This document shows, piece after piece, positions 1-64,000 of a DNA stretch of 64,000 nt. Under the pieces are notes generated by a model. It did no database searches and was not told where the DNA came from. It saw only the letters and a program-made list of their open reading frames with translations. The stretch is taken from contig NZ_JARXYP010000002.1 of assembly GCF_029893805.1 (NCBI RefSeq), positions 248,001 through 312,000 on the forward strand, given 5' to 3'. The DNA comes from Streptomyces sp. SAI-135. Its GTDB lineage: Bacteria; Actinomycetota; Actinomycetes; Streptomycetales; Streptomycetaceae. A program made the translations under genes and the position numbers. Within the stretch, counting starts at the first letter, position 1. Each line of letters opens with the position of its first letter.

Positions 1-100
1 GCGCCCCGCGTACATCCCTGCCGGTGTGAGCGACGTTTTCATGTCCCCTGTTCCCGGGCACCTTTCCCCCTCGTCTGCAGCTCCCCGCCGCTTTCATGAC

Positions 101-221
101 AGCACCCGGCACTGACAGTCGGCCCGCCGTCAGAATCACCCGTCTGAAAATCGCTGGCCTGTGCCCAACAGCTGCGCACAGTCGAGGAGTTGGCCGCCTA
201 GGACTGTCAGTGCCGGGCGCT
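101..221. repeat. 121-bp element bounded by 20-bp inverted repeats
   Basis: Bases 101-120 and 202-221 are inverted repeats matching at 19 of 20 positions, with a perfect 16-bp core (105-120 against 202-217). They enclose about 81 bp without a convincing gene. This could be a MITE-like element, a large stem-loop, or the joined ends of a lost insertion sequence. No target-site duplication is evident. The rest of bases 1-297 shows no supported gene. Confidence 0.55.
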
Positions 222-297
222 ACCGTCGAATGTTGCGCCGAGGAACTCCCGGCCCCGCCTGGGGGCACTGCCCCCCTTTCACCGCCGAGGACCGCCC

Positions 298-666
298 GTG
301 ACCTACGTACGCCCCCACTACCGCCGTGACGGCACCTACGTCAAAGGCCACAACCGCCGCACCCGGCCGCGCACCGCACCACCCCGTACGGCACCCCGAC
401 GCACCACCCCGCGGCCCCGCCCGGTCCCCACCGGACCGACGACCTACGTCCGCCCCCACTACCGCACCGACGGCACCCGCGTGCGCGGGCACCACCGGTC
501 CCTCAGCCCGCGCACCATCGCCGTCGCAGCGGGCAGCGGGGGCGGGGGTCTGCTGCTGCTCCTGTTACTGCTGGCCCTGGCCGGCGGACCGGGAACGAGC
601 AGCAAGGCACCGGCCGGCACCACGCCGTCGCACCCGGCATTGGTCCTTGCCAGTCACCACCGGTAG
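298..666 (+). CDS. Small basic protein with two YVRPHYR-type repeats and a C-terminal membrane segment
   Basis: The 122-residue product starts at a GTG. It carries two copies of an arginine/histidine-rich motif, TYVRPHYRRDGTYVKGH at about residues 2-18 and TYVRPHYRTDGTRVRGH at 49-65. A proline/arginine-rich linker separates them. A glycine/leucine-rich hydrophobic stretch at about 79-96 could insert in the membrane. The PHYRxDGTxV motif occurs in short, uncharacterised bacterial proteins, often repeated. The function is unknown. The intact duplicated motif argues that it is a real gene. Confidence 0.6.
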   Translation: MTYVRPHYRRDGTYVKGHNRRTRPRTAPPRTAPRRTTPRPRPVPTGPTTYVRPHYRTDGTRVRGHHRSLSPRTIAVAAGSGGGGLLLLLLLLALAGGPGTSSKAPAGTTPSHPALVLASHHR

Positions 667-713
667 GACCCGGCCCGCGCAGCGAGCAGACACAGCACAG
701 GGCCCCGGGCTGT

Positions 714-1100
714 TTGCCGCCCGGGGTCAACGATGCCGCCGCCCGTATCGCCTACCGCGAGGTGCCCACCCGGGTCCTCAGCGTGGGCGACTACGACCTC
801 AGCGGCTTGAGCATCCTGAACGCCGCGGCCGAGGACGTCGCCGCGTTCGTCGAGGAGATGGGTGGTACCCCGCCGAACGTGAAACGGATCGCCGTCACCG
901 AGGAGCAGATCACCCTCTACGGACTGGCTGGCCCCCGAGCACCGGAAGTATCCGCAGCTCGGTGGTCTGAGACGGGTCCCCTGCCCACTGTTGAGGGGAG
1001 CGGCGGGGCAGGTAGTCCGCCTCCTGCGGGACGCGGTGCCGTGGAGAAGGGGGCCCGGTGTACTCCCCGGGTGGGTCCCCCTGAGCTCTCCCTCAGTTAA
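714..1100 (+). pseudogene. Fragment of a TOPRIM-domain protein
   Basis: Residues 19-55 read as the core of a TOPRIM-like fold. VLSVGDYDLSG resembles the DxD metal-binding strand, followed by AAEDVAAFVEEMG and KRIAVTEEQITLYGL. The similarity to topoisomerase VI A-like or DUF2399-like proteins is my family recognition, not a search result. The open frame is 128 residues, but protein-like sequence stops near residue 57. The tail is low-complexity proline/glycine, and the N-terminal DNA-binding part is absent. I read this as an internal gene fragment. Confidence 0.5.
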
Positions 1101-1480
1101 GGCCGAACAGAACGAGAATGAGCTGGACGAGTACACCCGACACGACGTTCGGAACGACCTTCGTAGCCACGCGACGGATGCGGGGCCACATGTTGTTTTG
1201 GTTCTTCTCCAAGAGAAGTCCCCTCTCAAATTCACGGCCCATGAAGGCACCGGAGCTTGAGGAAGAGCCTGGGGGAACGATAGCGGTCCGAGCGGAGCCG
1301 CAGGGTGGAGATCCACGAATCCGAGGACGCCCAGGACCACGGTCTCGGTGACGAGGAACGGTGCTGCGCAGAGTGACACGTCCAGTGTGGCCCACACGCG
1401 TTCGCCCCACGGGGGCACCTGTGCCCAGGAAGTCGTAGCCCCACCGGTCGGCGAGGCGGCGAGGCGGCGATGAGGAGGAG
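1093..1480 (-). pseudogene. Possible frameshifted small membrane protein
   Basis: On the minus strand a protein-like track jumps between frames. One frame gives RLADRWGYDFLGTG. The next gives a hydrophobic run with LVTETVVLGVLGFVDL. The first frame then resumes with a hydrophobic C-terminus, VSGVLVQLILVLFGLN, ending at 1093. Two shifts would be needed to join them. A stand-alone 49-residue peptide starting at about 1242 is the other reading. No family is recognised and support is weak. Confidence 0.25.
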
Positions 1481-1691
1481 TCTCCGCCCGTGCAGCGCGT
1501 CCCTCCGTAGGCGGTCTCCTGTTGGGATGACGCGAATGACGTCTCGCTTCGTACAACCAGTCCGTGCACAGCACCTTCCACGGCTGCGGACCCAGCCACG
1601 CACAAGCGCTACACAAAAGGTGCTACAAAATATCTAGAAATATGCAGTCGGCATCTATGGGGCGCTCGGTTACCCGCTCGCGCCCCCACAG

Positions 1692-1749
1692 AAATGGGAA
1701 CGTTGGCGGTGACCTGGGAAGACAACCCAGAGCTCAAAATGGGAACGTT
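1692..1749. repeat. Direct repeat of AAATGGGAACGTT in an intergenic region
   Basis: The 13-mer AAATGGGAACGTT occurs at 1692-1704 and 1737-1749. The second copy extends into the perfect palindrome GGAACGTTCC. The repeats lie in the roughly 290-bp gene-free stretch 1617-1908 upstream of the gene at 1909, so they could be regulator sites for it. Nothing else is evident in that stretch. Confidence 0.45.
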
Positions 1750-1908
1750 CCGAAACCGACCCTCATTCCCTCCGTCGCTTCCCTCAAGTACGCCTCGTTG
1801 AGCATCCTTTGATCAAGCGTCATGAGTGTCCGGGGTAGCGGACTCAACGGAAGCGAAGCCGCAAAGTGAAGCCGCCTTGCGCGAGTACGGAACAGAGGAA
1901 CGGAAGCG

Positions 1909-2295
1909 GTGTCCCAACATCTGAGGCTCGTCGTCATGCTCGCGACGTGTGGTCTGGTCACGTTCACCGCCCTGACGGTCACTCTGTTAGTGATGGGCGT
2001 AAACCCGACTTTGATCGGCCCGCTCATCCTGGCGATCGTGGTGGGCGTGAATCATCTCCTCCAGTCCATCACCACCAGCAGCAGGGACGTGTCTCAGTCC
2101 GAGGGCAGCTCCGCGAGCCGCAAGGCTCTGAGAGAAGAGACGGAGCAGCAGGAGGCTCAGATCCCAGGCCACCCGCGTACGACGCATGGGGTCGTCAGGA
2201 GCGAGCCGGAGGGCCCCGGCATACCGGAAGACAGTCGGATCGGCCCATGTAACGCACAAGACGGTCTCCCCCACCACACGCCCCCGGAGCGCTAG
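1909..2295 (+). CDS. Small hypothetical membrane protein
   Basis: This 128-residue protein starts at GTG behind GAGGAACGGAAG. Two hydrophobic helices occupy about residues 7-28 and 33-52. A hydrophilic, acidic and proline-containing cytoplasmic-type tail of about 75 residues follows. No enzymatic motif is visible. It ends exactly where the next gene begins (stop at 2295, ATG at 2296), so the two are probably co-transcribed and coupled. The spacing suggests a joint membrane-associated role with the 275-residue protein downstream. I do not recognise the family. Confidence 0.6.
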   Translation: MSQHLRLVVMLATCGLVTFTALTVTLLVMGVNPTLIGPLILAIVVGVNHLLQSITTSSRDVSQSEGSSASRKALREETEQQEAQIPGHPRTTHGVVRSEPEGPGIPEDSRIGPCNAQDGLPHHTPPER

Positions 2296-3123
2296 ATGGC
2301 AGGTCCGCCCCTCGGAGCTATGCGCGAGGGCATCTCCCCCGCACACCAGTTCTGGCTCGACCTGATTCGCGGTCACGTCCGGTTGGCCAATCTCAGTTGT
2401 CAGGACATTGCAGAAAAGGCGAAATGCTGTCACGGGGCACAGGTTTTTGCTCACAAAGGGAAGGTGTCTGACTTCCTCCGCGCAGTTCCGAAGAGGCACC
2501 CCAACTGGAAGTATGTGTTCGCGGTCCAGCAGATCCTGGGATCGTCGGTAGTGTCCAGAGAAGTCCTCGCCCGGCTTTGGGCCGACGGCGCCCGTAGTGA
2601 CAACAGAGACGGCAAGTGGATTGCGCGATCGTTCCGTGACGTCAGGCTCTGGTCACCCGAAACAAGTGAGGTCGAGCAGGAGTTCCTGACGAAGTATCCG
2701 GCGAAGCCCACGCGGGCCGGCGCAGCCGCGGGCGGTCTGGCTGCTGTCCTGCTCGCGACGAGTGTTGCTGGTTTCGCATACTTCGACCGGCATCAACCTG
2801 ACCCGCCTCCCCGCAACATCCGCATGTACATCCAACCGGAGACGGTCGGCAACACCCTCGGGCTCCAGAGGGTCACTTTGCACCAGGATCTGGCGGTCGA
2901 ACTGCCAGGCTCCGAGGAGGCGGCATACATCAGGCGAGGAGAGACCATCTACCTGGGCTGCTTCCGCCCGGACAACACCTTCGGGATCGCCGGCACGCCT
3001 GCCAGCGTAGGCACGCAAGCACTTGCCCGCGCCGGAGTACCTGACTCCGACTGGTACTTCACGAAGTGTCAAGGCCCCTTCGTCACGCCCTCCAGCGACT
3101 CCCACTCCCAGGAGGCGAAGTAG
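2296..3123 (+). CDS. Hypothetical single-pass membrane protein with a basic, possibly regulatory N-terminal domain
   Basis: The 275-residue product begins at ATG directly after the upstream stop. Residues about 15-100 form a cytoplasmic domain with helix-rich text such as AHQFWLDLIRGHVRLANLS and DIAEKAKCCHGAQV. It resembles the XRE-like N-terminus seen in other actinobacterial membrane proteins, but no clear helix-turn-helix can be fixed. A basic patch is followed by one membrane helix at about 140-163 (AAAGGLAAVLLATSVAGFAY). Residues 165-275 would then lie outside, with two cysteines (LGCFRPDN and FTKCQGP) that could pair. The topology suggests a signal-sensing protein. The function is unknown. 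Confidence 0.6.
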   Translation: MAGPPLGAMREGISPAHQFWLDLIRGHVRLANLSCQDIAEKAKCCHGAQVFAHKGKVSDFLRAVPKRHPNWKYVFAVQQILGSSVVSREVLARLWADGARSDNRDGKWIARSFRDVRLWSPETSEVEQEFLTKYPAKPTRAGAAAGGLAAVLLATSVAGFAYFDRHQPDPPPRNIRMYIQPETVGNTLGLQRVTLHQDLAVELPGSEEAAYIRRGETIYLGCFRPDNTFGIAGTPASVGTQALARAGVPDSDWYFTKCQGPFVTPSSDSHSQEAK

Positions 3124-3382
3124 GAGGGCAGACACAAGGCAGCCAAGGAGCAGGAAGGGGAAGCTGGAGCGCCGGCCGGCCCGGGGGCGTGGAGTACGCG
3201 AGCACCCTGCCGCACACCGAGGAGGCCCTGCAGCAGGCAGAGACCGTCGCCCTGGCCGAGCGGCTGCAGCGGCCCGCCGACGCCCGCCCCGAGCGCTGGT
3301 CCATGAGACCAGCTCGTCGTCGACACCACGACAGCGAGATCATGACCAGTCTGCTCCCTGCAGCATCAGGGAGAGGTATCCC

Positions 3383-3932
3383 CTACGCCTGGCGGAAGAG
3401 TGGTGGGAGCAGGCCCTCGCCCGGCCACAACTCCTGCTCGGCAACCAGAGAGCTGACAAACACATCGACCTCGGCCAGGACAGCGGCGCGCTCCCCGGGT
3501 CGGTAGGTGATGTCCTGGCCGGCGGCGCCGACGGCGCGTACCTGGCTGTCGGGGCCGGCGCAGACAAGGAGGCGTCCGATCTCGGGCAGGCCGAGGCTGA
3601 AGGCGTCGCACCCCCCGTTCGGATCAGACCCACCAGGTCGGCGATGACGGTCTGCCAGTCGCCGACCCACGGCCAGCCAGCACCGCCATCCAGTTCACGG
3701 GTAAGCGTGGCCAGCGGAACGATCTCACCCGGCTTGCGCCCCTGGGTGAGGCACTCACGGATGCGGGCGCCGTCGGGCTGTCGTACCCGGGGATGGAGCA
3801 GCGACGCGGACGAGACGACGGCGGTGTTGATCTCCTGGGTACGTGGGGATAGTACGGCTCGTGCGCGAACAGCAGGTAGGTGTCGGTGGAACGGGCTGCG
3901 CCGTCATTCTTGCTCGGGGGCATGGGCGGCAT
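3383..3932 (-). pseudogene. Frameshifted hypothetical protein of a plasmid-like cluster
   Basis: A good start exists at ATG 3932 behind GGAAGGGA. The protein-like track runs STDTYLLFAHEPYYPHVP in the first frame. It continues as EINTAVVSSASLLHPRV, then GWPWVGDWQTVIADLVGL, in a second frame. It ends as RLLVCAGPDSQVRAVGAAGQ, then VLAEVDVFVSSLV, in a third. The shifts fall at a CCCAGGAG stretch near 3840 and at a run of six C (3611-3616). Both are classic indel sites, so decay or sequencing error are equally possible. The family is not recognised. The start lies inside the 3' end of the membrane-protein gene at 3755-4825, suggesting one transcription unit. Confidence 0.55.
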
Positions 3933-4825
3933 TCCCTTCCATTCTGAGGTGCCGGGCGCGGAGGAAGGTGCTGGCCCGGTCGCTGGTTCGAAGCCGTGCG
4001 GGAGCGGCCGCCTGAAGCGAAGCTCCTGCGGGGCTGATCGGCCTCGCCGGTGGCCGAGTGGGTGCGGGTGCGCTCAAAGAGCGGGGCTACTTGGTCGGCG
4101 AGTTGGACCATCAGCCGTTCCCTGTCGATGAGGCGAGGCGGGGCCGTGCGGATGTCGTGGCTGTGGAGGAGGCCGGCGGCATCCCACAGCAGGTTGTGGC
4201 CGATCTCAGCCGAGCGGCGCACCTCGTAGCGGTTGCTGCCGGCGGCGGCCTGAAGGAGGCAGGTGTGCAGGGCGGCGAGTCGCTGCAGGTACTGGCAGGC
4301 GGCGTCTGCTTCGACGATGCGGACGTGTTCGCGGGCCCGGGCGGCGAACTGACCGGGCAAGTACTGCGTGAGCAGCGGGGCCAGCAGCGCCGCGGGCACC
4401 GTGACACTCAAGGGGACGCCGTGGCTGAGGGCGAACAGGCCGATCATGACGCTGATGAGGGCGATGGCGGCGGTCGACAGGCGCAGGGATCCGGGGACGG
4501 TGTCCGCGGCGAGGTGTCTGGCGGGGCGCCGGGTCAGCCAGCGCGCGGCCAGGCGCTGGGCGCGGGTCGCTCCCGGGGTGAGCACGCCGATCTGGTGGGG
4601 GATTTCGGGCTGGCTTCCGTCGGCGGGGACGGTCCAGGTGAGCCACCCCCATGAGGTGCGTTCGTGGATGAGGACGAGTTCGCAGGCGGCCGTACAGGTG
4701 TGGCCGCGGACGTGGCCGGTACGCAGGGCGCGGTTGCTTTTCCTTCTCCACCGGCCCGGGTCGTGGGTGAAGGGGCGTGGGTGGTGTGCGGCCGCGGCCG
4801 GCGGCGGTGTGCGGAGCGGTGTCAC
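3755..4825 (-). CDS. Hypothetical membrane protein coupled to the duplicated-HTH gene
   Basis: I place the start at GTG 4825, behind GGAAGGAAG, where it overlaps the stop of the upstream gene as GTGA. That gives 356 residues. Residues 40-110 form a soluble domain with CTAACELVLIHER and SWGWLTWTVP. Two membrane helices follow at about 116-135 and 138-155, then a helical domain (EHVRIVEADAACQYLQRLAA) to about residue 270. The last 80 or so residues are arginine/proline-rich. They overlap the next gene's start, so the true end may be earlier with an indel. The family resembles membrane proteins found beside replication genes on Streptomyces plasmids and integrative elements. The function is unknown. 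Confidence 0.65.
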   Translation of the reverse strand: MTPLRTPPPAAAAHHPRPFTHDPGRWRRKSNRALRTGHVRGHTCTAACELVLIHERTSWGWLTWTVPADGSQPEIPHQIGVLTPGATRAQRLAARWLTRRPARHLAADTVPGSLRLSTAAIALISVMIGLFALSHGVPLSVTVPAALLAPLLTQYLPGQFAARAREHVRIVEADAACQYLQRLAALHTCLLQAAAGSNRYEVRRSAEIGHNLLWDAAGLLHSHDIRTAPPRLIDRERLMVQLADQVAPLFERTRTHSATGEADQPRRSFASGGRSRTASNQRPGQHLPPRPAPQNGRECRPCPRARMTAQPVPPTPTCCSRTSRTIPTYPGDQHRRRLVRVAAPSPGTTARRRPHP

Positions 4826-6243
4826 GGGATGCTTCCTTCCAGGTGGTCGATGAACGCGCAGGCGCACGTGGTGCAGCGGCCGTCGCCGTCGGGGCGGGCG
4901 CGGCGGGGAGTCGGACCCGGGCAGGTACGGCATGGCGGCCAGCCCAGGCAGGCCGGACACAGGTCCTCGCCAGGGGCGGTTCCGGGCACGCCGCAGCCGG
5001 CACATTCGGTAAGGGCCCGGTAGGCCAGGGCCTCGCTCACCGTGCGCGCGGCCGAGGAGGTGGTCGAGCGCGGTGGCGGGTCCTGCCACGCGGAACCTTC
5101 GTGGTGGCCGGCCACGGTGGCGGGCGGCGGGTAGGCCCGGGCGGCACGCAGCCGGGCGGCGATGATCGCGCCGACAGTGGTGCGGACCGGGCTCGGCAGA
5201 GGGCGGTCGCTGATGACGTGCTGAAGCTGCGCGCGTGTCCAGCCGGCGTCCAGCATCGCGGTGACGGTGCGCCCCTGCTCGGCGAGGACCTGTCCGGTCA
5301 GCAGCAACTCGGGGTGCTGTGCGCCGATCGCCAGCAGCAGGCGGACGCCTGCATCGAGGTCCGCGGGCGCGGCCGGTGCCGTCCGTGGTGCCGACGGCGC
5401 TTCGCCGCGCAGTCGCGCTGCGCGGGCGCGGGGAGGGAGGGCTCTGGTGTTCTGCTTGTTGGTCTTCTTAACGATGGTGTTCTTAGTGCCGAGGGCAGCC
5501 AACGTAGGGTCATCCACTGGTGGAAAACCCGACTCTGGTCGTGGCCTCCTGTTGTGCAGGGCGGGTAGGTCGGTGATGACGTACGCGGCCGCGCCCAGGG
5601 TTCCGTCCTCTCCGCGCTCGCGTCCCCGGACGAGGAAGCCGTGCTGCTCCAGCTCCTTCAGCCCGCTCTTGACGGCTGACTCACCCTCGCGGCCCCGGCG
5701 GGCGATGTCGGTGACGGTCATCCGCCAGCCCTCCACGTGGGTGGAGAGCAGCCCGAACAATCCCTTGGCCTTGAAGGACAACTCGGGGGCCCGGAACAGG
5801 CCGTTGGCGACCTGGGTGAACTGGTCGGCCGCCATCACACCCCGGCGGATCCCCGCCACCAACCCGTTGGCGTGCCCGGCCTGCGCAGGCGCGATCACCC
5901 GGTCGGCTTCGACCAGCGTCATGTCCCAGGTGTCCGGGCGGTCGGTGATGCCGTAGACGACCTCGCCGAGGGTCCCGTCCGGGCGGCGCAGACGCTCACG
6001 GATCAGATAGCCGTGCGCCTCCAGCTCCTTCAGCCCGGCACGGACCGCTTCCCGCCCGTCCGGACCCAGGCGGACAAGACCGTCGACCGTCACCTGCCAG
6101 CCGTCGGCGTGCGTAGAGACGTACCCGAAAATCCCCTTGGCCTTGAAGCTGAGACGGCTGTCCCGGAACAGCGCGTTCGCGACCTGGGTGAACTGGTCGG
6201 CCGCCATGACGCCCCGGCGGATCCTTACCCCGAAGCGGCTCAC
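4822..6243 (-). CDS. Tandem winged-helix DNA-binding protein with C-terminal Cys-rich motif (replication-type HTH protein)
   Basis: The 473-residue protein contains two near-identical domains. Residues 8-105 and 132-230 both open with IRRGVMAADQFTQVAN and continue with LSFKAKG, a predicted recognition helix and a LKELE..G(Y/F)L wing. This resembles helix-turn-helix domains of phage and plasmid replisome-organiser proteins. A charged linker leads to a helical region (about 290-370). The C-terminus at about 412-473 is rich in CxxC pairs (CAGCG, CPAC, CRTC, CTTCAC) and probably binds zinc. The gene lies next to the TGCGCA/palindrome array upstream of it, so it is the natural candidate to bind that array. 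It is coupled by GTGA to the downstream membrane protein. The start could also be an internal ATG at residue 13. Confidence 0.7.
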   Translation of the reverse strand: MSRFGVRIRRGVMAADQFTQVANALFRDSRLSFKAKGIFGYVSTHADGWQVTVDGLVRLGPDGREAVRAGLKELEAHGYLIRERLRRPDGTLGEVVYGITDRPDTWDMTLVEADRVIAPAQAGHANGLVAGIRRGVMAADQFTQVANGLFRAPELSFKAKGLFGLLSTHVEGWRMTVTDIARRGREGESAVKSGLKELEQHGFLVRGRERGEDGTLGAAAYVITDLPALHNRRPRPESGFPPVDDPTLAALGTKNTIVKKTNKQNTRALPPRARAARLRGEAPSAPRTAPAAPADLDAGVRLLLAIGAQHPELLLTGQVLAEQGRTVTAMLDAGWTRAQLQHVISDRPLPSPVRTTVGAIIAARLRAARAYPPPATVAGHHEGSAWQDPPPRSTTSSAARTVSEALAYRALTECAGCGVPGTAPGEDLCPACLGWPPCRTCPGPTPRRARPDGDGRCTTCACAFIDHLEGSIP

Positions 6244-6441
6244 CGCCGTACCCCCGGCGCCGGCCCCGCACAGCGGCCACGGCAGCGCACCCGGCTCACC
6301 GCAGTGGGGCGGCCGGTGGTCCCGGGCGTTAAAGCGTGCAGGTGTTCCATGCCGTCAGCCCACCCGCCGACCCCGACCAGAGCGGCGACCACCAGCCCCG
6401 ACCAACGGTCACGATCCGACAACACAGCCCATCAAACGGCC

Positions 6442-7260
6442 ATGGTCGGGCTCATGGTCGGGCCGACCACAGCCTCCGGCCCCGCGCGCAATCGCATCGC
6501 CACCCCGATTGCGCAGCCCCCCGCGATGGTTGCGCAACCGGGCTGCGCAACCAGCCCGGGATCGTGCGCAATCGGGTGGTATTGAGCGGCTGCGCACTCC
6601 CCTCCTAGATCTCCGATCCGTCTGGTGCGCAGACCCGGGACGCTGCACTGCGCAGGCTCTGCTGCAGCCCCTGGCGGCGAGCGTCTGCGCACTGGTGTGG
6701 GGGCCGGTGGCCGTGCGGCAGGAAGGCCTCACCGCGCTCGCCGGCCGCGGGCCCCGTTGGGGGCCAGGATGCGCCGGTTCCCACTCGCGGCCGGCCCGTG
6801 GTCGGGCCCGTGGTCGGCCCGACCACGGGCCCGACCACGCACTTCGTGTCCCCATCGTCACCGTGACCCGGCCTGTGGTCGGCCCGACCACGCGCCCTCA
6901 TCTGGACGCTGTGCGCGGTGCGCACCACCCGATTGCGCAGCGCCAGGCGGGCAGTTGCGCAACAAGGCTGCGCAACCCGCCGAGCAGCATGCGCAGTCAG
7001 GCGCCGTGCGGCTGCGCACTCCCCTCCTGAATCCTGGATCCCTCTGCCACACAGGTGCGCACGCCGCCCTGCGCAGGCGCCGATCGCGGCCCGGACCCGG
7101 CGGGACTGCGCACCGGCTCGGAGAGCCCAGAGACCACCCGGCCACCAGCCGCGCCACGGACTGCCCCGGCGGCCCGTCCCCGCACCGAATGCGCCGACCC
7201 CGGTAACCGTCCGGACCCTCACGGCGCACCCACAGTCCGGCCCGTGGTCGGCCCGACCAC
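6442..7260. repeat. Iteron-like array: 17 TGCGCA motifs in two duplicated blocks with GTGGTCGG palindromes
   Basis: The gene-free stretch 6244-7357 contains 17 TGCGCA sites between 6510 and 7112. They form two homologous blocks, about 6507-6657 and 6931-7078, with similar spacing (21/13/21/26/35/23 against 22/13/21/23/43/14 bp between starts). The blocks share an identical 21-nt stretch (6586-6606 and 7008-7028). Palindromes built from GTGGTCGG and CCGACCAC precede each block (6455-6469, 6875-6891) and follow the second (7244-7260). Candidates are a plasmid-type replication origin, a partition or transfer site, or an operator array. The adjacent duplicated winged-helix protein is the likely binder. 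Confidence 0.8.
6797..6839. repeat. 43-nt near-perfect nested palindrome
   Basis: Two 21-bp arms are perfect reverse complements around a single central base (6818). Each arm contains two GTGGTCGG half-sites, so the element is a palindrome of palindromes. It sits between the two TGCGCA blocks. It could extrude as a cruciform or hold several dimers of a regulator. Confidence 0.85.
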
Positions 7261-7357
7261 GACCCCGACCACGCACTCCATAACCCCAGGACCACGACCG
7301 GGCCTCCACGGTCAGTGGTCGGGGCGGGGCCCGCGGGTCTCCTCAAGGTCATCGACC

Positions 7358-7714
7358 ATGCCCCCTGCCAAGCAGGCCCCGGAAGGCGAGACTGCTGCTC
7401 CGATGGCGGCAGGCGCCCGGCTGGAGGCGATGCGGCGCCGCGTGCGTCTGTCCCGCCTTGCCCTCTGGACCGTCATCGCGGCCGGCCCCGCCGCCCTCGC
7501 CGTCACCGTCGCGTTCACCCCGACCACGGTCGAGGCGGCCACCACGGCCACACCCACAGCGGTCGCCGCCGACGCGGCCGGCTATGCCCAGCTGTTCATC
7601 CACGCGTGGCTGCACAGCAGCGCGGACGACGCCTCGAGTGCCCGGGCCAGGCTTGCGCAGTCGATACGACTCAGCGACACCGTACTCTCGAATCATGAGC
7701 GCCAACTTCGGTGA
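7358..7714 (+). pseudogene. Truncated conjugal transfer (TcpC-like) protein
   Basis: The N-terminal 100 or so residues are intact. They comprise a short charged cytoplasmic segment, a membrane helix at about 32-52 (LALWTVIAAGPAALAVTVAF), and the start of a periplasmic domain (AAGYAQLFIHAWL, DDASSARARLAQS). This matches the start of TcpC-like conjugal transfer proteins of actinobacterial mobile elements, which are about three times longer. The match breaks near base 7662, and the frame runs on only into the next gene's start region. The rest of the transfer module is absent, so this looks like a deletion end-point of a mobile element. Confidence 0.6.
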
Positions 7715-8873
7715 ACGGCTCCGCGAGATCCGCAAGCGTCGGGGCCTGAGCCAGCGTGAGTTGTCCCAGAACTCAGGCGTCTCCCTCTCTCTTATCCGCA
7801 AGTTGGAGCAGGGAGAGCGGGAAGACACACGCTTGGAAACAGCCCGGCAACTCGCCAGTGCCCTCAAGGTACCCACCACGCGGCTGGTCGCGGAGCACGC
7901 CGAGGAACCTGCCGACGCTGCCACTGTGGAACGTTGGGCACCCGTTCACGCGGTCCTCGCGGCACCCGCGCAGCGTGATGAGCTTGAGGAAGCACCCACC
8001 GTTACAGGAGTCCGAGACGCCCTTCAGGCGGCTGTTCCCCTCTTCGCGCACGACCGCTTCGTAGAACTCGGCACTGCCCTGCCGTCCCTCCTGCGTGACG
8101 CGGAGGCACTCACAGCAATCGATCCGCGCGGTCGACCGCTTCGCGCCAGACTTCTCGAACTCACCGGTTGGCTGATGACCCAGACTCGGCAGTTCGACGC
8201 CGCAGAAATGGCCCTTGCCCGGGCCCTGGACGACGCCACCGACCGCATTCAAGGGGCCTCTACCGTCAACACGCAGTGTTGGCTTCTCCTTCGCAGAGGG
8301 AAACTCGCCGACGCGCGCAAACTGGCCGCTCAGTGGGCCGATGACGTCGAACCGCGCATGTCCAGAGCCACGCCCGCCGAATTGAGCACCTGGGGTTGGC
8401 TATTGCTGCGCCTATCCGCAGCGGCCGTCCGTGACAACCGCTCCGGTGAAGCCGAGGATGCACTACGTCTCGCCCATTCGGCCGCCGTCGCGCTAGGACG
8501 CGAGTGCACACCCGAAGGCGACTTTCTCCGCACCTTTGGCCCCATCACGGTGGCCTTGAAGCGCACAGAGAATGCCATGGTGGCCGGACAGCCCGACAAG
8601 GTGCTCACACTTGCCTCGCACATCCCCGCGGACAGCCTCAAACCAAGCTCTAATAACCGAAATCGCCACCTGCTCGATGTGGCCAATGCTCACACGCAAC
8701 AGCGGCAGTATGCGGAGGCCGTCGACATCTTCAACAAGATCCGCGCCGGTTCGCCTCAGTGGCTTCCGAACCAGCGGTACGCCCGCGACATCCTTGCCAA
8801 CATCGTGGGAAAACGCCGGACCTTGACGCCCGATATGCGGGAACTGGCAGACCTGGTGGCTCTGCCCGTGTGA
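7695..8873 (+). CDS. XRE-family transcriptional regulator with TPR-like C-terminus
   Basis: Starting at ATG 7695, the protein has 392 residues. Residues 5-41 hold an XRE helix-turn-helix (LREIRKRRGLSQRELSQ, then SLSLIRKLEQGE). A linker leads to about 280 residues of helical repeats (DAAEMALARALDDA, LADARKLAAQWADD, YAEAVDIFNKIR) typical of TPR-containing Streptomyces regulators. Such proteins often control neighbouring small genes in response to peptides or ligands. The gene sits right after the truncated conjugation gene, so its promoter region may have been recombined. It heads a run of co-oriented genes ending with the phosphotransferase at 10067. Confidence 0.8.
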   Translation: MSANFGERLREIRKRRGLSQRELSQNSGVSLSLIRKLEQGEREDTRLETARQLASALKVPTTRLVAEHAEEPADAATVERWAPVHAVLAAPAQRDELEEAPTVTGVRDALQAAVPLFAHDRFVELGTALPSLLRDAEALTAIDPRGRPLRARLLELTGWLMTQTRQFDAAEMALARALDDATDRIQGASTVNTQCWLLLRRGKLADARKLAAQWADDVEPRMSRATPAELSTWGWLLLRLSAAAVRDNRSGEAEDALRLAHSAAVALGRECTPEGDFLRTFGPITVALKRTENAMVAGQPDKVLTLASHIPADSLKPSSNNRNRHLLDVANAHTQQRQYAEAVDIFNKIRAGSPQWLPNQRYARDILANIVGKRRTLTPDMRELADLVALPV

Positions 8874-8950
8874 CGCTCTGTGGCACTTCTCCTCACCTCT
8901 CCGTAAAAGTGCCATCGACGCAAAGTCACGGCAGCCCATAGCGTCGAGGC

Positions 8951-9199
8951 ATGGCTCCCACGGAAAGAGATCAGACGGCCGTGCCGCCCAAGAGCCTCGT
9001 GGTCGGCTCGTTCGCGAAAGACCTCGAACGCAATAAGGACGGCCGAGTCATGGGCCACCTTGGGGCTGACCGCGTGCAACTCCGTCCGATAGGCGGAGGC
9101 ACAGAGTGGGATGCCTTCAAGGTCAGGCCGCTGACGGAGAGCGAACAATCGCGCCTGCCGCTGAAGCCGAACGCCACGGCAGAAAAGGTCGTCCTGTGA
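8951..9199 (+). CDS. Small hypothetical protein
   Basis: The 82-residue product begins at ATG 8951 behind a short GAGG. It is hydrophilic and mixed alpha/beta. Residues 15-70 read like a compact domain (LVVGSFAKDLERNKDGRVMG, VQLRPIGGGTEWDAF). There is no signal peptide or membrane segment. It overlaps the next gene as GTGA, so the pair is translationally coupled. The family is not recognised. Its place between an XRE regulator and a coupled small membrane protein suggests a conserved regulatory cassette. Confidence 0.6.
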   Translation: MAPTERDQTAVPPKSLVVGSFAKDLERNKDGRVMGHLGADRVQLRPIGGGTEWDAFKVRPLTESEQSRLPLKPNATAEKVVL

Positions 9200-9387
9200 A
9201 CGGGCGCTACGCAGACCGCTCAAGGCCACGCCCTTGCGACCCACTCGGGTTCGCTCTCAACCTGCTCTGGGCCATCGGCACCGCTGCCGGTTTCCTCTGC
9301 CTCGGCATCCTCGGCAGTGATCACGTCGACGGACCGCTCGCCCACGGTCCGGCCTTGACCAACCCCGACGAAGCTCCCGCGTCATAA
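9196..9387 (+). CDS. Very small single-pass membrane protein
   Basis: This 63-residue protein begins at GTG 9196, overlapping the upstream stop as GTGA. One hydrophobic helix spans about residues 18-40 (FALNLLWAIGTAAGFLCLGI). A basic N-terminus and an acidic, proline-containing C-terminus flank it. The overlap supports real expression. The function is unknown. A GC-rich inverted repeat follows between 9393 and 9431 and could act as a terminator or attenuator before the gene at 9515. Confidence 0.5.
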   Translation: MNGRYADRSRPRPCDPLGFALNLLWAIGTAAGFLCLGILGSDHVDGPLAHGPALTNPDEAPAS

Positions 9388-9514
9388 AGCTCCCCGCCCG
9401 TCCGGATGCTTGCTGCTCCCCCCGGGCGGGTGGGGGTTCCCACGGCCGAAATCGCCGACTTCAGCCGTCTCGGCATGCGCCACCCCGTACTACCCCCGAA
9501 AAGGAGATACGAGC

Positions 9515-9979
9515 GTGACCACAGCAGAGAAGCGCACCACAACCGATGCACGCACTCTCATCAGCACCGACATGCGCGAGATCCTGGTCGACAACATGCG
9601 CGCCAAGTTTCCTCAACTGACTGAGGAGAAGGCCGACCGTGGCGTCGGGCAGATGCTCGCCTTCCTCGCCGCGTGCGACTACGCCGACCGACCTCTCAGC
9701 CCCTCGCCGCTCGTAGACGACTTCTGGCACGCCTTCCTGCTCCACACCAAGGCGTACGCCGAGTTCTGCGAGCGGCGGTTCGGCCGCTTCCTGCACCATC
9801 AGCCCGGATTCCTCGACAAGGAGGAGCACGGCGGCGGCAAGGCGCTGCGTGCGCTGACGGTCGACTCGATCACCCTCGCCGGGTACGAGCTCGACATGGA
9901 GTTCTGGCCCGAGCTGGACCTCGCCGACTGCTCGCAGTGTCACGCGAACTGCTCGGACAGCCCGAACCACCCGAAGTAG
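9515..9979 (+). CDS. GRDP-like (glycine-rich domain-containing protein-like) small protein
   Basis: GTG 9515 follows a strong AAAAGGAGAT site and yields 154 residues. The central motif LVDDFWHAFLLHTKAYAEFC, followed by RFGRFLHHQPGF, matches the (V/L)D..WH..L.T..Y..FC...G...HH.P signature of GRDP-like proteins known from plants and scattered bacteria. The conserved histidines and cysteine suggest metal or ligand binding. The C-terminus carries a cysteine cluster (DCSQCHANCSD), which is unusual and could bind metal. It lies in the XRE/phosphotransferase cassette. The biochemical role is unknown. Confidence 0.6.
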   Translation: MTTAEKRTTTDARTLISTDMREILVDNMRAKFPQLTEEKADRGVGQMLAFLAACDYADRPLSPSPLVDDFWHAFLLHTKAYAEFCERRFGRFLHHQPGFLDKEEHGGGKALRALTVDSITLAGYELDMEFWPELDLADCSQCHANCSDSPNHPK

Positions 9980-10066
9980 TTCCCCCTGTCGGCCCTCGGC
10001 CTGTGCCACGCTGTGGCCAGGCTGGGGGGCCGACCCTGTTCGCTCGACCCACGCAGGAGACAGCAG

Positions 10067-10897
10067 GTGGACCGCATCGAATGGCACGACCTACCGGCAG
10101 AGGCCCGAGCCGCCGTCGAGCGGCACACAGGCCCGGTCAAGACGGCCGGGACCGCGCCGCACGGCGTCATGTCTCGGCTCGCCTGCACCATCCAGACACC
10201 AGCGGGGCGGGCCTTCGTCAAGGGCACTGGGCACGATGACCCACAAGCGTGGGTCTATCGCCACGAGGCGCGGGTCACCCGATGCGCACCCCTCGCGGCC
10301 GGCGTGCTGTGGGAGGTTGACGCCGGCGGGTGGATGCTCTACGGATACGAGTACATCGACGGCCGGCACCCAGACCTGGCCCCGGGGTCCGGCGATCTCG
10401 CCCCTCTCCTACACACGCTTACCGTTACGTCCGAGACGCCATGGCCCGAGGCACTTCACAAGAAGCCGCTGCACACACGGTGGACCGGGTTCCTGCCCCC
10501 GGACGTACCGCCCGGACTCCAAGGCCGAGCGCTCTCCCACACGGACATGTCCCCGCACAACATGCTGGTGACGCAAAGCAGCGAGCTGCTGCTCCTGGAT
10601 TGGGCCCTTTCCTGCCCCGCCCCCACATGGGCCGACACGGCGCTCACGGTGCCCCGTCTGATCTCCGCCGGCCACACGCCGGAACAGGCCGAGACGATCG
10701 CACGCACGGTGCCCGCATACCGTGCGGCCGACCCTGCCACCGTCACAACGTTCGCGCGCACCGTCCACGCCGCATGGCAGGACTGGGAACGAACGCGCCC
10801 CATGCCTCATCGGGCTGCTCTCACCGCCGCCGCCCAGGCATGGGCCACATACCGCGAGAAAGGCCAGCAGACGCACCCTCACACCCTTTCTCCCTGA
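10067..10897 (+). CDS. Aminoglycoside-phosphotransferase-fold kinase (APH family)
   Basis: GTG 10067 with GGAGA about nine bases upstream gives 276 residues. The kinase-like signature LSHTDMSPHNMLV (HxD.....N catalytic loop) is followed by LLLLDWALSCPAPTWAD, the Mg-binding D plus the helix typical of APH/ChoK-type phosphotransferases. An N-lobe (FVKGTG, YRHEARV, LYGYEYIDG) provides the ATP site. The substrate cannot be told. Family members phosphorylate antibiotics, choline, nucleosides or other small molecules. The gene closes the XRE cassette, where similar kinases may act on a metabolite rather than confer resistance. Confidence 0.7.
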   Translation: MDRIEWHDLPAEARAAVERHTGPVKTAGTAPHGVMSRLACTIQTPAGRAFVKGTGHDDPQAWVYRHEARVTRCAPLAAGVLWEVDAGGWMLYGYEYIDGRHPDLAPGSGDLAPLLHTLTVTSETPWPEALHKKPLHTRWTGFLPPDVPPGLQGRALSHTDMSPHNMLVTQSSELLLLDWALSCPAPTWADTALTVPRLISAGHTPEQAETIARTVPAYRAADPATVTTFARTVHAAWQDWERTRPMPHRAALTAAAQAWATYREKGQQTHPHTLSP

Positions 10898-10984
10898 TCG
10901 GCCGCACCGCCCCGGCCCCCCGCGAGATCGACGCGGTCCTCTGAGTACACGACGGCCCTGGTTCCTTCGACAGAAGAGTTCAGC

Positions 10985-11048
10985 CTGACAACCCCAAGGG
11001 TGGCTGCCCGCCCAAGCACGGCGGCGAGTTCGTCTGCGGCGGTCCATG
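10985..11048 (+). pseudogene. Short transposase remnant
   Basis: About 20 codons read PDNPKGGCPPKHGGEFVCGG. This resembles the ...GRPPKHGGEFVFGDP... segment of DDE transposases common in Streptomyces. The text ends abruptly on both sides. The remnant sits exactly where the lamin-tail gene on the other strand is broken, so it may mark the insertion or recombination point. The assignment rests on this short match only. Confidence 0.3.
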
Positions 11049-11407
11049 TACAGGTCGCTGTCGCTGTCGCGGCCCTCGCCGGTGTGGATGCGGACCGTGG
11101 CGCGGCCCTCCAGGCGGAAGCCGTCGAAGGTGTAGGTGTGGCCGTCCTCATCCTGCAGGGTCCAGCCGTCGAGGTTGACCGTACGGCGCGTGGTGTTGGT
11201 GAGCTCCACCCACTCCTTGTTCAGCGAACGCCGCGAGTGGTCGTCCCGGCCGGGCGAGTCGTACTGCACCGCGGTGATCTCCACCCTCGCCCGCTCAGGC
11301 CGGGCGTGATCGGCCGCCGACGCCGGCAGCGCCACCGCCCCCGCGATCGCAGCGGCCGCGAGCACGGCAGCGGACAGACGGCGAACAGTCACCGTGGAAG
11401 AAGACAC
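11035..11407 (-). pseudogene. C-terminally truncated secreted lamin-tail-domain protein
   Basis: GTG 11407 opens a Sec signal peptide (RLSAAVLAAAAIAGAVALPA, then an Ala-Ser-Ala-type cleavage site). A lamin-tail domain follows: VEITAVQYDSPGRDDHS, LNKEWVELTNTTRRTVNL, DGWTLQDEDGHTYTF, RIHTGEGRD. In the family this continues past DRR for another 25-30 residues. Here sequence identity stops at about 11035, and the frame runs on into the antisense of the phosphotransferase gene. I therefore call it truncated. The function of bacterial secreted lamin-tail proteins is unknown. Confidence 0.6.
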
Positions 11408-11901
11408 AAAGCCCCCAGGCTGTACGGGCACCCGCCCGTCCCCGGCCGTGACAGTCGGCGAGATGGGGCGGGCGCGGTGTGCGGGTGGCGGAGTCGGCCG
11501 CACACTCACACCATGACCCTTGTGTGCAGGCCGTGAACGACATATGTGCACTCCATTACGTTTCGCCCATATTGCTGTGACTATTGGACGCTTCGTCCAT
11601 CTATGCGGCGAACGCAGCAAGTTGACGCCCCACCAGACCCGCGACCGGTGCGCGCCTTGGCCAGCCACCTCCCACCGCCACAGCACACCACCCCACCCCG
11701 CGCCGGACCGTCACCCGAAAGTGCGTAACAGGCGCCGGTACCGGTAGGCAGTTGGTTCACGCCCGCCCCGCATGTGCTGGTCGGAGAAGACGATGAACCG
11801 CCGATGACGCCGTCGGCGTGACATCCCGCCACAGCCGCAACCACACCCGGCCGTCCGGGGCTCTCCCCCTGCACATCCACCCGCAGCTGGAGGAGACCGA
11901 C
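11408..11901. other. Gene-free stretch upstream of the gene at 11902
   Basis: No supported coding sequence is seen. The stretch contains a comparatively AT-rich segment near 11530-11600 with the small inverted repeat GGACGCTTCGTCC. It probably carries the promoter of the lamin-tail gene on one side and of the small gene at 11902 on the other. Confidence 0.4.
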
Positions 11902-12213
11902 ATGACCATCGCTCTGGATCACCACACGCCGCAGACCTTCGTCGACCCCTACGCCGCCGACCCCGCGGAAAGCGCCTGGCCCCCGGCCGCCGGCCAGGAC
12001 ACGGACTACCTGCTGCCGCCACCCAACCCCGCCGAACGCCTCAACAACATGCCCATCACCCCCCGCGACCAGCGCCGCCTGGCCCTGCACGCCGCACTGA
12101 CCGCCGCCGGCATCCCGCCCCGGCCCGAAGACCGCGACGCCATCGACCAGCTCAGCACCCTTCCCCCCAGCACCCACACCGCCCTGCAGCGCTGGCTGCT
12201 CCACGCCACCTGA
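11902..12213 (+). CDS. Hypothetical protein
   Basis: ATG 11902 follows GGAGGAG and gives 103 residues. The N-terminal half is proline-rich and acidic (TFVDPYAADPAES, YLLPPPNPAERLN). The C-terminal half is helical (DQRRLALHAALTAAGIPPR, ALQRWLLHAT). No signal or membrane segment is present. The good ribosome site and GC pattern support expression. The family is not recognised. Confidence 0.5.
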   Translation: MTIALDHHTPQTFVDPYAADPAESAWPPAAGQDTDYLLPPPNPAERLNNMPITPRDQRRLALHAALTAAGIPPRPEDRDAIDQLSTLPPSTHTALQRWLLHAT

Positions 12214-12308
12214 AGCCGGCAGATCCCCCCTGGCGTCTGTGAACACCACGTTTGCAGGTTCGTGGTCCTTGTCGTGCAGATCCGCATGGGCGGGCGCACG
12301 CTGAAGTC

Positions 12309-12878
12309 ATGAACGACAACGACGCCTCAGGCAGACCATGGGGTCCGTCGCAGCAGCCTCCTCAGTGGGGGCCAGCTCAGCCGCCGCCCGCCCCGCGCAG
12401 GTCAAGGTCGGTGAAGAGCATCCTCACCCACACGGCAGCAGTCGCCCTAGGCCTCATCATCGGGGCCGTAATCGGCTCGAGCAGCGCGAACGACTCCGAC
12501 AGCAGCACCACGCCCCCCGCGACGGTCACGGCCACGACAACGGCAACAGAGACGGCAACGGAGACCGAATCAGCTCCGCCCACGAAGGAGGCACCCGCCG
12601 CCACCCCGAGCGCCGCCAAGAAGGCCCTGGCCGGTGAGATCCCCGGTGACGGGACGTACATCGTCGGCGAGGAGGTCCGGTCCGGCACCTACCGAACCGA
12701 CGGCCCCGAAGACGCGGCCCTCCCGAACTGCTACTGGGCACGGCTGAGCGGAACATCCGGCGAGCTCAACGAGATCATCGCCAACGCGAACACCACCGGC
12801 CCCACAACCGTGACGATCTCCGCCAGCGACAAGGCATTCCAGACCACCGGATGCATGACCTGGAAGAGGACCGGCTGA
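12309..12878 (+). CDS. Membrane-anchored protein with conserved actinobacterial extracytoplasmic C-terminal domain
   Basis: The 189-residue protein starts at ATG 12309. A proline/glutamine-rich cytoplasmic start leads to one membrane helix at about 37-57 (ILTHTAAVALGLIIGAVIG), then a Thr/Ser/Pro-rich linker of about 55 residues. The C-terminal 80 residues (GDGTYIVGEEVRSGTYRTDG, NCYWARLSGTSGELNEII, TTGCMTWKR) match a small domain found at the ends of many Streptomyces secreted and membrane proteins. Two cysteines could pair. The precise function is unknown. Confidence 0.65.
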   Translation: MNDNDASGRPWGPSQQPPQWGPAQPPPAPRRSRSVKSILTHTAAVALGLIIGAVIGSSSANDSDSSTTPPATVTATTTATETATETESAPPTKEAPAATPSAAKKALAGEIPGDGTYIVGEEVRSGTYRTDGPEDAALPNCYWARLSGTSGELNEIIANANTTGPTTVTISASDKAFQTTGCMTWKRTG

Positions 12879-12962
12879 CGGCACATCCGCACCGCATCCG
12901 TTCGACGAGTTCGGGCCACTCGGCTTCCGGCCCACTGCCGGGTCGAGCTGGGCCGTGCAAGG

Positions 12963-13195
12963 CCGGCCCGAGTGGCATCCCGCGATATACCACCGCGCCC
13001 ACGGCGTGCGCTACTTCCACGGCTGCTACGCGATCGGCGACGACATCTTGTGGGCGTCAACCGCCGCAAGAAGGGTGCCGCGAACACGCTGGCCGCGCTG
13101 AAGTCGATCCGGGCTGCCCGACCTGACGGCGCTCCGATCTACGTCGTCCTGGACAACCTGTCCGCCCACAAAGGCGCCGACATCCGTCGCTCCAG
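12963..13195 (+). pseudogene. IS630-family transposase fragment
   Basis: One frame reads GVRYFHGCYAIGDDILW. The adjacent frame continues GVNRRKKGAANTLAALK, then IYVVLDNLSAHKGADIRR. LDNLSAHK contains the second catalytic Asp of the IS630 DDE core. A frameshift near 13053 separates the parts. The N-terminal HTH and the last catalytic residue are missing. Confidence 0.65.
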
Positions 13196-13413
13196 CTGGA
13201 ACCGGACCGGTGCCCACCTCGATGCCGCCCGAGTCCACCTGCCCGGCCAGCCGAACGTTGACCTCTCGGCGACGCTTGAGTTCCTGGAGCGCAACGAGTT
13301 GGGACTCGCTTTCGACCTCTCGTCGATATCTCGACCTGCCGCTCGCCTTCTGGCAGCACCTCGATCGAGCAGCCAGTGAGATGCGGCTCTACAGCGATGC
13401 GCTGCACACATAG
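13196..13413 (+). pseudogene. Fragment resembling a small immunity-type protein
   Basis: Directly after the transposase fragment one frame gives LSATLEFLERNELGLAFD. The next frame gives YLDLPLAFWQHLDRAASEMR and ends at 13413. Together they resemble the helical text of MafI-like immunity proteins (EFLEHNE..LAL...L...LP..FW..L..AA..M), but about ten codons between the halves are disturbed. There is no partner toxin nearby. Confidence 0.4.
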
Positions 13414-13480
13414 TGCGTGGGCGACCAGGCCCTCCAGGACGATGCTCGCGCCGACCCGTCAACCCGGCCAACCCGCCCGG

Positions 13481-13640
13481 TCAGAGCACTAGACAATCAG
13501 GCGGCGGGCCGGCGCACTCGAGTCCTGCGTAGCGAAGGGTGTGCTGCCGGTTGGGAGTGATGGAGTTGATCGGCGTGAGGTTCTCGTAACCCCAATCGTT
13601 CTCGAAGAGGATCCCCACGCAGTTGGTGCCGCCGTGCCCG
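13481..13640 (-). pseudogene. C-terminal fragment of a hypothetical secreted protein
   Basis: The minus strand reads CVGILFENDWGYENLTPINS, then ITPNRQHTLRYAGLECAG, before a stop near 13481. This looks like the protein-like end of a small extracellular protein with two cysteines. No start or upstream part is present. The family is not recognised. Confidence 0.3.
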
Positions 13641-13647
13641 GCTGCTG

Positions 13648-13830
13648 ATGCCGCTTGCAGCCGACCTGCTCGCCGGCACCGACCGTCGCATCGGCTCCGT
13701 CACCGCCGCTGTCGGATACAGCTCGGAGTCGGCCTTCGGCTGCAGCTTCCGGCTGGCCACCGGAAGCACCCTGCCCGGCTGCGCCGCGCTCCGGTGGCTA
13801 CCGCGGGCGGATCGGCCTCCGGGCGGGTAA
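13648..13830 (+). pseudogene. C-terminal fragment of an AraC-family regulator
   Basis: The text LAADLLAGTDRRIGSVTAAV, then GYSSESAFGCSFRLATG, is the second helix-turn-helix of AraC/XylS regulators. The sensor domain and first HTH are missing, and the tail is abnormal, so it is a remnant. Confidence 0.6.
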
Positions 13831-14053
13831 GTCCGTGACATCGCCCTTTCCTGGGCAGGTGCCACCGGCCTCTCGGACGACTCGGGCTCCTCGAACCCGT
13901 CCGCCCTGCCGTCGAGCAGGGCACCGGGAACGGCGCAGGGCAGGTTGCGGTCAGGTGCTGCTTTCCCTAGCATTAATAGTCACGAATCTTGATAGTCAGT
14001 AATACTTTCTATATAGCCCTGGGTCCGCCTACACGTCCAGTCAGGAGCACTCC

Positions 14054-15250
14054 GTGTCCGTGATCGAGTTGACCACGTTTGTTGTCGCACCGGACAAAAC
14101 GTCTGCGATGCTCGACGCGCGTCAAGGCATGCTCGCCGCCTTCCGCAAGGACCGGCGGGGGTTCCTCCGCGCCCAGCTCGTACGTGTCGCCGACGACACC
14201 TGGCTGGACATCGTCGAGTGGTCGGACGCGCAGGCGTACGACGAATCCAGCGCCAAGGGCGGCAACCTGCCGGAGATCGCCGCCTTCTTCGCCACCATCG
14301 ACAAGCTGGAGAGCGCCAGGAGCGGTGTGCGCTACGACGACGCGGAGGACGGCCGGCGCACGGTGCGGACCATCGCGTACGGCACCGAACCGTCGCAGGT
14401 CGGAGAGCTCTACCTGCCCGAGGGGGACGGGCCGTTCGCCACGGTCGTCCTGGTTCACGGCGGCTGGTGGACCGCCATGTGGGACCGCAGGCAGATGACC
14501 GCGAACGTGGATGACCTGGTGTCCCGGGGATTCGCGGTGTGGAACGTCGACTACCGGCGTATCGGCGAACCCGGCGGCGGGTGGCCCGGTACCTTTGAGG
14601 ACGTGGCCGCCGCCGTCGACGCGGTGGCCGGTCTGGACCCGGCCGTGGACGCCGGCCGGGTGCTGGTCGTCGGACACTCGGCCGGAGGACACCTGGCCAC
14701 CTGGACCGCGCACCGGCCGGCCCTGCCCGACGGTGCTCCCGGCGCACACCCGCGGGTCAGGCCGCTGGGCGTCGTTACTCTCGCAGGCGTCCTCGACCTG
14801 GTGGCGGCCGACGAGGCCCGGCTCGGTACGGTTCTCGCGGATCCGGACGCAGAGCCACCGGCGGGCGCTCCCGCACCGTCCCGCCCGGACCTGTGGCCCG
14901 GCGTCGCGGCGAAGGCAGGCGAGGGAATCACCCCCCTCCTGCTCGGCGGAAGCTTCGCGGAGTACGCCGACCGGTACGCGGCGGCCTCACCGGTGCTGCT
15001 GGACGACGGGGGGACACCCGTCCTCGTCATTCACGGCACCGCCGACGACGTCATCCCCGCCGCACACGGCCGAACCTACGCGCAGGCCGCGGCCTCCAAG
15101 GGCGCGGACGTCACTTTCGTCCCGTCGCCGGGCGCCGGACACTTCGACGTGTTGGACGTCGCCGGACACGCCTGGGGGATCGCTCGCCAGTGGCTGGAGC
15201 AAAGGCTGGCGTCGACGGGGCCGGGCAGCGAGGCAGGTCTCGCGGGTTGA
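14054..15250 (+). CDS. Antibiotic-biosynthesis-monooxygenase-like domain fused to an alpha/beta hydrolase
   Basis: This 398-residue protein starts at GTG 14054 behind CAGGAGC. Residues 1-90 read as a dimeric ABM-type ferredoxin-like domain (VIELTTFVVAPDK, DTWLDIVEWSDAQAYDES). Residues 100-390 are an alpha/beta hydrolase of the BD-FAE/kynurenine-formamidase type. It has an oxyanion HGGWW motif at 135-139, nucleophile Ser209 in GHSAGG, an acid in HGTADDVIP and His in GAGHFD. The fusion of the two domains is unusual. It faces a MarR gene at 15462-15914, and ATAGTCA direct repeats precede it (about 13976-14010), so MarR control is plausible. The substrate is unknown. Confidence 0.75.
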   Translation: MSVIELTTFVVAPDKTSAMLDARQGMLAAFRKDRRGFLRAQLVRVADDTWLDIVEWSDAQAYDESSAKGGNLPEIAAFFATIDKLESARSGVRYDDAEDGRRTVRTIAYGTEPSQVGELYLPEGDGPFATVVLVHGGWWTAMWDRRQMTANVDDLVSRGFAVWNVDYRRIGEPGGGWPGTFEDVAAAVDAVAGLDPAVDAGRVLVVGHSAGGHLATWTAHRPALPDGAPGAHPRVRPLGVVTLAGVLDLVAADEARLGTVLADPDAEPPAGAPAPSRPDLWPGVAAKAGEGITPLLLGGSFAEYADRYAAASPVLLDDGGTPVLVIHGTADDVIPAAHGRTYAQAAASKGADVTFVPSPGAGHFDVLDVAGHAWGIARQWLEQRLASTGPGSEAGLAG

Positions 15251-15461
15251 GGCGGCACCGGCGCACCGCTGGAGGGCCCGCTGAGCACGCCCTGACGGGA
15301 CGGCGTACGGTCCCGCGCGTGGCCACCGAGGGCGGATCGACCAGTGGGCGTGGGGACGGGCGCCGGCGGAACGGCGTCCGGCAAGACGTGTGTCACCTCA
15401 CGGCCGGAGCATGACGCCCCATTCAAAAACGCACGGATGCGGACCGGTCGACGCCCGGGCC

Positions 15462-15914
15462 TTAACTGCCGTGTCGCTGGTGCTCCACCACGTCCGCGAA
15501 GACTCGCTTGAACTCGTCGTAGACCTCCGCGCCGAGCCGCTGGGCGTGCCGTGCCTGCATGTCCGCCATAATCTGGTCCGCTGCGGCCATCTGGGTGCGT
15601 CCTTTGTCCGTCGGACAGACCAGCTTGGCCCGCCGGTCGGCAGGATCGCTCCGCCGCTCCACATAGCCCAGCGCCGTGAGCTCGTCGACGAGGGTGCCGA
15701 CCACCTGCTTGTGCTGCCCGGACATCCGGGCCAGCTCGGTCGCCCGGATGCCCTCGGGCTGCAGATACGCAAGGACCGCACCGTGGCGGGGCTTGATGTC
15801 GTCGAAACCAAGGTGGTGAAGACGTGAGAAGAGCTCGCTCTGAATCGCGAACAAGAGCCTTCCGGCCAGCACGCCCAGGTCAGGATCGGCTGCATTGCGC
15901 ACTGCTCGGCTCAC
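15462..15914 (-). CDS. MarR-family transcriptional regulator
   Basis: I choose GTG 15914 with an AGAAGG site, giving 150 residues. The winged-helix core is clear: HGAVLAYLQPEGIRATELAR, SGQHKQVVGTLVDELTALGY, then the wing VERRSDPADRRAKLVCPTDKG. Flanking helices would make the dimer interface. It is convergent with the ABM-hydrolase fusion, separated by about 210 bp with no gene. MarR proteins usually repress nearby genes and respond to phenolics or oxidants. The ligand is not evident here. Confidence 0.8.
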   Translation of the reverse strand: MSRAVRNAADPDLGVLAGRLLFAIQSELFSRLHHLGFDDIKPRHGAVLAYLQPEGIRATELARMSGQHKQVVGTLVDELTALGYVERRSDPADRRAKLVCPTDKGRTQMAAADQIMADMQARHAQRLGAEVYDEFKRVFADVVEHQRHGS

Positions 15915-16021
15915 CAACCTTCTGCCTCGACCATGGAGGGCGTGTCCCGACCGGCCGATTCTAACCACCGCGTAACCCGCCGACCGGATTGCCGTTGGCC
16001 CTGCCGGCGGGACCGGCTTGA

Positions 16022-16075
16022 CCGAAGCACGCCTTCCGGCGCAGTGCACCGAAGCACGCCTTCCGGCGCAGTGCC
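16022..16075. repeat. Tandem 27-bp direct duplication
   Basis: Two adjacent 27-bp copies (16022-16048 and 16049-16075) differ only in the last base. They lie upstream of the MarR gene and outside any supported coding region. Confidence 0.7.
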
Positions 16076-16701
16076 ATGGGGTGGAGGTGTCGCAGTGGTT
16101 GTCCCACGCGTAGGGGCGGCGGGCGGCGGGCGGCGTAGCGAGTATCAGGCAACGGCCGGGCGCTGGGCGGCGAGCCGGGCGAGGCGCAGTTCCTCCCACG
16201 GCGTGCAGTCTTCTACCGACGGCAGGCCGCGGAAAGGAATGTCCTTCAGGACGGCAACGAGCTGGTCGCCGCTCTCGCGGGTCTTGGCCGGGTACGCGCG
16301 CAACCCGTCAGTGGTCGCGGGCCCCAACCGCTGCCGGGCGGGTTCGACAGGGGTCGGTGGTTCGTTCGTCGAGGACTCCTGGGCGTCATCTGGCGTGTGT
16401 TCTCACGGTATCGCCGGGGCGCTGCACCGGTCTGCGGTACGAACGATTTCGACGTCATGCCCAGGCCCCAGGCTGGTACGCGGCGTGAGTCCGTCTGGAA
16501 AAACGCCGGGCTCAGGACCTTGGCCAGAGTCGCGAACTGGATCTCAGGGCGGCGGGTAGCCCGTGCCACTTACGGGGGGAGACAAGTTGTCGACCGCACA
16601 CGGCGGCCGATGAAGGGGACCGGCACGGAGCAGTCGTTCGTGCCGACCGAGATGCCGCGGTTGCCGCGGGTGACCTCGGCCAGCAGTGACGGCGCCCCGG
16701 C
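16076..16701. other. Stretch of uncertain minus-strand gene fragments
   Basis: No complete gene is supported. Two minus-strand segments look protein-like. One is SVEDCTPWEELRLARLAAQR at about 16145-16330. The other is EIQFATLAKVLSPAFFQTD, then GMTSKSFVPQTG, at about 16400-16560. Both lack starts and are out of frame with each other. They are probably remnants of one or two genes. Confidence 0.25.
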
Positions 16702-17745
16702 TCAGGGGGCAGTCTGCGACACGGCCGCCTGAACTGGCGGTGCGGCGGGCAGGAGCTGACGCCGGACAGCAGCCATGACGGTGCGTACGGCGATACCAGC
16801 CACAAATACCGTGATCAGGCCCAGCAGCACATAGGTGTACGCGCCCGCTCCAGGCGGCCGCAGCCGCTCGACCCAGTGGATGCCAACGGTCACCGCCGCA
16901 GCCCAACTGAAGGTGAAAGCCCAAGTACTCGGCATGAACTTCAGCTTCAGGAAGGCGGGCAGCAGCCTGAGTTGGGCCAGGACCATCAGCACGCCGTAGC
17001 CACCGAGAAACGCCGCAACCGTGTCGATGGAGTCACCGAACAGCGCGAAGTAGGCCAAGCTGGCGACGGCCGCAGGGGCGACCTCGATCGCCAGGGTCGG
17101 CTGGAGCGGCGGCGGCAGCATCGGGCGCAGCAGCAGCCTGGCCATGATCACAGACCCGAGGATGAGCCAACAGATCGCCCCGAGGCCCAACATGGCCACA
17201 CCGAGGCGGTGTTGCCCGACGGTGGCGGCCGAGACGGAGGCCAACAGGCCCCCCGCGACCGTGGGCAGAAAGAAGCCCGGGTGGAACCGGTCGAGGTCGA
17301 GCCCGCCGTAGATCCACTGTCCGGTGAACCAGCCACCGAGCAGGACGACAAGGACGAGGAAGATGTCGACGACGACCTGCCCGGCCAACCGAGCATGCGG
17401 ATTCAGCCCGTAGGCAGCGATCACCATGGGCGTGATCAGGCACAAGGAGGCGAAGGGCCCGGCCACCGGATCGGTGAGATCCTTCACCAAAGATCGCAGC
17501 CGTACTGCGCGCGCGAAGTAGGCGATGGTGATCAGCAGCCACACCGCGGCCGCCAGGAGCAGCAGCGCCTCGCCCACGGCCCGTGGGGCGCGCTGGTAGT
17601 TGGCGGCGGTCAGCCAGGTGCTTGCCACGCCCAACAGGCCGAACGGCATCCCGAAGAAGTTGAGCGGGATCGGCCTGGGCGGACTGCCCGCCGACTGCTC
17701 GGTCGCGGACCGGGAGTCCCGGAAGTCTTCCGTGACGTTCTTCAT
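16702..17745 (-). CDS. TDT/SLAC1-family transporter (TehA-like)
   Basis: ATG 17745 with AGGAAGAG gives 347 residues. Around ten hydrophobic helices are visible. The early motif LNFFGMPFGLLGVASTW is the typical first helix of tellurite-resistance/dicarboxylate transporter (TDT) and SLAC1 anion-channel proteins. Later helices (ASLCLITPMVIAAYGLN, HPGFFLPTVAGGLLASVSA) fit the family repeat. Such proteins move C4-dicarboxylates, sulfite or other anions. The substrate cannot be assigned. The gene stands alone between degenerate sequence and GH95. Confidence 0.75.
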   Translation of the reverse strand: MKNVTEDFRDSRSATEQSAGSPPRPIPLNFFGMPFGLLGVASTWLTAANYQRAPRAVGEALLLLAAAVWLLITIAYFARAVRLRSLVKDLTDPVAGPFASLCLITPMVIAAYGLNPHARLAGQVVVDIFLVLVVLLGGWFTGQWIYGGLDLDRFHPGFFLPTVAGGLLASVSAATVGQHRLGVAMLGLGAICWLILGSVIMARLLLRPMLPPPLQPTLAIEVAPAAVASLAYFALFGDSIDTVAAFLGGYGVLMVLAQLRLLPAFLKLKFMPSTWAFTFSWAAAVTVGIHWVERLRPPGAGAYTYVLLGLITVFVAGIAVRTVMAAVRRQLLPAAPPVQAAVSQTAP

Positions 17746-18077
17746 ACTGACTCTTCCTGGCGTTCGGAGTGATGATGGCCGCTGAGCTTGCGGCTGAGGC
17801 TGGTAGATGACGCAGATACGGGCCGGCTGGTGCAGCCGGAACAAGGCTGGCCGAACTGGCAGCGCAAGACCTCAAGCGGCGACTAGATCACCGGCCCGCT
17901 CTCGCCCGTGACCCCCGCCGAAGTGCGCACCACCCTGCTGGTACTCACGACGTATTATCCGCCTCGGCCGGCGCGGTGTGATCACGACGTCAGAGTCCTC
18001 GTGGACAGCCCCGTCCACCGGGTGATCCCACCCCTGGGGTTCCACGGCGGCGGGGCCCGGCCGCCGGCTGACACCCG
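17746..18077. other. Intergenic region between transporter and GH95
   Basis: No supported gene is seen. The stretch should contain the promoter of the minus-strand transporter and the 3' end signals of the GH95 transcript. No clear strong hairpin was found. Confidence 0.3.
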
Positions 18078-20441
18078 TCAGGGAATTCTGACTGTCACGG
18101 ACTTGCCGGGCTTGAGGCTGATCTGCCTGCGGAACGTGCCGGCCCGCAGTTCCGTCGCCGTCCCCCCGACGCTGCGGACGGTGGCCGAGGTCGCCTTGCC
18201 GTCGCGCCAGGAGAAGTCGACGGAGAAGCCGCCGCGGGCGCCCACTCCGGTCAGGGAGCCCTTCTCCGCCCAGGCGTCGGGGAGCGCCGGCAGCAGTTCG
18301 ATCACCCCGGGGCGGGAGTACAGGAGCATCTCCAGCGCGGCGGCGGCTCCGCCGAGGTTGGCGTCGATCTGGAAGATCGTGTAGCTGCCCTGGCTGTACA
18401 TGTCGAACCAGTTGGCCGAGGTGCCGTTGCTGTTGGCGACGGAGGGCCGCAGCACGTTGAGGTAGAGCTGGTAGGCCTTGTCGGCGTCCTTCAGGCGCGA
18501 CCAGCACAGCGACCGCCAGGCGCACCCCCAGCCGAAGGTGTCCGTGCCGCGTGCCGTCAGCAGGGCGCGTACTCCGTCGATCAGTTCCGCCGGGCTGCGG
18601 TCGGCGGTGATCCGGTCACCAGGGTAGAACCCGATCAGCGGGGACAGGTGCCGGTGGGTCGTCTCGCCGAGGTTCTCCGGTGACATCCACTCCTCCAGCC
18701 AGCCTGTCTTGGGGCTGACCTTCGGGAGATAGAGCCTCTTTTGCATGTCCGCGAGGCCGGCGGCCAGCTCAGGGTCCCGGTCCAGCACGCGGGCGGCGGT
18801 GGTGAACTCCTCGAACAGCTCCCAGGCGAGTTCCTGAGCGTATGTGATGCCCTTGCTGTCCGGTCCGTGTTCGGGCGACCAGGCGGTGTCGTCGATCAGC
18901 ACCTCGCGGGAGGTGCCGTCCGTGTCGGTGACCTTGGTGGTGATCAGGCGGGCCTGCCAGAATTCGGCCGCGCCCTTGAGTACGGGGTAGATCAGTTCGA
19001 GGTAGGCGCGGTCCTGGCTGTACTCGTAGTGCCGCCACAGGGAGTTGCACAGCCACGCGTTGCCGGAGGGATGCCAGGCCCATCCGCTGCCTCCGTGGAT
19101 GTTGGTGGAGAAGGCCACCGCCCAGCCGGCAACCTTGCCGCTGGTGTTGCGGAACCGGTTGCGTTCGTTGTTGAACAGGCGCTTGGTGACATCCGTCCAC
19201 ACCGGCAGCTGCGAGACGCAGTAGCGGGCGAGGGCGAGGGAGTTCTCGCCCAGGCCGGCCGGGTCGGCGAGCCAGTAGTTCATCTGGATGTTGATGTCGG
19301 TGTGGTAATCCGCGTACCAGTCCGGGGTGTTGTTGTGCACCCAGATGCCCTGGAGGTTCATCGGGAGCCAGTCGCGGGACCCGGTGATGGTCAGGTAGCG
19401 GCCGTACTGGACGTACGCCGCCTCCAGCTCGGGGTCGGGAGTGGTGCGGTCGGTGTACCGGACGGCGATGCGCGACCACGAGTCGAGCGAGCGCTGCAGC
19501 GGCGTGGAGCGGCCGAGATCGATGGAGAAGCGGTTGTAGAGCTTCTGGTAGTCGGCGACGTGGGTGTCGAGCAGTCGGCGGCCAGGGACGCGGGCGGCAG
19601 CATCCACCTTGTGCCGGGCGAGGGCGAGCGGGTCGCTCTTCGGGTCGCGGAAGTCCTGCTCGGCGTCGGGTGCGTAATCGGTGCCCGCGCATACGACAAT
19701 CAGCAGTTCCCGGCAGTCGCTGAAGGACAGGGTGTCGTCGTCCACCGTGATCCGGCCGGTGGATGCGGTCGCGGTCACCGCCGCGGCGTAGCGCAGGCCA
19801 TTGGCGAGCTTTCCCGTGAAGGAGAGGCGGCCGTTGCCGCCGGACGTGGTCTCGTCGTGGGTGCCGGCCAGGGACACCATTCCGGTGTGCGGGCCGCCAG
19901 TGAGGCGGATGACGACCACGTCGTCCGGGTGACTCGCGTACACCTCGCGGCGGTGGCGGACTCCTCGCAGGGTGTAGGTCGCGGACACCACGCCGTTGCT
20001 CAGGTCGAGTTGGCGGCGGTAGTCCCGCAACTCCGGTCCCGAATGGCCCGGCAGCGTGATGCGCAGCTTGGCCAGCAGTCCGAAACTACCGAAGTCGTCC
20101 CGCCCATAGGGGAGTTGGCCGTCGTCGGTGGAGGTGTCGTTGCGGCCGCCGCTCCAGAATGCGCCGTCGGTGAGGTACACGAAGTCGTCGGCGGGATCAC
20201 ATCCGACCAGGGCGCCGAGCCGGCCGTTGCCGACCGGGAGGGCCTCCTGGATGATGCGCGCCTCGTCGGCAGGTGTCCGGTACCAGAGCGTGGTGGCTCT
20301 GTCCTCCGGGACCAGGTCCACGTCGGTCGGTCTGTTGGGGGCGGCGTGAGCCGCGAAGGCGGGCAGTCCGCCGGCCAGGGCGAGGCCGCCACCGGCGGCA
20401 CCGCTGATGCGGAGGAAGTCGCGACGAGAGGAAGCGGGCAC
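18078..20441 (-). CDS. Secreted GH95 alpha-L-fucosidase (or alpha-L-galactosidase)
   Basis: The 787-residue product starts at GTG 20441 with AGAAGGGAA. A twin-arginine signal (SSRRDFLRISGAAGGGLAL, then an Ala-rich cleavage region to about residue 34) sends it outside. The N-terminal beta-sandwich begins EALPVGNGRLGALVG. The (alpha/alpha)6 catalytic part shows WLPMNLQGIWVHN, HTDINIQMNYWLA, WHPSGNAWLCNSLW and WSPEHGP (catalytic Glu). QIDANLGGAAAALEM carries the essential Asp activated by conserved Asn residues in this inverting family. A C-terminal beta-domain follows. It would release fucose or L-galactose from glycans. No other fucose genes lie nearby. Confidence 0.88.
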   Translation of the reverse strand: MPASSRRDFLRISGAAGGGLALAGGLPAFAAHAAPNRPTDVDLVPEDRATTLWYRTPADEARIIQEALPVGNGRLGALVGCDPADDFVYLTDGAFWSGGRNDTSTDDGQLPYGRDDFGSFGLLAKLRITLPGHSGPELRDYRRQLDLSNGVVSATYTLRGVRHRREVYASHPDDVVVIRLTGGPHTGMVSLAGTHDETTSGGNGRLSFTGKLANGLRYAAAVTATASTGRITVDDDTLSFSDCRELLIVVCAGTDYAPDAEQDFRDPKSDPLALARHKVDAAARVPGRRLLDTHVADYQKLYNRFSIDLGRSTPLQRSLDSWSRIAVRYTDRTTPDPELEAAYVQYGRYLTITGSRDWLPMNLQGIWVHNNTPDWYADYHTDINIQMNYWLADPAGLGENSLALARYCVSQLPVWTDVTKRLFNNERNRFRNTSGKVAGWAVAFSTNIHGGSGWAWHPSGNAWLCNSLWRHYEYSQDRAYLELIYPVLKGAAEFWQARLITTKVTDTDGTSREVLIDDTAWSPEHGPDSKGITYAQELAWELFEEFTTAARVLDRDPELAAGLADMQKRLYLPKVSPKTGWLEEWMSPENLGETTHRHLSPLIGFYPGDRITADRSPAELIDGVRALLTARGTDTFGWGCAWRSLCWSRLKDADKAYQLYLNVLRPSVANSNGTSANWFDMYSQGSYTIFQIDANLGGAAAALEMLLYSRPGVIELLPALPDAWAEKGSLTGVGARGGFSVDFSWRDGKATSATVRSVGGTATELRAGTFRRQISLKPGKSVTVRIP

Positions 20442-20476
20442 GGGAGTTCCCTTCTGGGGAGGCAGGAGCGCGCGGC

Positions 20477-20501
20477 CCGAAACGTAGGTGACATGTTTCG
20501 G
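20477..20501. promoter_or_regulatory. Inverted repeat upstream of GH95
   Basis: CCGAAAC and GTTTCGG are 7-bp arms separated by 11 bp, about 35 bp upstream of the GH95 start and in an AT-richer region. This is a plausible operator of a sugar-responsive repressor. No regulator gene is adjacent. Confidence 0.5.
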
Positions 20502-20654
20502 CTATGTCAACGGAAAGAACATCTTTCATCCGACCTTTAGCTTGCGGAAGAATACACATCACACGCAAAAACGCCATTTCCAGGCGATATGCATCACCTG
20601 GCTCAGCAGCCTGTCCGCATTTAGATCCGATGTATCAACTCGAGCGGCGGACCG

Positions 20655-21041
20655 TCAGGCGCTCGCAAGTCGTTTGACGAGCTTCAGCCAGCAGGCGGCC
20701 AGGGCCTCGGACTCCGTACCGGACGGCGAGACTGCCGAGTCAGGTCGCGTCAGCCGGAACACGACCGCGCGGTGGTGCGCGATGCGCCAGACACCGTCCT
20801 CGCGGACCAGGTCCGTCTCGTAGTAGCCGCTCTCCTCCGGGGTGACGGTGCCCCGCGCGCCGCACGTCCCCGTCGGCCAGCCCCCGGCTTGCTTCCGCAT
20901 GTCCTGGATCCGGAACACCATGAAGTGGGCGCTGAGGGTGGCCCGGTCTCCGTCGATCTTCACAATGTGGTCGGAGGTGACGTGGTGACTCCAGTGGTCC
21001 GGCTCGTGCGGGGGCATCAGGTTGTCGTAGGGCAGGGTGTC
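20655..21041 (-). pseudogene. N-terminally truncated SnoaL/NTF2-like protein
   Basis: The minus strand reads DHWSHHVTSDHIVKIDGD, LSAHFMVFRIQDMRKQAGGW, ESGYYETDLVREDGVWRIAH and HRAVVFRLTRPD. This is the second half of a SnoaL-like cone-shaped fold. Family members are about 150-180 residues with an N-terminal helix pair that is missing. Sequence upstream of 21041 is unrelated low-complexity text, so I call it a fragment. Confidence 0.55.
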
Positions 21042-21212
21042 CGTCCTATGCCGTGTCGGTGCGCTCCCGCTGACGCCCCCCGCTGCTCCCCCACCGCCCA
21101 CTCACGCAAGCCGCGAGGCCGCCGGCACGCTCGCTGTGGCCACGGTCTCGCCTCGGGGTCACAGGGCGCGCTCCGGCGGTCCCCGCCTCGAGGTGGCTGA
21201 CCGGCTGCGTGC

Positions 21213-21998
21213 TTATGCGTCGGGGAGCGAGGGCGAGCGGCGGGAAACCCCGCCCGCCGCGGCCCGATAGCTGCCGGGCGTCTGGCCGATGGTGCGGGTG
21301 AAGGTGTCGATGAAGGCGCTCGTCGTCGCCCATCCACAGCGTTGTCCGGTCTCAGTGACGGTGGCGCCCTCAGCGAGCTGGATCATGGCGTGGAACACCC
21401 GGTTGGCGGTTCTCCATTGCGGGTAGGTCATGCCGAATTCGGTCCGGAACAACCGTGCCAGGGTGCGTTCACCCACCCCGGACTGCCGAGCCAGCCAGGA
21501 GACGGTGCGGATCTGTGTCAGGTCCTCGGCGGCCAGGCCGCAAGCCCGCACCAGTCTGGGGTCCTGGGGTGTGGGCAGGGTGAGCGGCTGTGATCGCGAG
21601 CGCCGCAGTCTGTCGCGCATGACCGCCTCAAGGCGCTCCGACTCCGCTGCCGTCAGGCCTGGGTCGCTGCGGGCTATGAGGAGTTCGCGCAGCAAGGGCT
21701 CGACGGAGACGACCGCGGGCGAGGCGGACGGCAGCGGAGGGTTCTCTGGGGCGAATCCCACGGTGTGCACACAACTTTGGCCGTAGACCCGGTGCTGGTG
21801 CCAGGTGTCCGCCGGGATCCACATCGCCTGGGTGCTGGAGGCGACCCAGGACGCCTCTCCCGTCCGTACGGCGAGAACGCCGGTGCTGACGTAGATGAGT
21901 TGGTGGAACGCATGGCGGTGGCGACCGATGATCTGACCGGCGATGTGTTCGTGCCGAGTGCTCGTCGGGTGTGGGCCCGTCTGGCTGTTCTGCGACAT
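21213..21998 (-). CDS. AraC-family transcriptional regulator (cupin sensor)
   Basis: ATG 21998 gives 261 residues. An N-terminal cupin-like sensor (HRHAFHQLIYVSTGVLAVRT, AMWIPADTWHQHRV) is followed by two HTH motifs (VSWLARQSGVGERTLARLFR; VTETGQRCGWATTSAFIDTF, then IGQTPGSYR). It diverges from the exporter gene at 22053 with only about 55 bp between starts. This arrangement is common for AraC regulators that control an adjacent MFS pump. No strong ribosome site is seen. Confidence 0.8.
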   Translation of the reverse strand: MSQNSQTGPHPTSTRHEHIAGQIIGRHRHAFHQLIYVSTGVLAVRTGEASWVASSTQAMWIPADTWHQHRVYGQSCVHTVGFAPENPPLPSASPAVVSVEPLLRELLIARSDPGLTAAESERLEAVMRDRLRRSRSQPLTLPTPQDPRLVRACGLAAEDLTQIRTVSWLARQSGVGERTLARLFRTEFGMTYPQWRTANRVFHAMIQLAEGATVTETGQRCGWATTSAFIDTFTRTIGQTPGSYRAAAGGVSRRSPSLPDA

Positions 21999-22052
21999 TG
22001 AACGGCAGATTATCGGAAGCGCGGCTTCATGGCTGCCTGCGAGCGTGAAGCC

Positions 22053-23416
22053 ATGAGCACTGCACGATCGTCCTCGCCGGGCAGGCGCGGCCGGCACGAG
22101 GGCGGGTCGTCCCGCCGCCTGGCGCGGAGGATGCGGGCGGCGGCCGTGGACCCGCGCCCCCTGTCCGTGGCGGCCTTCCGGCGCCTCCTGCCGCGCAGGC
22201 AGCGGCCTACGTGGGCACGATGGTCACCGCTGTCGCCGTGCTGGTCCAGGTCTACGCACTGTCGCACTCGTCCTTGTACGTCGGTTACACCGGACTCGCC
22301 GGACTGCTTCCGATCGTCGTGTTCGGCCTGTACGGCGGCGCCGTCGCCGACCGCGTCGACCGCCGCCGGCTCTATCTGTGCGCGTCCGTCGGCACATGGT
22401 TGATCACCCTGGCCCTGCTGGCCCAGGCTCTGGCAGATCTGCGCTCGGTGCCGTTCATCCTCGTGCTGGTGTCCGCCCAGGCGGCGGCGTTCGCCATGTC
22501 GTCCGCCGCACGCGGCGCGATCATTCCCCGCATCGTTCCGCCCGAGCTGATCCCGGCGGCCAACACCCTGTACTTCACCGTCGGAAACCTCGGCCAGGTG
22601 GCCGGTCCGCTCTGTGCGGGAATCTTCCTCGCGCTGCCCGGCGGCTTCGCCTGGGCGTACGGCGTCGATGCCGTCCTTTTCACCTTGCTGCTGTACTCGG
22701 CGTACCGCCTGCCCTCGGTGCAACCGGTCCCCACGAACTCGTCACGGGGTGGCCTCCGCTCCGTGTGGGACGGACTGCGCTTCATCAGCGGCAACCCCGT
22801 GCTGTGGATGTCCTTCGCACTCGACATCACGGCCATGGTGCTGGCCATGCCGACAGCGCTCTTCCCGCAGGTGGCCGACACCCGCTTCCACGGCGGCGTG
22901 GGACTGCTCTACACCTCGATCGCCGTCGGGTCCCTCGCGGCGGGGCTGTTCAGCGGCTGGATCGCGAAGGTACGCCGTCAGGGCGTTGCGCTGGCGGCGG
23001 CCGTGGCGGGCTGGGCCATAGCGATCGGCCTCGCGGGAACCACGTACCGGCTGTGGACGGCTGCTGTCTTGCTGGCCTGCGCCGGAGCCGCCGATCTCGT
23101 CAGCGCGGTCTACCGGGAGACCATTTTGCAGACATGTGCTCCTGATGCCCTGCGCGGACGCCTGCAGGGAGTCTTCACCGTCGTCGTCGCGGGCGGGCCC
23201 CGGCTGGGTGACCTGCGCGCGGGAGCTATGGCGACCACTACGGGGCTGGGCATCGCCTGGTCGGGCAGCGCCCTGGTGTGCCTGGTGCTGGTCGTGGCCG
23301 CCGCGGCCCTGGTGCGACCGTTCTGGCACTACGACGCGGGCTCGCAACAACAGCGCGCAGCGCCCTCCGTGAACGTGCAGCCGGACCTTCGCGTGCCAGG
23401 ATCCGCTGAGAAATGA
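22053..23416 (+). pseudogene. MFS exporter gene with one N-terminal frameshift
   Basis: The first part starts at ATG 22053 and runs VDPRPLSVAAFRRLLP. The +1-shifted frame continues AQAAAYVGTMVTAVAVLVQV and stays open to 23416, giving about 12 helices. The shift falls in CTGCCGCGCAGGCAGC near 22190. Text such as YVGYTGLAGLLPIVVFGLYG and GGAVADRVDRRRL is typical of EntS-like MFS exporters. If real, the shift removes the first cytoplasmic segment. A start at ATG 22211 would lack part of helix 1. It may be a sequencing error, because the rest is intact. It is divergent from the AraC gene. Confidence 0.7.
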
Positions 23417-23544
23417 ACCGGCCGGGGCCGCCGAACCGGACTGCTTCGGTTGACGTCTCAAGCCGTCTACGCCGAACCACGGTTGCCCGCCCTGTTCCCC
23501 TGCCACGCCCACCCCGTCCGCGTCGAGCAGCCGGTCGCAGAACC

Positions 23545-23722
23545 AGGCCGCGTCGTCCTCGGCGTCCGAAGTGGCGGCGGTCACCAGGGACCGGTCGGTC
23601 AGCCTCACCATCTCCACGGCTGTTCCCTCGCGCGCGGCCGCGGTGAGCGCGGCCTTCAGCAGTACCTCGGCACTGCCGTTCTCCTGCCCGCAGGCATGTC
23701 CGAGCAGACGCATCGACGACAT
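23545..23722 (-). pseudogene. N-terminal fragment of a flavodoxin-like NAD(P)H oxidoreductase
   Basis: From ATG 23722 (or 23713) the text reads MRLLGHACGQENGSAEVLLK, then AALTAAAREG, VEMVRLTDRSL, and DRLLDADGV. This is the first beta-alpha-beta units of FMN-reductase-like proteins. It then becomes low-complexity, so only about 60 of the usual 190 or so residues survive. Confidence 0.45.
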
Positions 23723-23805
23723 CTCTCTGTGTGTTCGGGAGACGGGGCCGGTCCGCCGGGCCACGCGGGCCTCGGCGGACCGGACGCGAGCGGATGCCGG
23801 GGAGG

Positions 23806-24699
23806 TCAGCCGTGCAGGGCGGCGGCCAGCCAGTCGGCGCTGCGGGTGACGATCTCCGGGAAGTGGTTCGAGAGGATCTCGTAGTGCTGGCCCGGGTACT
23901 CGATGACCTCCTTCGGGTCGGGGATCCGCTCGTACATCTCGCGGGCCTCCTCGACGGGGGCGACGGTGTCCTTGGAGGCGAGGATCATCAGGACCGGGGC
24001 GGTGATGCGTTCGGCGTAGGCGCGCACCTCCATCTCGAAGATGCGGTCGAGGGTCGAGATGGTGATCGCGTTCCGGAAGCTGGGCAGCTGGTGGATCATG
24101 TTCTCGACGAATTCCAGACCCTCCTGGTCGCTGAACATGACCGGGTCCCCGGGTGCCGGGACGCCGTGCAGGCGGATGCTGGCGGCCGGCTCGCCGCGCA
24201 GTTGGGCCTGCCGGTCGGCGGGGATGAGGGCTTCCAGCTCCGCGAGCGTGTCGGCCGGTTGGAGGGTGCGTGCGCTCCAGCCGCTGACCGGGGGGATGAT
24301 GCTGACGACGGCTTTGACGCGGCGGTCGGTGGCGGCCGTGAAGAGGGAGTTGGCGCCGCCGATGCTGATGCCCCACAGGGCGATGCGGTCGGGGTCGATG
24401 TCCTCGCGCAGGGTCAGATGGGTGATGACGTCGCGCAGGTCCCGGCACTGCTGCCAGGGATCGAACTGCTGACGGGGCTCGCCGTCGCTGTAGCCGGTGT
24501 TGCGGTGGTCGTAGATCAGGCAGGCCAGACCGGCGTCGGTGAAGCCCCGGGCCATGGCGAACATGGATTCCGCGGGACCGCCCAGGCCGCCCTGGAGGAT
24601 GGCGACGGGCGGGCGTTCGGGGCCGTCGGCCGGGCGGAACAGTTTGCCCCGCAGGGTCAGTTCCGACACCCGGAACTCGATGTCTTCGGTGACAGGCAT
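23806..24699 (-). CDS. Alpha/beta hydrolase (dienelactone-hydrolase/acetyl-esterase-like)
   Basis: ATG 24699 follows GAGGAGAACC and gives 297 residues. The core shows an oxyanion-side LQGGLGG, nucleophile Ser112 in GISIGG, an acid in LASKDTVAP, and His in YPGQHYEIL. A lid of about 60 residues lies between strands 6 and 7. Similar enzymes hydrolyse esters, lactones or thioesters. It lies 40 bp downstream of the FAD monooxygenase gene, so the two form one operon. A monooxygenase followed by a hydrolase suggests ring oxidation then ester or lactone cleavage, but the substrate is unknown. Confidence 0.8.
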   Translation of the reverse strand: MPVTEDIEFRVSELTLRGKLFRPADGPERPPVAILQGGLGGPAESMFAMARGFTDAGLACLIYDHRNTGYSDGEPRQQFDPWQQCRDLRDVITHLTLREDIDPDRIALWGISIGGANSLFTAATDRRVKAVVSIIPPVSGWSARTLQPADTLAELEALIPADRQAQLRGEPAASIRLHGVPAPGDPVMFSDQEGLEFVENMIHQLPSFRNAITISTLDRIFEMEVRAYAERITAPVLMILASKDTVAPVEEAREMYERIPDPKEVIEYPGQHYEILSNHFPEIVTRSADWLAAALHG

Positions 24700-24739
24700 G
24701 GTTCTCCTCGTGGTGCGGCTCGTGTCAGGCAGGCGGCGA

Positions 24740-25960
24740 TCAGGTGTGACTGACGGGGAGGTCGTCGGGCAGGAAGTCGATCTCGGCGGCCCGCGGGTCG
24801 GCCGAGGCGCGCAGGATGGGGAAGACCTCGGCGCGCATTTCGCTCTCGAACTCGGCCACGGCCTCCGCCACAGGTGTGTCACCGTGGGCGGCGCGTTCCA
24901 GGGCCCGGGCGAGGGCCGCCGCGTCACGCAGTGCCGTGTTGGCGCCGGAGCCGAACGAGGGAGGCATGGCGTGGATCGCGTCACCGAGCAAGGTGACACG
25001 GCCGGCCGGCCAGGGGTCTGCCGGCTGCAGGTGGCGCGTGGACACCGGGAAGATCGTCGACGCGTCGACGTGCTCGACGAGATCGGCCAGGGCGGGATCC
25101 CAGCCCCGCACCGCGGTGCGCATGAGCGCGTGCAGGGTTTCGGCGGTGCTGTGCCACAGGTCGGGAGCGTCGGCGGCGACAGGGCTGCCGGGCGGAAGGC
25201 CGAGGTTGACCATGATGTAGGGATCGACGGGATCGACGGCGGCGCCGGGCGCCAGTTCGGCCACCGCCTCGGCGACCGGCCTGCGCGGCCGGTACACGCC
25301 GTAGGCGAACATCGCACCGTTCGGCCCCGTGGCGACGGCGAAACCGTCGAACAGTGCCTCGGGCAGGCTCGCCGCCAGATCGTCGGTCAGCGGTGCGGTG
25401 GAGTACAGGCCGCGCATGCCGGTGTCCACGACCGCAACGCCGGGCAGCAACTGCCTGCGCACGACGGAGTTGATGCCGTCGGCGCCCACCAGTACGTCCC
25501 CGGTCTCGCTCGTGCCGTCGTCGAGCAGCACCCGTACCTTCTCGCCGTCCGTCTCGAAGCCGGTGACGGTGCTGTCGTAGCGGACGATGTCCTCCAGGCC
25601 CAGGCCCATGATCTGGCGCAGCGTGCGCCTGTTGACCGCTGTGTGCGGCCGCCGCGGGTCGTTGGGCGGGCCGATGTGGGGACGGGCACCCAGTTCGCGG
25701 GCCTGGTGGTCGAGCATGACCATGACCTCACGGCGCGGCGTCTCCCGCGAGGTCTGCATGTACAGCTCGAAGAGGTTGTCCGGCAGGCACTGCTGAAGAG
25801 CGCGGCCACCCGCGCCGTTCATGTGCAGGCGGTAGCCGGCCCGCCCGATGCCCGGCGCGCTCTCGTAAACGGTGCAGCTGATGCCCGCGCGGCGAAGACC
25901 CTGCGCCAGACAGAGCCCTCCGAGGCCTCCGCCGGCGATCAGGACATGGAACGACGGCAT
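24740..25960 (-). CDS. FAD-dependent monooxygenase (aromatic hydroxylase family)
   Basis: ATG 25960 behind AAGGAGG gives 406 residues. The Rossmann motif GGGLGG lies at residues 10-15. The DG motif is VLVGADGINSVVRRQ, and the GD motif with its helix is RVTLLGDAIHAMPPSFGSG. Together these define class A flavin monooxygenases using NAD(P)H. The middle substrate region is unlike well-known members, so no substrate is assigned. It is divergent from a LysR gene at 26162 with a LysR-type box between, and is co-transcribed with the hydrolase downstream. Confidence 0.85.
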   Translation of the reverse strand: MPSFHVLIAGGGLGGLCLAQGLRRAGISCTVYESAPGIGRAGYRLHMNGAGGRALQQCLPDNLFELYMQTSRETPRREVMVMLDHQARELGARPHIGPPNDPRRPHTAVNRRTLRQIMGLGLEDIVRYDSTVTGFETDGEKVRVLLDDGTSETGDVLVGADGINSVVRRQLLPGVAVVDTGMRGLYSTAPLTDDLAASLPEALFDGFAVATGPNGAMFAYGVYRPRRPVAEAVAELAPGAAVDPVDPYIMVNLGLPPGSPVAADAPDLWHSTAETLHALMRTAVRGWDPALADLVEHVDASTIFPVSTRHLQPADPWPAGRVTLLGDAIHAMPPSFGSGANTALRDAAALARALERAAHGDTPVAEAVAEFESEMRAEVFPILRASADPRAAEIDFLPDDLPVSHT

Positions 25961-26115
25961 TGTCGCCTCCTTGATGGGCTCGGAAACACCTGCATCGATC
26001 GGTGCAGGCCCGAGCATGCGAACGTCTGGGGCGGTGGCGGTCCTCTGACACGAGGCCCCGCCGAACCGTGTCACCACTCTTGCGTCCGTACTGGGATCAG
26101 GGAAGCCGAAATCAC

Positions 26116-26130
26116 CTATGCTCGACATAG
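26116..26130. promoter_or_regulatory. LysR-type operator box
   Basis: CTATG-CTCGA-CATAG is an inverted repeat that fits the T-N11-A pattern of LysR binding sites. It lies in the divergent region, about 32 bp upstream of the chosen LysR start and 155 bp from the monooxygenase start. A second inverted repeat, CCTGCA...TGCAGG, lies near 26010-26030. Confidence 0.6.
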
Positions 26131-26161
26131 ACAGAGCTGATGATCATTTGAGGTGGGTGCC

Positions 26162-27073
26162 GTGACTCTGGACCTCAACCTGCTGCCGTCGCTGGACGCG
26201 CTCCTCCAGGAGCGCAGTGTGACGCGGGCCGCGCAACGGCTCGGTCTGAGCCAGCCCTCGCTGAGCGCAGCCCTGGCCCGGCTGCGCCGGCACTACGGCG
26301 ACGAACTCCTCGTCAGGGTGGGCAACAGCTACGAGTTGACCCCCCTGGCGGAACGACTGGTAGAACACACCGAGCAGGCCCTGAGCTGGGCGGACCGGGT
26401 CCTCCAGACGCGCCCCGACTTCGATCCCACGCAGGCCCGGCACGAGTTCACCGTCATCATGGCCGACTGCCAACTGCCCACGTTCGGGCGGGCTTTGGCC
26501 GACCTGGTTCGCACCGCAGCGCCGAACGTGCGGCTGCGGTTCCAGCACAGCACCGAACGGGTCGTACAGCAGGCACTGGACAACCTGCGCACAGTGGACG
26601 CCCTCGTCCTGCCCCAGGGCATCCTGTCGAACATCCCCACCTTCGACCTGTACAAGGACCGCTGGGTGTGCGTGGTGTCCGCCGACCGTGCCCCCGCTGT
26701 CCTCGGGCGGGAGGAACTGGCGGCACGCCCTTGGGTGTTGCCCTACCGCCACCCGTCGCCGGTCTTCTCCCCACTCAACCGCCTGCACGCCGAGGGCATC
26801 GAACCGCACGCGGAGATCGTCACGGAGAACTTCCTGGCCATTCCCCACCTGGTCGCCGGGACCGACCGGATCGGCCTGATGCCCGAACGGGTCGCGCTCC
26901 CCGCCCTCTCCGGACAACCGATCACCGTCGTCCAACCAGCCTTCGAGATCGGCCACTTGGTGGAGTCCCTGTGGTGGCATCCCCTCCATGAGCGGGAACC
27001 GGCACACATATGGCTGCGCCGCATGGCCGCTCAGGCCGGCCAGACCGTGGACAGCGGCCCCATGACATCGTGA
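26162..27073 (+). CDS. LysR-family transcriptional regulator
   Basis: I choose GTG 26162 (GAGGTGGG site) over GTG 26153 because the protein then begins TLDLNLLPSLDALLQE in the usual way, giving 303 residues. The winged HTH is SVTRAAQRLGLSQPSLSAAL. The periplasmic-binding-like effector domain spans residues 90-295 (FTVIMADCQLP, VDALVLPQGIL, HLVAGTDRIGLMPERVA). It almost certainly controls the divergent monooxygenase-hydrolase operon. Confidence 0.85.
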   Translation: MTLDLNLLPSLDALLQERSVTRAAQRLGLSQPSLSAALARLRRHYGDELLVRVGNSYELTPLAERLVEHTEQALSWADRVLQTRPDFDPTQARHEFTVIMADCQLPTFGRALADLVRTAAPNVRLRFQHSTERVVQQALDNLRTVDALVLPQGILSNIPTFDLYKDRWVCVVSADRAPAVLGREELAARPWVLPYRHPSPVFSPLNRLHAEGIEPHAEIVTENFLAIPHLVAGTDRIGLMPERVALPALSGQPITVVQPAFEIGHLVESLWWHPLHEREPAHIWLRRMAAQAGQTVDSGPMTS

Positions 27074-27253
27074 TGACATCGCGCCAGATCCGGATACCCA
27101 CCTTTGGACGTCACCGCCCGAGACAGCTCTCGATGCCACTCGCCGGAGGGGCTGTCGACAAAGGTCGCCCCTGACATGCCAACGGCCAACCACACTCCGG
27201 ACGACGCCTCTGACCAGGCCAGATGGCGAACCGCTGCCAGAGCACCAAGGCGT

Positions 27254-27380
27254 TCATGCCGTCAGGCGGGCGGCGAGCAGGGCCACGTCGTCGTGGAAAG
27301 ACTTCCTCACAATGGGCGAGGAAGGCGTCGCACAATTGTGACAGGGAGGCCGTGGCGTGGAGGGCGGCTGTGTCGGCGGC
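27254..27380 (-). pseudogene. Remnant of a PP2C/SpoIIE-type phosphatase C-terminus
   Basis: The minus strand reads LSQLCDAFLAHCEEVF. After a frameshift it continues HDDVALLAARLTA and stops at 27254. DDVALLA is the terminal metal-site motif of SpoIIE-like PP2C phosphatases. Only about 40 residues remain. They run directly into the propeller remnant, so two unrelated genes appear joined. Confidence 0.4.
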
Positions 27381-28290
27381 TTGGTGCATGCCGACGGGAA
27401 CCATGCTGACGTGTCGGTTGTTCTTGGGGGGCGCGGGCAGGTCGGGCCCCCAGCCGGATGCACCGTTGGGGGCGTACAGGACATCGACTTTGCCGTCGGC
27501 GACGGCGTGCAGGGGGTCGCTGGCCATGGCGGTGTCGGTGGCGTGCTGGGCGGTGGTGCGGCGCCACCGCCGATGCCCGTTGTCCGCGTCCAAGGCGTAC
27601 ACGATGGCCTTTCCACCCGTCGTGCAGGCGTAGACCAGTGCCTCATCCGCCGTAAGGTGCGCCGGAGCGGTGCGCGCGTTCCAGCGAATGGGGCCGGTGG
27701 CGAGGTCCAGGGCGTGAACGCGTCCGTTCTTGCTGCTGGAGAAGACTTTGCTTCCCGCTGCGATGAGTTCGTTGCGCACCGGGGCGGGCGACGGTGGCCG
27801 CCCGGGCCGCGTCGCCGGTGGCGCCATTGAAGGCGTAGACGCGGCCGTTGCGGCCGACCGCGATGACCTTTCCGTGAGCGACGACGGAGCCTGCGCCCAC
27901 CTCTTTGTCGACTCAGGGGCTCCAGCGGCGGCGGCCGGTGGTGGCGTTCAGGGTCTGGATGCGGCCGTTGTGGTCGGCTGCGAAGACCGGTCCGTTGGCC
28001 GTCACCGGTCCCGTGGCGGGATCGAGGGGAGCGCTCCAGCGGGGTTGGCCGGTGGCGGGGTTGAGGGCGTAGACGGTGCCGTTGGTGTCGCCGGCGTACA
28101 TCGTGCGGCGGGTCGCGGTGGGCCCGGCGGACAGGGTGGTGTCGACCGGGGTGGTCCAGGGGGCGGGGACGGCAGCAGGGTGGTCAACGCCCATGCTCCT
28201 GCTGCTACCGCCGACACCAGGACGGTCCACAGTGCCGAGACCGCCGCCGGCCGCCACCGGATCCTGGCAAACCGCGACGGCTCGGTGGAC
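27381..28290 (-). pseudogene. Multiply frameshifted PQQ-type beta-propeller protein with membrane anchor
   Basis: Reading 3' to 5' on the plus strand, a membrane segment (VSALWTVLVSAVAAGAWALT) in one frame is followed in other frames by propeller blades. These are TMYAGDTNGTVYALNPATGQ, VFAADHNGRIQTLNATTG, VIAVGRNGRVYAFNGATG, KVFSSSKNGRVHALDLATG and AIVYALDADNGHRRW. Each has the (V)YALxxxTGxxxW blade pattern. At least three frameshifts and a stop at 27913 separate the blades. Such propellers often form the outer domain of serine/threonine kinases, but no kinase domain remains. Confidence 0.6.
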
Positions 28291-28763
28291 GCTGCGGTGC
28301 TGGGCCCGAAGCCAGGGGCCGACAGGGCCCCGGGCCACTCGTTTCCGCCTCGGAAACCACCCAGTCCTCGCCGTCCGGACCGGTCCCCGACGCCATCCGG
28401 CCGAAAGCCGCCACCCGATGAGTGGAAGGGCTCTCGTCTGTCGGCACCGGCTGCGCTCACTGCTGTCGTTCCTCTTCTCGCAACCCGCACCGTCCTGCGG
28501 CAACCTGGGACCGAGTCCCAGGTGTCTGCGGCGGGAGTCGTCCACGGCCCAGAGGATCGGGCCCTGGCTGTCGACAAGCCCTGCCGGCGATCACCATCGG
28601 ATCCGAGTCGCCGCGAACCCCCGGATTGCACGGGCTCATTGGACGCGTCGCCCTCCCGTTGTCAAAGGATTGTTTGACAACAGGGAGTCGATGGCCGGAG
28701 AGCCACTCACTGCTGCGGCGGGGACGGAGGTGGTCACGGTTCGAATAGATCGTGCGCAGCGGG

Positions 28764-29708
28764 TCAGCTGTCTTCGCCCGGAGGTGCGGCGATGCCCTGC
28801 TGGGCGCGGCGGAAGTCGCCAGGGCTGGCTCCGGTGTGGCGGGTGAAAAACTTGCCGAAGTTGGTGGGTTCGGAGAAACCGAGGCGGCGGGCGATGGTGG
28901 CGACGGGTTCGTCGGTGTGCGCGAGGAGCCGCTGCGCCTGGAGCGTGACGCGGGTGTCGATGACGTGTTTGACGGATCGTCCGGTGGCTGCCTGGCAGGC
29001 ACGGGTGAGGGTCTTGACGGTGTAGCCGAGGCGGTCGGCGTAGTCCTCGGCACGCCGGGTGGTGGCGTAGGAGCGTTCCAGTTCGGCGTGGAAGCGGGCG
29101 TAGACCTCGCCGCCGGCGCGGGAGGCGGCGGGCGCGCCGTGGCGGGGCAGGCGGTCGATGTGCAGCAGCAGCGCGGCCAGCAGCAGGCGCAAGATCTCGT
29201 GGGACGCGCCGTCGGGGCGACGGTATTCGGCGTGGAGTCGGGCGAGCAGGGCGGAAGTGGTGGCGTAGTCGCTGCTGGTGCCCAGTTGCCAGCAGCTGGG
29301 GGCGGACCAGTCGTCGGCGAGGCGGCTGGCAGCCGCCATCGCCTCGGGGAAGGTGGGGGTGAACAGCAGGTGCGTGCCGTTCATCCGGCCGGTCTGGGCA
29401 AAGCGCTGCACCTGGCCGGGGCGGACCCACAGCAGGGTGCCGGGCCGGCACGGGTAGGCGACGAAGTCGACGGTGTGCTCGGCACGGCCCTGGGTGATCA
29501 GGGTGAGGGAGTGGAAGTCGGCGCGGTGGACCCGTTGCAGGCTGCCGTCGGCGACCCTGCGGTGCAGCGCGGACAGGTCGGTGATCTCGATACCGGGAAC
29601 CGGGGCGCTGGGCGGGTTGAAGCTGAACCCGGGGATCTCCTCCCCGCCTGCAGGCTCGCGGGCGGGGCTTCGATCACTGCCGGGCAAGTCCGAATCTGAC
29701 CATGACAC
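28764..29708 (-). CDS. AraC-family transcriptional regulator
   Basis: The 314-residue protein starts at GTG 29708. An N-terminal arabinose-binding-like cupin (FHSLTLITQGRAEHTVDF, RPGTLLWVRPGQVQRFAQTG) precedes two HTHs at about 215-300 (YADRLGYTVKTLTRACQAAT; VATIARRLGFSEPTNFGKFF, then GASPGDFRR). It is divergent from the metallo-beta-lactamase-fold gene 29801 with 92 bp between starts, so it probably controls that two-gene operon. Confidence 0.85.
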   Translation of the reverse strand: MSWSDSDLPGSDRSPAREPAGGEEIPGFSFNPPSAPVPGIEITDLSALHRRVADGSLQRVHRADFHSLTLITQGRAEHTVDFVAYPCRPGTLLWVRPGQVQRFAQTGRMNGTHLLFTPTFPEAMAAASRLADDWSAPSCWQLGTSSDYATTSALLARLHAEYRRPDGASHEILRLLLAALLLHIDRLPRHGAPAASRAGGEVYARFHAELERSYATTRRAEDYADRLGYTVKTLTRACQAATGRSVKHVIDTRVTLQAQRLLAHTDEPVATIARRLGFSEPTNFGKFFTRHTGASPGDFRRAQQGIAAPPGEDS

Positions 29709-29800
29709 GTCTCTACGTTACCTCGCTGGCCTGTGGTTTTTCCCGGACAGTGGATGGCGAGCACGGGCAAGGACCTCGACCCACCACAAGGATGCAGACC

Positions 29801-30583
29801 ATGAACGGCACCATGACGGTCATCGACAGGGACGCGGTGCGCATCCACAGCTACATGGCCCCCGATGACAGCCTGAACGTCACCACGCAGCTGATCGAGA
29901 CCCCGGCGCGACTGATCGCCGTGGACGCCCAGTACACCCTGTCGTACGCCGACGAGGTCGTCGCCTACGCGCGCGGCCTCGGCAAGCCACTGGACCGGGT
30001 GATCATCACCCACGCCCACCCGGACCACTTCCACGGCGCCGCCCGCTTCGGCGCCCCCGTGCACGCGCTGGCCGCGGTACGCGAGCAGATCGCCGCCCAG
30101 GGCGACGGCCAGGACCCCACCGGTGCCGTGATCCCGGTCGCCGACATCACGCCGACCATAGACGTGGCACCGGGCACCGAGGTCATCGACGGCATCCCAT
30201 TCGTCTTCGAGGCCCATCACGGCGGCGAGGCCCCGGACCAGCTGGCGATCAAGCTTCCCGAGCAGGGCGTCCTGGTGGCCCAAGACCTCGTCTACCACGC
30301 CACCCACCTCTTCCTCGGCAACAACGACATTCCCGGGTGGACCAAGGCCGTCGAACAGCTCGCCGCCGACCCCGCCTACGACACCGTCCTGCCCGGCCAC
30401 GGCCTGCCCGCCGGCCCCGAGGTCTTCGACCAGCTGCGCCGCTACCTCACCGACGCGGCCGAGCTGCTCGGCGACGACGGCGAGGCGTACAAGCGGGCCA
30501 TCACGGCGCGCCATACCGGCTTCGGCGGCACGTTCCTGATCGACATCGGCAACCAGTACCTCTTCGGTACCGACAACACCTGA
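29801..30583 (+). CDS. Metallo-beta-lactamase-fold hydrolase
   Basis: ATG 29801 gives 260 residues. The metal motif HAHPDH (HxHxDH, residues 71-76) is followed by the later ligands in LVAQDLVYHATH and LPGHG. It belongs to the large glyoxalase II/lactonase/quorum-quenching-like group. The substrate is not defined by these motifs. The next gene starts 29 bp downstream, giving an operon with an NAD(P)-binding protein under the divergent AraC regulator. Such operons often detoxify reactive carbonyls or lactones. Confidence 0.8.
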   Translation: MNGTMTVIDRDAVRIHSYMAPDDSLNVTTQLIETPARLIAVDAQYTLSYADEVVAYARGLGKPLDRVIITHAHPDHFHGAARFGAPVHALAAVREQIAAQGDGQDPTGAVIPVADITPTIDVAPGTEVIDGIPFVFEAHHGGEAPDQLAIKLPEQGVLVAQDLVYHATHLFLGNNDIPGWTKAVEQLAADPAYDTVLPGHGLPAGPEVFDQLRRYLTDAAELLGDDGEAYKRAITARHTGFGGTFLIDIGNQYLFGTDNT

Positions 30584-30612
30584 CTTTTCTGCACAGCGAA
30601 AGGGATCACCTC

Positions 30613-31257
30613 ATGAGCAGGATCACCGTGTTCGGCGCCGCCGGGAAGGCCGGCTCCCGTGTCGTCGCCGAGGCCGCCGCCCGCGGCCACCAGGTCACCG
30701 CCGTCGTCCGCGATCTCGACGCACTGTCGGTCCTCCCCGACGGCGTGCAGGCCGCCGCGGGCGACGTCACCGACCTCAAGGCTGTCGCCGCCCACGCCAA
30801 GGACGCCGATGCGATCGTGCTGACCGTCGGCGGCCCGGACGCCGCCCTCTACACCAACGCCGTCTCCGCCGCCGCATCGGCCGCCCGCGCCCTGGGCCCG
30901 GCCGGCCCGCGCATCCTCCACATGGGCGGCGGCGCGAGCCTCCTCAACAGCGAGGGCGTGCGCTTCTTCGACACCCCCGGCTTCCCCGAGGAGTTCAAGC
31001 CCTACGCCATCGGCCAGATCCGCGCACTCGACGCCTACCTCACCCTCGGCGACGACGTGACCTGGACCTACCTGTCCCCGCCCCCGGTCCACTTCACCCC
31101 CGGCACGCGCACCGGCCACTACCGCACCGGCCTCGACCACCCCGTCCTCGGCGACGACGGCCAGGCCCGCATCTCCTACGAGGACTACGCCGCCGCCCTC
31201 GTCGACGAAATCGAAAACCCCCGCCACCTCAACCGGCGCTTCACCGTCGGCTACTGA
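30613..31257 (+). CDS. NAD(P)-binding Rossmann-fold protein (NmrA/YwnB-like)
   Basis: ATG 30613 behind AAAGGGA gives 214 residues. The nucleotide motif GAAGKAG (residues 8-14) is followed by VTAVVRDLDAL and DVTDLKAVAAHAKDADAIVL. This is the atypical short-chain dehydrogenase layout without a clear YxxxK catalytic pair. HMGGGASLL, then FKPYAIGQIRALDAYL, resemble YwnB and biliverdin-reductase-B-like proteins. It probably reduces a quinone or flavin-like compound or senses redox state. It is co-transcribed with the MBL-fold gene. Confidence 0.8.
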   Translation: MSRITVFGAAGKAGSRVVAEAAARGHQVTAVVRDLDALSVLPDGVQAAAGDVTDLKAVAAHAKDADAIVLTVGGPDAALYTNAVSAAASAARALGPAGPRILHMGGGASLLNSEGVRFFDTPGFPEEFKPYAIGQIRALDAYLTLGDDVTWTYLSPPPVHFTPGTRTGHYRTGLDHPVLGDDGQARISYEDYAAALVDEIENPRHLNRRFTVGY

Positions 31258-31439
31258 ACAACCAGCCATGACGGCCTCTCGAGCGCGCCGCGGGGGCCCA
31301 GAGGCCGCCATGCAACCGCGCAAGCGACCGAAGCAGCGGTCCAGCCCGGAGTCCTAGGGCACCGCTTTCGGCTGTACCGGCCCGCGGCTACTCGTCGCTG
31401 GCCTCCTCGCCCTCGGCCTCCACCGGATGGCGCAGGGGC

Positions 31440-31870
31440 CGCAGCGCCGGCCGGCATGGCCAGGCGCCGCGGAAAGCCCAGGATCATTGCAGCGTCACCG
31501 GGCTTGCCGAGGTCCCTCCCCGCAAGGTCACCCCGCACATGTTCCGCCGGACTACGGCCATGCTCACCCGCGACTACGCCGACTCGGAAAATCCCCGTCG
31601 GCATGCAGCTCAAGCACGCAGCCACCCGAGCGTCGGCCAATCGCTGGACCCAGGGCTCCATGGATCACGCCCCCTCCTGGGCCCGCCTCCTCACCACCGC
31701 CATCGCCGAACGCCGATTCCAACGGCTGAGAGACCTTTTCGACGCCGACAGTCGCGGCAACCACTGCATCCTGGACGAGAACAACCCCGTCGGTGCGAAG
31801 TGCCTCAAAGCCGCCATCGTGCTGGCGATGATGCTGTTGCCGCAGCGTCGGGCTGGCAGCGGTCGGTGAG
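31440..31870 (+). pseudogene. Tyrosine recombinase (integrase) remnant with rearranged C-terminus
   Basis: One frame reads MFRRTTAMLTRDYADSE, and a shifted frame PVGMQLKHAATRASANRWTQ, then SWARLLTTAIAERRF. These follow the catalytic pattern of large actinobacterial tyrosine recombinases (HMFRRTTAM, then G.QLKHA). A segment is deleted before NHCILDENNPVGAKC. Beyond about 31800 the expected continuation appears on the opposite strand, as GPLTDRCQP in one minus-strand frame and RCGNSIIAS in another, suggesting an inversion. The gene is inactive. It may be the lost integrase of the element at 0-14 kb or an independent one. Confidence 0.55.
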
Positions 31871-31880
31871 TGGCCCTTGC

Positions 31881-31932
31881 TGTCCTGGGCGGCCCTCCGC
31901 CACGGCTGTCCTGGGCGGCCCTCCGCCACGGC
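31881..31932. repeat. Tandem 26-bp direct duplication
   Basis: Two identical 26-bp copies (31881-31906 and 31907-31932) abut each other just after the integrase remnant. This points to replication slippage or element decay. Confidence 0.75.
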
Positions 31933-32360
31933 CGAGAAGGCCCTTCAGAGGCCATGGAACGTCTCTCCACTGGTCGGCCCGTCCGTGAACACCGCCCTGC
32001 GCGAGAAGATCACCCAACGCTCAGCCGTCGTCATCCCGCTCGACCGAGCACACGCCACACCCCACACGCGAGTTGCTCGTCGACTGGGACAACCACGTCA
32101 GCCAGAGCGCGGCAAGCAAACACGACCAGGCCCAGGCCGCGGAGGGACCGCCCGCCTCCGCCGCCAACTGCGAGACAAGCAACACGAACGACAACGACTC
32201 CCAGACGAAGTCGACTGCCCACGGTCATCGCGGCCCTGCTCGCGGATGAAAGTGACTCGGAGCCAGCCTGGGGCCGACGGACGACATGATGAGGCGAGAC
32301 TGAACGCCCCCGGAATCCCGCCGGCACCGTGTCGGGGCACCAAGGCGCGTGGTAGCTTCC
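31933..32360. other. Degenerate stretch before the GntR gene
   Basis: No complete gene is supported. Plus-strand scraps such as SVNTALREKITQRSAVVIP (about 31985) and ELLVDWDNHVSQSAASKHD (about 32070) look protein-like but are in different frames and lack starts. They are probably further remnants. Confidence 0.25.
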
Positions 32361-32377
32361 GTATACAAGGTGTATGC
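32361..32377. promoter_or_regulatory. GntR operator at its own gene
   Basis: GTATACAAGGTGTATGC matches the site at 35593-35609 at 14 of 17 positions, keeping GTATACA and GTATGC. It lies just upstream of the chosen GntR start and would overlap the alternative ATG at 32374, which supports the later GTG start and autoregulation. Confidence 0.7.
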
Positions 32378-32394
32378 GAGAGCTGGGGGCTGCC

Positions 32395-33021
32395 GTGACG
32401 TCCGGTCGGGAGAAGGCGTACACGTATCTCAAGGACACGGTCCTGACGGATCCCGGGATGCAGAGCGCCTTCCTGTCGGAGCAGGAGCTCGCCGACCGTA
32501 TCGGCGTCTCCCGCACGCCCATCCGGGAGGCGCTGCTGCAACTCGCGGCCGAGGACCTGGTCGAGCTGGTGCCCAAGCGAGGCGCCCGGGTGTCTCCCCT
32601 GACGGGTCGGGAGATACGCGAGCTCATGGAGCTGCGGGGCATCGTCGAGCGGTACGCCGCCCAGCAGCTCGTCTCCGGAGGCGGAGCGCCGGTGGCGGAG
32701 CTGCGGTCCCTGCTGGAACGGCAGCGCGAGCTCACCGGCGCCGACCAGGCCCGCGAGTTCATCGCCGTGGACCACCGTTTCCACGCGGCCCTGGTGTCCG
32801 CCGTCGGCAACGCCCTCCTCGACCGGCACTACGAGGGCCTGCGCAGCCGGCAGGTCCGGGCCGGAGTGGTCGCCCTCTTCAACCAGCAGGGACGCCAGGA
32901 AGCGGTGCTGGAGGAACACGAGGCCATCCTGGACGCCCTGGAAGCCGGTGACACGCAGGCCGCGTGGGCCGCCATCGACCATCATCTGGAGTCGACGCTC
33001 AAGGTGCTGCTCGCGGGTTAG
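32395..33021 (+). CDS. GntR-family (FadR/FCD subfamily) regulator
   Basis: I choose GTG 32395 because the operator ends before it, giving 208 residues. The N-terminal winged helix (FLSEQELADRIGVSRTPIRE, LVPKRGARVSPL) is followed by an FCD helical ligand domain with FIAVDHRFHAALVSAVGN and the EEHEAILDALEAGD ligand-metal segment. It ends by overlapping the cupin gene tail-to-tail by 4 bp. Matching operators upstream of itself and in the MFS/DUF2848 divergent region define a regulon. Confidence 0.85.
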   Translation: MTSGREKAYTYLKDTVLTDPGMQSAFLSEQELADRIGVSRTPIREALLQLAAEDLVELVPKRGARVSPLTGREIRELMELRGIVERYAAQQLVSGGGAPVAELRSLLERQRELTGADQAREFIAVDHRFHAALVSAVGNALLDRHYEGLRSRQVRAGVVALFNQQGRQEAVLEEHEAILDALEAGDTQAAWAAIDHHLESTLKVLLAG

Positions 33022-33362
33022 GACGCGGGGTAGGTGATCACCAGCATGGTGACGCCGTCCGGGGAGGTCCAGGGGCCGTGCGGCATGCCGGGCGGGCGGC
33101 AGGCGTACATGCCGGCGGTGAAGGTCCGGCCGAGCGTCAGGTCGTGCAGCTCTCCCTCGACGAGGTAGACCTCCTCCCAGAAGTCGTGGCGGGTCACACC
33201 GGCCGCCGAGGTGTCGGTGCCCGGCGCCCAGCGGACCAGCGCCGTACGGGATCCGCGCTCGGGGTCGTCAGCCAGTACTTGCTCCTCGACGCCGGGGCCG
33301 GCGCCCGCCGGGGCTCGCCACGGTCCGTCGGGGAGGTGGAACTCCAGCTCGGGCTTGCTCAT
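33018..33362 (-). CDS. Small cupin-domain protein
   Basis: ATG 33362 overlaps the nitrilase stop as ATGA, and the product has 114 residues. A single beta-barrel cupin is readable: HDFWEEVYLVEGELHDLTLG is motif 1, and GMYACRPPGMPHGPW carries the motif 2 His. The His/Glu set could bind a metal, giving an isomerase, dioxygenase or ligand sensor. Translational coupling suggests that it acts in the same pathway as the nitrilase. The substrate is unknown. Confidence 0.75.
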   Translation of the reverse strand: MSKPELEFHLPDGPWRAPAGAGPGVEEQVLADDPERGSRTALVRWAPGTDTSAAGVTRHDFWEEVYLVEGELHDLTLGRTFTAGMYACRPPGMPHGPWTSPDGVTMLVITYPAS

Positions 33363-34150
33363 CGCCACACCTCCGGGCGCCGGTTGGCCAGCACGGAGGT
33401 CCGCTGCCGGACCGCGGCGACCTCGTCGATGTCCAGGTCGGCCACCAGCAGCTCGGGCTCGGCGCCCAGAGCGTGCCGCACGGTCCCGTCGGGTCCGACG
33501 ACGAGACTGTGCCCGATCCCCGTCGGGACAGAACCCGGTCCGGTGCCGGGGTCGGCCTGGTCGACGGCGGCGAGCCACACGGTGGCGTCCAGCGCGCGGG
33601 CCCGGGCAAGCAGCTCCCACTGCTCGCGTTTGCCGGGTCCGGCACCCCAGGAGGCGGCCAGCAGCGTGGCGACGGCTCCGGCGTCGGCGTGCGCCCGGAA
33701 CAGTTCCGGGAAGCGGATGTCGTAGCAGGTGGCCAGGCCCAGGCGTATGCCGTCCACCTCGATGACCGCCGTGGCGGAGCCCGCGGCGACGGTGTCGGAC
33801 TCGCGGAAGCCGAAGGCGTCGTAGAGGTGGATCTTGTCGTACGACGCCTCGGTCCCGAGCCCGGTGGCGAGCAGGGTGTTGGTCACCCGGCCGCCGGTGG
33901 CCGGGGTGAACATGCCGGCCACGACGACCGTGCCGGTGGCGCGGGCGATGCGCCGTACGCCGTCGGCCCACGGTCCGTCCAGGGGTTCGGCGAGCGGTGC
34001 CAGTGGGGTGCCGAAGCAGGCCATCGACGCCTCCGGGAAGACGACGACGCGGGCTCCGGCGTCCGCGGCACGCTGGGTCCACTCCTCGACGAGCCGGAGG
34101 TTCTTGCCGGGGTCGGGGCCGGTGGTGAGCTGGCTCAGGGCGATCCGCAC
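33359..34150 (-). CDS. Carbon-nitrogen hydrolase (nitrilase superfamily)
   Basis: GTG 34150 behind AAGGAGG gives 263 residues. All three catalytic residues are in place: Glu in VVVFPEASM, Lys in YDKIHLYD, and Cys in LATCYDIRFPELFR. The text resembles amidase-type members (deaminated-glutathione-amidase/omega-amidase-like) more than true nitrilases. It would release ammonia from an amide or carbamoyl compound. It starts 14 bp after the MFS stop and is coupled to the cupin. This whole set is probably derepressed by the GntR ligand. Confidence 0.85.
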   Translation of the reverse strand: MRIALSQLTTGPDPGKNLRLVEEWTQRAADAGARVVVFPEASMACFGTPLAPLAEPLDGPWADGVRRIARATGTVVVAGMFTPATGGRVTNTLLATGLGTEASYDKIHLYDAFGFRESDTVAAGSATAVIEVDGIRLGLATCYDIRFPELFRAHADAGAVATLLAASWGAGPGKREQWELLARARALDATVWLAAVDQADPGTGPGSVPTGIGHSLVVGPDGTVRHALGAEPELLVADLDIDEVAAVRQRTSVLANRRPEVWR

Positions 34151-34164
34151 GGTGCGGTCCTCCT

Positions 34165-35532
34165 TCAGAAGCGGGTGGGGGTGGCGTCCGCCGCCTGGGG
34201 CACCGTGGGCGCGGCGAGGGCGGCGTCCTCGTCGACGGCGGCCTCGGGGCCGCGCCCCAGACAGACGCCGACGAGTGAGACGGCGCAGGCGAGGGCGATG
34301 TACACGGCCAGCGGAGCCCAGGTGCCGTAGGCGCTCAGCAGGGTGGTGAACAGCAGCGGGGCGACGGCGCCGCCGATGATCCCGGCCAGGGTGTAGGCCA
34401 GCGACGAGCCGGTGTAGCGCAGCCGGGGCGCGAACTGTTCGGCGATGAAGGCGGCCTGCGGACCGTACAGACAACAGTGGATCACCAGGCCCACGACGAC
34501 CCCCGTGGCGAGCGGCAGCCAGGTGCCGCCACCGATCATCGGGAAGAACACGAAGGGCCACACACCGGCGGCCAGTGCGGCACCGCCGTACAGCAGACGG
34601 CGGTCGACCCGGTCGGAGAGAGCGCCGGCCAGCGGCATCAGGAAGACCTGGATCGAGGAGCCGATGAGCACGGCCGCGAGGGCGGAGCCGCGTGACATGC
34701 CGAGCTCCTGGGTGGCATACGTCAGGACGAAGACGGTGAACATGGCGTACAGCACATCGGGGCCGACGCGGCAGAGGATGGCGGCGAGCAGGGCGCGGGG
34801 CTGAGTGGTGAACACCTCGCGGATGGGTGCCTGCGGCCGGGAGTGCTCGGCCTCCAACGCCTTGAACACCGGGGTCTCCTCCAGCTTCGCCCGGATCCAC
34901 AGCCCGAACGCGACGAGAACGCCGGAGAACAGGAACGCCACCCGCCAGCCCCACGTCTCGAACTGCGCCTCGGTCAGCAGCGCCCCGAGGGCGGCAAGTA
35001 CGCCATTGGCCAGCAGGTTTCCGGCGGGCGGACCGACCTGCGCGGCGGAGGCGTAGAAGCCGCGCCGACGCGGGTCCCCGAACTCGCTGGACAGCAGGAC
35101 GGCCCCGCCCCACTCGCCGCCGACGCCGACGCCCTGAGCGAAGCGCAGCACGACCAGGGCGATCGGGGTGGCCACGCCGGCCGTGGAGTACGCGGGCAGG
35201 ACGCCGATCAGGAACGTGGCCACACCGATCAGGACCAGCGTGGCGATCAGCACCTTCTTTCGGCCGATCACATCACCGAGGCGGCCGAACACGAAGCCGC
35301 CCAGCGGGCGCGAGACATAGCCGACCGCATAGGTGGAGAACGCCAGGAGCGTGCCGGTGAGCGGGTCCTGGGAGGGGAAGAACAGGTCACCGAAGACCAG
35401 AGCGGCCGCGGCGGAGTAGACGGCGAAGTCGTACCACTCGAGGGCGGTGCCGGTCAGGCTCGCGACGAAGGCCCGGCGGACGCCGGCGCGCCGATCGGAC
35501 GCCTGGGCGTCGTCCTTCGGGGCGTTGGACAT
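34165..35532 (-). CDS. MFS transporter, metabolite:H+ symporter (MHS) type
   Basis: Using ATG 35532 gives 455 residues (ATG 35541 would add three). Twelve helices can be traced. The first loop has ALEWYDFAVYSAAAALVF, and the conserved loop GRLGDVIGRKKVLI fits the MHS family, as does RFAQGVGVGGEWGGAVLL. Such proteins import organic acids, betaines or related compounds with protons. It is the first gene of the operon and probably supplies the amide substrate. The GntR operator lies 60 bp upstream. Confidence 0.85.
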   Translation of the reverse strand: MSNAPKDDAQASDRRAGVRRAFVASLTGTALEWYDFAVYSAAAALVFGDLFFPSQDPLTGTLLAFSTYAVGYVSRPLGGFVFGRLGDVIGRKKVLIATLVLIGVATFLIGVLPAYSTAGVATPIALVVLRFAQGVGVGGEWGGAVLLSSEFGDPRRRGFYASAAQVGPPAGNLLANGVLAALGALLTEAQFETWGWRVAFLFSGVLVAFGLWIRAKLEETPVFKALEAEHSRPQAPIREVFTTQPRALLAAILCRVGPDVLYAMFTVFVLTYATQELGMSRGSALAAVLIGSSIQVFLMPLAGALSDRVDRRLLYGGAALAAGVWPFVFFPMIGGGTWLPLATGVVVGLVIHCCLYGPQAAFIAEQFAPRLRYTGSSLAYTLAGIIGGAVAPLLFTTLLSAYGTWAPLAVYIALACAVSLVGVCLGRGPEAAVDEDAALAAPTVPQAADATPTRF

Positions 35533-35592
35533 GGTTCCCATCCTTTGCTGGGTGAGGCGCTTGGGGGACATCGACCTTCCGGCATACTTCTT

Positions 35593-35609
35593 GTATACAG
35601 GTCGTATGC
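35593..35609. promoter_or_regulatory. GntR operator between MFS and DUF2848 genes
   Basis: GTATACAGGTCGTATGC shares its GTATACA and GTATGC arms with the site at 32361-32377. It is placed to control both the leftward MFS-nitrilase-cupin operon and the rightward DUF2848 gene. Confidence 0.7.
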
Positions 35610-35697
35610 GCAACCCCTGCGCGAGAACTTCACCGCGGCGAAACGTGGAGACCCACCGCCGCCGCGGTCCCGTCACCCGATCCCTGGGAGTGCCCTC

Positions 35698-36384
35698 ATG
35701 GCCGTGCTGACCTTCGAACTGCCCGACGGATCGACGCGCGAGGTCGACGTCGTCCAGGTCCTCAACGCCGGATACGCCGGGCGCAGCCAGGAGGACGTCG
35801 CCGCGCATGTCGCGGAGCTCGCCGAACTGGGCGTGCCCGGCCCGTCCGTGACGCCGGCCCTCTACCCCGTCTCCCCCTACCTCGCCCAGCAAACGGACCG
35901 CGTTCACGCCCAGCACGGGCGCACCTCCGGCGAGGCGGAGTGGGCCCTCGTCGTGGCGGACGACGGGGAGCTGCTGCTGACCGCCGCCTGCGACCACACC
36001 GACCGCGACCTGGAGGTGCACGGTGTGGCCTGGAGCAAGAACGCCGGCCCCGACGTCCTCGCTCGCCGCGCCTGGCGCCTGACCGACGTGGAGTCCCGCC
36101 TCGACGACCTCACCCTGCGCGCCTGGGTCACTCACGGCGACACGCGAACCGAGATCCAGCGCGGCACCCTCGCCGAACTCCTCACGCCCGCCTACTGGGT
36201 CGACGTCCTGCGCTCGCGCGGCGCGCTCACGCCCGGCACCGTCCTGATCTCCGGCACCATCCCCATGGCCCCCGGTGTCGATCAGTTCGCCGACGGCTGG
36301 AGCGTGGAACTGGCCGACCCCGCCACCGGAGACACGATCCGCCTTCACTACGAAGTCCAGCCCATGCCGGCACCCGTCGGCTGA
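35698..36384 (+). CDS. DUF2848-family protein
   Basis: ATG 35698 with GGGAG gives 228 residues. Characteristic text includes NAGYAGRSQEDVAAHVAELA, VTPALYPVSPYLAQQTD, GEAEWALVVADDGELLL, SKNAGPDVLARRAWRL, and ISGTIPMAPGVDQFADGW. This agrees with DUF2848 proteins, whose reaction is unproven. The order of charged residues near the end recalls fumarylacetoacetate-hydrolase-like folds, but that is inference. Control by the shared operator links it to the amide-catabolic operon. Confidence 0.75.
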   Translation: MAVLTFELPDGSTREVDVVQVLNAGYAGRSQEDVAAHVAELAELGVPGPSVTPALYPVSPYLAQQTDRVHAQHGRTSGEAEWALVVADDGELLLTAACDHTDRDLEVHGVAWSKNAGPDVLARRAWRLTDVESRLDDLTLRAWVTHGDTRTEIQRGTLAELLTPAYWVDVLRSRGALTPGTVLISGTIPMAPGVDQFADGWSVELADPATGDTIRLHYEVQPMPAPVG

Positions 36385-36857
36385 CACGACGGCCCGATGC
36401 CGAGGCCGGCGGAGTGCGAGCGAAGTACCGCCCGCCGGCCGGCTCATCGGCGTCGGTCACGGGGCCGCATCCCGGCCGAAGGCCCGCCCCCCTGCTTGCT
36501 CGGCCCGGACACGTGGCAGCGCCGCACCTTCTCTGGGCAGGAGCGGCCGTCCCAGGCCGAGGTCCGCGACCTGGTCGCCGATGCGGTCTGCAGCGAGGCC
36601 CACTCCGGAACGGCCGCGTGATCACCGTCAGCGGACACCGCGGCTCTCCTGGCCGCCCTCGATTCGACACCCCCGGAGCGCGGGGTGGCGAACATGTGAT
36701 CGCGGCGGCCGACCTCCTGCTCACGTCGCCGCTCCTGTCTGGCGGAACTCGATCATGTCGCCACGTGTGAGCTCGGGAGGCTGACCACACAGGCCGGTGG
36801 ACGGGTCCGCTGCCGGAACGGTCGCAGGCTGAGGCTCAGGTACCTCGGGTGTCAGGG
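36385..36857. other. Gene-poor stretch after DUF2848
   Basis: No supported gene is seen. A plus-strand scrap near 36620-36700 (SADTAALLAALDSTPPERGV) may be a gene remnant. The transcript end of DUF2848 should lie here, but no clear hairpin was found. Confidence 0.25.
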
Positions 36858-37380
36858 CGTGCAGGCAGCGGCGAGGCGAGGGACGAGGACGGTCTTCACC
36901 ACGTCGGTGATTCGGTTGGTGTTGTAGCAGAGCTTGCGCAGGCGCCAGCCCATGAGGGGGCTGTGGACTGTTCGCCGAGACAGCAGATCTTGGCGCGGGT
37001 GCTGTTGTGTCGCCGCTGCCAGCATGTGAGCCGACGGCCCCTGAACGGCACCCGGACGGGGCGCCCGGCGCCCTGGTAAGCCTTGTCCGCCCAGCACTTC
37101 AAGTCGGCCTCGGCGAGCGCTTCGATGACGCCGTGGCGCCGGGCGGCGGTCAGGTCATGGGACCTCCCCCGCGGACCACCGCGGCGGTCCATCCGGGCAA
37201 TGCCGGTGCGGCCCACAGTAGTCGGCCAACGGGTCGGCGAGGACCTGGACGTTCATGCCGTGGCGTTTGTGTTTCCCGGAGTAATACGGGGTGTCGGCGG
37301 CTACCCGGTCGATCGTCTGCAGGATGCCGTCCAGGATCACGAAGGCTTTCGCCTTGGAAACTGCTCAAGGTTTCGGCGCC
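36858..37380 (-). pseudogene. IS5-family transposase remnant
   Basis: The minus strand gives VAADTPYYSGKHKRHGMNVQ in one frame, DLTAARRHGVIEALAEADLK, then WADKAYQGAG, in another, and LRKLCYNTNRITDVVKTVLV in a third. This is the DDE core of IS5-group transposases, where ADKAYQG carries the second catalytic Asp. At least two frameshifts and a missing N-terminus make it inactive. Confidence 0.7.
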
Positions 37381-37530
37381 TTTCCGGTCGCCGGCGTGCT
37401 CCAGCATCTCAGCCAAGTGGAAGGGGGCATCCGGGTGGCCCAATTCCGGCACCCTCCGTAGCCGTACCGGTCCGCTGGGCCCGCCGCAGCCGACGAGCGG
37501 TGGGTCCAGCGGACGGATGCCGTGCCGCGG

Positions 37531-38010
37531 TCAGCTGAGCCAGCTGCCCAGAGCGCATTCGGAGGCGGTGACCCACCGATGGGACCTGATGCGGTCGTTG
37601 ACGACCTCCCCCGTGTTGGCGAAGTAGTTGTCCGTGAGGAGGTCGGCCCACCTCTCTCCCGGAGCGAGGCAGACGTAGCCCTTCAGGTACTGGTAGTCCT
37701 TCTCGGCGTAGAAAGCGACGACGTCCCTGCCTCCGATGTATCCGCTGTTCATCACTGAGGTCGCCCTCATCTGGGCCAGTCCCTGGAACCCACCGGCGCT
37801 GTCGCCCCAGAAGCGGTCGTCTCCCTGGTCCTCGCCGAGGAAAAAGCCGTCACAGCCGTAGTCGTCCCAGGCCCGAACATAGCCGTCGCGGCCCGGCCAC
37901 TTGCTCGCGCAGACCCACTCCTGCGTCCCCGCTGAGGCGGAGGTGGCCGGTGCGATGAGGCCGAAGGATGCCAGGGCGACGACGAGGGCGGCTGTAGCTG
38001 ATCTGCGCAT
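37531..38010 (-). CDS. Small secreted protein (possibly peptidase-inhibitor I36/crystallin-like)
   Basis: ATG 38010 follows AAGGAG and gives 159 residues. A Sec signal (ATAALVVALASFGLIAPAT, then SASA) is cleaved at about residue 29. The mature part is rich in Trp, Tyr, Asp and Gly, with three cysteines (WVCASKW, DYGCDGF, GYVCLAPGE) plus a late TASECALG. NDRIRSHRWV near the end resembles the NDRISS motif of actinobacterial I36-type proteins. A role as an extracellular protease inhibitor is possible but not shown. It lies downstream of a lipoprotein gene in the same direction. Confidence 0.6.
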   Translation of the reverse strand: MRRSATAALVVALASFGLIAPATSASAGTQEWVCASKWPGRDGYVRAWDDYGCDGFFLGEDQGDDRFWGDSAGGFQGLAQMRATSVMNSGYIGGRDVVAFYAEKDYQYLKGYVCLAPGERWADLLTDNYFANTGEVVNDRIRSHRWVTASECALGSWLS

Positions 38011-38083
38011 GACGTACTCCTTGATGTCCGCCTCTGAACGAGGCATGCGGTTCCCACGGACGGACCGTGGAGGTGAGAGGTGG

Positions 38084-38989
38084 TCAGACCCGAGGGCCGA
38101 CGATCTTCCTGGCGCGGTCGAGTGCCAGGTGCTGCAACCGGACGTAGGTGTCGAGGGCGTCGCCGTAGCGGTCGCGCAGTTGGGCGACGTAGTGGCGCTC
38201 GCGCTCCTCGCCGATGGGGCGAAGGTCGCAGGCCCGCGCGCAGGTCGCGTCGGTGACGGCGAGTTTCCGCTCGGCCTCGAAGACCTTGGGCTCGGCCACG
38301 CGATCCGAACGCGCGATCGCCGCCTGCCGGGAGGCGCCAGGGTCCTTGTAGTCGTAGCCGGCCTTCTTCATGCAGCGCGACCAGGCGCTCTGTGCTGCGG
38401 AGAACCGCTGGTCGGCCAGTACCTTGGGCACGTACAGCGAGCGGAGGTGTCCGGAGGTCTTCTCCGCGCGGAACCATTCCCTCGGGTCCCCGTAGAGCTT
38501 CTTCTCGGACTCGGCCACGCAACCGCCCATCTGCTTGCTCACGGTCCCGCCGCCGGGGATCTTGACGGAGATCACCGGTACGTCGAGTCCCCCGTCCAGA
38601 GCCTTGTCGTAGGCCTGTCGCCGCTGCGTGGAGAGCGTCTTGCGGTAGGCGAGGTTGGGGTTGGCGGCCCGGGCGGCGGCATCCTTGGCCACCAGGCGGC
38701 TGCCATAGCCGTACTCGCGGGCCCAGTCGACGTCGTCCAGTACGTAGCCGAGCGTTCGGCTTTCCGCCAGACTGAGCCGCTGGGCTTCCCAGAATTCGAA
38801 ACCCTGGCGTCTCATGCACGTACCGATCAGCCGTTGTTGGGCGTCTGAAATCCGCAGCTGTTCGGCATCGGTCAGGGGGGCGGCCTCGGCAGCCGACAGG
38901 CCCACCGTGTGGCGCGGGGTGTCGTCGGTGGCGGCGCAGCCGGTCAGGACGGCCGACACGAGGAACAGGCCGATCACAGCCTTGCGCAT
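38084..38989 (-). CDS. Hypothetical lipoprotein
   Basis: ATG 38989 with GAGAGGA gives 301 residues. A lipobox (VSAVLTGC, Cys18) marks membrane anchoring. The mature part is mostly helical and charged. It has scattered CM motifs (IGTCMRRQGFEFWEAQ, SRCMKKAGYDYKDPG, DATCARACDLRP), a pattern of many Streptomyces lipoproteins of unknown function. The small secreted protein follows after 73 bp, so the two may form one unit. Confidence 0.65.
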   Translation of the reverse strand: MRKAVIGLFLVSAVLTGCAATDDTPRHTVGLSAAEAAPLTDAEQLRISDAQQRLIGTCMRRQGFEFWEAQRLSLAESRTLGYVLDDVDWAREYGYGSRLVAKDAAARAANPNLAYRKTLSTQRRQAYDKALDGGLDVPVISVKIPGGGTVSKQMGGCVAESEKKLYGDPREWFRAEKTSGHLRSLYVPKVLADQRFSAAQSAWSRCMKKAGYDYKDPGASRQAAIARSDRVAEPKVFEAERKLAVTDATCARACDLRPIGEERERHYVAQLRDRYGDALDTYVRLQHLALDRARKIVGPRV

Positions 38990-40126
38990 GGAGTCCTCTC
39001 GGGTGAGACGGGGGACGGGGGTCTCAGCAGGAACCGGACAGAGTGTCGAAATCGACAAACGGGTCATGTCTCAACGGCGTGCGCCCACGCATACAACGGG
39101 CAGGGTTTCGGGGACAGTTGGGCGACCTCGACCATCCGAACGATTCAGGCAAGGGCGGTTGCCCGAGGGTGGGTGTCGGTGGTCCGGATGCGCGCCGATC
39201 CGGACACCGACCAAGTTGCGGGTGTCGGGCTGTTGCAGTGGCCGTAGTACGCATCCGGCGGCGTTTGCAGGGCTGCGCACACGGGCTTGGACAGCAGACC
39301 TCCTCTAGGGCACGAGGTGATGGAGACGGTGTGCCGCTGTCGTTGCCGTACGTCACAAGGGTGTCTGCTGTCAGGGAGGTAGACCAATACCTTTCGGCCC
39401 GAGCCGAAATGGGCAGGTGGTGCAGCTCGAGCAGCACCGGCGAGTTGAAGACCTCGTCAAGGCCACCGCCGACGGCTTCTACCGCTACTCGTTCCCCGGC
39501 ACCACGACCACCCGGGCCGTCAGCGCCGCCGGCGACTACGGCGACTACGGCGACGTGACGTAGAACGTGCTGAAGGGGTTGTTAATCGTCCGCCGCGAGG
39601 AAGGACGCCCCTGGACTGCTGTGGGCCGTGGCGGACGCCCGATGAGCTGAGACGAGGGACCCGTGAGGCTGAGGCGCGCGGGCCCTTTCCTCCGCCGCGG
39701 TAATTTCGGCAATCCCAATGGTGTGCACTCATAGGCTCCCGTCGCCCACTGGGGCATGCACACTTCACAGGCTGCCCGAGGCTCGTGGCGCAACGACGGT
39801 GACGGCAATGCGTCGTTCAGGGCTCGTACGAGAATCGCCACCGGCTGGCAGGGCTGCAAGGGGCTCTTCCAGGACTTGGTGCGGGCTTCCTTCAGCACCA
39901 CCACCGTGAGGGCGAAGATCTGCCTGACGCCAGATCATCAAGGCGTGCAGGTGGAGACTGGCGAGGTAGCTGTTGGGCGTCTTGTCGTGTCGGGAGTCTC
40001 ACTGTCCCCAGTCCGGCCTCCTGGTACGTCACCCTCCGGGGCGGGTGAGGCACGTGGAGCCGACATGAGCCGACTGGTGCACTGATGTCCGGGTCGGAAC
40101 TCACGGGGCATGGGCCGGCACCCGGT
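38990..40126. other. Long gene-poor region with one gene remnant
   Basis: No complete gene is supported over 1.1 kb. On the plus strand at about 39415-39563 one frame reads VKATADGFYRYSFPGTTTTR, then AVSAAGDYGDYGDV, and stops. This is the C-terminus of some secreted protein. Minus-strand text near 39700-39790 is also faintly protein-like. The region probably holds the promoter of the lipoprotein gene near 39000. Confidence 0.35.
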
Positions 40127-40791
40127 TCAGATTCCGGGGAGGATACGGCGCGTCTCGTAGGCCCACATCGCGATCTCGACCCGGTTGCGGGCGCCGAGTT
40201 TGGCCATCAGGCTGGCCAGATGCGTCTTCACCGTGCTGAGGCTGATGTGCAGCGCGTCGGCGATCTCGGTGTTGGTCAGCCCGCGGGCGACGGCGAGGAG
40301 CACCTGCTCCTCGCGAGCGGTGACCGGGGAGACCGGCTGGGCCACGGGCCGGCCGGCGGGCAGGTCTGCGAATGCCTGGAGCAGACGGACGGTGACGCTG
40401 GGCGCGATGAGCGCCTCACCGTCGGACGCCGAGCGTACGGCCTGGGCCAGGAGGTCCGGTCCCGTGTCCTTGAGGAGGAATCCGCGGGCGCCGGCACGCA
40501 GCGCGCGCCGTAGACGTACTCGTCAAGGTCGAACGTGGTGATGACGACCACGGCCAGCGGGTCGGCGACGCCCGGGCCGGCGATCAGCCGGGTGGCCTCG
40601 AGCCCGTCGATCACGGGCATGCGGATGTCGAACAGGCAGACGTCGGGGCGTAGTTCGCGGGCCAGACCTACCGCTGTCCGTCCATCGGCGGCCTCGCCGA
40701 CCACCTCGATGCCGGGCTGGGCGTTCAGCATGATCCGCAACCCGGTGCGGATGATCGTCTGGTCGTCAGCGACGAGGACGCGAATGGGCAC
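40127..40791 (-). pseudogene. NarL/LuxR-type response regulator with a 2-bp frameshift
   Basis: GTG 40791 opens a receiver domain: IRVLVADDQTIIRTGLRIML and phospho-acceptor Asp55 in CLFDIRMPVIDGLEATR, up to DLDEYVYGA. The frame then breaks in a GCGCGCGC run at about 40499-40507. Two extra bases would explain the break. The expected continuation (GARGFLLKD) is in another frame. The LuxR output domain (ARGLTNTEIADALHISLSTV) ends at 40127. It overlaps the kinase gene end. If real, the two-component system is broken; if an error, it is intact. Confidence 0.75.
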
Positions 40792-41938
40792 CGCTCTCGT
40801 TCCTCGCTCTCGGCAGTTCGGCTTCGACATGCCAGCCCCGGTCGGCACCAGGGCCGGCTCGTAGTGTGCCGCCGAGCAGGGTCGCGCGCTCGCGCAGTCC
40901 GGTAAGTCCGTATCCGTCGCGACCCCGGCCGGTGCGCCGACCGTTGTCGCGCACGCTCACCCGTACCGTGTGCCGTTCCGCGGCGACCCGGACGACGAGC
41001 TCGGTCGCGTCGACCGCATGGCGCAGCGCGTTGGTCACCGACTCCTGCACGATGCGGTAGACGGCCGCGTCCACGGCCGGGGGCAGCGCGTCCAGTTCGC
41101 CCTCGAGCCCCAGGTCGACCCTGAGGCGACCCCCCGGGGTGCGCACCAGGCGCTCCAGATCCGCGACTCCGGCAGGGGGTGCCAGCTCGGCGCCGACCCC
41201 GCGGTCGCGCAGAGTGGCGACCATGGCGCGCATTTCCTCCAGCGTGCGCGCTCCTTCCTCCTCGACCTCCTCCAGCGCCTTGACGGCGGCGGACGGGTCG
41301 GCGCCCGCGAGCACCCCGCCCGCCTGGGCGATGATCACCATGGCCGACACGTGGTGGGCCACCGTGTCGTGCAGTTCCCGGGCGAGCTGCTCGCGCTCGC
41401 GGGAGCGCACCTGCTCCACCTGCCGCTCGCGAGCGGTCACCCAGAACCGCACGGCAGCCCCGACCACGCCTGGCAGCAGCAGGAAGACGATGCCCACGAC
41501 GTTCTCGACGACCGGCGTCTCGTCCGTGACGGAACACAGCACGCCGGCCGTGAGGATCACCGCGCCGCCCAGCACGATCTCGCGTCCCGATCCCCACCGG
41601 GGCAGCGCGTACACCAGCACGAGCACGACCGTGCCGGTGTACAGGCCGACGGGCTCGCGCGCAGCGCCGACCAGCGAGGCCATCTGAAGCAGGACCACCG
41701 AGCCGAAAGCCAACGTCACCATCGCCAGAGGGCGGGTCCGGCGCCACAGGGACAGCAGGCACAGCCATACGGCGAACACCACCGCCACCGGCCGCCACAC
41801 GACGTTCTCGCGCAGGGTGGCCTCCAGCAGCACCCCGCCCAGGCCCGCGGTGAGCAGCGCCCAGTCCCGCCACAACCGGGCAGGCGCGGCGGGCGGCCGG
41901 GGCTCGGTCCACAGGTTTCGCAGGTCGTCTCGCAGCAC
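40766..41938 (-). CDS. Two-component sensor histidine kinase (HisKA_3 type)
   Basis: GTG 41938 gives 390 residues. Four to five membrane helices lie in residues 25-165. The phosphorylation helix has His190 in ARELHDTVAHHVSAMV, followed by the ATPase: VQESVTNALRHAVD (N box), SVRDNG (D box) and GLTGLRERATLLGG (G box). This is the NarX/DesK-like class common in Streptomyces. The cognate regulator overlaps its end, and an MMPL exporter gene diverges 175 bp away, so the system may control efflux. Confidence 0.88.
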   Translation of the reverse strand: MLRDDLRNLWTEPRPPAAPARLWRDWALLTAGLGGVLLEATLRENVVWRPVAVVFAVWLCLLSLWRRTRPLAMVTLAFGSVVLLQMASLVGAAREPVGLYTGTVVLVLVYALPRWGSGREIVLGGAVILTAGVLCSVTDETPVVENVVGIVFLLLPGVVGAAVRFWVTARERQVEQVRSREREQLARELHDTVAHHVSAMVIIAQAGGVLAGADPSAAVKALEEVEEEGARTLEEMRAMVATLRDRGVGAELAPPAGVADLERLVRTPGGRLRVDLGLEGELDALPPAVDAAVYRIVQESVTNALRHAVDATELVVRVAAERHTVRVSVRDNGRRTGRGRDGYGLTGLRERATLLGGTLRAGPGADRGWHVEAELPRARNESGAHSRPRR

Positions 41939-42113
41939 GGTTCTCAGCCTAGGGACCGCGGCGCGGCGCGCATCGGCCGAAAGGACGGTTCGTCACTCCG
42001 TCCCGGGGCCGACGCATCCACGGCCCGCGGGCCGATGCCGCGGAGCGCCGTGGCGACGAGCCTCGGCATCGGCGGCCGTACAAGGACGGCCGTCGCGGTG
42101 TTTGGAGGAACCG

Positions 42114-44411
42114 ATGCTCTCGAAAGCCCTGTTGCGCCTGGGCGCAAGCGCCGCCCGCCATCCCTGGCGGGTGATCGCGGCATGGCTCATCGCCGCCACG
42201 CTCGCCGTCCTCGCCGCGCTCACCATCGGTGGGCGGACCGCGGACTCGATGACCGCTCCGGGACTGGACTCCCAACGGGCCGCGCAACTGATCGAGCGGG
42301 CCGGCACCGGCCAGGAGGGGATGACCGCGCAAGTGGTCGTCACCCCCCTCGACGAGGGTGCGACGTTCTTCGACCACCCCAGCGCGCGCACCGCTCTGGC
42401 GCGGCTGCAGACCGAGGTGCGGCGGCTGCCGCACGTGCTCGGCACGAGCGACCCGGCGGGGACGCTCGACGCAGGCGGGGACACCGCCGTGCGCGAAGGC
42501 CTGGTCTCGGCCGACGGACGGATCGCGGTCGTCCGGGTGCAGTACCCCGACCAGAGCCGACTGTCGACCGAAGACCTGGACGCCCTCGTCGATCTCGGCG
42601 ACCGGCTGCGCTCCGAACTGCCCCTGCGCATCGAGATGGGCGGGAACCTCTTCTACGCCTTCTCCGACGCCGACGGCGGCGTAAGCGAACTGATCGGCCT
42701 CCTTGCCGCGGCCGCGATCCTGTTCCTGGCGTTCGGTTCGCTCGTCGCCGCCGCACTGCCGATCGGCATGGCGGTCTTCGGGCTGACCATCGGGGTCGCC
42801 ACGATGACGGTACTGGCGGGGGTGACGGACGTCCCCACCTTCGCACCGGTCCTGGGCAGCATGGTCGGGCTCGGAGTGGGCATCGACTACGCGCTGTTCG
42901 TACTCGCCAGGCACCGGGAGTACCTCGCGCGCGGGCTCGATCCGCACGAGGCGGCGGGGCGAGCGGTGGCCACGGCGGGGAGGCCCGTGGTCTTCGCCGG
43001 CGGCACCGTCGTCGTATCGATCCTCGGCCTGGCGGTCGCGAACGTGCCGTTCATGACGGTGGGCGGGTTCGCCGTCTCGATCGTCGTCCTGATCATGGTG
43101 GTCGCGTCGGTGACGCTGCTGCCGGCCTTCCTCGGCGCCGCCGGCCCACGCCTGGCCCGGGCCGGCCGGGTCAGCCGCGCTCTGCGGGCCAGGAAAGTGG
43201 GCCGACTCGCACGGCGGCGGGACCCGGTGGCGGCCGCCGCCCCCAGCACAGGGTGGCGGCGCTGGATCGGGCACGTCAGCAGGCACCCGGTGCCCTACGC
43301 GGTCGGCGCGGCGGGGCTGCTGCTGACCGCGACGCTGCCCGTGCTCGGCCTGCGCGTCGGGCTGCCCGACGACGGCTCACTGCCCCACAGCCGTACCGAG
43401 CGCCGGGCCTACGAACTCGTCGCCGAGGGGTTCGGTCCGGGCACCAACGGTCCCTTCGTCATCGCCGCGGACCCCGCCGGTGATCCGCGAGTGCTGGACC
43501 GACTCGTCGGAGCGGTCGCGGCGGATCCGGGCATCGCGTCCGTCGCGCCGACGCATATCGATCGGGTCACTGGCATCGCGACCCTCGTGGTGTTCCCGAC
43601 CACCAGCCCTCAGGACAAGGCCACGGCCGACACCATCGCCCGGCTGCGCACGGACGTGCTGCCCACGGCGATCGGGCACGGCCCGGCCAGGGCCCACGTC
43701 GGCGGCGCCGCCGCGAGCCTGTCCGATGTGGGCCAACGCACCAGCCAGCGCCTGCCGGTGTTCGTCGCCGCCGTGCTGGCGATGTCGTACCTGCTACTGA
43801 TGCTGGTCTTCCGCTCGGTACTCGTACCGCTCAAGGCGGTACTGCTGAACCTGCTGAGCATCGGCGCGGCTTACGGCATCATGGTCGCGGTCTTCCAGTG
43901 GGGCTGGGGAGGCGCACTTATCGGGCTGGAAGCGACGGTTCCGATCGTGTCGTTCATCCCGATGTTCCTCTTCGCCATCCTGTTCGGCCTGTCGATGGAC
44001 TACGAGGTGTTCCTCCTCTCCCGCGTACGCGAGGAGTACCTGCGCACCGGCGACAACGGCACGGCGATCGTCGAGGGCGTCTCGGGCACCGCCCGGATCA
44101 TCACCTCGGCCGCCCTCATCATGGTGGCGGTCTTCCTGTCCTTCGCCGTCGCCGAGGATCCCTCCACCAAAATGTTCGGGCTCGGCCTGGCCACCGCGAT
44201 CTTCATCGACGCCACGGTCGTACGCATGGTGCTCGTACCGGCGACCATGACACTCCTCGGCCGGACCAACTGGTGGCTGCCGAGGTGGCTGGACCGCATG
44301 CTTCCCCGCGGCCCGGTCGGCACCGACGACACCGACGACACCGACGACACCGACGACACCGACGCGGAATCCCCTGGTGAGGCCCCGCGTCCACGGCTGG
44401 TTGACCGTTGA
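42114..44411 (+). CDS. MMPL/RND-family exporter
   Basis: ATG 42114 behind TTGGAGGAA gives 765 residues. The layout is the usual duplicated one. Helix 1 is followed by a large extracytoplasmic loop, then a five-helix bundle containing GVGIDYALFVLARHREYLA. A second helix and loop follow, then another bundle with LFGLSMDYEVFLLSRVREEY. The two DY motifs are proton-relay residues. Family members export lipids, siderophores or drugs. The C-terminal tail is acidic with a TDD repeat. The divergent two-component system is the likely regulator. Confidence 0.9.
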   Translation: MLSKALLRLGASAARHPWRVIAAWLIAATLAVLAALTIGGRTADSMTAPGLDSQRAAQLIERAGTGQEGMTAQVVVTPLDEGATFFDHPSARTALARLQTEVRRLPHVLGTSDPAGTLDAGGDTAVREGLVSADGRIAVVRVQYPDQSRLSTEDLDALVDLGDRLRSELPLRIEMGGNLFYAFSDADGGVSELIGLLAAAAILFLAFGSLVAAALPIGMAVFGLTIGVATMTVLAGVTDVPTFAPVLGSMVGLGVGIDYALFVLARHREYLARGLDPHEAAGRAVATAGRPVVFAGGTVVVSILGLAVANVPFMTVGGFAVSIVVLIMVVASVTLLPAFLGAAGPRLARAGRVSRALRARKVGRLARRRDPVAAAAPSTGWRRWIGHVSRHPVPYAVGAAGLLLTATLPVLGLRVGLPDDGSLPHSRTERRAYELVAEGFGPGTNGPFVIAADPAGDPRVLDRLVGAVAADPGIASVAPTHIDRVTGIATLVVFPTTSPQDKATADTIARLRTDVLPTAIGHGPARAHVGGAAASLSDVGQRTSQRLPVFVAAVLAMSYLLLMLVFRSVLVPLKAVLLNLLSIGAAYGIMVAVFQWGWGGALIGLEATVPIVSFIPMFLFAILFGLSMDYEVFLLSRVREEYLRTGDNGTAIVEGVSGTARIITSAALIMVAVFLSFAVAEDPSTKMFGLGLATAIFIDATVVRMVLVPATMTLLGRTNWWLPRWLDRMLPRGPVGTDDTDDTDDTDDTDAESPGEAPRPRLVDR
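44322..44366 (+). repeat. 9-bp in-frame repeats (ACCGACGAC) in the exporter's tail
   Basis: Four perfect ACCGACGAC units plus a partial fifth encode a Thr-Asp-Asp run in the cytoplasmic C-terminus of the MMPL exporter. The copy number is likely variable between strains. Confidence 0.85.
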
Positions 44412-44452
44412 CTCGACTCCTGCCCGACCTCGGCGTCCGGGACCTCAGCGCG

Positions 44453-44962
44453 TCAGCAGTGCAGGTCGGCACTGCCATCCGCTCCCCAGGTCACCGAATC
44501 CTCGGCTGTTGCATCGATGCCGGTGCGGTCGTTGACGAGGTCTGTGCGGCGCCTGACCAAAATCTTGAGGTCGACGGCTGTCTCGTCGCCGGAGCGGAGC
44601 ATGCCGAGGTCCTTGCGCATGCGGGCCTGGTCGGCGATGACGAAGGCGTCCTTGGCATCCGTCCTGCCCTGGCCGCGATAGGCGGCTGACGCCTGGTGAA
44701 CGGCGAGGCCGGTGAGGTAGACCATCGGCTGGTCGTGGCCGAGCAGCAGGCCGATGAGCAAGGCGGCTCCGCCGTGGTTGATGTCCACCGCCCACAGCGC
44801 GTCCTCGGAGAGAGCGAGTACGTCGCCGAACAGCTCCAGCAGTGCGCTCTCGTCGTTCAGGACCCGCCGCGACAGCACGCGTTCGCCTTGCGCGTCGATC
44901 ACCACGCGGTGGTGGTGTTCCTTGCCTATGTCCACACCGGCCCAGATCTCGGGCACGGTCAC
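44453..44962 (-). pseudogene. Truncated IS110-family transposase
   Basis: From GTG 44962 with GGAGG the text reads IWAGVDIGKEHHHRVVIDAQ and DINHGGAALLIGLLLG. It continues YRGQGRTDAKDAFVIADQAR and ends DLVNDRTG at about residue 150. These are the DEDD catalytic N-terminal motifs of IS110 (first D in GVDIGK, D in TDAKDA). The C-terminal Ser-containing half is missing, so it cannot transpose. Confidence 0.75.
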
Positions 44963-45152
44963 CTCCGCCAGCTCGTCGTCACAGTAGTCCCGCAGACGAC
45001 CTCGCCGACGTTGTCCTACACAGCGATCGAGTCGCGTATCCCAATGAGCGGTCGAGTCGTCGCGGGGCTCCGGGCGGCCAAGTCATTTGAGCCATCCAAC
45101 GGCGACAAGCACACGCCTCGTCCGGGCTGGGCGGGTGCCGAATACATCTGAT

Positions 45153-45725
45153 CTATCCGTTCATGTACCTCACCTCGTCGGCCTGGAGCCCCTTCTGTCC
45201 CTGCGAGATGCAGAATTCGACCCGCTGTCCTTCCTCGAGGACCGGGTATCCGTCCATTTGGATCGCGCTGTAATGGACGAAGACGTCGACGGGCGGATCG
45301 CCGTCGACGGAGATGAACCCGTATCCCTTCTCCGCGTTGAACCACTTGACCGTCCCCGTGCTCACACCGTCGCGCCTGGCGCTGTGTACAGAAGGGTCGT
45401 CCCGTCCGGATTCCGGGCTGTCGCCAGTGGTACGGGATGCGGGCTGCCCGGGTGTCGGGGCGAGAGGGCGGGGACGGTTCTCGATAGCCGCCAGCAGGGC
45501 GTCGTCGGCCGTCCCCAGCAGGTGATCAAGCGCCTCGTCGTCCTCGCTGCGGGCCGGCTCCTCACCGGCACGGTGGGAGTACGGCGGCATGTCCTGTCCG
45601 GCATCGGTGCCGGCCTCCGGGCGTGCGGGAGCCAGCCGTGTGCGGACGGCCGCCAGAAGGGCTGCATCCATGTCGCCGAGGAGCAGGCCCAGTTCGTCGT
45701 CGGGGCTGCGCCGGACGTCGCTCAC
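45153..45725 (-). CDS. Cold-shock-domain protein with a duplicated N-terminal extension
   Basis: GTG 45725 overlaps the sigma-factor stop as GTGA and yields 190 residues. Residues 122-190 are a canonical cold-shock domain ([20 protein letters not shown] with RNP1, DVFVHYSAI with RNP2). Residues 8-30 and 61-84 are two diverged copies of a DDE..LLG..DAALLAA(V/I) helix, linked by disordered sequence. An internal GTG at residue 121 would give an ordinary 70-residue cold-shock protein, but no ribosome site precedes it. Coupling to a sigma factor suggests regulation of, or by, that sigma factor. Confidence 0.8.
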
Positions 45726-46270
45726 TGCGCACTCCTTCGGTTGGTGATCCCGAGCTGCTCCTTGAGCGTGCGGCGGGCCCTCGACAGGTTCTGCAGGACT
45801 GCGGCCTTCTCCAGCCTCATCGCCTCCGCGATCTCCGCGGCGGAGAACCCGTCGAGGTGCCAGGCCATCACGGTGCGCTGCTTGAAAGGCAGTTGGATGA
45901 GCACCTGCAGCACCTGACGGTGCTGCTCCCCCAGTTCGGCCGCCTGCAGGGGGGTGTGCCAGTCCGCGCTTGTTTCTGCCAAACGGGCCGCGAGGTCCTG
46001 TTCAGGGTCTTCGGGCACGATCTGCCGCAGGAAGGACCGCAGGGCGACCGTCCGCAGCCAGGCCCGCGGGGTGCGGACCGGCTGCCGTGTGCGCATCAGC
46101 TCCACGAACGCGCTGTGCACCGCGTCCTCGGCCTCCGGGAAGGTGGCCCCGTGCCGCAGCAGGAACCGGATGAGGTAGGGCTGGTCTTCCTGATAGGAGC
46201 AGCCGACATCGGCCGCCGCCATGGACAGCTGCCGTGCCGCGGCCGCGGTGTCATCCGCCATGCGGTCCAC
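45722..46270 (-). CDS. ECF-like RNA polymerase sigma factor
   Basis: GTG 46270 behind GAGGGGGAA gives 182 residues. Region 2 is [20 protein letters not shown], followed by [13 protein letters not shown]. Region 4 is [20 protein letters not shown], then [20 protein letters not shown]. There is no sigma-1 region and no long C-terminal extension. No anti-sigma gene is recognised. Instead a small membrane protein overlaps its start and a cold-shock protein overlaps its end, so either could serve that role. Confidence 0.8.
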
Positions 46271-46508
46271 GGTGTTTCCCCCTCGTCACTGCCCCCTGGC
46301 GCACGGCCAGTTGCCGTCCCCTGCGGTCCCGTTCCTGCAACGTACCGCCCTCTGCGAGGGCGTTGATGCGAGCGGTGCGAGCCTCCTCCTCGATCCGGGC
46401 CGTCCTCACCAGGGCCCCGGTGGTGATCCGGGCCATCAGCACCCGGGTGGCACACCCGGCCGCGCACGCGGCCACGGTCACTGCCGCACTCACAACTGCG
46501 CTGTCCAC
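46251..46508 (-). CDS. Small membrane-anchored protein upstream of the sigma factor
   Basis: Starting at GTG 46508 the protein has 85 residues. A hydrophobic helix at about 2-22 (DSAVVSAAVTVAACAAGCAT) is followed by a charged, arginine-rich helical tail (VLMARITTGALVRTARIEEE). It overlaps the sigma gene start by about 20 bp, so the three genes are coupled. The membrane anchor plus cytoplasmic helix is compatible with sigma control, but no anti-sigma motif is visible. Confidence 0.5.
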   Translation of the reverse strand: MDSAVVSAAVTVAACAAGCATRVLMARITTGALVRTARIEEEARTARINALAEGGTLQERDRRGRQLAVRQGAVTRGKHRGPHGG

Positions 46509-46723
46509 GACGCTTGGTTCCTCTTCCTCCGGCAAGGGCGCTCGCCCTCGCTCTGATAGAAGGTGTCGTCGAAGCGCAGTTTTATGACATCGGGGATCCG
46601 GCAGCGGCTCGGCCCCGTCTGTCCCGCCCGCCGCTGCGTTCACGCCGCGTGCCGGGCGTCACTCTGGTTCAGGGGCGCCCGCGGCGGCACTGCTGCCGGC
46701 GCAACCGCTAAGGCCGGCGACAG

Positions 46724-46984
46724 GGTGGCGCATTCAAGCACCTCCGCGAACTCTTCGGAGGCCTCGCCACTCCCGGCGTCAACCTGGCCGTCGAAACCCA
46801 TACCGACGGCATCCCCGAGGACACCATCCGCACCGTGGCCCCTGCCTACATCAACCACCTGCCCTCACTGCAATTGGCCAAGCGCCATGACGGCGAGCCC
46901 CAAGCCAGGCCGCTGAAGGACCAGCGCAGCACCTCCTGGTCGACGCGGGGGCGGCCGGCGCGGGCGAGTGCGCGGCGGGTGTGA
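46724..46984 (+). pseudogene. Gene fragment of unknown family
   Basis: The plus-strand frame reads AFKHLRELFGGLATPGVNLA, then ETHTDGIPEDTIRTVAP, and AYINHLPSLQLAKRHDGEP. It is protein-like but has no start codon with a ribosome site, and it degrades toward 46984. The family is not recognised. The rest of 46509-47065 shows nothing else convincing. Confidence 0.3.
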
Positions 46985-47065
46985 GCGGTCAGCCTTGCCC
47001 AGGCGCGCCCGAAACCGTCGCAGGCCAGCCGCTTGTCGTCCACGCCAAGATCACGGGTGGCCTCC

Positions 47066-47932
47066 TCATCGGCCGACCCGCCCGAGCTGGCTGGATGCCG
47101 CTTCGACCGTCTGCGCCAGCAGGACCGCAATGGTCATGGGGCCGACCCCGCCGGGGACCGGCGTGATCAAGCGGGCACGAGTGCGGGCCGTGTCGAAGTC
47201 GACGTCGCCCACGTTGCCGGGGTTGTATCCGGCATCGATCACGACAGCCCCCGGCTTGACGTCTTCGCCGCGAATCAGCCGAGGCCGTCCCACGGCCGCC
47301 ACCACAACGTCCGCTTCCCGCACGATCGCGGCCAGATCCGTCGTACGGGAGTGACAGTAGGTGACCGTGGCGTCCCGGGCGAGCAGGAGCATTCCGACGG
47401 GCTTGCCGAGGATCGCACTGCGACCCACGACAACGGCGTGCTGACCTGCAAGATCGACCTCGTACTCGTCCAGGAGCCGCATGATCCCGCCCGGGGTGCA
47501 CGATGCAAATCCAGGCAGCCCGAAGCTCATCGCCCCGAAGGAGCTCATCGTGACCGCGTCGACGTCCTTCTCCGGCACGATGGCCTCGAACGCTGCCCGC
47601 TCATCGATGTGAGGGCCCACGGGGTGCTGAAGCAAGATGCCGTGCACTTTGGCGTCCCGCGAGAGGGACTGGAGGGTCTCCACCAGCTCAGCGGTTGTCG
47701 CAGTGGCCGGCAGGCTGACAAGCCGGGACTCGATGCCCGCCTTCGCGCAACGCGCCCGCTTCATCCGGACGTACGTCACCGAAGCCGGATCCTCACCTAC
47801 CAGCACCGTTGCGAGGCACGGCGTCACGCCGACGCGTCGCGCAAGCTCTGCCGCCTTGCTTGACGCCTCCTCAACAATGCGTCGGGCAAGACCAACGCCA
47901 TCCATGAGCCGGGCTGTCTGTGTCTGGGACAT
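47066..47932 (-). CDS. folD: Bifunctional methylenetetrahydrofolate dehydrogenase/cyclohydrolase
   Basis: ATG 47932 with GGAGG gives 288 residues. The catalytic Lys58 lies in SVTYVRMKRARC. Other signatures are GILLQHPVGPHIDERAAFEA, VVGRSAILGKPVGMLLLARD (dinucleotide site), TYCHSRTTDLA and ITPVPGGVGPMTIAVLL. The enzyme interconverts 5,10-methylene-, methenyl- and 10-formyl-tetrahydrofolate with NADP. Sequence variants (VRM instead of VRN, PHIDERAAFEAI) suggest an accessory FolD paralogue rather than the main housekeeping copy. It stands alone here with no one-carbon gene beside it. Confidence 0.88.
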   Translation of the reverse strand: MSQTQTARLMDGVGLARRIVEEASSKAAELARRVGVTPCLATVLVGEDPASVTYVRMKRARCAKAGIESRLVSLPATATTAELVETLQSLSRDAKVHGILLQHPVGPHIDERAAFEAIVPEKDVDAVTMSSFGAMSFGLPGFASCTPGGIMRLLDEYEVDLAGQHAVVVGRSAILGKPVGMLLLARDATVTYCHSRTTDLAAIVREADVVVAAVGRPRLIRGEDVKPGAVVIDAGYNPGNVGDVDFDTARTRARLITPVPGGVGPMTIAVLLAQTVEAASSQLGRVGR

Positions 47933-48497
47933 GGTCGCCTCCAGGCGTCGCTGACCACTCGCCCAGGCGCACGGCATCGACCGATTCGTCAGACCGCTCC
48001 CCGGTGGTGCTCCACCTCAGCGCCAGTCACGGCCCACGCACCACTCTAGTGGCACTGTTTTGCTGATCAGGAGCGGGAAGTCGAAGAACACCTACTCAGC
48101 AGAGTGGTCACAGAGCCTGCCTCGCCCGGTGCCGCGACCCCAATGCGCCCGCCGTCGGGCCCGGGCACACCCTCCAACAGCTGCTGCGCGTCAACCGGGC
48201 CGGCACCGCTACAGCAGCGCTCGGAATTCACGGAACCCGCCTGCCTTCGCCTGCGCACGCACGGACCGTGCAAGACCCCTCGCGACCACCACCTCAAGGA
48301 GGAAGGCGCTCACCGCGCCATGCTCTCGGCAGCACCTCTCCCCCAACTCAGCGTCACAGGGCGAGGGGCAGCGACGCGTTCATCGCCCTGACCGGCACCG
48401 CTCCCGCTACAGGAGAGACTGCCGGGCCGGCGCCGGACTGCCGGGGCTTCTGCCCGGGGTGCGGTCTCGCTGAGCCGGACGGGACCGCACCCTGTGG
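47933..48497. other. Intergenic region between folD and DUF2630 gene
   Basis: I see no supported gene or known riboswitch. The folD promoter is expected near 47950-48060. The sequence from 48100 to 48490 is protein-unlike in all frames. Confidence 0.3.
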
Positions 48498-48755
48498 TCA
48501 GCCCAGGTAACCTTCGACCTCGCCTGCCGGGCGCACGTGTGCCTCGTCGGGATTCTGGCCGAACTCCGACTTGGCGCGCCGCTGCCGCAGCAAGTCCCAG
48601 CACTGGTCGAGCTGTGTTTCCACGGACTTGAGGCGGTTGCGCCCCTCTTCATCGAGTCCGTGTTCCGTGAGGGACCGCGAGCGCAGCTCATGTTCCTCAG
48701 CCACGAGGCCGTCGATCGTCTTAAGGATGCTTGTATCACCTTGTGAGCTCGTCAT
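48498..48755 (-). CDS. DUF2630-family small protein
   Basis: ATG 48755 follows GAAGGG and gives 85 residues. The protein is a charged helical hairpin (LKTIDGLVAEEHELRSRSLT, RLKSVETQLDQCWDLLRQRR). It ends with the conserved basic/acid tail (AHVRPAGEVEGYLG). This matches DUF2630 proteins, common and uncharacterised in actinobacteria. The gene is isolated. Confidence 0.8.
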   Translation of the reverse strand: MTSSQGDTSILKTIDGLVAEEHELRSRSLTEHGLDEEGRNRLKSVETQLDQCWDLLRQRRAKSEFGQNPDEAHVRPAGEVEGYLG

Positions 48756-49713
48756 AGGTTTCCCTTCAGATCACGCTTGCGGACAAGTGTGGCACGAGGG
48801 GGTTCAGGTGCCCCGAGACACGTTGCCGTAGGAATGGCCGACATGTGCGCCAGGAGGCACGGCCGACTGCGGCCCATCACCGGGTCATGAATCGGCGTGG
48901 AACGTCGTTCCCGAGCTCGGCGACTCTCCCATCGCGGAGACACAGACAGCGCACCGGCCCATCCCAGCCGACGGATTCCCCGGTGGGGGCGGTGCCCTCG
49001 GTGCCGGACCACTACGAGGCCGTACCCCACAGCAGCATCACGCTCAGCCCGGTCATCGGCGGGCTGCATGCCGTGGAGATCATCAGCGGGAAGTGGGACG
49101 CGATGCCGGCGGACTTCCGTCCGGAACTGTTCCCCGTGTCGGCCTGAGACGGACGGACGGGCAGCCGCCGTCGAGCCGGCGGACGAGCCACCGGAGATAC
49201 AGAGGAAAACGGGAGTGGAAACGCTCCGACAGTCTCGCAACCGGACCGGGATTACCTCGGCCGCGGCCTTTTCACTGACGCGGAAATGTCGCCGGAAAAT
49301 GGACGCCTGCCGATTTGCGTGACAGCCCGCTGACTTCCCCCGGCAGCCCGCAGAATCGTTTCCGCATCGCTCGGCAGGCGTCTCATACTCCGAATCGATG
49401 CCCTCGCCCGCCGCAGACGCTCTGGCCGCCCCCGGCCTCCCCCACCCAGATCCGACCATCAATCTGTACGAAAGCATAACAAGTCGGGCATCTTCCGGCG
49501 AGCTATTGACTTTCTGCGGCTCGAGCGCAGAGGCTACGGGACGTCCATTCAAACCGGTTTAAACGCCGGCTCGGTGCCCCTCACGGCACCCCGCCTCCGC
49601 ACCCGGTCCCGGCCCTCTCGCCGGTGCCGTGGAGCGTGGTCGCGAGGTGCCGGGCCTGCTCGGCCGCCCTGGAGGGGACCGCGCCCGGGCGTTCGGAAGA
49701 AAGCGGTGCGCGC
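48756..49713. other. Long intergenic region upstream of the sugar operon
   Basis: No complete gene is supported. A plus-strand scrap ending at 49147 (VIGGLHAVEIISGKWDAMPA) looks like a gene end. The distal part is AT-richer. It carries a possible -35 TTGACT near 49506 and the LacI-type palindrome at 49551, so it is probably the operon promoter. Confidence 0.4.
49547..49564. promoter_or_regulatory. LacI-type operator upstream of the sugar operon
   Basis: The perfect 10-bp palindrome AAACCGGTTT (49551-49560) lies in an AT-rich context, with a central CG as in LacI/PurR operators. It is about 150 bp upstream of the lacI start, consistent with autoregulation and control of the downstream ABC genes. 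Confidence 0.65.
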
Positions 49714-50730
49714 ATGGCCCGACGTCCCACGATCGCCGACGTGGCGAAGCTGGCCGGGGTCTCCCGTGCGACCGTCTCCTTCGTCCTCAACAACCGTCCC
49801 GGCGTGGCGGCCGACACCCAGCACCGCGTCCGCTCCGCAGCCGAGGAGCTGGGGTGGACGCCGAGCTCCAGCGCCCGGGCGCTGTCCACGGGCCGTGTCC
49901 GCGCGGTCGGCCTGGTCCTGGCACGTGAGCCCGAGCTCATCGGCACCGACCCGTTCTTCCCCGCCTTCATGGCAGGCATCGAGACGGTCATATCGGAAAC
50001 CGGCGACGGTCTCATGCTGCAGATGAGCCGCCCCGAGAACGAGGTCGACACCTACCGCCGGCTCGCCGCCGACCGTCGCGTGGACGGCGTGCTCCTGACC
50101 GACCTGCGGACCGACGATCCCCGTCCGGCGCTGATCGGCGAACTGGGTCTGCCGGCCGTGGCCGTGGGGGCCGGCGCCGGCACGGGTCTGCCGACGGTCA
50201 ACCTCGACGACCGTCCCGCCGTGCGCGAGGCCGTGCACCACCTCGCCGGCCTGGGGCACCGCGACATCGCCTACGTGGCCGGGCCCGAGGAGTTCGTGCA
50301 CGCCCGGCGCCGCCGCCAGGCGTGGAGCGCCGCACTCGCCGAAGCCGGCCTGCCCGAGGGGACGTTACTGCCGGGCGGTTTCACCGCCGAGGGCGGAGCG
50401 CGGGCCACCCGGATGCTGCTCGACCGGCCGGTGCCGCCGACGGCCATCGTCTACGGCAACGACCTCTCGGCCACGGCCGGAATGGCGGTGGCCCAGGACG
50501 CCGGGCTGCGACTGCCGGAAGACCTGTCGGTGGTCGGCTTCGACGACGTACCCCTCGCCTCCTACACCAACCCCCCGCTGACCACCTGCCGCGCCAACCC
50601 CGTCTCATGGGGCCGGGCCTCAGCCCAGGCACTGGTGGAACTGATCGAGACCGGCACCACCGCCGATGTGGAACTGGAGCCCGCCGCCCTGGTGGTGCGC
50701 GCCTCCAGTGGCCCTGCGCCGGTCCGCTGA
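49714..50730 (+). CDS. LacI-family transcriptional repressor
   Basis: ATG 49714 gives 338 residues. The N-terminal HTH and hinge are textbook (TIADVAKLAGVSRATVSFVL; VRSAAEELGWTPSSSARALS). The periplasmic-binding-like sugar domain follows (VGLVLAREPELIGTDPFFPA, GVLLTDLR, AIVYGNDLSATAGMAVAQDA, LSVVGFDDVPLASYTNPPLT). It probably represses the adjacent sugar operon until a sugar from its own pathway binds. Confidence 0.9.
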   Translation: MARRPTIADVAKLAGVSRATVSFVLNNRPGVAADTQHRVRSAAEELGWTPSSSARALSTGRVRAVGLVLAREPELIGTDPFFPAFMAGIETVISETGDGLMLQMSRPENEVDTYRRLAADRRVDGVLLTDLRTDDPRPALIGELGLPAVAVGAGAGTGLPTVNLDDRPAVREAVHHLAGLGHRDIAYVAGPEEFVHARRRRQAWSAALAEAGLPEGTLLPGGFTAEGGARATRMLLDRPVPPTAIVYGNDLSATAGMAVAQDAGLRLPEDLSVVGFDDVPLASYTNPPLTTCRANPVSWGRASAQALVELIETGTTADVELEPAALVVRASSGPAPVR

Positions 50731-50835
50731 GACCTGCGGCATCCGGTGCGCCCCACCCCCGGGACGGGGCGGGACAACGCACGCGCCGGACGAGCCGTAC
50801 CGCAAGCGATTCCCCAGCAAGAAACGGAACCCTCC

Positions 50836-52107
50836 ATGAAGAAGGCCCTCTTCGCCCTGCTGCCGGTGGCCGCCCTCACGCTCAGCGCGTGCGGCAGCAG
50901 CGGATCCGACTCCAGCGCCTCCAACAGCTCCCACGGCCCGATCACGATCTGGTACTCCAACAACGCGCAGGAAGTCGCGTGGGGCAAGAAGATGGTGGCG
51001 CAGTGGAACGCCGGCCACCCCAAGGAGAAGATCACCGCCCAGGAGATCCCCGCGGGCAAGAGCTCCGAAGAGGTCATCGGCGCGGCGATCACCGCCGGCA
51101 ACGCGCCCTGCCTGATCCTGAACACCGCGCCGGCCGCCGTGCCCGGGTTCCAGAAGCAGGGCGGTCTCGTCGCGCTCGACGACTTCCCCGACGGCAGGAG
51201 GTACCTGCAGGAGCGCGTGGGCGGCAGGTTGTCGCAGTACGCGTCGCCGGACGGCAAGTACTACCAGATGCCGTGGAAGAGCAACCCGGTGATGATCTTC
51301 TACAACAAGGAGCTGTTCAAGAAGGCCGGGCTGAACCCGGAGAACCCCAAGCTCGCCAGTTACCAGGACTTCCTCGACACCTCGCGCAAGCTGGTGGCCG
51401 CCAAGGCGGCCAAGGCCGCGATCTGGCCCGCTCCGTCCTCGGAGTTCTACCAGTCCTGGTTCGACTACTACCCGATGTTCGCGGCGCAGACCGGCAAGCA
51501 GCTGGTCGAGGACGGCAAGGCCCAGTTCGCCTCCGCCGACGGCCTCAAGGCCGCCCAGCTGTGGAAGACGATGTACGCCGAGCATCTGGCGCCCAACGAG
51601 AAGTACAACGGCGACGCCTTCGCCGACGGCAAGGCCGCCATGGCCACTGTCGGCCCGTGGGCGATCTCCGTCTACGGCGACAAGGTCAAGTGGGGCGCGG
51701 TACCGGTCCCCACTTCCGACGGCGCTGCCGGCAAGGGCACCTTCAGCGACGAGAAGTCCATCGGCATGTACACCTCCTGCAAGAACCGCGGGACGGCCTG
51801 GGACGTCATGAAGTTCGCCACCAGCAAGGACCAGGACGGCAAGCTGCTGGAGGCGACCGGGCAGATGCCCATGCGCAGCGACCTGACCAGCGCCTACCCG
51901 TCCTACTTCGCCTCGCACAAGGACTACGAGGTCTTCGCGCGGCAGGCGGAGCACACCATCGAGGCGCCCAACGTGCCGAACTCCGTGGAGATCTGGCAGA
52001 CGTTCCGCGACGCGTACACCAAGGCCGTCATCTTCGGCAAGGGTGACCTCGCCACGGCTCTCAAGGACGCCGCGGCGAAGGTGAACGAGCTCGCGCAGGG
52101 CCAGTGA
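50836..52107 (+). CDS. ABC transporter sugar-binding lipoprotein (family 1)
   Basis: ATG 50836 gives 423 residues. A lipobox LSAC (Cys19) anchors the protein. The mature part is a family-1 solute-binding protein: ITIWYSNNAQEVAWGKKMVA, IPAGKSSEEVIGAAITAG, YYQMPWKSNPVMIFYNKELF, ADGKAAMATVGPWAISVYG and FGKGDLATALKDAAAKVNEL. These bind oligosaccharides. Two permease genes follow immediately. No ATPase is in the operon, so a shared MsiK-type ATPase elsewhere probably powers the system, as is usual in Streptomyces. Confidence 0.9.
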   Translation: MKKALFALLPVAALTLSACGSSGSDSSASNSSHGPITIWYSNNAQEVAWGKKMVAQWNAGHPKEKITAQEIPAGKSSEEVIGAAITAGNAPCLILNTAPAAVPGFQKQGGLVALDDFPDGRRYLQERVGGRLSQYASPDGKYYQMPWKSNPVMIFYNKELFKKAGLNPENPKLASYQDFLDTSRKLVAAKAAKAAIWPAPSSEFYQSWFDYYPMFAAQTGKQLVEDGKAQFASADGLKAAQLWKTMYAEHLAPNEKYNGDAFADGKAAMATVGPWAISVYGDKVKWGAVPVPTSDGAAGKGTFSDEKSIGMYTSCKNRGTAWDVMKFATSKDQDGKLLEATGQMPMRSDLTSAYPSYFASHKDYEVFARQAEHTIEAPNVPNSVEIWQTFRDAYTKAVIFGKGDLATALKDAAAKVNELAQGQ

Positions 52108-52116
52108 GGACCTGCC

Positions 52117-53076
52117 ATGTCCTCCACCGCCTCTGACGTCCACCGGCCCCGGCCCTCCGCCGGGACGACGACGAAGGCACCGACGCCCCGCCCGCGGTGG
52201 CGGTTGCGGCTGGGCGGCCATCAGCCCATCGGCATGCTGTTCGTCTCCCCGTACCTGGTCTACCTCGCCGCGATCTTCGTGTATCCCCTCGGTTTCGCGG
52301 TGTGGATGTCCTTCCACGACTACTTCTTCACCGCACCCGGCGTCCAGGTCGACCGGCCCTTCGTCGGCCTGGACAACTACACGACCGTGCTCACCGACCC
52401 CGAGGTCTGGCGCTCGTTCCTCAACATCGCCGTCTTCCTGGTCATCAACGTGCCGCTGACCACCGTCGGCTCCCTGGTCCTGGCCAACGCGCTGAACAAG
52501 AAGCTGCCGTTCCGGTCCTTCTTCCGCACCGCCTACTACATCCCCTACATCACCGCCAGCGTCGCGGTCGTCGGTGTGTGGCTGTTCCTGTTCAACAGCG
52601 ACGGCCTCGTCAACCAGGCACTCGGTCCGCTGGCACCGGACCCGTCCTGGCTGGTCAACTCCCACCTCGCCATGCCGGTCGTGGCCGTCTTCGTCGCCTG
52701 GAAGCAACTGGGCTTCTTCGTGGTGCTGTACCTGTCGGCGCTCCAGAACGTGCCCCAGGAGCTGTACGAGTCGGCGGCCATCGACGGCGCCGGACGCATG
52801 CGCATCTTCCGCTCCATCACCGTTCCCGCGGTCCGGCCGGCCACCCTCCTGGTGCTGATCCTGGCCACCATCACCGGCGCCAACCTCTTCACCGAGCCCT
52901 ATCTGCTCACCAGTGGCGGCGGCCCCGACGGCGCGACGACCTCGCCCGTGCTGCTGATGTACCAGCGGGGTCTGCAACAGGGCCATCCGGACGAGGCGGC
53001 GGCCATCGGCGTGATCCTCGTCGTGCTGATCAGCGCCGTCTCGCTCGGCTATCGGCGACTCGTGGAGAGGGACTGA
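52117..53076 (+). CDS. Sugar ABC transporter permease (MalF-type)
   Basis: ATG 52117 starts 9 bp after the binding-protein stop and gives 319 residues. Six hydrophobic helices are visible. The EAA loop that contacts the ATPase is YESAAIDGAGRMRIFRSITV, then PAVRPATLL. It pairs with the following permease to form the membrane channel for the oligosaccharide. Confidence 0.9.
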   Translation: MSSTASDVHRPRPSAGTTTKAPTPRPRWRLRLGGHQPIGMLFVSPYLVYLAAIFVYPLGFAVWMSFHDYFFTAPGVQVDRPFVGLDNYTTVLTDPEVWRSFLNIAVFLVINVPLTTVGSLVLANALNKKLPFRSFFRTAYYIPYITASVAVVGVWLFLFNSDGLVNQALGPLAPDPSWLVNSHLAMPVVAVFVAWKQLGFFVVLYLSALQNVPQELYESAAIDGAGRMRIFRSITVPAVRPATLLVLILATITGANLFTEPYLLTSGGGPDGATTSPVLLMYQRGLQQGHPDEAAAIGVILVVLISAVSLGYRRLVERD

Positions 53077-53077
53077 G

Positions 53078-53971
53078 ATGAGCGTCGACGCCGCACCCGG
53101 CCCCACCGGCGAACGCCGCACCGGCGAGCACCCTGCGCGGCCCCGCAGCCGGTCGACCGGCTCCCGCATCGCGCTGCTCATCGGCGCGTTCGCCTTCCTC
53201 TTCCCCTTCTACTACATGATCATCGGCTCCCTTCAGAAGGAGCCCGACTCCAGCCCCTCCGGGGCGTTCCCCGACCCGTCCAACCTGAGCCTGCACAACT
53301 ACGCGGCGATCGACTCGGCGATCTCGCTGGGCCGTTCGCTGGTGAACTCAGGCATCTTCACCGGCGGCGTGATCATCTGCACCACCGTGTTCGGCCTGCT
53401 CGCGGGCTACGCACTGGCCCGGCTGCACTTCCGCGGCCGCGGCTCGACGTTCGCCCTGGTCCTGCTGGTCCAGGTCGTACCGTTCCAACTGCTGCTGATC
53501 CCCCTGTACGTGCTCATCGTCCGCAACTACGGTCTCGCCGACTCCTACCTCGGCATGATCCTGCCGTTCGCGATCAACACCAGCGCCGTGTTCATCTTCC
53601 GCCAGTTCTTCCTGCAACTGCCGGCAGCCATGTTCGAGGCGGCCCGCATCGACGGCGCCGGCGAGCTGCAGATCCTGTTCCGCATCGCGGTGCCCCTGTG
53701 CAAACCGGCCGTGATGTCGGTGGTGCTGCTCAGCTTCACCGGGCCCTGGAACGAGTTCCTCTGGCCGTTCCTGGTGACCAAGCAACAGGACATGCAGCCC
53801 CTGGCCGTCTCCCTGGCCAACTACATCAGCACCGTCGCCTCCGCGGCCGCCAACCCCTACGGCGCCATCCTCGCCGGAGCCTGCGTCCTGGCCGCACCGG
53901 CGGTCGCCCTCTACCTCGTCTTCCAGAGCCGCTTCAACTCCACCGACATCGACTCAGCAACGAAGGGCTGA
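53078..53971 (+). CDS. Sugar ABC transporter permease (MalG-type)
   Basis: ATG 53078 almost touches the upstream stop and gives 297 residues. Six helices and the EAA loop FEAARIDGAGELQILFRIAV, then PLCKPAVMSVVLLSF, are present. The C-terminus ends in FQSRFNSTDIDSATKG, as in MalG-like subunits. It forms a heterodimer with the preceding permease. Confidence 0.9.
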   Translation: MSVDAAPGPTGERRTGEHPARPRSRSTGSRIALLIGAFAFLFPFYYMIIGSLQKEPDSSPSGAFPDPSNLSLHNYAAIDSAISLGRSLVNSGIFTGGVIICTTVFGLLAGYALARLHFRGRGSTFALVLLVQVVPFQLLLIPLYVLIVRNYGLADSYLGMILPFAINTSAVFIFRQFFLQLPAAMFEAARIDGAGELQILFRIAVPLCKPAVMSVVLLSFTGPWNEFLWPFLVTKQQDMQPLAVSLANYISTVASAAANPYGAILAGACVLAAPAVALYLVFQSRFNSTDIDSATKG

Positions 53972-53977
53972 ACTTTC

Positions 53978-55051
53978 GTGTCCCACAGCACCACCGCCTC
54001 CGTCCCCTACACCCTGACCCGAGTCGGCGTCGTGATGTCCCCGCTGCCCGGCGAGGCCGCCGAGGCCGAGGGGGTACTCAACCCCGCCTCCGGCCGCACG
54101 CCCGACGGCCGGCTGCACCTGCTGCCCCGGCTCGTCTCCGAGGGCAACGTCTCCCGCGTGGGCCTGGCCGAGGTCACCCTCGCCAACGGCGTGCCCACCG
54201 GCGTCGAGCGCCGCGGCGTGGTCCTCGCACCCGACGCCGGCTGGGAACGCGGCAAGAACAACGCCGGTGTGGAGGACCCCCGCACCACCTGGATCGAGGA
54301 CCTGGGCCGGCACGTCATGTCGTACGTGGCCTACGGACCGCTCGGACCCAAGCCCGCCCTCGCCGTCTCCGAGAACCTGGTCGACTGGGAACGCCTGGGC
54401 CCTCTGCAGTTCGCCTACCAGCCCGACCTGGACACCGACCTCAATCTCTTCCCCAACAAGGACGTCGTGCACTTCCCCGAGCCCGTGCCGGGCCCGGACG
54501 GCACCATGTGCTACGCCATGCTGCACCGCCCGATGTGGGACCTCGGCTGGTTCCGGCCCGGTGAGGGCGTGCACCTGCCCGCCGGCGTGACCGACGAGCG
54601 CCCCGGCATCTGGATCTCCTACGTACCTGTCGACGAGGTCAAGCAGGACCTGAGCGCCCTGACCCGGCCGCGCCACCACCGCCTGGTCGCCCTGTCCGAG
54701 TACGCCTGGGAAGAGCTCAAGATCGGCGCGGGCCCGGCTCCGATCCGCGTCGACGAGGGGTGGCTGCTCATCCACCACGGCGTCTCCGGAACCATCGAGG
54801 ATCCCTTCGCGCAGGCGCAGACCGTCAACTACGCCGCCGGGGCGATGATCCTGGACCCCGCCGACCCGAGCCGCGTCATCGCGCGCACCTCCGAGCCGCT
54901 GATGGCCCCCGAGACCGAGGAGGAGCGCTCCGGCACCGTGCCCAACGTGGTCTTCCCGACCGCGATCGAGGAGATCGACGGCGTGCGCTACGTCTTCTAC
55001 GGCATGGCCGACGCGCACATCGGCGTGGCCCGCCTGGACCGGGCCGAATGA
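53978..55051 (+). CDS. Glycoside hydrolase family 130 protein (beta-mannoside phosphorylase/glycosidase type)
   Basis: GTG 53978 gives 357 residues. A five-bladed propeller is indicated by NNAGVEDPRTTWIEDLGRHV (ED...R active-site segment), PNKDVVHFPEPV, KIGAGPAPIRVDEGWLLIHH and VFYGMADAHIGVARLD. This pattern is typical of GH130, whose members phosphorolyse or hydrolyse beta-1,2- or beta-1,4-mannosides, releasing mannose 1-phosphate or mannose. Which of these it does cannot be told from sequence alone. The adjacent phosphohexomutase would suit a mannose-1-phosphate product. The stop overlaps the next start as ATGA. Confidence 0.8.
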   Translation: MSHSTTASVPYTLTRVGVVMSPLPGEAAEAEGVLNPASGRTPDGRLHLLPRLVSEGNVSRVGLAEVTLANGVPTGVERRGVVLAPDAGWERGKNNAGVEDPRTTWIEDLGRHVMSYVAYGPLGPKPALAVSENLVDWERLGPLQFAYQPDLDTDLNLFPNKDVVHFPEPVPGPDGTMCYAMLHRPMWDLGWFRPGEGVHLPAGVTDERPGIWISYVPVDEVKQDLSALTRPRHHRLVALSEYAWEELKIGAGPAPIRVDEGWLLIHHGVSGTIEDPFAQAQTVNYAAGAMILDPADPSRVIARTSEPLMAPETEEERSGTVPNVVFPTAIEEIDGVRYVFYGMADAHIGVARLDRAE

Positions 55052-56262
55052 CCACCGGCCACACCGCGCACCGCGTCGCCCTGGTCGGCTGCGGAGCCTT
55101 CGGCACCTTCGTGCTGGACGCGATACACGACCTCCCCGGTGTCCGCGTCGCCGCGTGCGCCGACGCCGACCGGCAGCGGGCGCGGACACTCGCGGGCCGG
55201 TACGGCGCCACCGTCCACACGAGTGTCGAGGACGTGGCCGCGCTGGACGATGTCGACGTCGTCGTCCTGGCCACCCCGCCGGCCGCGCACGCGGACGCCG
55301 CGGTGGCCGCGCTCCGGGCGGGCAAGCACGTCTTCTGCGAGAAGCCCATGGCGCTCACCGTCGAGGACGCCGCGCGCGTCGCGGCGGAGAGCCGCCGTTC
55401 ACGGGGCGTGTTTGTGGTCGACCACGTGCTGCGCTACAACCCGGTCCTGCGGCTTCTGAAACGGCTCGGCCAGGAGCAACTCCTGGACCCGCTGCGGCGG
55501 TTCGCCTTCGAGAACGACGCCTCCGACGAGGATCTCGGTGACGACCACTGGTTCTGGGACGAGGCGCACAGCGGTGGCGTCCACGTCGAGCACGGCGTGC
55601 ACTTCTTCGACGCCGCCAACGCCCTGATGGGCAGCGAGCCGCTCCAGGTGCAGGGCACCGAGGTGCGGCGAGAGGACGGGCCGGTGGACATCGTGGTGGC
55701 CACCGCCGTCCACCCCGGCGGCACGGTCGCCACCCACACCCACTCCTTCACTCACGCCCACCGCGCCGAACGTCAACTCATGCGGCTCGACTACGGCTTC
55801 GCCGAGGCCCGCGTCAGCGGCTGGATCCCGACGTCCGCCACGATCACCGCGTGGACCGACGAGGCTGGCGCCGTCCGTTGGGAGGCGGTGCCCGCACGGG
55901 CCGCGGAACTGCTCTCGGTTCCCGGGCTGCGCCCGCACGGCCAGGAGCGCATCGCGGTGTCCGTGACGCGAGATGCCGGTTCCGCAGCGCCCGCCCGCGG
56001 CCGGGGTGTCACCCGCCACGTCCCGCACCGGGTCGACTGTGTCGTGGACCTGGGCGGGGAGGAGCGCAAGCAGCACGTGTACACCGAGAGCGTGCGGGCG
56101 GCCATGTCGGACCTGCTGCACTGCGCGGTGCACGGCGGCACCCCACAGGCCGACGCCACCGCCGGACTGACCGCGGTGGCCGTCGCCCGGGCGGCGACCC
56201 GCTCCGCGCACAGCGGCCGGACGGTCCTGCTCACGGCCCAAGTTCCCGCCGGAGACACCTGA
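55048..56262 (+). CDS. Gfo/Idh/MocA-family oxidoreductase
   Basis: ATG 55048 overlaps the GH130 stop and gives 404 residues. The Rossmann motif GCGAFG, then DVVVLATPPAAHADAAVAAL and GKHVFCEKPMAL (catalytic-site EKP), define this NAD(P)-dependent sugar dehydrogenase family. The C-terminal alpha/beta domain has HSGGVHVEHGVHFFDAANAL with the active-site His. It may oxidise or epimerise a sugar at C2-C4. Its place suggests a step that modifies the imported disaccharide before or after GH130 cleavage. Confidence 0.85.
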   Translation: MTTGHTAHRVALVGCGAFGTFVLDAIHDLPGVRVAACADADRQRARTLAGRYGATVHTSVEDVAALDDVDVVVLATPPAAHADAAVAALRAGKHVFCEKPMALTVEDAARVAAESRRSRGVFVVDHVLRYNPVLRLLKRLGQEQLLDPLRRFAFENDASDEDLGDDHWFWDEAHSGGVHVEHGVHFFDAANALMGSEPLQVQGTEVRREDGPVDIVVATAVHPGGTVATHTHSFTHAHRAERQLMRLDYGFAEARVSGWIPTSATITAWTDEAGAVRWEAVPARAAELLSVPGLRPHGQERIAVSVTRDAGSAAPARGRGVTRHVPHRVDCVVDLGGEERKQHVYTESVRAAMSDLLHCAVHGGTPQADATAGLTAVAVARAATRSAHSGRTVLLTAQVPAGDT

Positions 56263-57902
56263 TGACAACGATGTCCGCACCGGCCGCTCCCGCCCCCTGG
56301 TGGCGAGAGGCGGTCTGCTACGAGATACACCCACGCGCCTTCGCCGACGGCAACGGCGACGGCACCGGCGACCTGCCCGGCGCCACCGCCCGCCTCGACC
56401 ACCTGGCGCAGCTGGGCGTCGACGCCGTGTGGATCACCCCCTTCTACCCCTCGCCGCTGGCGGACGGCGGCTACGACATCGCCGACCACACCGGCGTCGC
56501 GGCAGACCTCGGCACACCCGCCGACTTCGACGCACTGGTGGCGAAGGCACACGTCCTCGGCCTCAAGGTCCTCGTGGACGTGGTCCCCAACCACACCTCC
56601 CACCGGCATCCCTGGTTCCGCAAGGCCCTCGCCGCCGCACCCGGCTCCCCGGCCCGTCGGCGGTACCTGTTCCGGGACGGGCGCGGCGAGAAGGGCGAAC
56701 TGCCGCCCAACGACTGGCAGTCCGCGTTCGGCGGCCCCGCGTGGACCCGCGTCGACGAGACGGACGGCCTGCCCGGGCAGTGGTACCTGCACCTGCACGC
56801 GCCCGAACAGCCCGACCTCGACTGGCACCACCCCGAGGTGGTCGCCGAGTTCGAACGGATCCTCAGGCACTGGCTGGACCGCGGTGTCGACGGCTTCCGC
56901 GTCGACGTGGCCCACACCCTGTTCAAGGCCGACGGCCTGCCCGACGCCGGCCCCGGTCAGCACCAGGACGTCCACCAGAACCACCGGATGCCCTACTACG
57001 ACCAGGAGGAACTGCACCCGCTCTTTCGCCACTGGCGCACCCTGCTGGACCGACACCCCGCCCCCGTCGGGGCGGTGGCTCCGCCCGAGCGGGTGATGGT
57101 GGCCGAGGCGGGCATCTTCGACCGCGAGCGGCTCGCGCGTTACGTCGCCCCCGGCGAGATGCAGCAGACGTTCAACTTCGCCTTCCTGGAGTGTCCTTGG
57201 GACGGAGCGGCGATGCGCGAGGTGGTCGAGCAGTCGGCGCGCGGCATGCAGTCGGTGGGCGCGCCCGTCACCTGGGTCCTCTCCAGCCATGACGCGATCC
57301 GACCGGTCACCCGCTACGGCGGCGGCGTTCTCGGTGAGCGGCGTGCCCGAGCGGCGGCCCTGCTGATGCTGGCCCTGCCCGGCGCCGCGTACGTGTACCA
57401 AGGCGAGGAACTGGGCCTGCCCCAGGCCCACATCCCTGACCACCTGATCCGCGATCCGCTGTGGGAACGCTCCGAGCACCGCCACCGCGGACGCGACGGT
57501 TGCCGGGTGCCCCTCCCCTGGTCCGGCACGGCGCCGCCCTACGGTTTCAGCGAGGCCGCGCCCGAGGACTGCTGGTTTCCGCAGCCCACCGACTGGGCCG
57601 GCCTCACCGTTGCGGCGCAGCAGCACGACGCGCACTCGATGCTCACGCTGTACCGCACGGCCCTGCGCCTGCGCCACGACCATCCCGCCTCGGACACCGT
57701 GCTGCGCGTCCAAGGCCCGGCGAACGGCGAGTGGTTCGCCTTCGACCGATCGTCCCGGCTGCGCTGCCTGGTCAACTTCGGGCCGCGTCCGGTCCCCCTG
57801 GACGACGGCGCCCGGGTACTGCTGTCCAGCGCACCGCTCGAGGGCCGCACCGTCCCCCAGGACACCACCGTATGGATGACCTCCGAGGAGTACCCGCGAT
57901 GA
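56262..57902 (+). CDS. GH13-family glycosidase (alpha-glucosidase/oligo-1,6-glucosidase type)
   Basis: ATG 56262 overlaps the upstream stop (TGATG) and gives 546 residues. The first conserved region is DVVPNHTSHRHPWF. The nucleophile Asp lies in DGFRVDVAH, the acid/base Glu in MVAEAGI, and the third Asp in SSHDAIR. YEIHPRAFADGNGDGTGDLP is the typical start of the oligo-1,6-glucosidase/alpha-glucosidase group. No signal peptide is present, so it acts inside the cell. It would release glucose from alpha-linked oligosaccharides carried in by the ABC system. Confidence 0.85.
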   Translation: MTTMSAPAAPAPWWREAVCYEIHPRAFADGNGDGTGDLPGATARLDHLAQLGVDAVWITPFYPSPLADGGYDIADHTGVAADLGTPADFDALVAKAHVLGLKVLVDVVPNHTSHRHPWFRKALAAAPGSPARRRYLFRDGRGEKGELPPNDWQSAFGGPAWTRVDETDGLPGQWYLHLHAPEQPDLDWHHPEVVAEFERILRHWLDRGVDGFRVDVAHTLFKADGLPDAGPGQHQDVHQNHRMPYYDQEELHPLFRHWRTLLDRHPAPVGAVAPPERVMVAEAGIFDRERLARYVAPGEMQQTFNFAFLECPWDGAAMREVVEQSARGMQSVGAPVTWVLSSHDAIRPVTRYGGGVLGERRARAAALLMLALPGAAYVYQGEELGLPQAHIPDHLIRDPLWERSEHRHRGRDGCRVPLPWSGTAPPYGFSEAAPEDCWFPQPTDWAGLTVAAQQHDAHSMLTLYRTALRLRHDHPASDTVLRVQGPANGEWFAFDRSSRLRCLVNFGPRPVPLDDGARVLLSSAPLEGRTVPQDTTVWMTSEEYPR

Positions 57903-59284
57903 ACACCAGACCAGGCGTCGACCTGTCCGCCCTGGTGAAGGCCTACGACGTCCGCGGCCTCGTCCCGGACCAGCTCGACGAGGAGCTCGCCCGGCTGTTC
58001 GGCGCCGCCTTCGTCGAGACGACCGGCGCGGACGCCGTCGTGACCGGCCACGACATGCGGCCCAGCTCACCCGCGCTGGCCCGCGCCTTCGCGCAGGGCG
58101 CCGCCGGGCAGGGTGCCGACGTCACCGAGATCGGTCTGTGCTCGACGGACGAGCTGTACTTCGCCAGCGGCGTCCTGCACCTGCCGGGCGCGATGTTCAC
58201 CGCCAGCCACAATCCGGCCCGCTACAACGGCATCAAGATGTGCCGGGCCGGCGCGGCACCGATCGGCCAGGACACCGGGCTGCACGCCATTCGTACCCTC
58301 GTCGAACGCTGGGCGTCCGGCGAACGTCCCCCCACCCCGCGCCGGCCCACGGGCTCACTCACCCAGCGCGACATGCTCAAGGAGTACGCGGCGCATCTGC
58401 TGAACCTGGTCGACGTCAGTGCCGTCCGGCCACTGCGCGTCGTGGTGGACGCCGGCAACGGCATGAGCGGACTCACCGTGCCGGCCGTCTTCCATGACGT
58501 GCCGGTGGAAATCGTCCCGCTGTACTTCGAGCTGGACGGAACCTTCCCGCACCACGAGGCCAACCCGCTCGACCCCGCCAACATCGTCGACCTGCAGCGC
58601 ACCGTACGTGAGACGCGGGCCGACCTGGGCCTGGCCTTCGACGGTGACGCCGACCGCTGTTTCGTCGTCGACGAACGCGGCGAAGCGGTGAGCCCGTCCG
58701 CCATCACCGCGCTGATCGCCGCACGGCTGCTCGCCGACCACCCGGGAAGCACCGTCCTGCACAACCTGATCACTTCGCGGGCCGTGCCAGAGGTGGTCCG
58801 CGAACTCGGCGGCACCCCGGTGCGCACGCGGGTGGGCCACTCCTTCATCAAGGCCGAAATGGCCCGCACTCAGGCAGTGTTCGGCGGCGAGCACTCGGCG
58901 CACTACTACTTCCGCGACTTCTACAACGCGGACACCGGCATGCTCGCCGCACTCCATGTCGTCGCCGCCCTCGGTGGCGGGCCGGAGCCCCTGTCCCGGC
59001 TGGTCGCCCGCTACCAGCGCTACCCGGCATCAGGTGAGATCAACACCGCGGTCACGGACCCCGCCTCCACCCTGGCGGCCGTCCGCGCCCACTTCGCCGA
59101 ACGCACCGAGGCCACCGTCGACGAACTCGACGGCCTGACCGTCTCCACCCCTGACTGGTGGTTCAACCTGCGCCCCTCCAACACCGAACCGCTGCTCCGG
59201 CTCAATGTGGAAGCGACGGACACGGCGACACTGACGCGCGTACGGCAGGAGGTGCTGACGCTTGTCGCCGCCCGGTTCGCCTGA
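57899..59284 (+). CDS. Phosphomannomutase/phosphoglucomutase
   Basis: ATG 57899 overlaps the GH13 stop as ATGA and gives 461 residues. All four motifs of the alpha-phosphohexomutase family are present: phospho-serine TASHNP (Ser103), Mg loop GDADR, sugar loop GGEHSAHYYF, and phosphate-binding RPSNTEP. GEHSAHYYF is characteristic of phosphomannomutases. It would convert mannose 1-phosphate (for example from GH130) to mannose 6-phosphate, linking the operon to glycolysis or GDP-mannose. It is the last gene before a strong hairpin. Confidence 0.9.
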   Translation: MNTRPGVDLSALVKAYDVRGLVPDQLDEELARLFGAAFVETTGADAVVTGHDMRPSSPALARAFAQGAAGQGADVTEIGLCSTDELYFASGVLHLPGAMFTASHNPARYNGIKMCRAGAAPIGQDTGLHAIRTLVERWASGERPPTPRRPTGSLTQRDMLKEYAAHLLNLVDVSAVRPLRVVVDAGNGMSGLTVPAVFHDVPVEIVPLYFELDGTFPHHEANPLDPANIVDLQRTVRETRADLGLAFDGDADRCFVVDERGEAVSPSAITALIAARLLADHPGSTVLHNLITSRAVPEVVRELGGTPVRTRVGHSFIKAEMARTQAVFGGEHSAHYYFRDFYNADTGMLAALHVVAALGGGPEPLSRLVARYQRYPASGEINTAVTDPASTLAAVRAHFAERTEATVDELDGLTVSTPDWWFNLRPSNTEPLLRLNVEATDTATLTRVRQEVLTLVAARFA

Positions 59285-59311
59285 GTGGTTGCCGCCGTCT
59301 CGGGCAACCAC
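59285..59311 (+). terminator. Hairpin terminator after the sugar operon
   Basis: GTGGTTGCC (59285-59293) and GGCAACCAC (59303-59311) form a perfect 9-bp stem with a 9-nt loop immediately after the last stop. No long T-run follows, as is usual in Streptomyces. Confidence 0.65.
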
Positions 59312-59329
59312 CAGACCCCAAAGGGGCCA

Positions 59330-59745
59330 TGAACGGGAACAGCCCGGAGGCGAACACACAGGTCCGCGCCCCGTGGACCGGGGCAAGCCGGCTTCCAAGA
59401 TGCACGTCCTGTCGGACGCGAACGGACTGCCCCTCCTGTCGGCCTCTCGGCCGCCAACCCACGACAGCGCAGGGCTGGCGCCCATGATCGAGGGGCACCA
59501 ACGAGACACGGCCCCCACCGCGGCCGCTTCTTCAAGCCCCAGCGCCTCCACGCGGACAAAGCCTTCGATCACGCCGACCTGCGGAAATGGCTACGTGGCA
59601 AACGCATCGGGGTACGGGGCGCGCGCAAAGGCATCGGCTCCAGCGAACGATTGGGCCGCCGTCGCCGGGTCGTCGAGCGGACGATGTCATGGCTGTCCGG
59701 CCACCGACGCCTGAGCCCTGCCCGGCCACGCCGCTCCGCAGCAAG
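59330..59745 (+). pseudogene. IS5-family transposase remnant
   Basis: The plus strand reads GKPASKMHVLSDANGLPLL. After shifts it continues RLHADKAFDHADLRKWLRGK, then IGVRGARKGIGSSERLGRRR and RTMSWLSGHRRLS. This is the C-terminal half of an IS5-group DDE transposase, in which HADKAFD carries the second Asp. Several frameshifts make it inactive. Confidence 0.65.
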
Positions 59746-59778
59746 GCGCGTTCTTCGGCACGTGGTCCCGTGCAGTCC

Positions 59779-60204
59779 TCAGATGCTGGTCGGGACGTCC
59801 ATGTCATCGAGCAGAGTCCGCACGCGTTCCTCGATCGCGTCACGGATGGGGCGGACGGCCTCCACGCCCTGTCCGGCCGGATCGTCGAGCTGCCAGTCGA
59901 GGTACCGCTTGCAGGGGAAGACGGGGCAGGTGCCACCGCACCCCATGGTGATCACGACGTCGGATGCCTGGACGGCCTCCGCCGTGAGGATCTTGGGGCG
60001 TTGAGCGGAGATGTCGATGCCGACCTCCTTCATCGCTTCCACGACGGCCGGGTTGACGGTGTCTGCGGGAGCCGAACCGGCGGAGCGGACCTCGATGCTG
60101 TTGCCTGCGAGGTGGGTGAGGAAGGCGGCGGCCATCTGGGAGCGGCCAGCGTTGTGGACGCAGACGAACAGCACCGACGGTCGCGGCGTGGCGGGAGACC
60201 TCAT
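59779..60204 (-). CDS. arsC: Arsenate reductase (low-molecular-weight phosphatase type)
   Basis: ATG 60204 gives 141 residues. The P-loop CVHNAGRSQMAAAF has the nucleophilic Cys. The later GCGGTCPVFPCKRYLDWQLD, then DPAG, is the mycothiol-coupled actinobacterial ArsC pattern. It reduces arsenate to arsenite. It lies 30 bp after the aquaporin stop in the arsR operon. Confidence 0.9.
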   Translation of the reverse strand: MRSPATPRPSVLFVCVHNAGRSQMAAAFLTHLAGNSIEVRSAGSAPADTVNPAVVEAMKEVGIDISAQRPKILTAEAVQASDVVITMGCGGTCPVFPCKRYLDWQLDDPAGQGVEAVRPIRDAIEERVRTLLDDMDVPTSI

Positions 60205-60234
60205 GAGCGGGGCTTTCTGGGGGGAACGGATCGG

Positions 60235-60967
60235 TCAGGAGATGGCGGACTCGGGCTCGCCGTGCGGGACGGCGACCTCATCGGGGACGGGAGCGGGACG
60301 GCCGTGGACAAGGGCGACGGCCCCCAGCCCGAGCACGGCCCCAAGGAGCTGGGCCGCGATGAACGGGGCGACGGATGCAGGGGAGATCCCGGCGAAGGTG
60401 TCGGTGAAGGCTCGGCCGATGGTGACCGCCGGGTTCGCGAAGGACTTGGAGGAGGTGAACCAGTATGCGGCTCCGATGTAGGCGGCTACGGCGGCCGGGG
60501 CGAACGCGGCACGGCCGATGCGGTTCAGGCCGAAGATCAGCAGGATCAGCCCGGCCGTCGCAACGACCTCGCCCAGCAGCAGGTGCCCGGCGGACCTGTC
60601 ATGCGCGGAGACCTTGACCAGCGGCTTGGCGAACATCGCATCGGCCAGGACCGCCCCGCCGATCGCGCCCACGATCTGGGCCAACACGTACGCCCCAACG
60701 TCCCGCAGGGCCAGGCACTCCGGGTCACGACGGCCGGTGGGTCAGGCGGCGAGCGTGACGACCGGGTTGAAGTGCGCGCCGGACACAGTCCCGAGCAGCA
60801 GGATGAGAACGCCCAGACCGAAGACCGTGGCGAGGGAGTTGGCGAGCAGTTGCACACCGACGTCGTGCGACGGTTCGGTGGCTGCTGGTGGCGGTGGTGG
60901 TCGGCTCCGGCATCCAGGCGGTGCCGATGCCCTCAGAGGCGACCCGGCGGATGAGCGGTTTCCTCAC
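60235..60967 (-). pseudogene. Arsenic-locus aquaporin (MIP family) disrupted by an inversion and a nonsense codon
   Basis: The gene begins at GTG 60967, coupled to arsR as GTGA. It reads RKPLIRRVASEGIGTA, then loses its first helix. The missing piece (WLLVAVVVGSGIQ) is readable on the opposite strand at 60879-60916, so this 38-bp block is inverted. The protein resumes DVGVQLLANSLATVFGLGV with the first pore motif in GAHFNPVV. An in-frame TGA at 60744-60742 then replaces an expected Trp codon. The second half (SSKSFANPAVTIGRAFTDTF) has the second NPA motif and ends at 60235. Similar channels export arsenite in arsenic operons. Confidence 0.75.
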
Positions 60968-61338
60968 GCCGCGGCCCCGGCGGGCCGCGTGGTGGTCAGA
61001 AACGCGGCGAGCTTGTCCAGGACGCCGGGCAGCACCCAGTAGTACACCCAGGTCCCGCGGCGCTCGCAGTCGATCAGCCCGGCCTGGCGCAGCAGTTTGA
61101 GGTGGTGGGAGATCGTCGGCTGGGACAGGTCGAAGGCCGGGGTCAGCTCGCACACGCACACCTCGCCGCTCTCACCGCGCGAGGCGATTATCGACATCAG
61201 GCGCAGCCGCACCGGGTCGCCCAGCGCTTTGAAGACCTTCGCCAGGTCGACGGCCTGGTCCTCGTCCAGCGGCGCGGCGGACAGGCCCGGGCAGCAGGAG
61301 GCGTCCTGGCCGACCACCGCCGACTCTTGTTTTGACAT
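60964..61338 (-). CDS. arsR: ArsR-family arsenic-responsive repressor
   Basis: ATG 61338 gives 124 residues. The winged HTH (FKALGDPVRLRLMSIIASRG; FDLSQPTISHHLKLLRQAGL) is preceded by an ELCVCEL-type arsenic site, here VCVCELTPAF. An N-terminal CC pair (DASCCPG) may add ligands. It represses itself, the downstream aquaporin-arsC genes and probably the divergent arsM gene until arsenite binds. Confidence 0.9.
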   Translation of the reverse strand: MSKQESAVVGQDASCCPGLSAAPLDEDQAVDLAKVFKALGDPVRLRLMSIIASRGESGEVCVCELTPAFDLSQPTISHHLKLLRQAGLIDCERRGTWVYYWVLPGVLDKLAAFLTTTRPAGAAA

Positions 61339-61347
61339 GCCTCTATG

Positions 61348-61366
61348 TTGACGTTTTTCGATTCAA
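61348..61366. promoter_or_regulatory. Probable ArsR operator between arsR and arsM
   Basis: TTGACGTTTTTCGATTCAA is an imperfect inverted repeat just upstream of arsR, with a related ATCAACGAACGTCGAT about 15 bp away. The position between divergent arsR and arsM suits ArsR control of both. Confidence 0.55.
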
Positions 61367-61442
61367 GGCGCAAGGTTGCATCAACGAACGTCGATACAGA
61401 CCGTTCCGGGTACCGCCGTGCCCGTCCTCCAGGAGTGAAGTC

Positions 61443-62339
61443 ATGAGCGAGCAGACCACCGCCGACCTGCGCGAAACCGTCCGCCAGCGGTACGCCGCCG
61501 CAGCCATGAAGGTCACCGAGGGCTCCGCCGCCTGCTGCGGACCCGAGCCCATTGAGGTCGACGACAGCTTCGGCTCCACCCTCTACGCCACCGACGACCG
61601 CGACGCGCTGCCCGCGGAGGCTGTCGCCGCTTCCCTTGGCTGCGGCAACCCCACCGCCGTCGCCGAACTCCGCAAAGGGGAGCGTGTCCTGGACCTCGGC
61701 TCCGGTGGTGGCATCGACGTCCTGCTCTCCGCCCGCCGCGTCGGGCCGACGGGCAAGGCCTACGGCCTGGACATGACCGAGGAGATGCTCGCCCTGGCCC
61801 TCGCCAACACGGCGAAGGCGGGCGCCACGAACGTCGAGTTCCTGAAGGGCACCATCGAGGCGGTCCCGTTGCCCGCGAACACCATCGACGTCGTCATCTC
61901 CAACTGTGTGATCAACCTGTCCACGGACAAGCCCGCGGTATTCGCCGAAACCTTCCGCGTCCTGAGGCCCGGCGGCCGGATCGGCGTCTCGGACGTCGTC
62001 GCCGACGACACCCTCACCCCCGAACAGCGCGCCGAACGCGGCGACTACGTCGGCTGCATCGCCGGCGCCCTCTCCTTCGCCGAATACCGCACCGGCCTCG
62101 AAGCCGCCGGGTTCACCGACATCGAGATCACCCCGACCCACCCGGTCGCCGACGGCATGCACTCCGCCATCGTCCGCGCCACCAAGCCGGTAGCCGCCGA
62201 AGCCCCGATCGAGATGACCGCGTCCGCCGGCACCTGCTGCGGCGTCGACGCCTGCTGCACTTCCGGCGAAACCTCCGCCGATCCCGACCTGACCGTCACC
62301 GACGCAAAGACCGCCTCGGGCTGCGGCTGCCAGAACTAA
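61443..62339 (+). CDS. arsM: Arsenite S-adenosylmethionine methyltransferase
   Basis: ATG 61443 behind CAGGAG gives 298 residues. The SAM motif [20 protein letters not shown] and the arsenite-binding cysteines ([33 protein letters not shown]) match ArsM. The tail holds extra CC pairs ([15 protein letters not shown]). It methylates arsenite to volatile or less toxic forms. It is divergent from arsR and probably co-regulated. Confidence 0.92.
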
Positions 62340-62670
62340 ACCCAGCCAGCCGAGCAGGACCCCGCCCAGGGGCCCTGGTCACTCACGAACACCGCGGACT
62401 TCGCATACGTACCTGGCACCAGCAGCCCGTACCGGCCCTCGCGCCCGCAGCAAAACGGCGCTCCCAGACCAGCACGCCGCACTGCACCGTCACCGCCCGA
62501 GATCGGCCCGCCGTCGGCGGCGGTCCCGTCAGCGCGGTAAGCCGTCGCGGAGACGGAGCTCTTTGCCCGGCCGGGGGTGCTACGGCAGCTTCACGGACGG
62601 GGCCGCTCGGATGTTCGCCTGTGGCTCGGACAGATGAGCGCGTTCGACGATCGGAGTGCGGAGACACGCG
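62340..62670. other. Intergenic region after arsM
   Basis: No gene is supported. The short palindrome CCAGGGGCCCTGG near 62367-62381 may contribute to transcription termination. Confidence 0.35.
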
Positions 62671-62955
62671 ATGCTTCGTTTCCATCGACGCCTGCTGATC
62701 GAGTCTCTGACCGTGTTGGCGGCTGACGCCCAGTCACAGATCGCCTGGCTCGACAGGCGCGGTGTGGTGACGGATGAGATTGCTCCGGACTTCGATCACG
62801 CCTTTGGCATCGTTGAAGCCCTGGGGGATGCAGGGCACCTCGATGGCGGTGTCCTGCCTGACTTGCGGGAGATCGATGCCGTTCTCAGCGCGATGAGCGG
62901 TGCGCGGAACGCTGATCGATGGTCGAGGAACGCGTTGTCATTCGATCAGGGGTGA
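62671..62955 (+). CDS. Small conserved hypothetical protein, probably C-terminally truncated
   Basis: ATG 62671 gives 94 residues, all helical (HRRLLIESLTVLAADAQSQI, FDHAFGIVEALGDAGHLDGG, LREIDAVLSAMSGARNADRW). The pattern resembles a family of about 110-130-residue Streptomyces hypotheticals that continue with an Arg-rich helix after the DRW...AL..D segment. Here a stop follows at once, next to the IstB remnant, so it is probably cut short. The function is unknown. Confidence 0.5.
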   Translation: MLRFHRRLLIESLTVLAADAQSQIAWLDRRGVVTDEIAPDFDHAFGIVEALGDAGHLDGGVLPDLREIDAVLSAMSGARNADRWSRNALSFDQG

Positions 62956-62974
62956 TACCCGGCCCGGCGGCTCG

Positions 62975-63112
62975 CCCGTGATCAAGATCACGTCGATGGA
63001 GAAGCCGGTCGAGGATGGCAGTGGCCAGCACCTCGTCGCCGAAGACGAGCGGCACCCAAGCCGTGGACGCGGCCTCACTGCTGGCGGAGATGACCGTCCC
63101 CCACTCCGCCGA
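62975..63112 (-). pseudogene. IS21-family IstB C-terminal remnant
   Basis: The minus strand reads EWGTVISASSEAASTAWVPL, then VFGDEVLATAILDRLLHR. GDEVLATAILDRLLH is the conserved end of the IstB AAA+ transposition helper. The Walker motifs are absent. Confidence 0.65.
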
Positions 63113-63349
63113 ATGCCCTTGGCCCGACGCCCTGCGCTTCACCCGCACCCACCGCCACGGGCATCGTCGAGGGGCAGTCCACATCTGGTTGGGTGTCAGT
63201 GCGGCCCTGGGCGGCAGGGGATGGCGCCTCCTTGGTGGGGGCGGTGGTGGCAGTGGACGAGCCACTCGTCGAGGAGGTCCTGCAGCTGCGCCGAGGCCAG
63301 GCATGCCTCGCGTTTGTCTCGGTCGCCGCCTACGCCCCCGTCCCCTCAC

Positions 63350-63600
63350 CAGGGACGATCATGGGGCACAGGTAGCCGCGGGCCCCCACACCCTTTTCCA
63401 GCTGCGTGGTGACGCTCTGGCTGACCGTGACGGCATCGGCGACCTGCCGCATTGCAGATGACCGCCCACGCCGTCGCGTTGCCTGCCGAGCACATCCAGG
63501 AGCGAGTACTCGCGCGCACACGGCTTGCGCCCCGCCTGAAGTGCGCGTTCGACGCGACTCTCTCTGCAGCCATGGAGCAGTGAGAGGGCCGACCAGTGGT
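63350..63600 (-). pseudogene. MarR-family regulator remnant
   Basis: The minus strand gives EYSLLDVLGRQRDG in one frame and MRQVADAVTVSQSVTTQLEK, then GARGYLCP, in another. This is the HTH of a MarR regulator with a frameshift and missing ends. Related regulators sit divergently beside GlcG/HbpS genes, as here. Confidence 0.5.
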
Positions 63601-63680
63601 GCGCGCCCCAGTACATCTCAGCTCACTATACCCGCGCTTGCAACTATACGGCGCCTGCAATTATTGTTCACTTGCGAGGC
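63601..63680. promoter_or_regulatory. Repeated TTGCAA-like sites upstream of the GlcG gene
   Basis: CTTGCAACTATA, CCTGCAATTATT and CTTGCGAG follow one another at about 18-22 bp spacing in an AT-rich segment. They are candidate sites for the MarR-type regulator whose remnant lies alongside. Confidence 0.35.
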
Positions 63681-63799
63681 GCAAGCCGCACCTCCCGCCG
63701 GAGGGGTGTCGCCGCGTCCTCTTGCAGCATCCGAGGCCTTGGAAGCCCCTGGCGGCCGCGACACGTGGCCGTCCATCCCCCACCGTAGGAAAGTGACCC

Positions 63800-64000
63800 A
63801 TGAGCAACACCGTGATCCCACTGACCACAGCCGACGCCGAGACCCTCACCGCCGCGGTACGCCGCGCCGCCGACGAGGCGGGAGTGCCCGTCAGCATCAC
63901 CGTTCTCGACGCCGGAGGACACCTGCTGACCTTCCGCCGCGACGAGCGCGCCGTACTCATATCCGGCGAGACCAGCACCGCCAAGGCCTACACCGCCCTT
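63800..64000 (+). CDS. GlcG/HbpS-like heme-binding protein (partial, cut by window end)
   Basis: ATG 63800 behind TAGGAAAG opens a frame running to the window end (67 residues seen). PLTTADAETLTAAVRRAADE, then VPVSITVLDAGGHLLTFRRD and SGETSTAKAYTAL, match the start of the GlcG/HbpS (DUF336) fold. Secreted members bind heme. No signal peptide is visible here, so it is probably cytoplasmic and may serve another ligand. Confidence 0.8.
   Translation, partial: MSNTVIPLTTADAETLTAAVRRAADEAGVPVSITVLDAGGHLLTFRRDERAVLISGETSTAKAYTAL

Follow-up and report, generated by a model that had tools for sequence, protein, structure and literature searches.

A TGCGCA array in a Streptomyces chromosome arm as a candidate cis element of linear-plasmid conjugation operons

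What role does a dense array of palindromic TGCGCA hexamers play in non-coding Streptomyces DNA, beside a gene for a DNA-binding protein? The array was found in a window of 64 kb, by which we mean the whole stretch of DNA analysed, corresponding to bases 248,001-312,000 of a 9.29-Mb contig in an assembly with one other contig, of 1.08 Mb. Considering the size of the contig and the position of the window in it, the locus lies on a chromosome arm, some 250 kb inward of the contig end. A sequence-only reading of this stretch had offered an origin formed with the neighbouring gene, a partition site, a transfer site or a multi-site operator. As argued below, the last two appear from sequence comparison to be the best readings.

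The array and its chromosomal setting

By exact count, 17 perfect TGCGCA sites lie within 603 bp (6510-7112), in agreement with the earlier count of 17 in about 600 bp where fewer than one would be expected. A local first-order model of positions 6244-7357 averaged 0.6 sites and never exceeded 5 over 5000 runs; any other 603-bp stretch of the window contains at most two. For the 4.1-kb locus around the array, 19 sites were counted against 2.3 expected (maximum of 7 in 200 shuffles), and the window as a whole has 48, where dinucleotide shuffling yields 27.3 ± 5.5. As had been stated before, the array stretch was found to be free of coding sequence, and most relatives have no annotated gene there. 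Rfam searches for a structured RNA at the array gave sub-threshold matches only.

The sites fall into two blocks (Table 1). Positions 6440-6845 and 6861-7280 are 76% identical over 388 aligned bases, with the site variants in the same order, which bears out the homology that the sequence-only reading had seen; the block size of about 150 bp given there does not hold, the tandemly duplicated unit being about 405-420 bp long. Palindromes of the type GTGGTCGG/CCGACCAC, previously described as preceding each block, are indeed present, but they flank each array on both sides. The element matching P' of block 1 is strongly conserved in an alignment of 35 relatives, and the spacing of block 1 is near-identical in a plasmid relative (W01). 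Elsewhere on the same chromosome arm, a GTGGTCGG-type palindrome resembling the array flank is found 3 kb to the left of the window (G000:C2:245007-245044; L046 near 17012), and a further flank-like stretch lies near the contig end (C2:7359-7427).

Table 1. Features of the array locus in the window
Feature	Position	Strand	Remark
Second gene of the winged-helix unit, hypothetical protein	3392..4726	-	in-frame stops from 3755 on
Winged-helix protein gene, 473 aa, two tandem HTH_36-type domains, Cys-rich C-terminus	4822..6243	-	intact
Palindrome cluster P' (ATGGTCGG..ATGGTCGGgCCGACCAC)	6442..6470	.	block 1, winged-helix-gene side
Array block 1, eight TGCGCA: 6510, 6531, 6544, 6565, 6591, 6626, 6649, 6686	6510..6691	.	
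Palindrome cluster P (GTGGTCGGgccCGTGGTCGGcCCGACCACgggCCCGACCAC)	6798..6838	.	block 1, tcpC side
Palindrome P' of block 2 (GTGGTCGGcCCGACCAC)	6875..6891	.	
Array block 2, nine TGCGCA: 6919, 6934, 6956, 6969, 6990, 7013, 7056, 7070, 7107	6919..7112	.	
Palindrome cluster P of block 2	7244..7272	.	adjoins tcpC start
Truncated tcpC, first gene of plasmid conjugation operon	7358..7714	+	homology stops near 7666
Lone TGCGCA remaining from intragenic tcpC array, codons CTT GCG CAG	7654..7659	.	

On one side the array abuts the gene of a winged-helix protein with an 85% identical plasmid homologue. It matches Pfam HTH_36 (E 1.9e-6), and its best matches are phage DNA-binding, replication-initiation and DnaD-like PHROG families (PHROG 4707, E 2.5e-31), so that the gene does resemble replication initiators of phage type in its two winged-helix domains, in line with the earlier description as a replication-type DNA-binding gene. 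The AlphaFold model contains two helix-helix-helix-beta-beta units and has a mean pLDDT of 57; its confidence is low except in the two domains and in part of the C-terminal half. A fold search with this low-confidence model gave generic winged-helix matches and nothing with E < 0.001, and a sequence search of the PDB returned no useful match. The second gene of the unit aligns at 51% over 447 aa with gene 2 of L007 (tblastn).

On the other side, the stretch runs up to the start codon (7358) of a truncated tcpC, which the sequence-only reading had missed. Its product is 66% identical to L007 TcpC over residues 1-109, at 7358-7666 (tblastn). The complete operon, consisting of tcpC, two small genes and a VirB4-like ATPase gene, is absent from the window; about 100 tcpC codons are left, the conserved leader ahead of the start codon is shortened according to the leader alignment, and an unrelated XRE-type regulator gene (7695-8873) follows the cut. 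A distant TcpC query detected no other TcpC of this family in the genome. Despite the lost operon, the cut tcpC and the broken second gene, the 17 upstream sites have all stayed intact. In the simplest reading, the window copy is what remains, in duplicated form, of a linear plasmid within the chromosome arm, and the array would be an orphaned, duplicated part of a control or transfer element of plasmid DNA-transfer genes. Given the loss of the operon, the array could at most act there on the winged-helix gene or titrate a binding protein. A possible similar remnant, with a broken winged-helix frame, a short tcpC piece and six sites, occurs in Streptomyces sp. NRRL S-455 (L108).

Conservation of the array and the gene it accompanies

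The sequence-only reading had named a lack of conservation next to winged-helix gene homologues as a ground for refutation. Of 25 Streptomyces plasmids with matches to the region, 8 match over most of its length, and 5-13 sites lie between the winged-helix gene and the divergent tcpC in 42 of 43 compact loci; the array is conserved, and the element therefore stands. A scan of one genome per species yielded 68 loci. Winged-helix relatives with at least 80% length coverage occur on 19 plasmid records, each of at least 100 kb, and those examined are linear with one exception (PLSDB gene tables are incomplete). In the annotated plasmids examined the gene order is constant: the winged-helix and second genes run one way, followed by the array, and the tcpC operon runs the other way, with tcpC (PF12642), two small genes, the VirB4-like ATPase, a coupling protein, further transfer genes and a Tad pilus. 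The plasmid operon carries the corresponding domains (PF12642, E 2.6e-15; AAA_10, E 1.3e-38), and the module is complete on the plasmids.

Across 35 relatives, hexamer columns are 91% identical to the reference, compared with 57% for the spacers, in a comparison that used the reference's own sites and so favours the hexamers. The sequences by both divergent start codons, including the GTGGTCGG palindromes, are strongly conserved as well. On Streptomyces plasmids the array is thus conserved as a cis element. Two further observations concern the same region. In L007 (7292-7340) and the 35 aligned relatives, a conserved inverted repeat, AGGTCAG...CTGACCT, immediately precedes the start codon within the tcpC leader; it is lost in the window and may be an RNA hairpin or an operator. 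In S. pilosus, two winged-helix loci with arrays (L068 and L106) lie about 25 kb apart on one 153-kb contig (NZ_BMTU01000017.1).

In the clade of L009 and L019, most sites read TGTGCA in place of TGCGCA (L009 also has two blocks), a CpG-to-TpG change that would fit a methylation switch: a cytosine methyltransferase, often encoded nearby, would act on TGCGCA, and the methylation state of the site would control the region. DNA cytosine methyltransferase genes do occur near the locus on several plasmids. The matches among loci are, however, few and divergent, mostly with 25-39% identity to that of W01, and none was noticed in passing near the window array; we therefore set aside this candidate, whose gene is not conserved, as very improbable.

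The array can be assigned to one of its two neighbours where these have been separated. Among 18 loci in which tcpC and the winged-helix gene are more than 1.1 kb apart, four or more sites lie no farther than 600 bp from tcpC in 16, including two (L057 and L083) with arrays at both genes; in the other two (L096 and L105), the array lies beside the winged-helix gene instead. TcpC homologues of about 45-52% identity (L122, L124 and L125) carry 4-8 upstream sites and 6-9 intragenic ones. One of these is on W13 (L124), a complete plasmid with the array and no winged-helix homologue anywhere, and another is on W11 (L122), where the winged-helix gene is present as a C-terminal remnant only. TcpC searches of 61 genomes, a less biased sample, revealed a complete single-contig genome (G049) in which tcpC carries 8 + 6 sites and a winged-helix homologue is absent. 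These patterns indicate that the array is independent of the neighbouring winged-helix gene and follows tcpC.

The winged-helix protein as initiator of an iteron-type replication origin was the first candidate considered, and its domains do match phage replication-initiation families. The repeat array adjoins this initiator-like gene, and the two are kept together at compact loci, in a manner reminiscent of the theta plasmids pWTY27, pFP1 and pFP11 of Streptomyces, where rep genes lie beside a repeat-rich, non-coding iteron region (PMC3583192). Unlike those loci, the TGCGCA array tracks tcpC, lacks the hallmarks of an origin and has sites inside transfer genes. It is present without the winged-helix gene on W13 and in G049, stays by tcpC at most of the separated loci rather than being inherited jointly with that gene, and recurs within the codons of tcpC, Replic_Relax and spdB. 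No DnaA-box-like match was found in the intergenic DNA of the window or of L007, and neither has an AT-rich stretch (lowest 60-bp G+C of 60% and 55%, respectively); GC-skew on W01 and W05 had no clear switch at the array. Moreover, array and gene are chromosomal in the window genome, and related copies share a contig in S. pilosus. The arrays without the gene, their persistence by tcpC and their intragenic recurrence make a replication origin unlikely; lowered further by the missing hallmarks, this part of the earlier reading is one that we consider improbable. It is thus very probable that the element belongs to the transfer module and not to replication.

The association with tcpC has its own limits. 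The TGCGCA array is missing at other distant tcpC operons (L123, L126, L166 and L171-L175), and two plasmids, W12 and W15, carry a related operon without it, so the array is not essential to every such operon. At L126 (NZ_CP109170.1), a different array of about 15 copies of ACCGGTCAC / CGTGACCG occupies the place of the TGCGCA array before the distant tcpC (locus positions 2979-4055). On plasmid pI of S. mirabilis (L186, NZ_CP074103.1), clusters totalling 17 copies of CCCTTGACC/GGTCAAGGG at 1539-4938 surround a gene with the annotation ScpB and precede tcpC.

A second array inside tcpC and further arrays on plasmids

The same hexamer recurs within the coding sequence of tcpC. In 58 tcpC genes, nine TGCGCA positions were identified in codons 70-149, a span of about 235 bp, each of them filled in 43-57 genes, which together with the upstream array gives about 17 sites per locus. 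The density of TGCGCA in this stretch is 27 per kb, compared with 0.24 per kb in the rest of tcpC and 0.58 per kb in virB4. Where the last base of a codon begins a site, the codon ends in T in 325 of 347 cases (94%), compared with 1221 of 15268 (8%) elsewhere in the tcpC genes, the counts being of sequences and not of independent events. The codons TAT, CTT, AGT and GCT are minority codons in these genes, yet they are near-invariable at the site columns. Among the TcpC proteins the median identity is 71% and the lowest value 51%, a divergence that has left silent positions ample time to change. This codon use shows that the intragenic hexamers are held by selection at the DNA level; on dozens of plasmids, a protein-coding sequence has clearly been bent to bear a second message. 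In the window, besides the lone site in Table 1, three recognisable former intragenic sites have been altered (TATGCCCAG, CTGCACAGC and AGTGCCCGG).

To our knowledge, the combination of a long array in the codons of a secretion-system gene with an upstream repeat has not been described, although its parts are of kinds already known: operator arrays, clt loci and protein sites that fall within coding sequence (sps, for example; PMC4170104). The sps sites of pIJ101, inside spdA2 and bound by SpdA2, are likewise short, plasmid-conserved palindromic sites in coding sequence. They differ in being 12-bp palindromes in two or three copies, located in or just upstream of the gene for their own binding protein and affecting stability (PMC4170104). 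Identity with sps was rejected, since these palindromes match SRDD/E codons and no TGCGCA occurs in PMC4170104. A full-text literature search for TGCGCA and Streptomyces returned seven papers, and judging by title none deals with plasmids.

Further arrays are found on several plasmids. W01, W02, W07 and W13 have an extra cluster at the far end of the Tad-pilus genes, where it surrounds the 3' terminus of an spdB-like gene (DUF2637) and a small DUF3846-like gene; W13 also has an array within the first codons of Replic_Relax. In the stretches scanned of these four plasmids, every cluster of at least four sites is located at tcpC, at the spdB/small gene or at Replic_Relax, and on the complete plasmids W01, W05, W13 and W14 all such clusters are at transfer-module genes.

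This distribution bears on the proposal of a centromere-like partition site, in which a partition protein would bind a static repeat array. Static binding to repeat arrays is known in some systems, namely type I with RHH-type ParB and types II and III (PMC13245405), and one array on W02 lies about 2 kb from parA/parB. That is the only plasmid on which arrays were found near parAB; elsewhere they follow transfer genes, the annotated ParB gene of W01 is 30 kb from the nearest array, and the arrays inside tcpC would be left unexplained. Identity with parS of SCP1 can be ruled out, as this consists of 13-19 bp inverted repeats around par operons and not of arrays (PMC13245405). A partition role, which had been on the earlier list, is accordingly highly doubtful.

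A possible operator or transfer locus

The array in the window corresponds to the upstream half of a paired cis element at the conjugation operon of giant linear plasmids of Streptomyces. About eight sites lie upstream of tcpC and about nine in codons 70-149, so the operon promoter is likely to lie between two arrays. The reading that we favour, albeit tentatively, is that the paired arrays may act on the transfer operon as a multi-site operator or silencer. One DNA-binding protein, for which the adjacent winged-helix protein alone probably does not account, would occupy in many copies the palindromic sites on either side of the tcpC promoter, and the bound arrays would form a cooperative or looped complex across it that silences the transfer genes until transfer is wanted. 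The separate GTGGTCGG/CCGACCAC elements by both divergent start codons could be the sites of a second regulator. A comparison of gene content between array-bearing and array-free plasmids (W12 and W15 in part) gave no single candidate for the binding protein.

The operator is favoured because several transfer genes bear arrays and because the sites have no direction: they flank the start of the tcpC operon and recur at the spdB/small gene (W01, W02, W07 and W13) and at Replic_Relax (W13), as expected of an operator. Several observations do not sit easily with it. Part of the spdB-side array overlaps a gene at its 3' end, nine sites within codons 70-149 of tcpC are unusual for a simple operator, TGCGCA cassettes on W04 are located elsewhere, at the 3' ends of unrelated genes, and the operons of W12 and W15 have no array. 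Nor would an operator predict 17 intact sites in the window without the operon, unless the loss is recent or the winged-helix gene is still controlled.

Ranking a close second is a clt- or oriT-like cis-acting transfer locus, in which the paired arrays would be a platform for assembling a coupling ATPase or relaxosome protein before conjugation. Described Streptomyces transfer relies on a single FtsK-like protein and a clt site. For the start and control of TcpC/VirB4-type conjugation on giant Streptomyces linear plasmids, the cited literature holds no account. In Streptomyces, known clt loci contain several short repeats, direct or inverted, and may extend into tra codons; that of pWTY27 comprises 16 bp within traA and 159 bp beside it (PMC3583192). 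The TGCGCA element is similar in being repeat-rich, in tracking the transfer module rather than the winged-helix gene, and in lying both beside and partly inside a transfer gene, and different repeats, ACCGGTCAC in L126 and CCCTTGACC on pI, stand upstream of distant tcpC operons. As a candidate transfer site it differs from the pWTY27 clt in its palindromic hexamers, in their number per locus and in the length of its intragenic array. Whereas the pWTY27 clt, like other described clt loci, serves an FtsK-like TraB (TraB/TraA), the array stands at a T4SS-like operon with VirB4 and TcpC. Neither a nick site nor a relaxase gene was placed beside the array, and several array loci per plasmid with palindromic, non-directional sites would suit a regulon better than one transfer origin. 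We regard a transfer locus as possible but rather unlikely.

The operator and the transfer locus could be joined in a broader conjecture, for which the sequence evidence makes a possible rather than a probable case: as a hitherto undescribed type of cis element, a lattice of palindromic protein sites in the codons of a secretion-system gene, together with the upstream repeat, would carry one nucleoprotein complex that silences or launches linear-plasmid transfer. The module at which the array stands is the TcpC/VirB4 module of giant linear plasmids (SCP1.146 relatives; pI, PMC9195940), with the TGCGCA array at the operon start. Plasmid pI, which is conjugative with demonstrated transfer to S. 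lividans (PMC9195940), has the same order of tcpC, two small genes and an ATP-binding protein, but lacks TGCGCA arrays and has CCCTTGACC clusters instead. With its sites defined to the base, the element offers a concrete, conserved DNA handle on the control of giant-plasmid conjugation, and the intragenic array can be recoded with the TcpC protein unchanged.

The W04 cassettes (NZ_CP108236.1) lie at 30158-30196, 32346-32384, 34215-34283, 532691-532735 and 532868-532928. As a dispersed 3'-end element, each spans about 39-50 bp and contains three TGCGCA, and three of them begin about 5 bp past the stop codons of unrelated genes.
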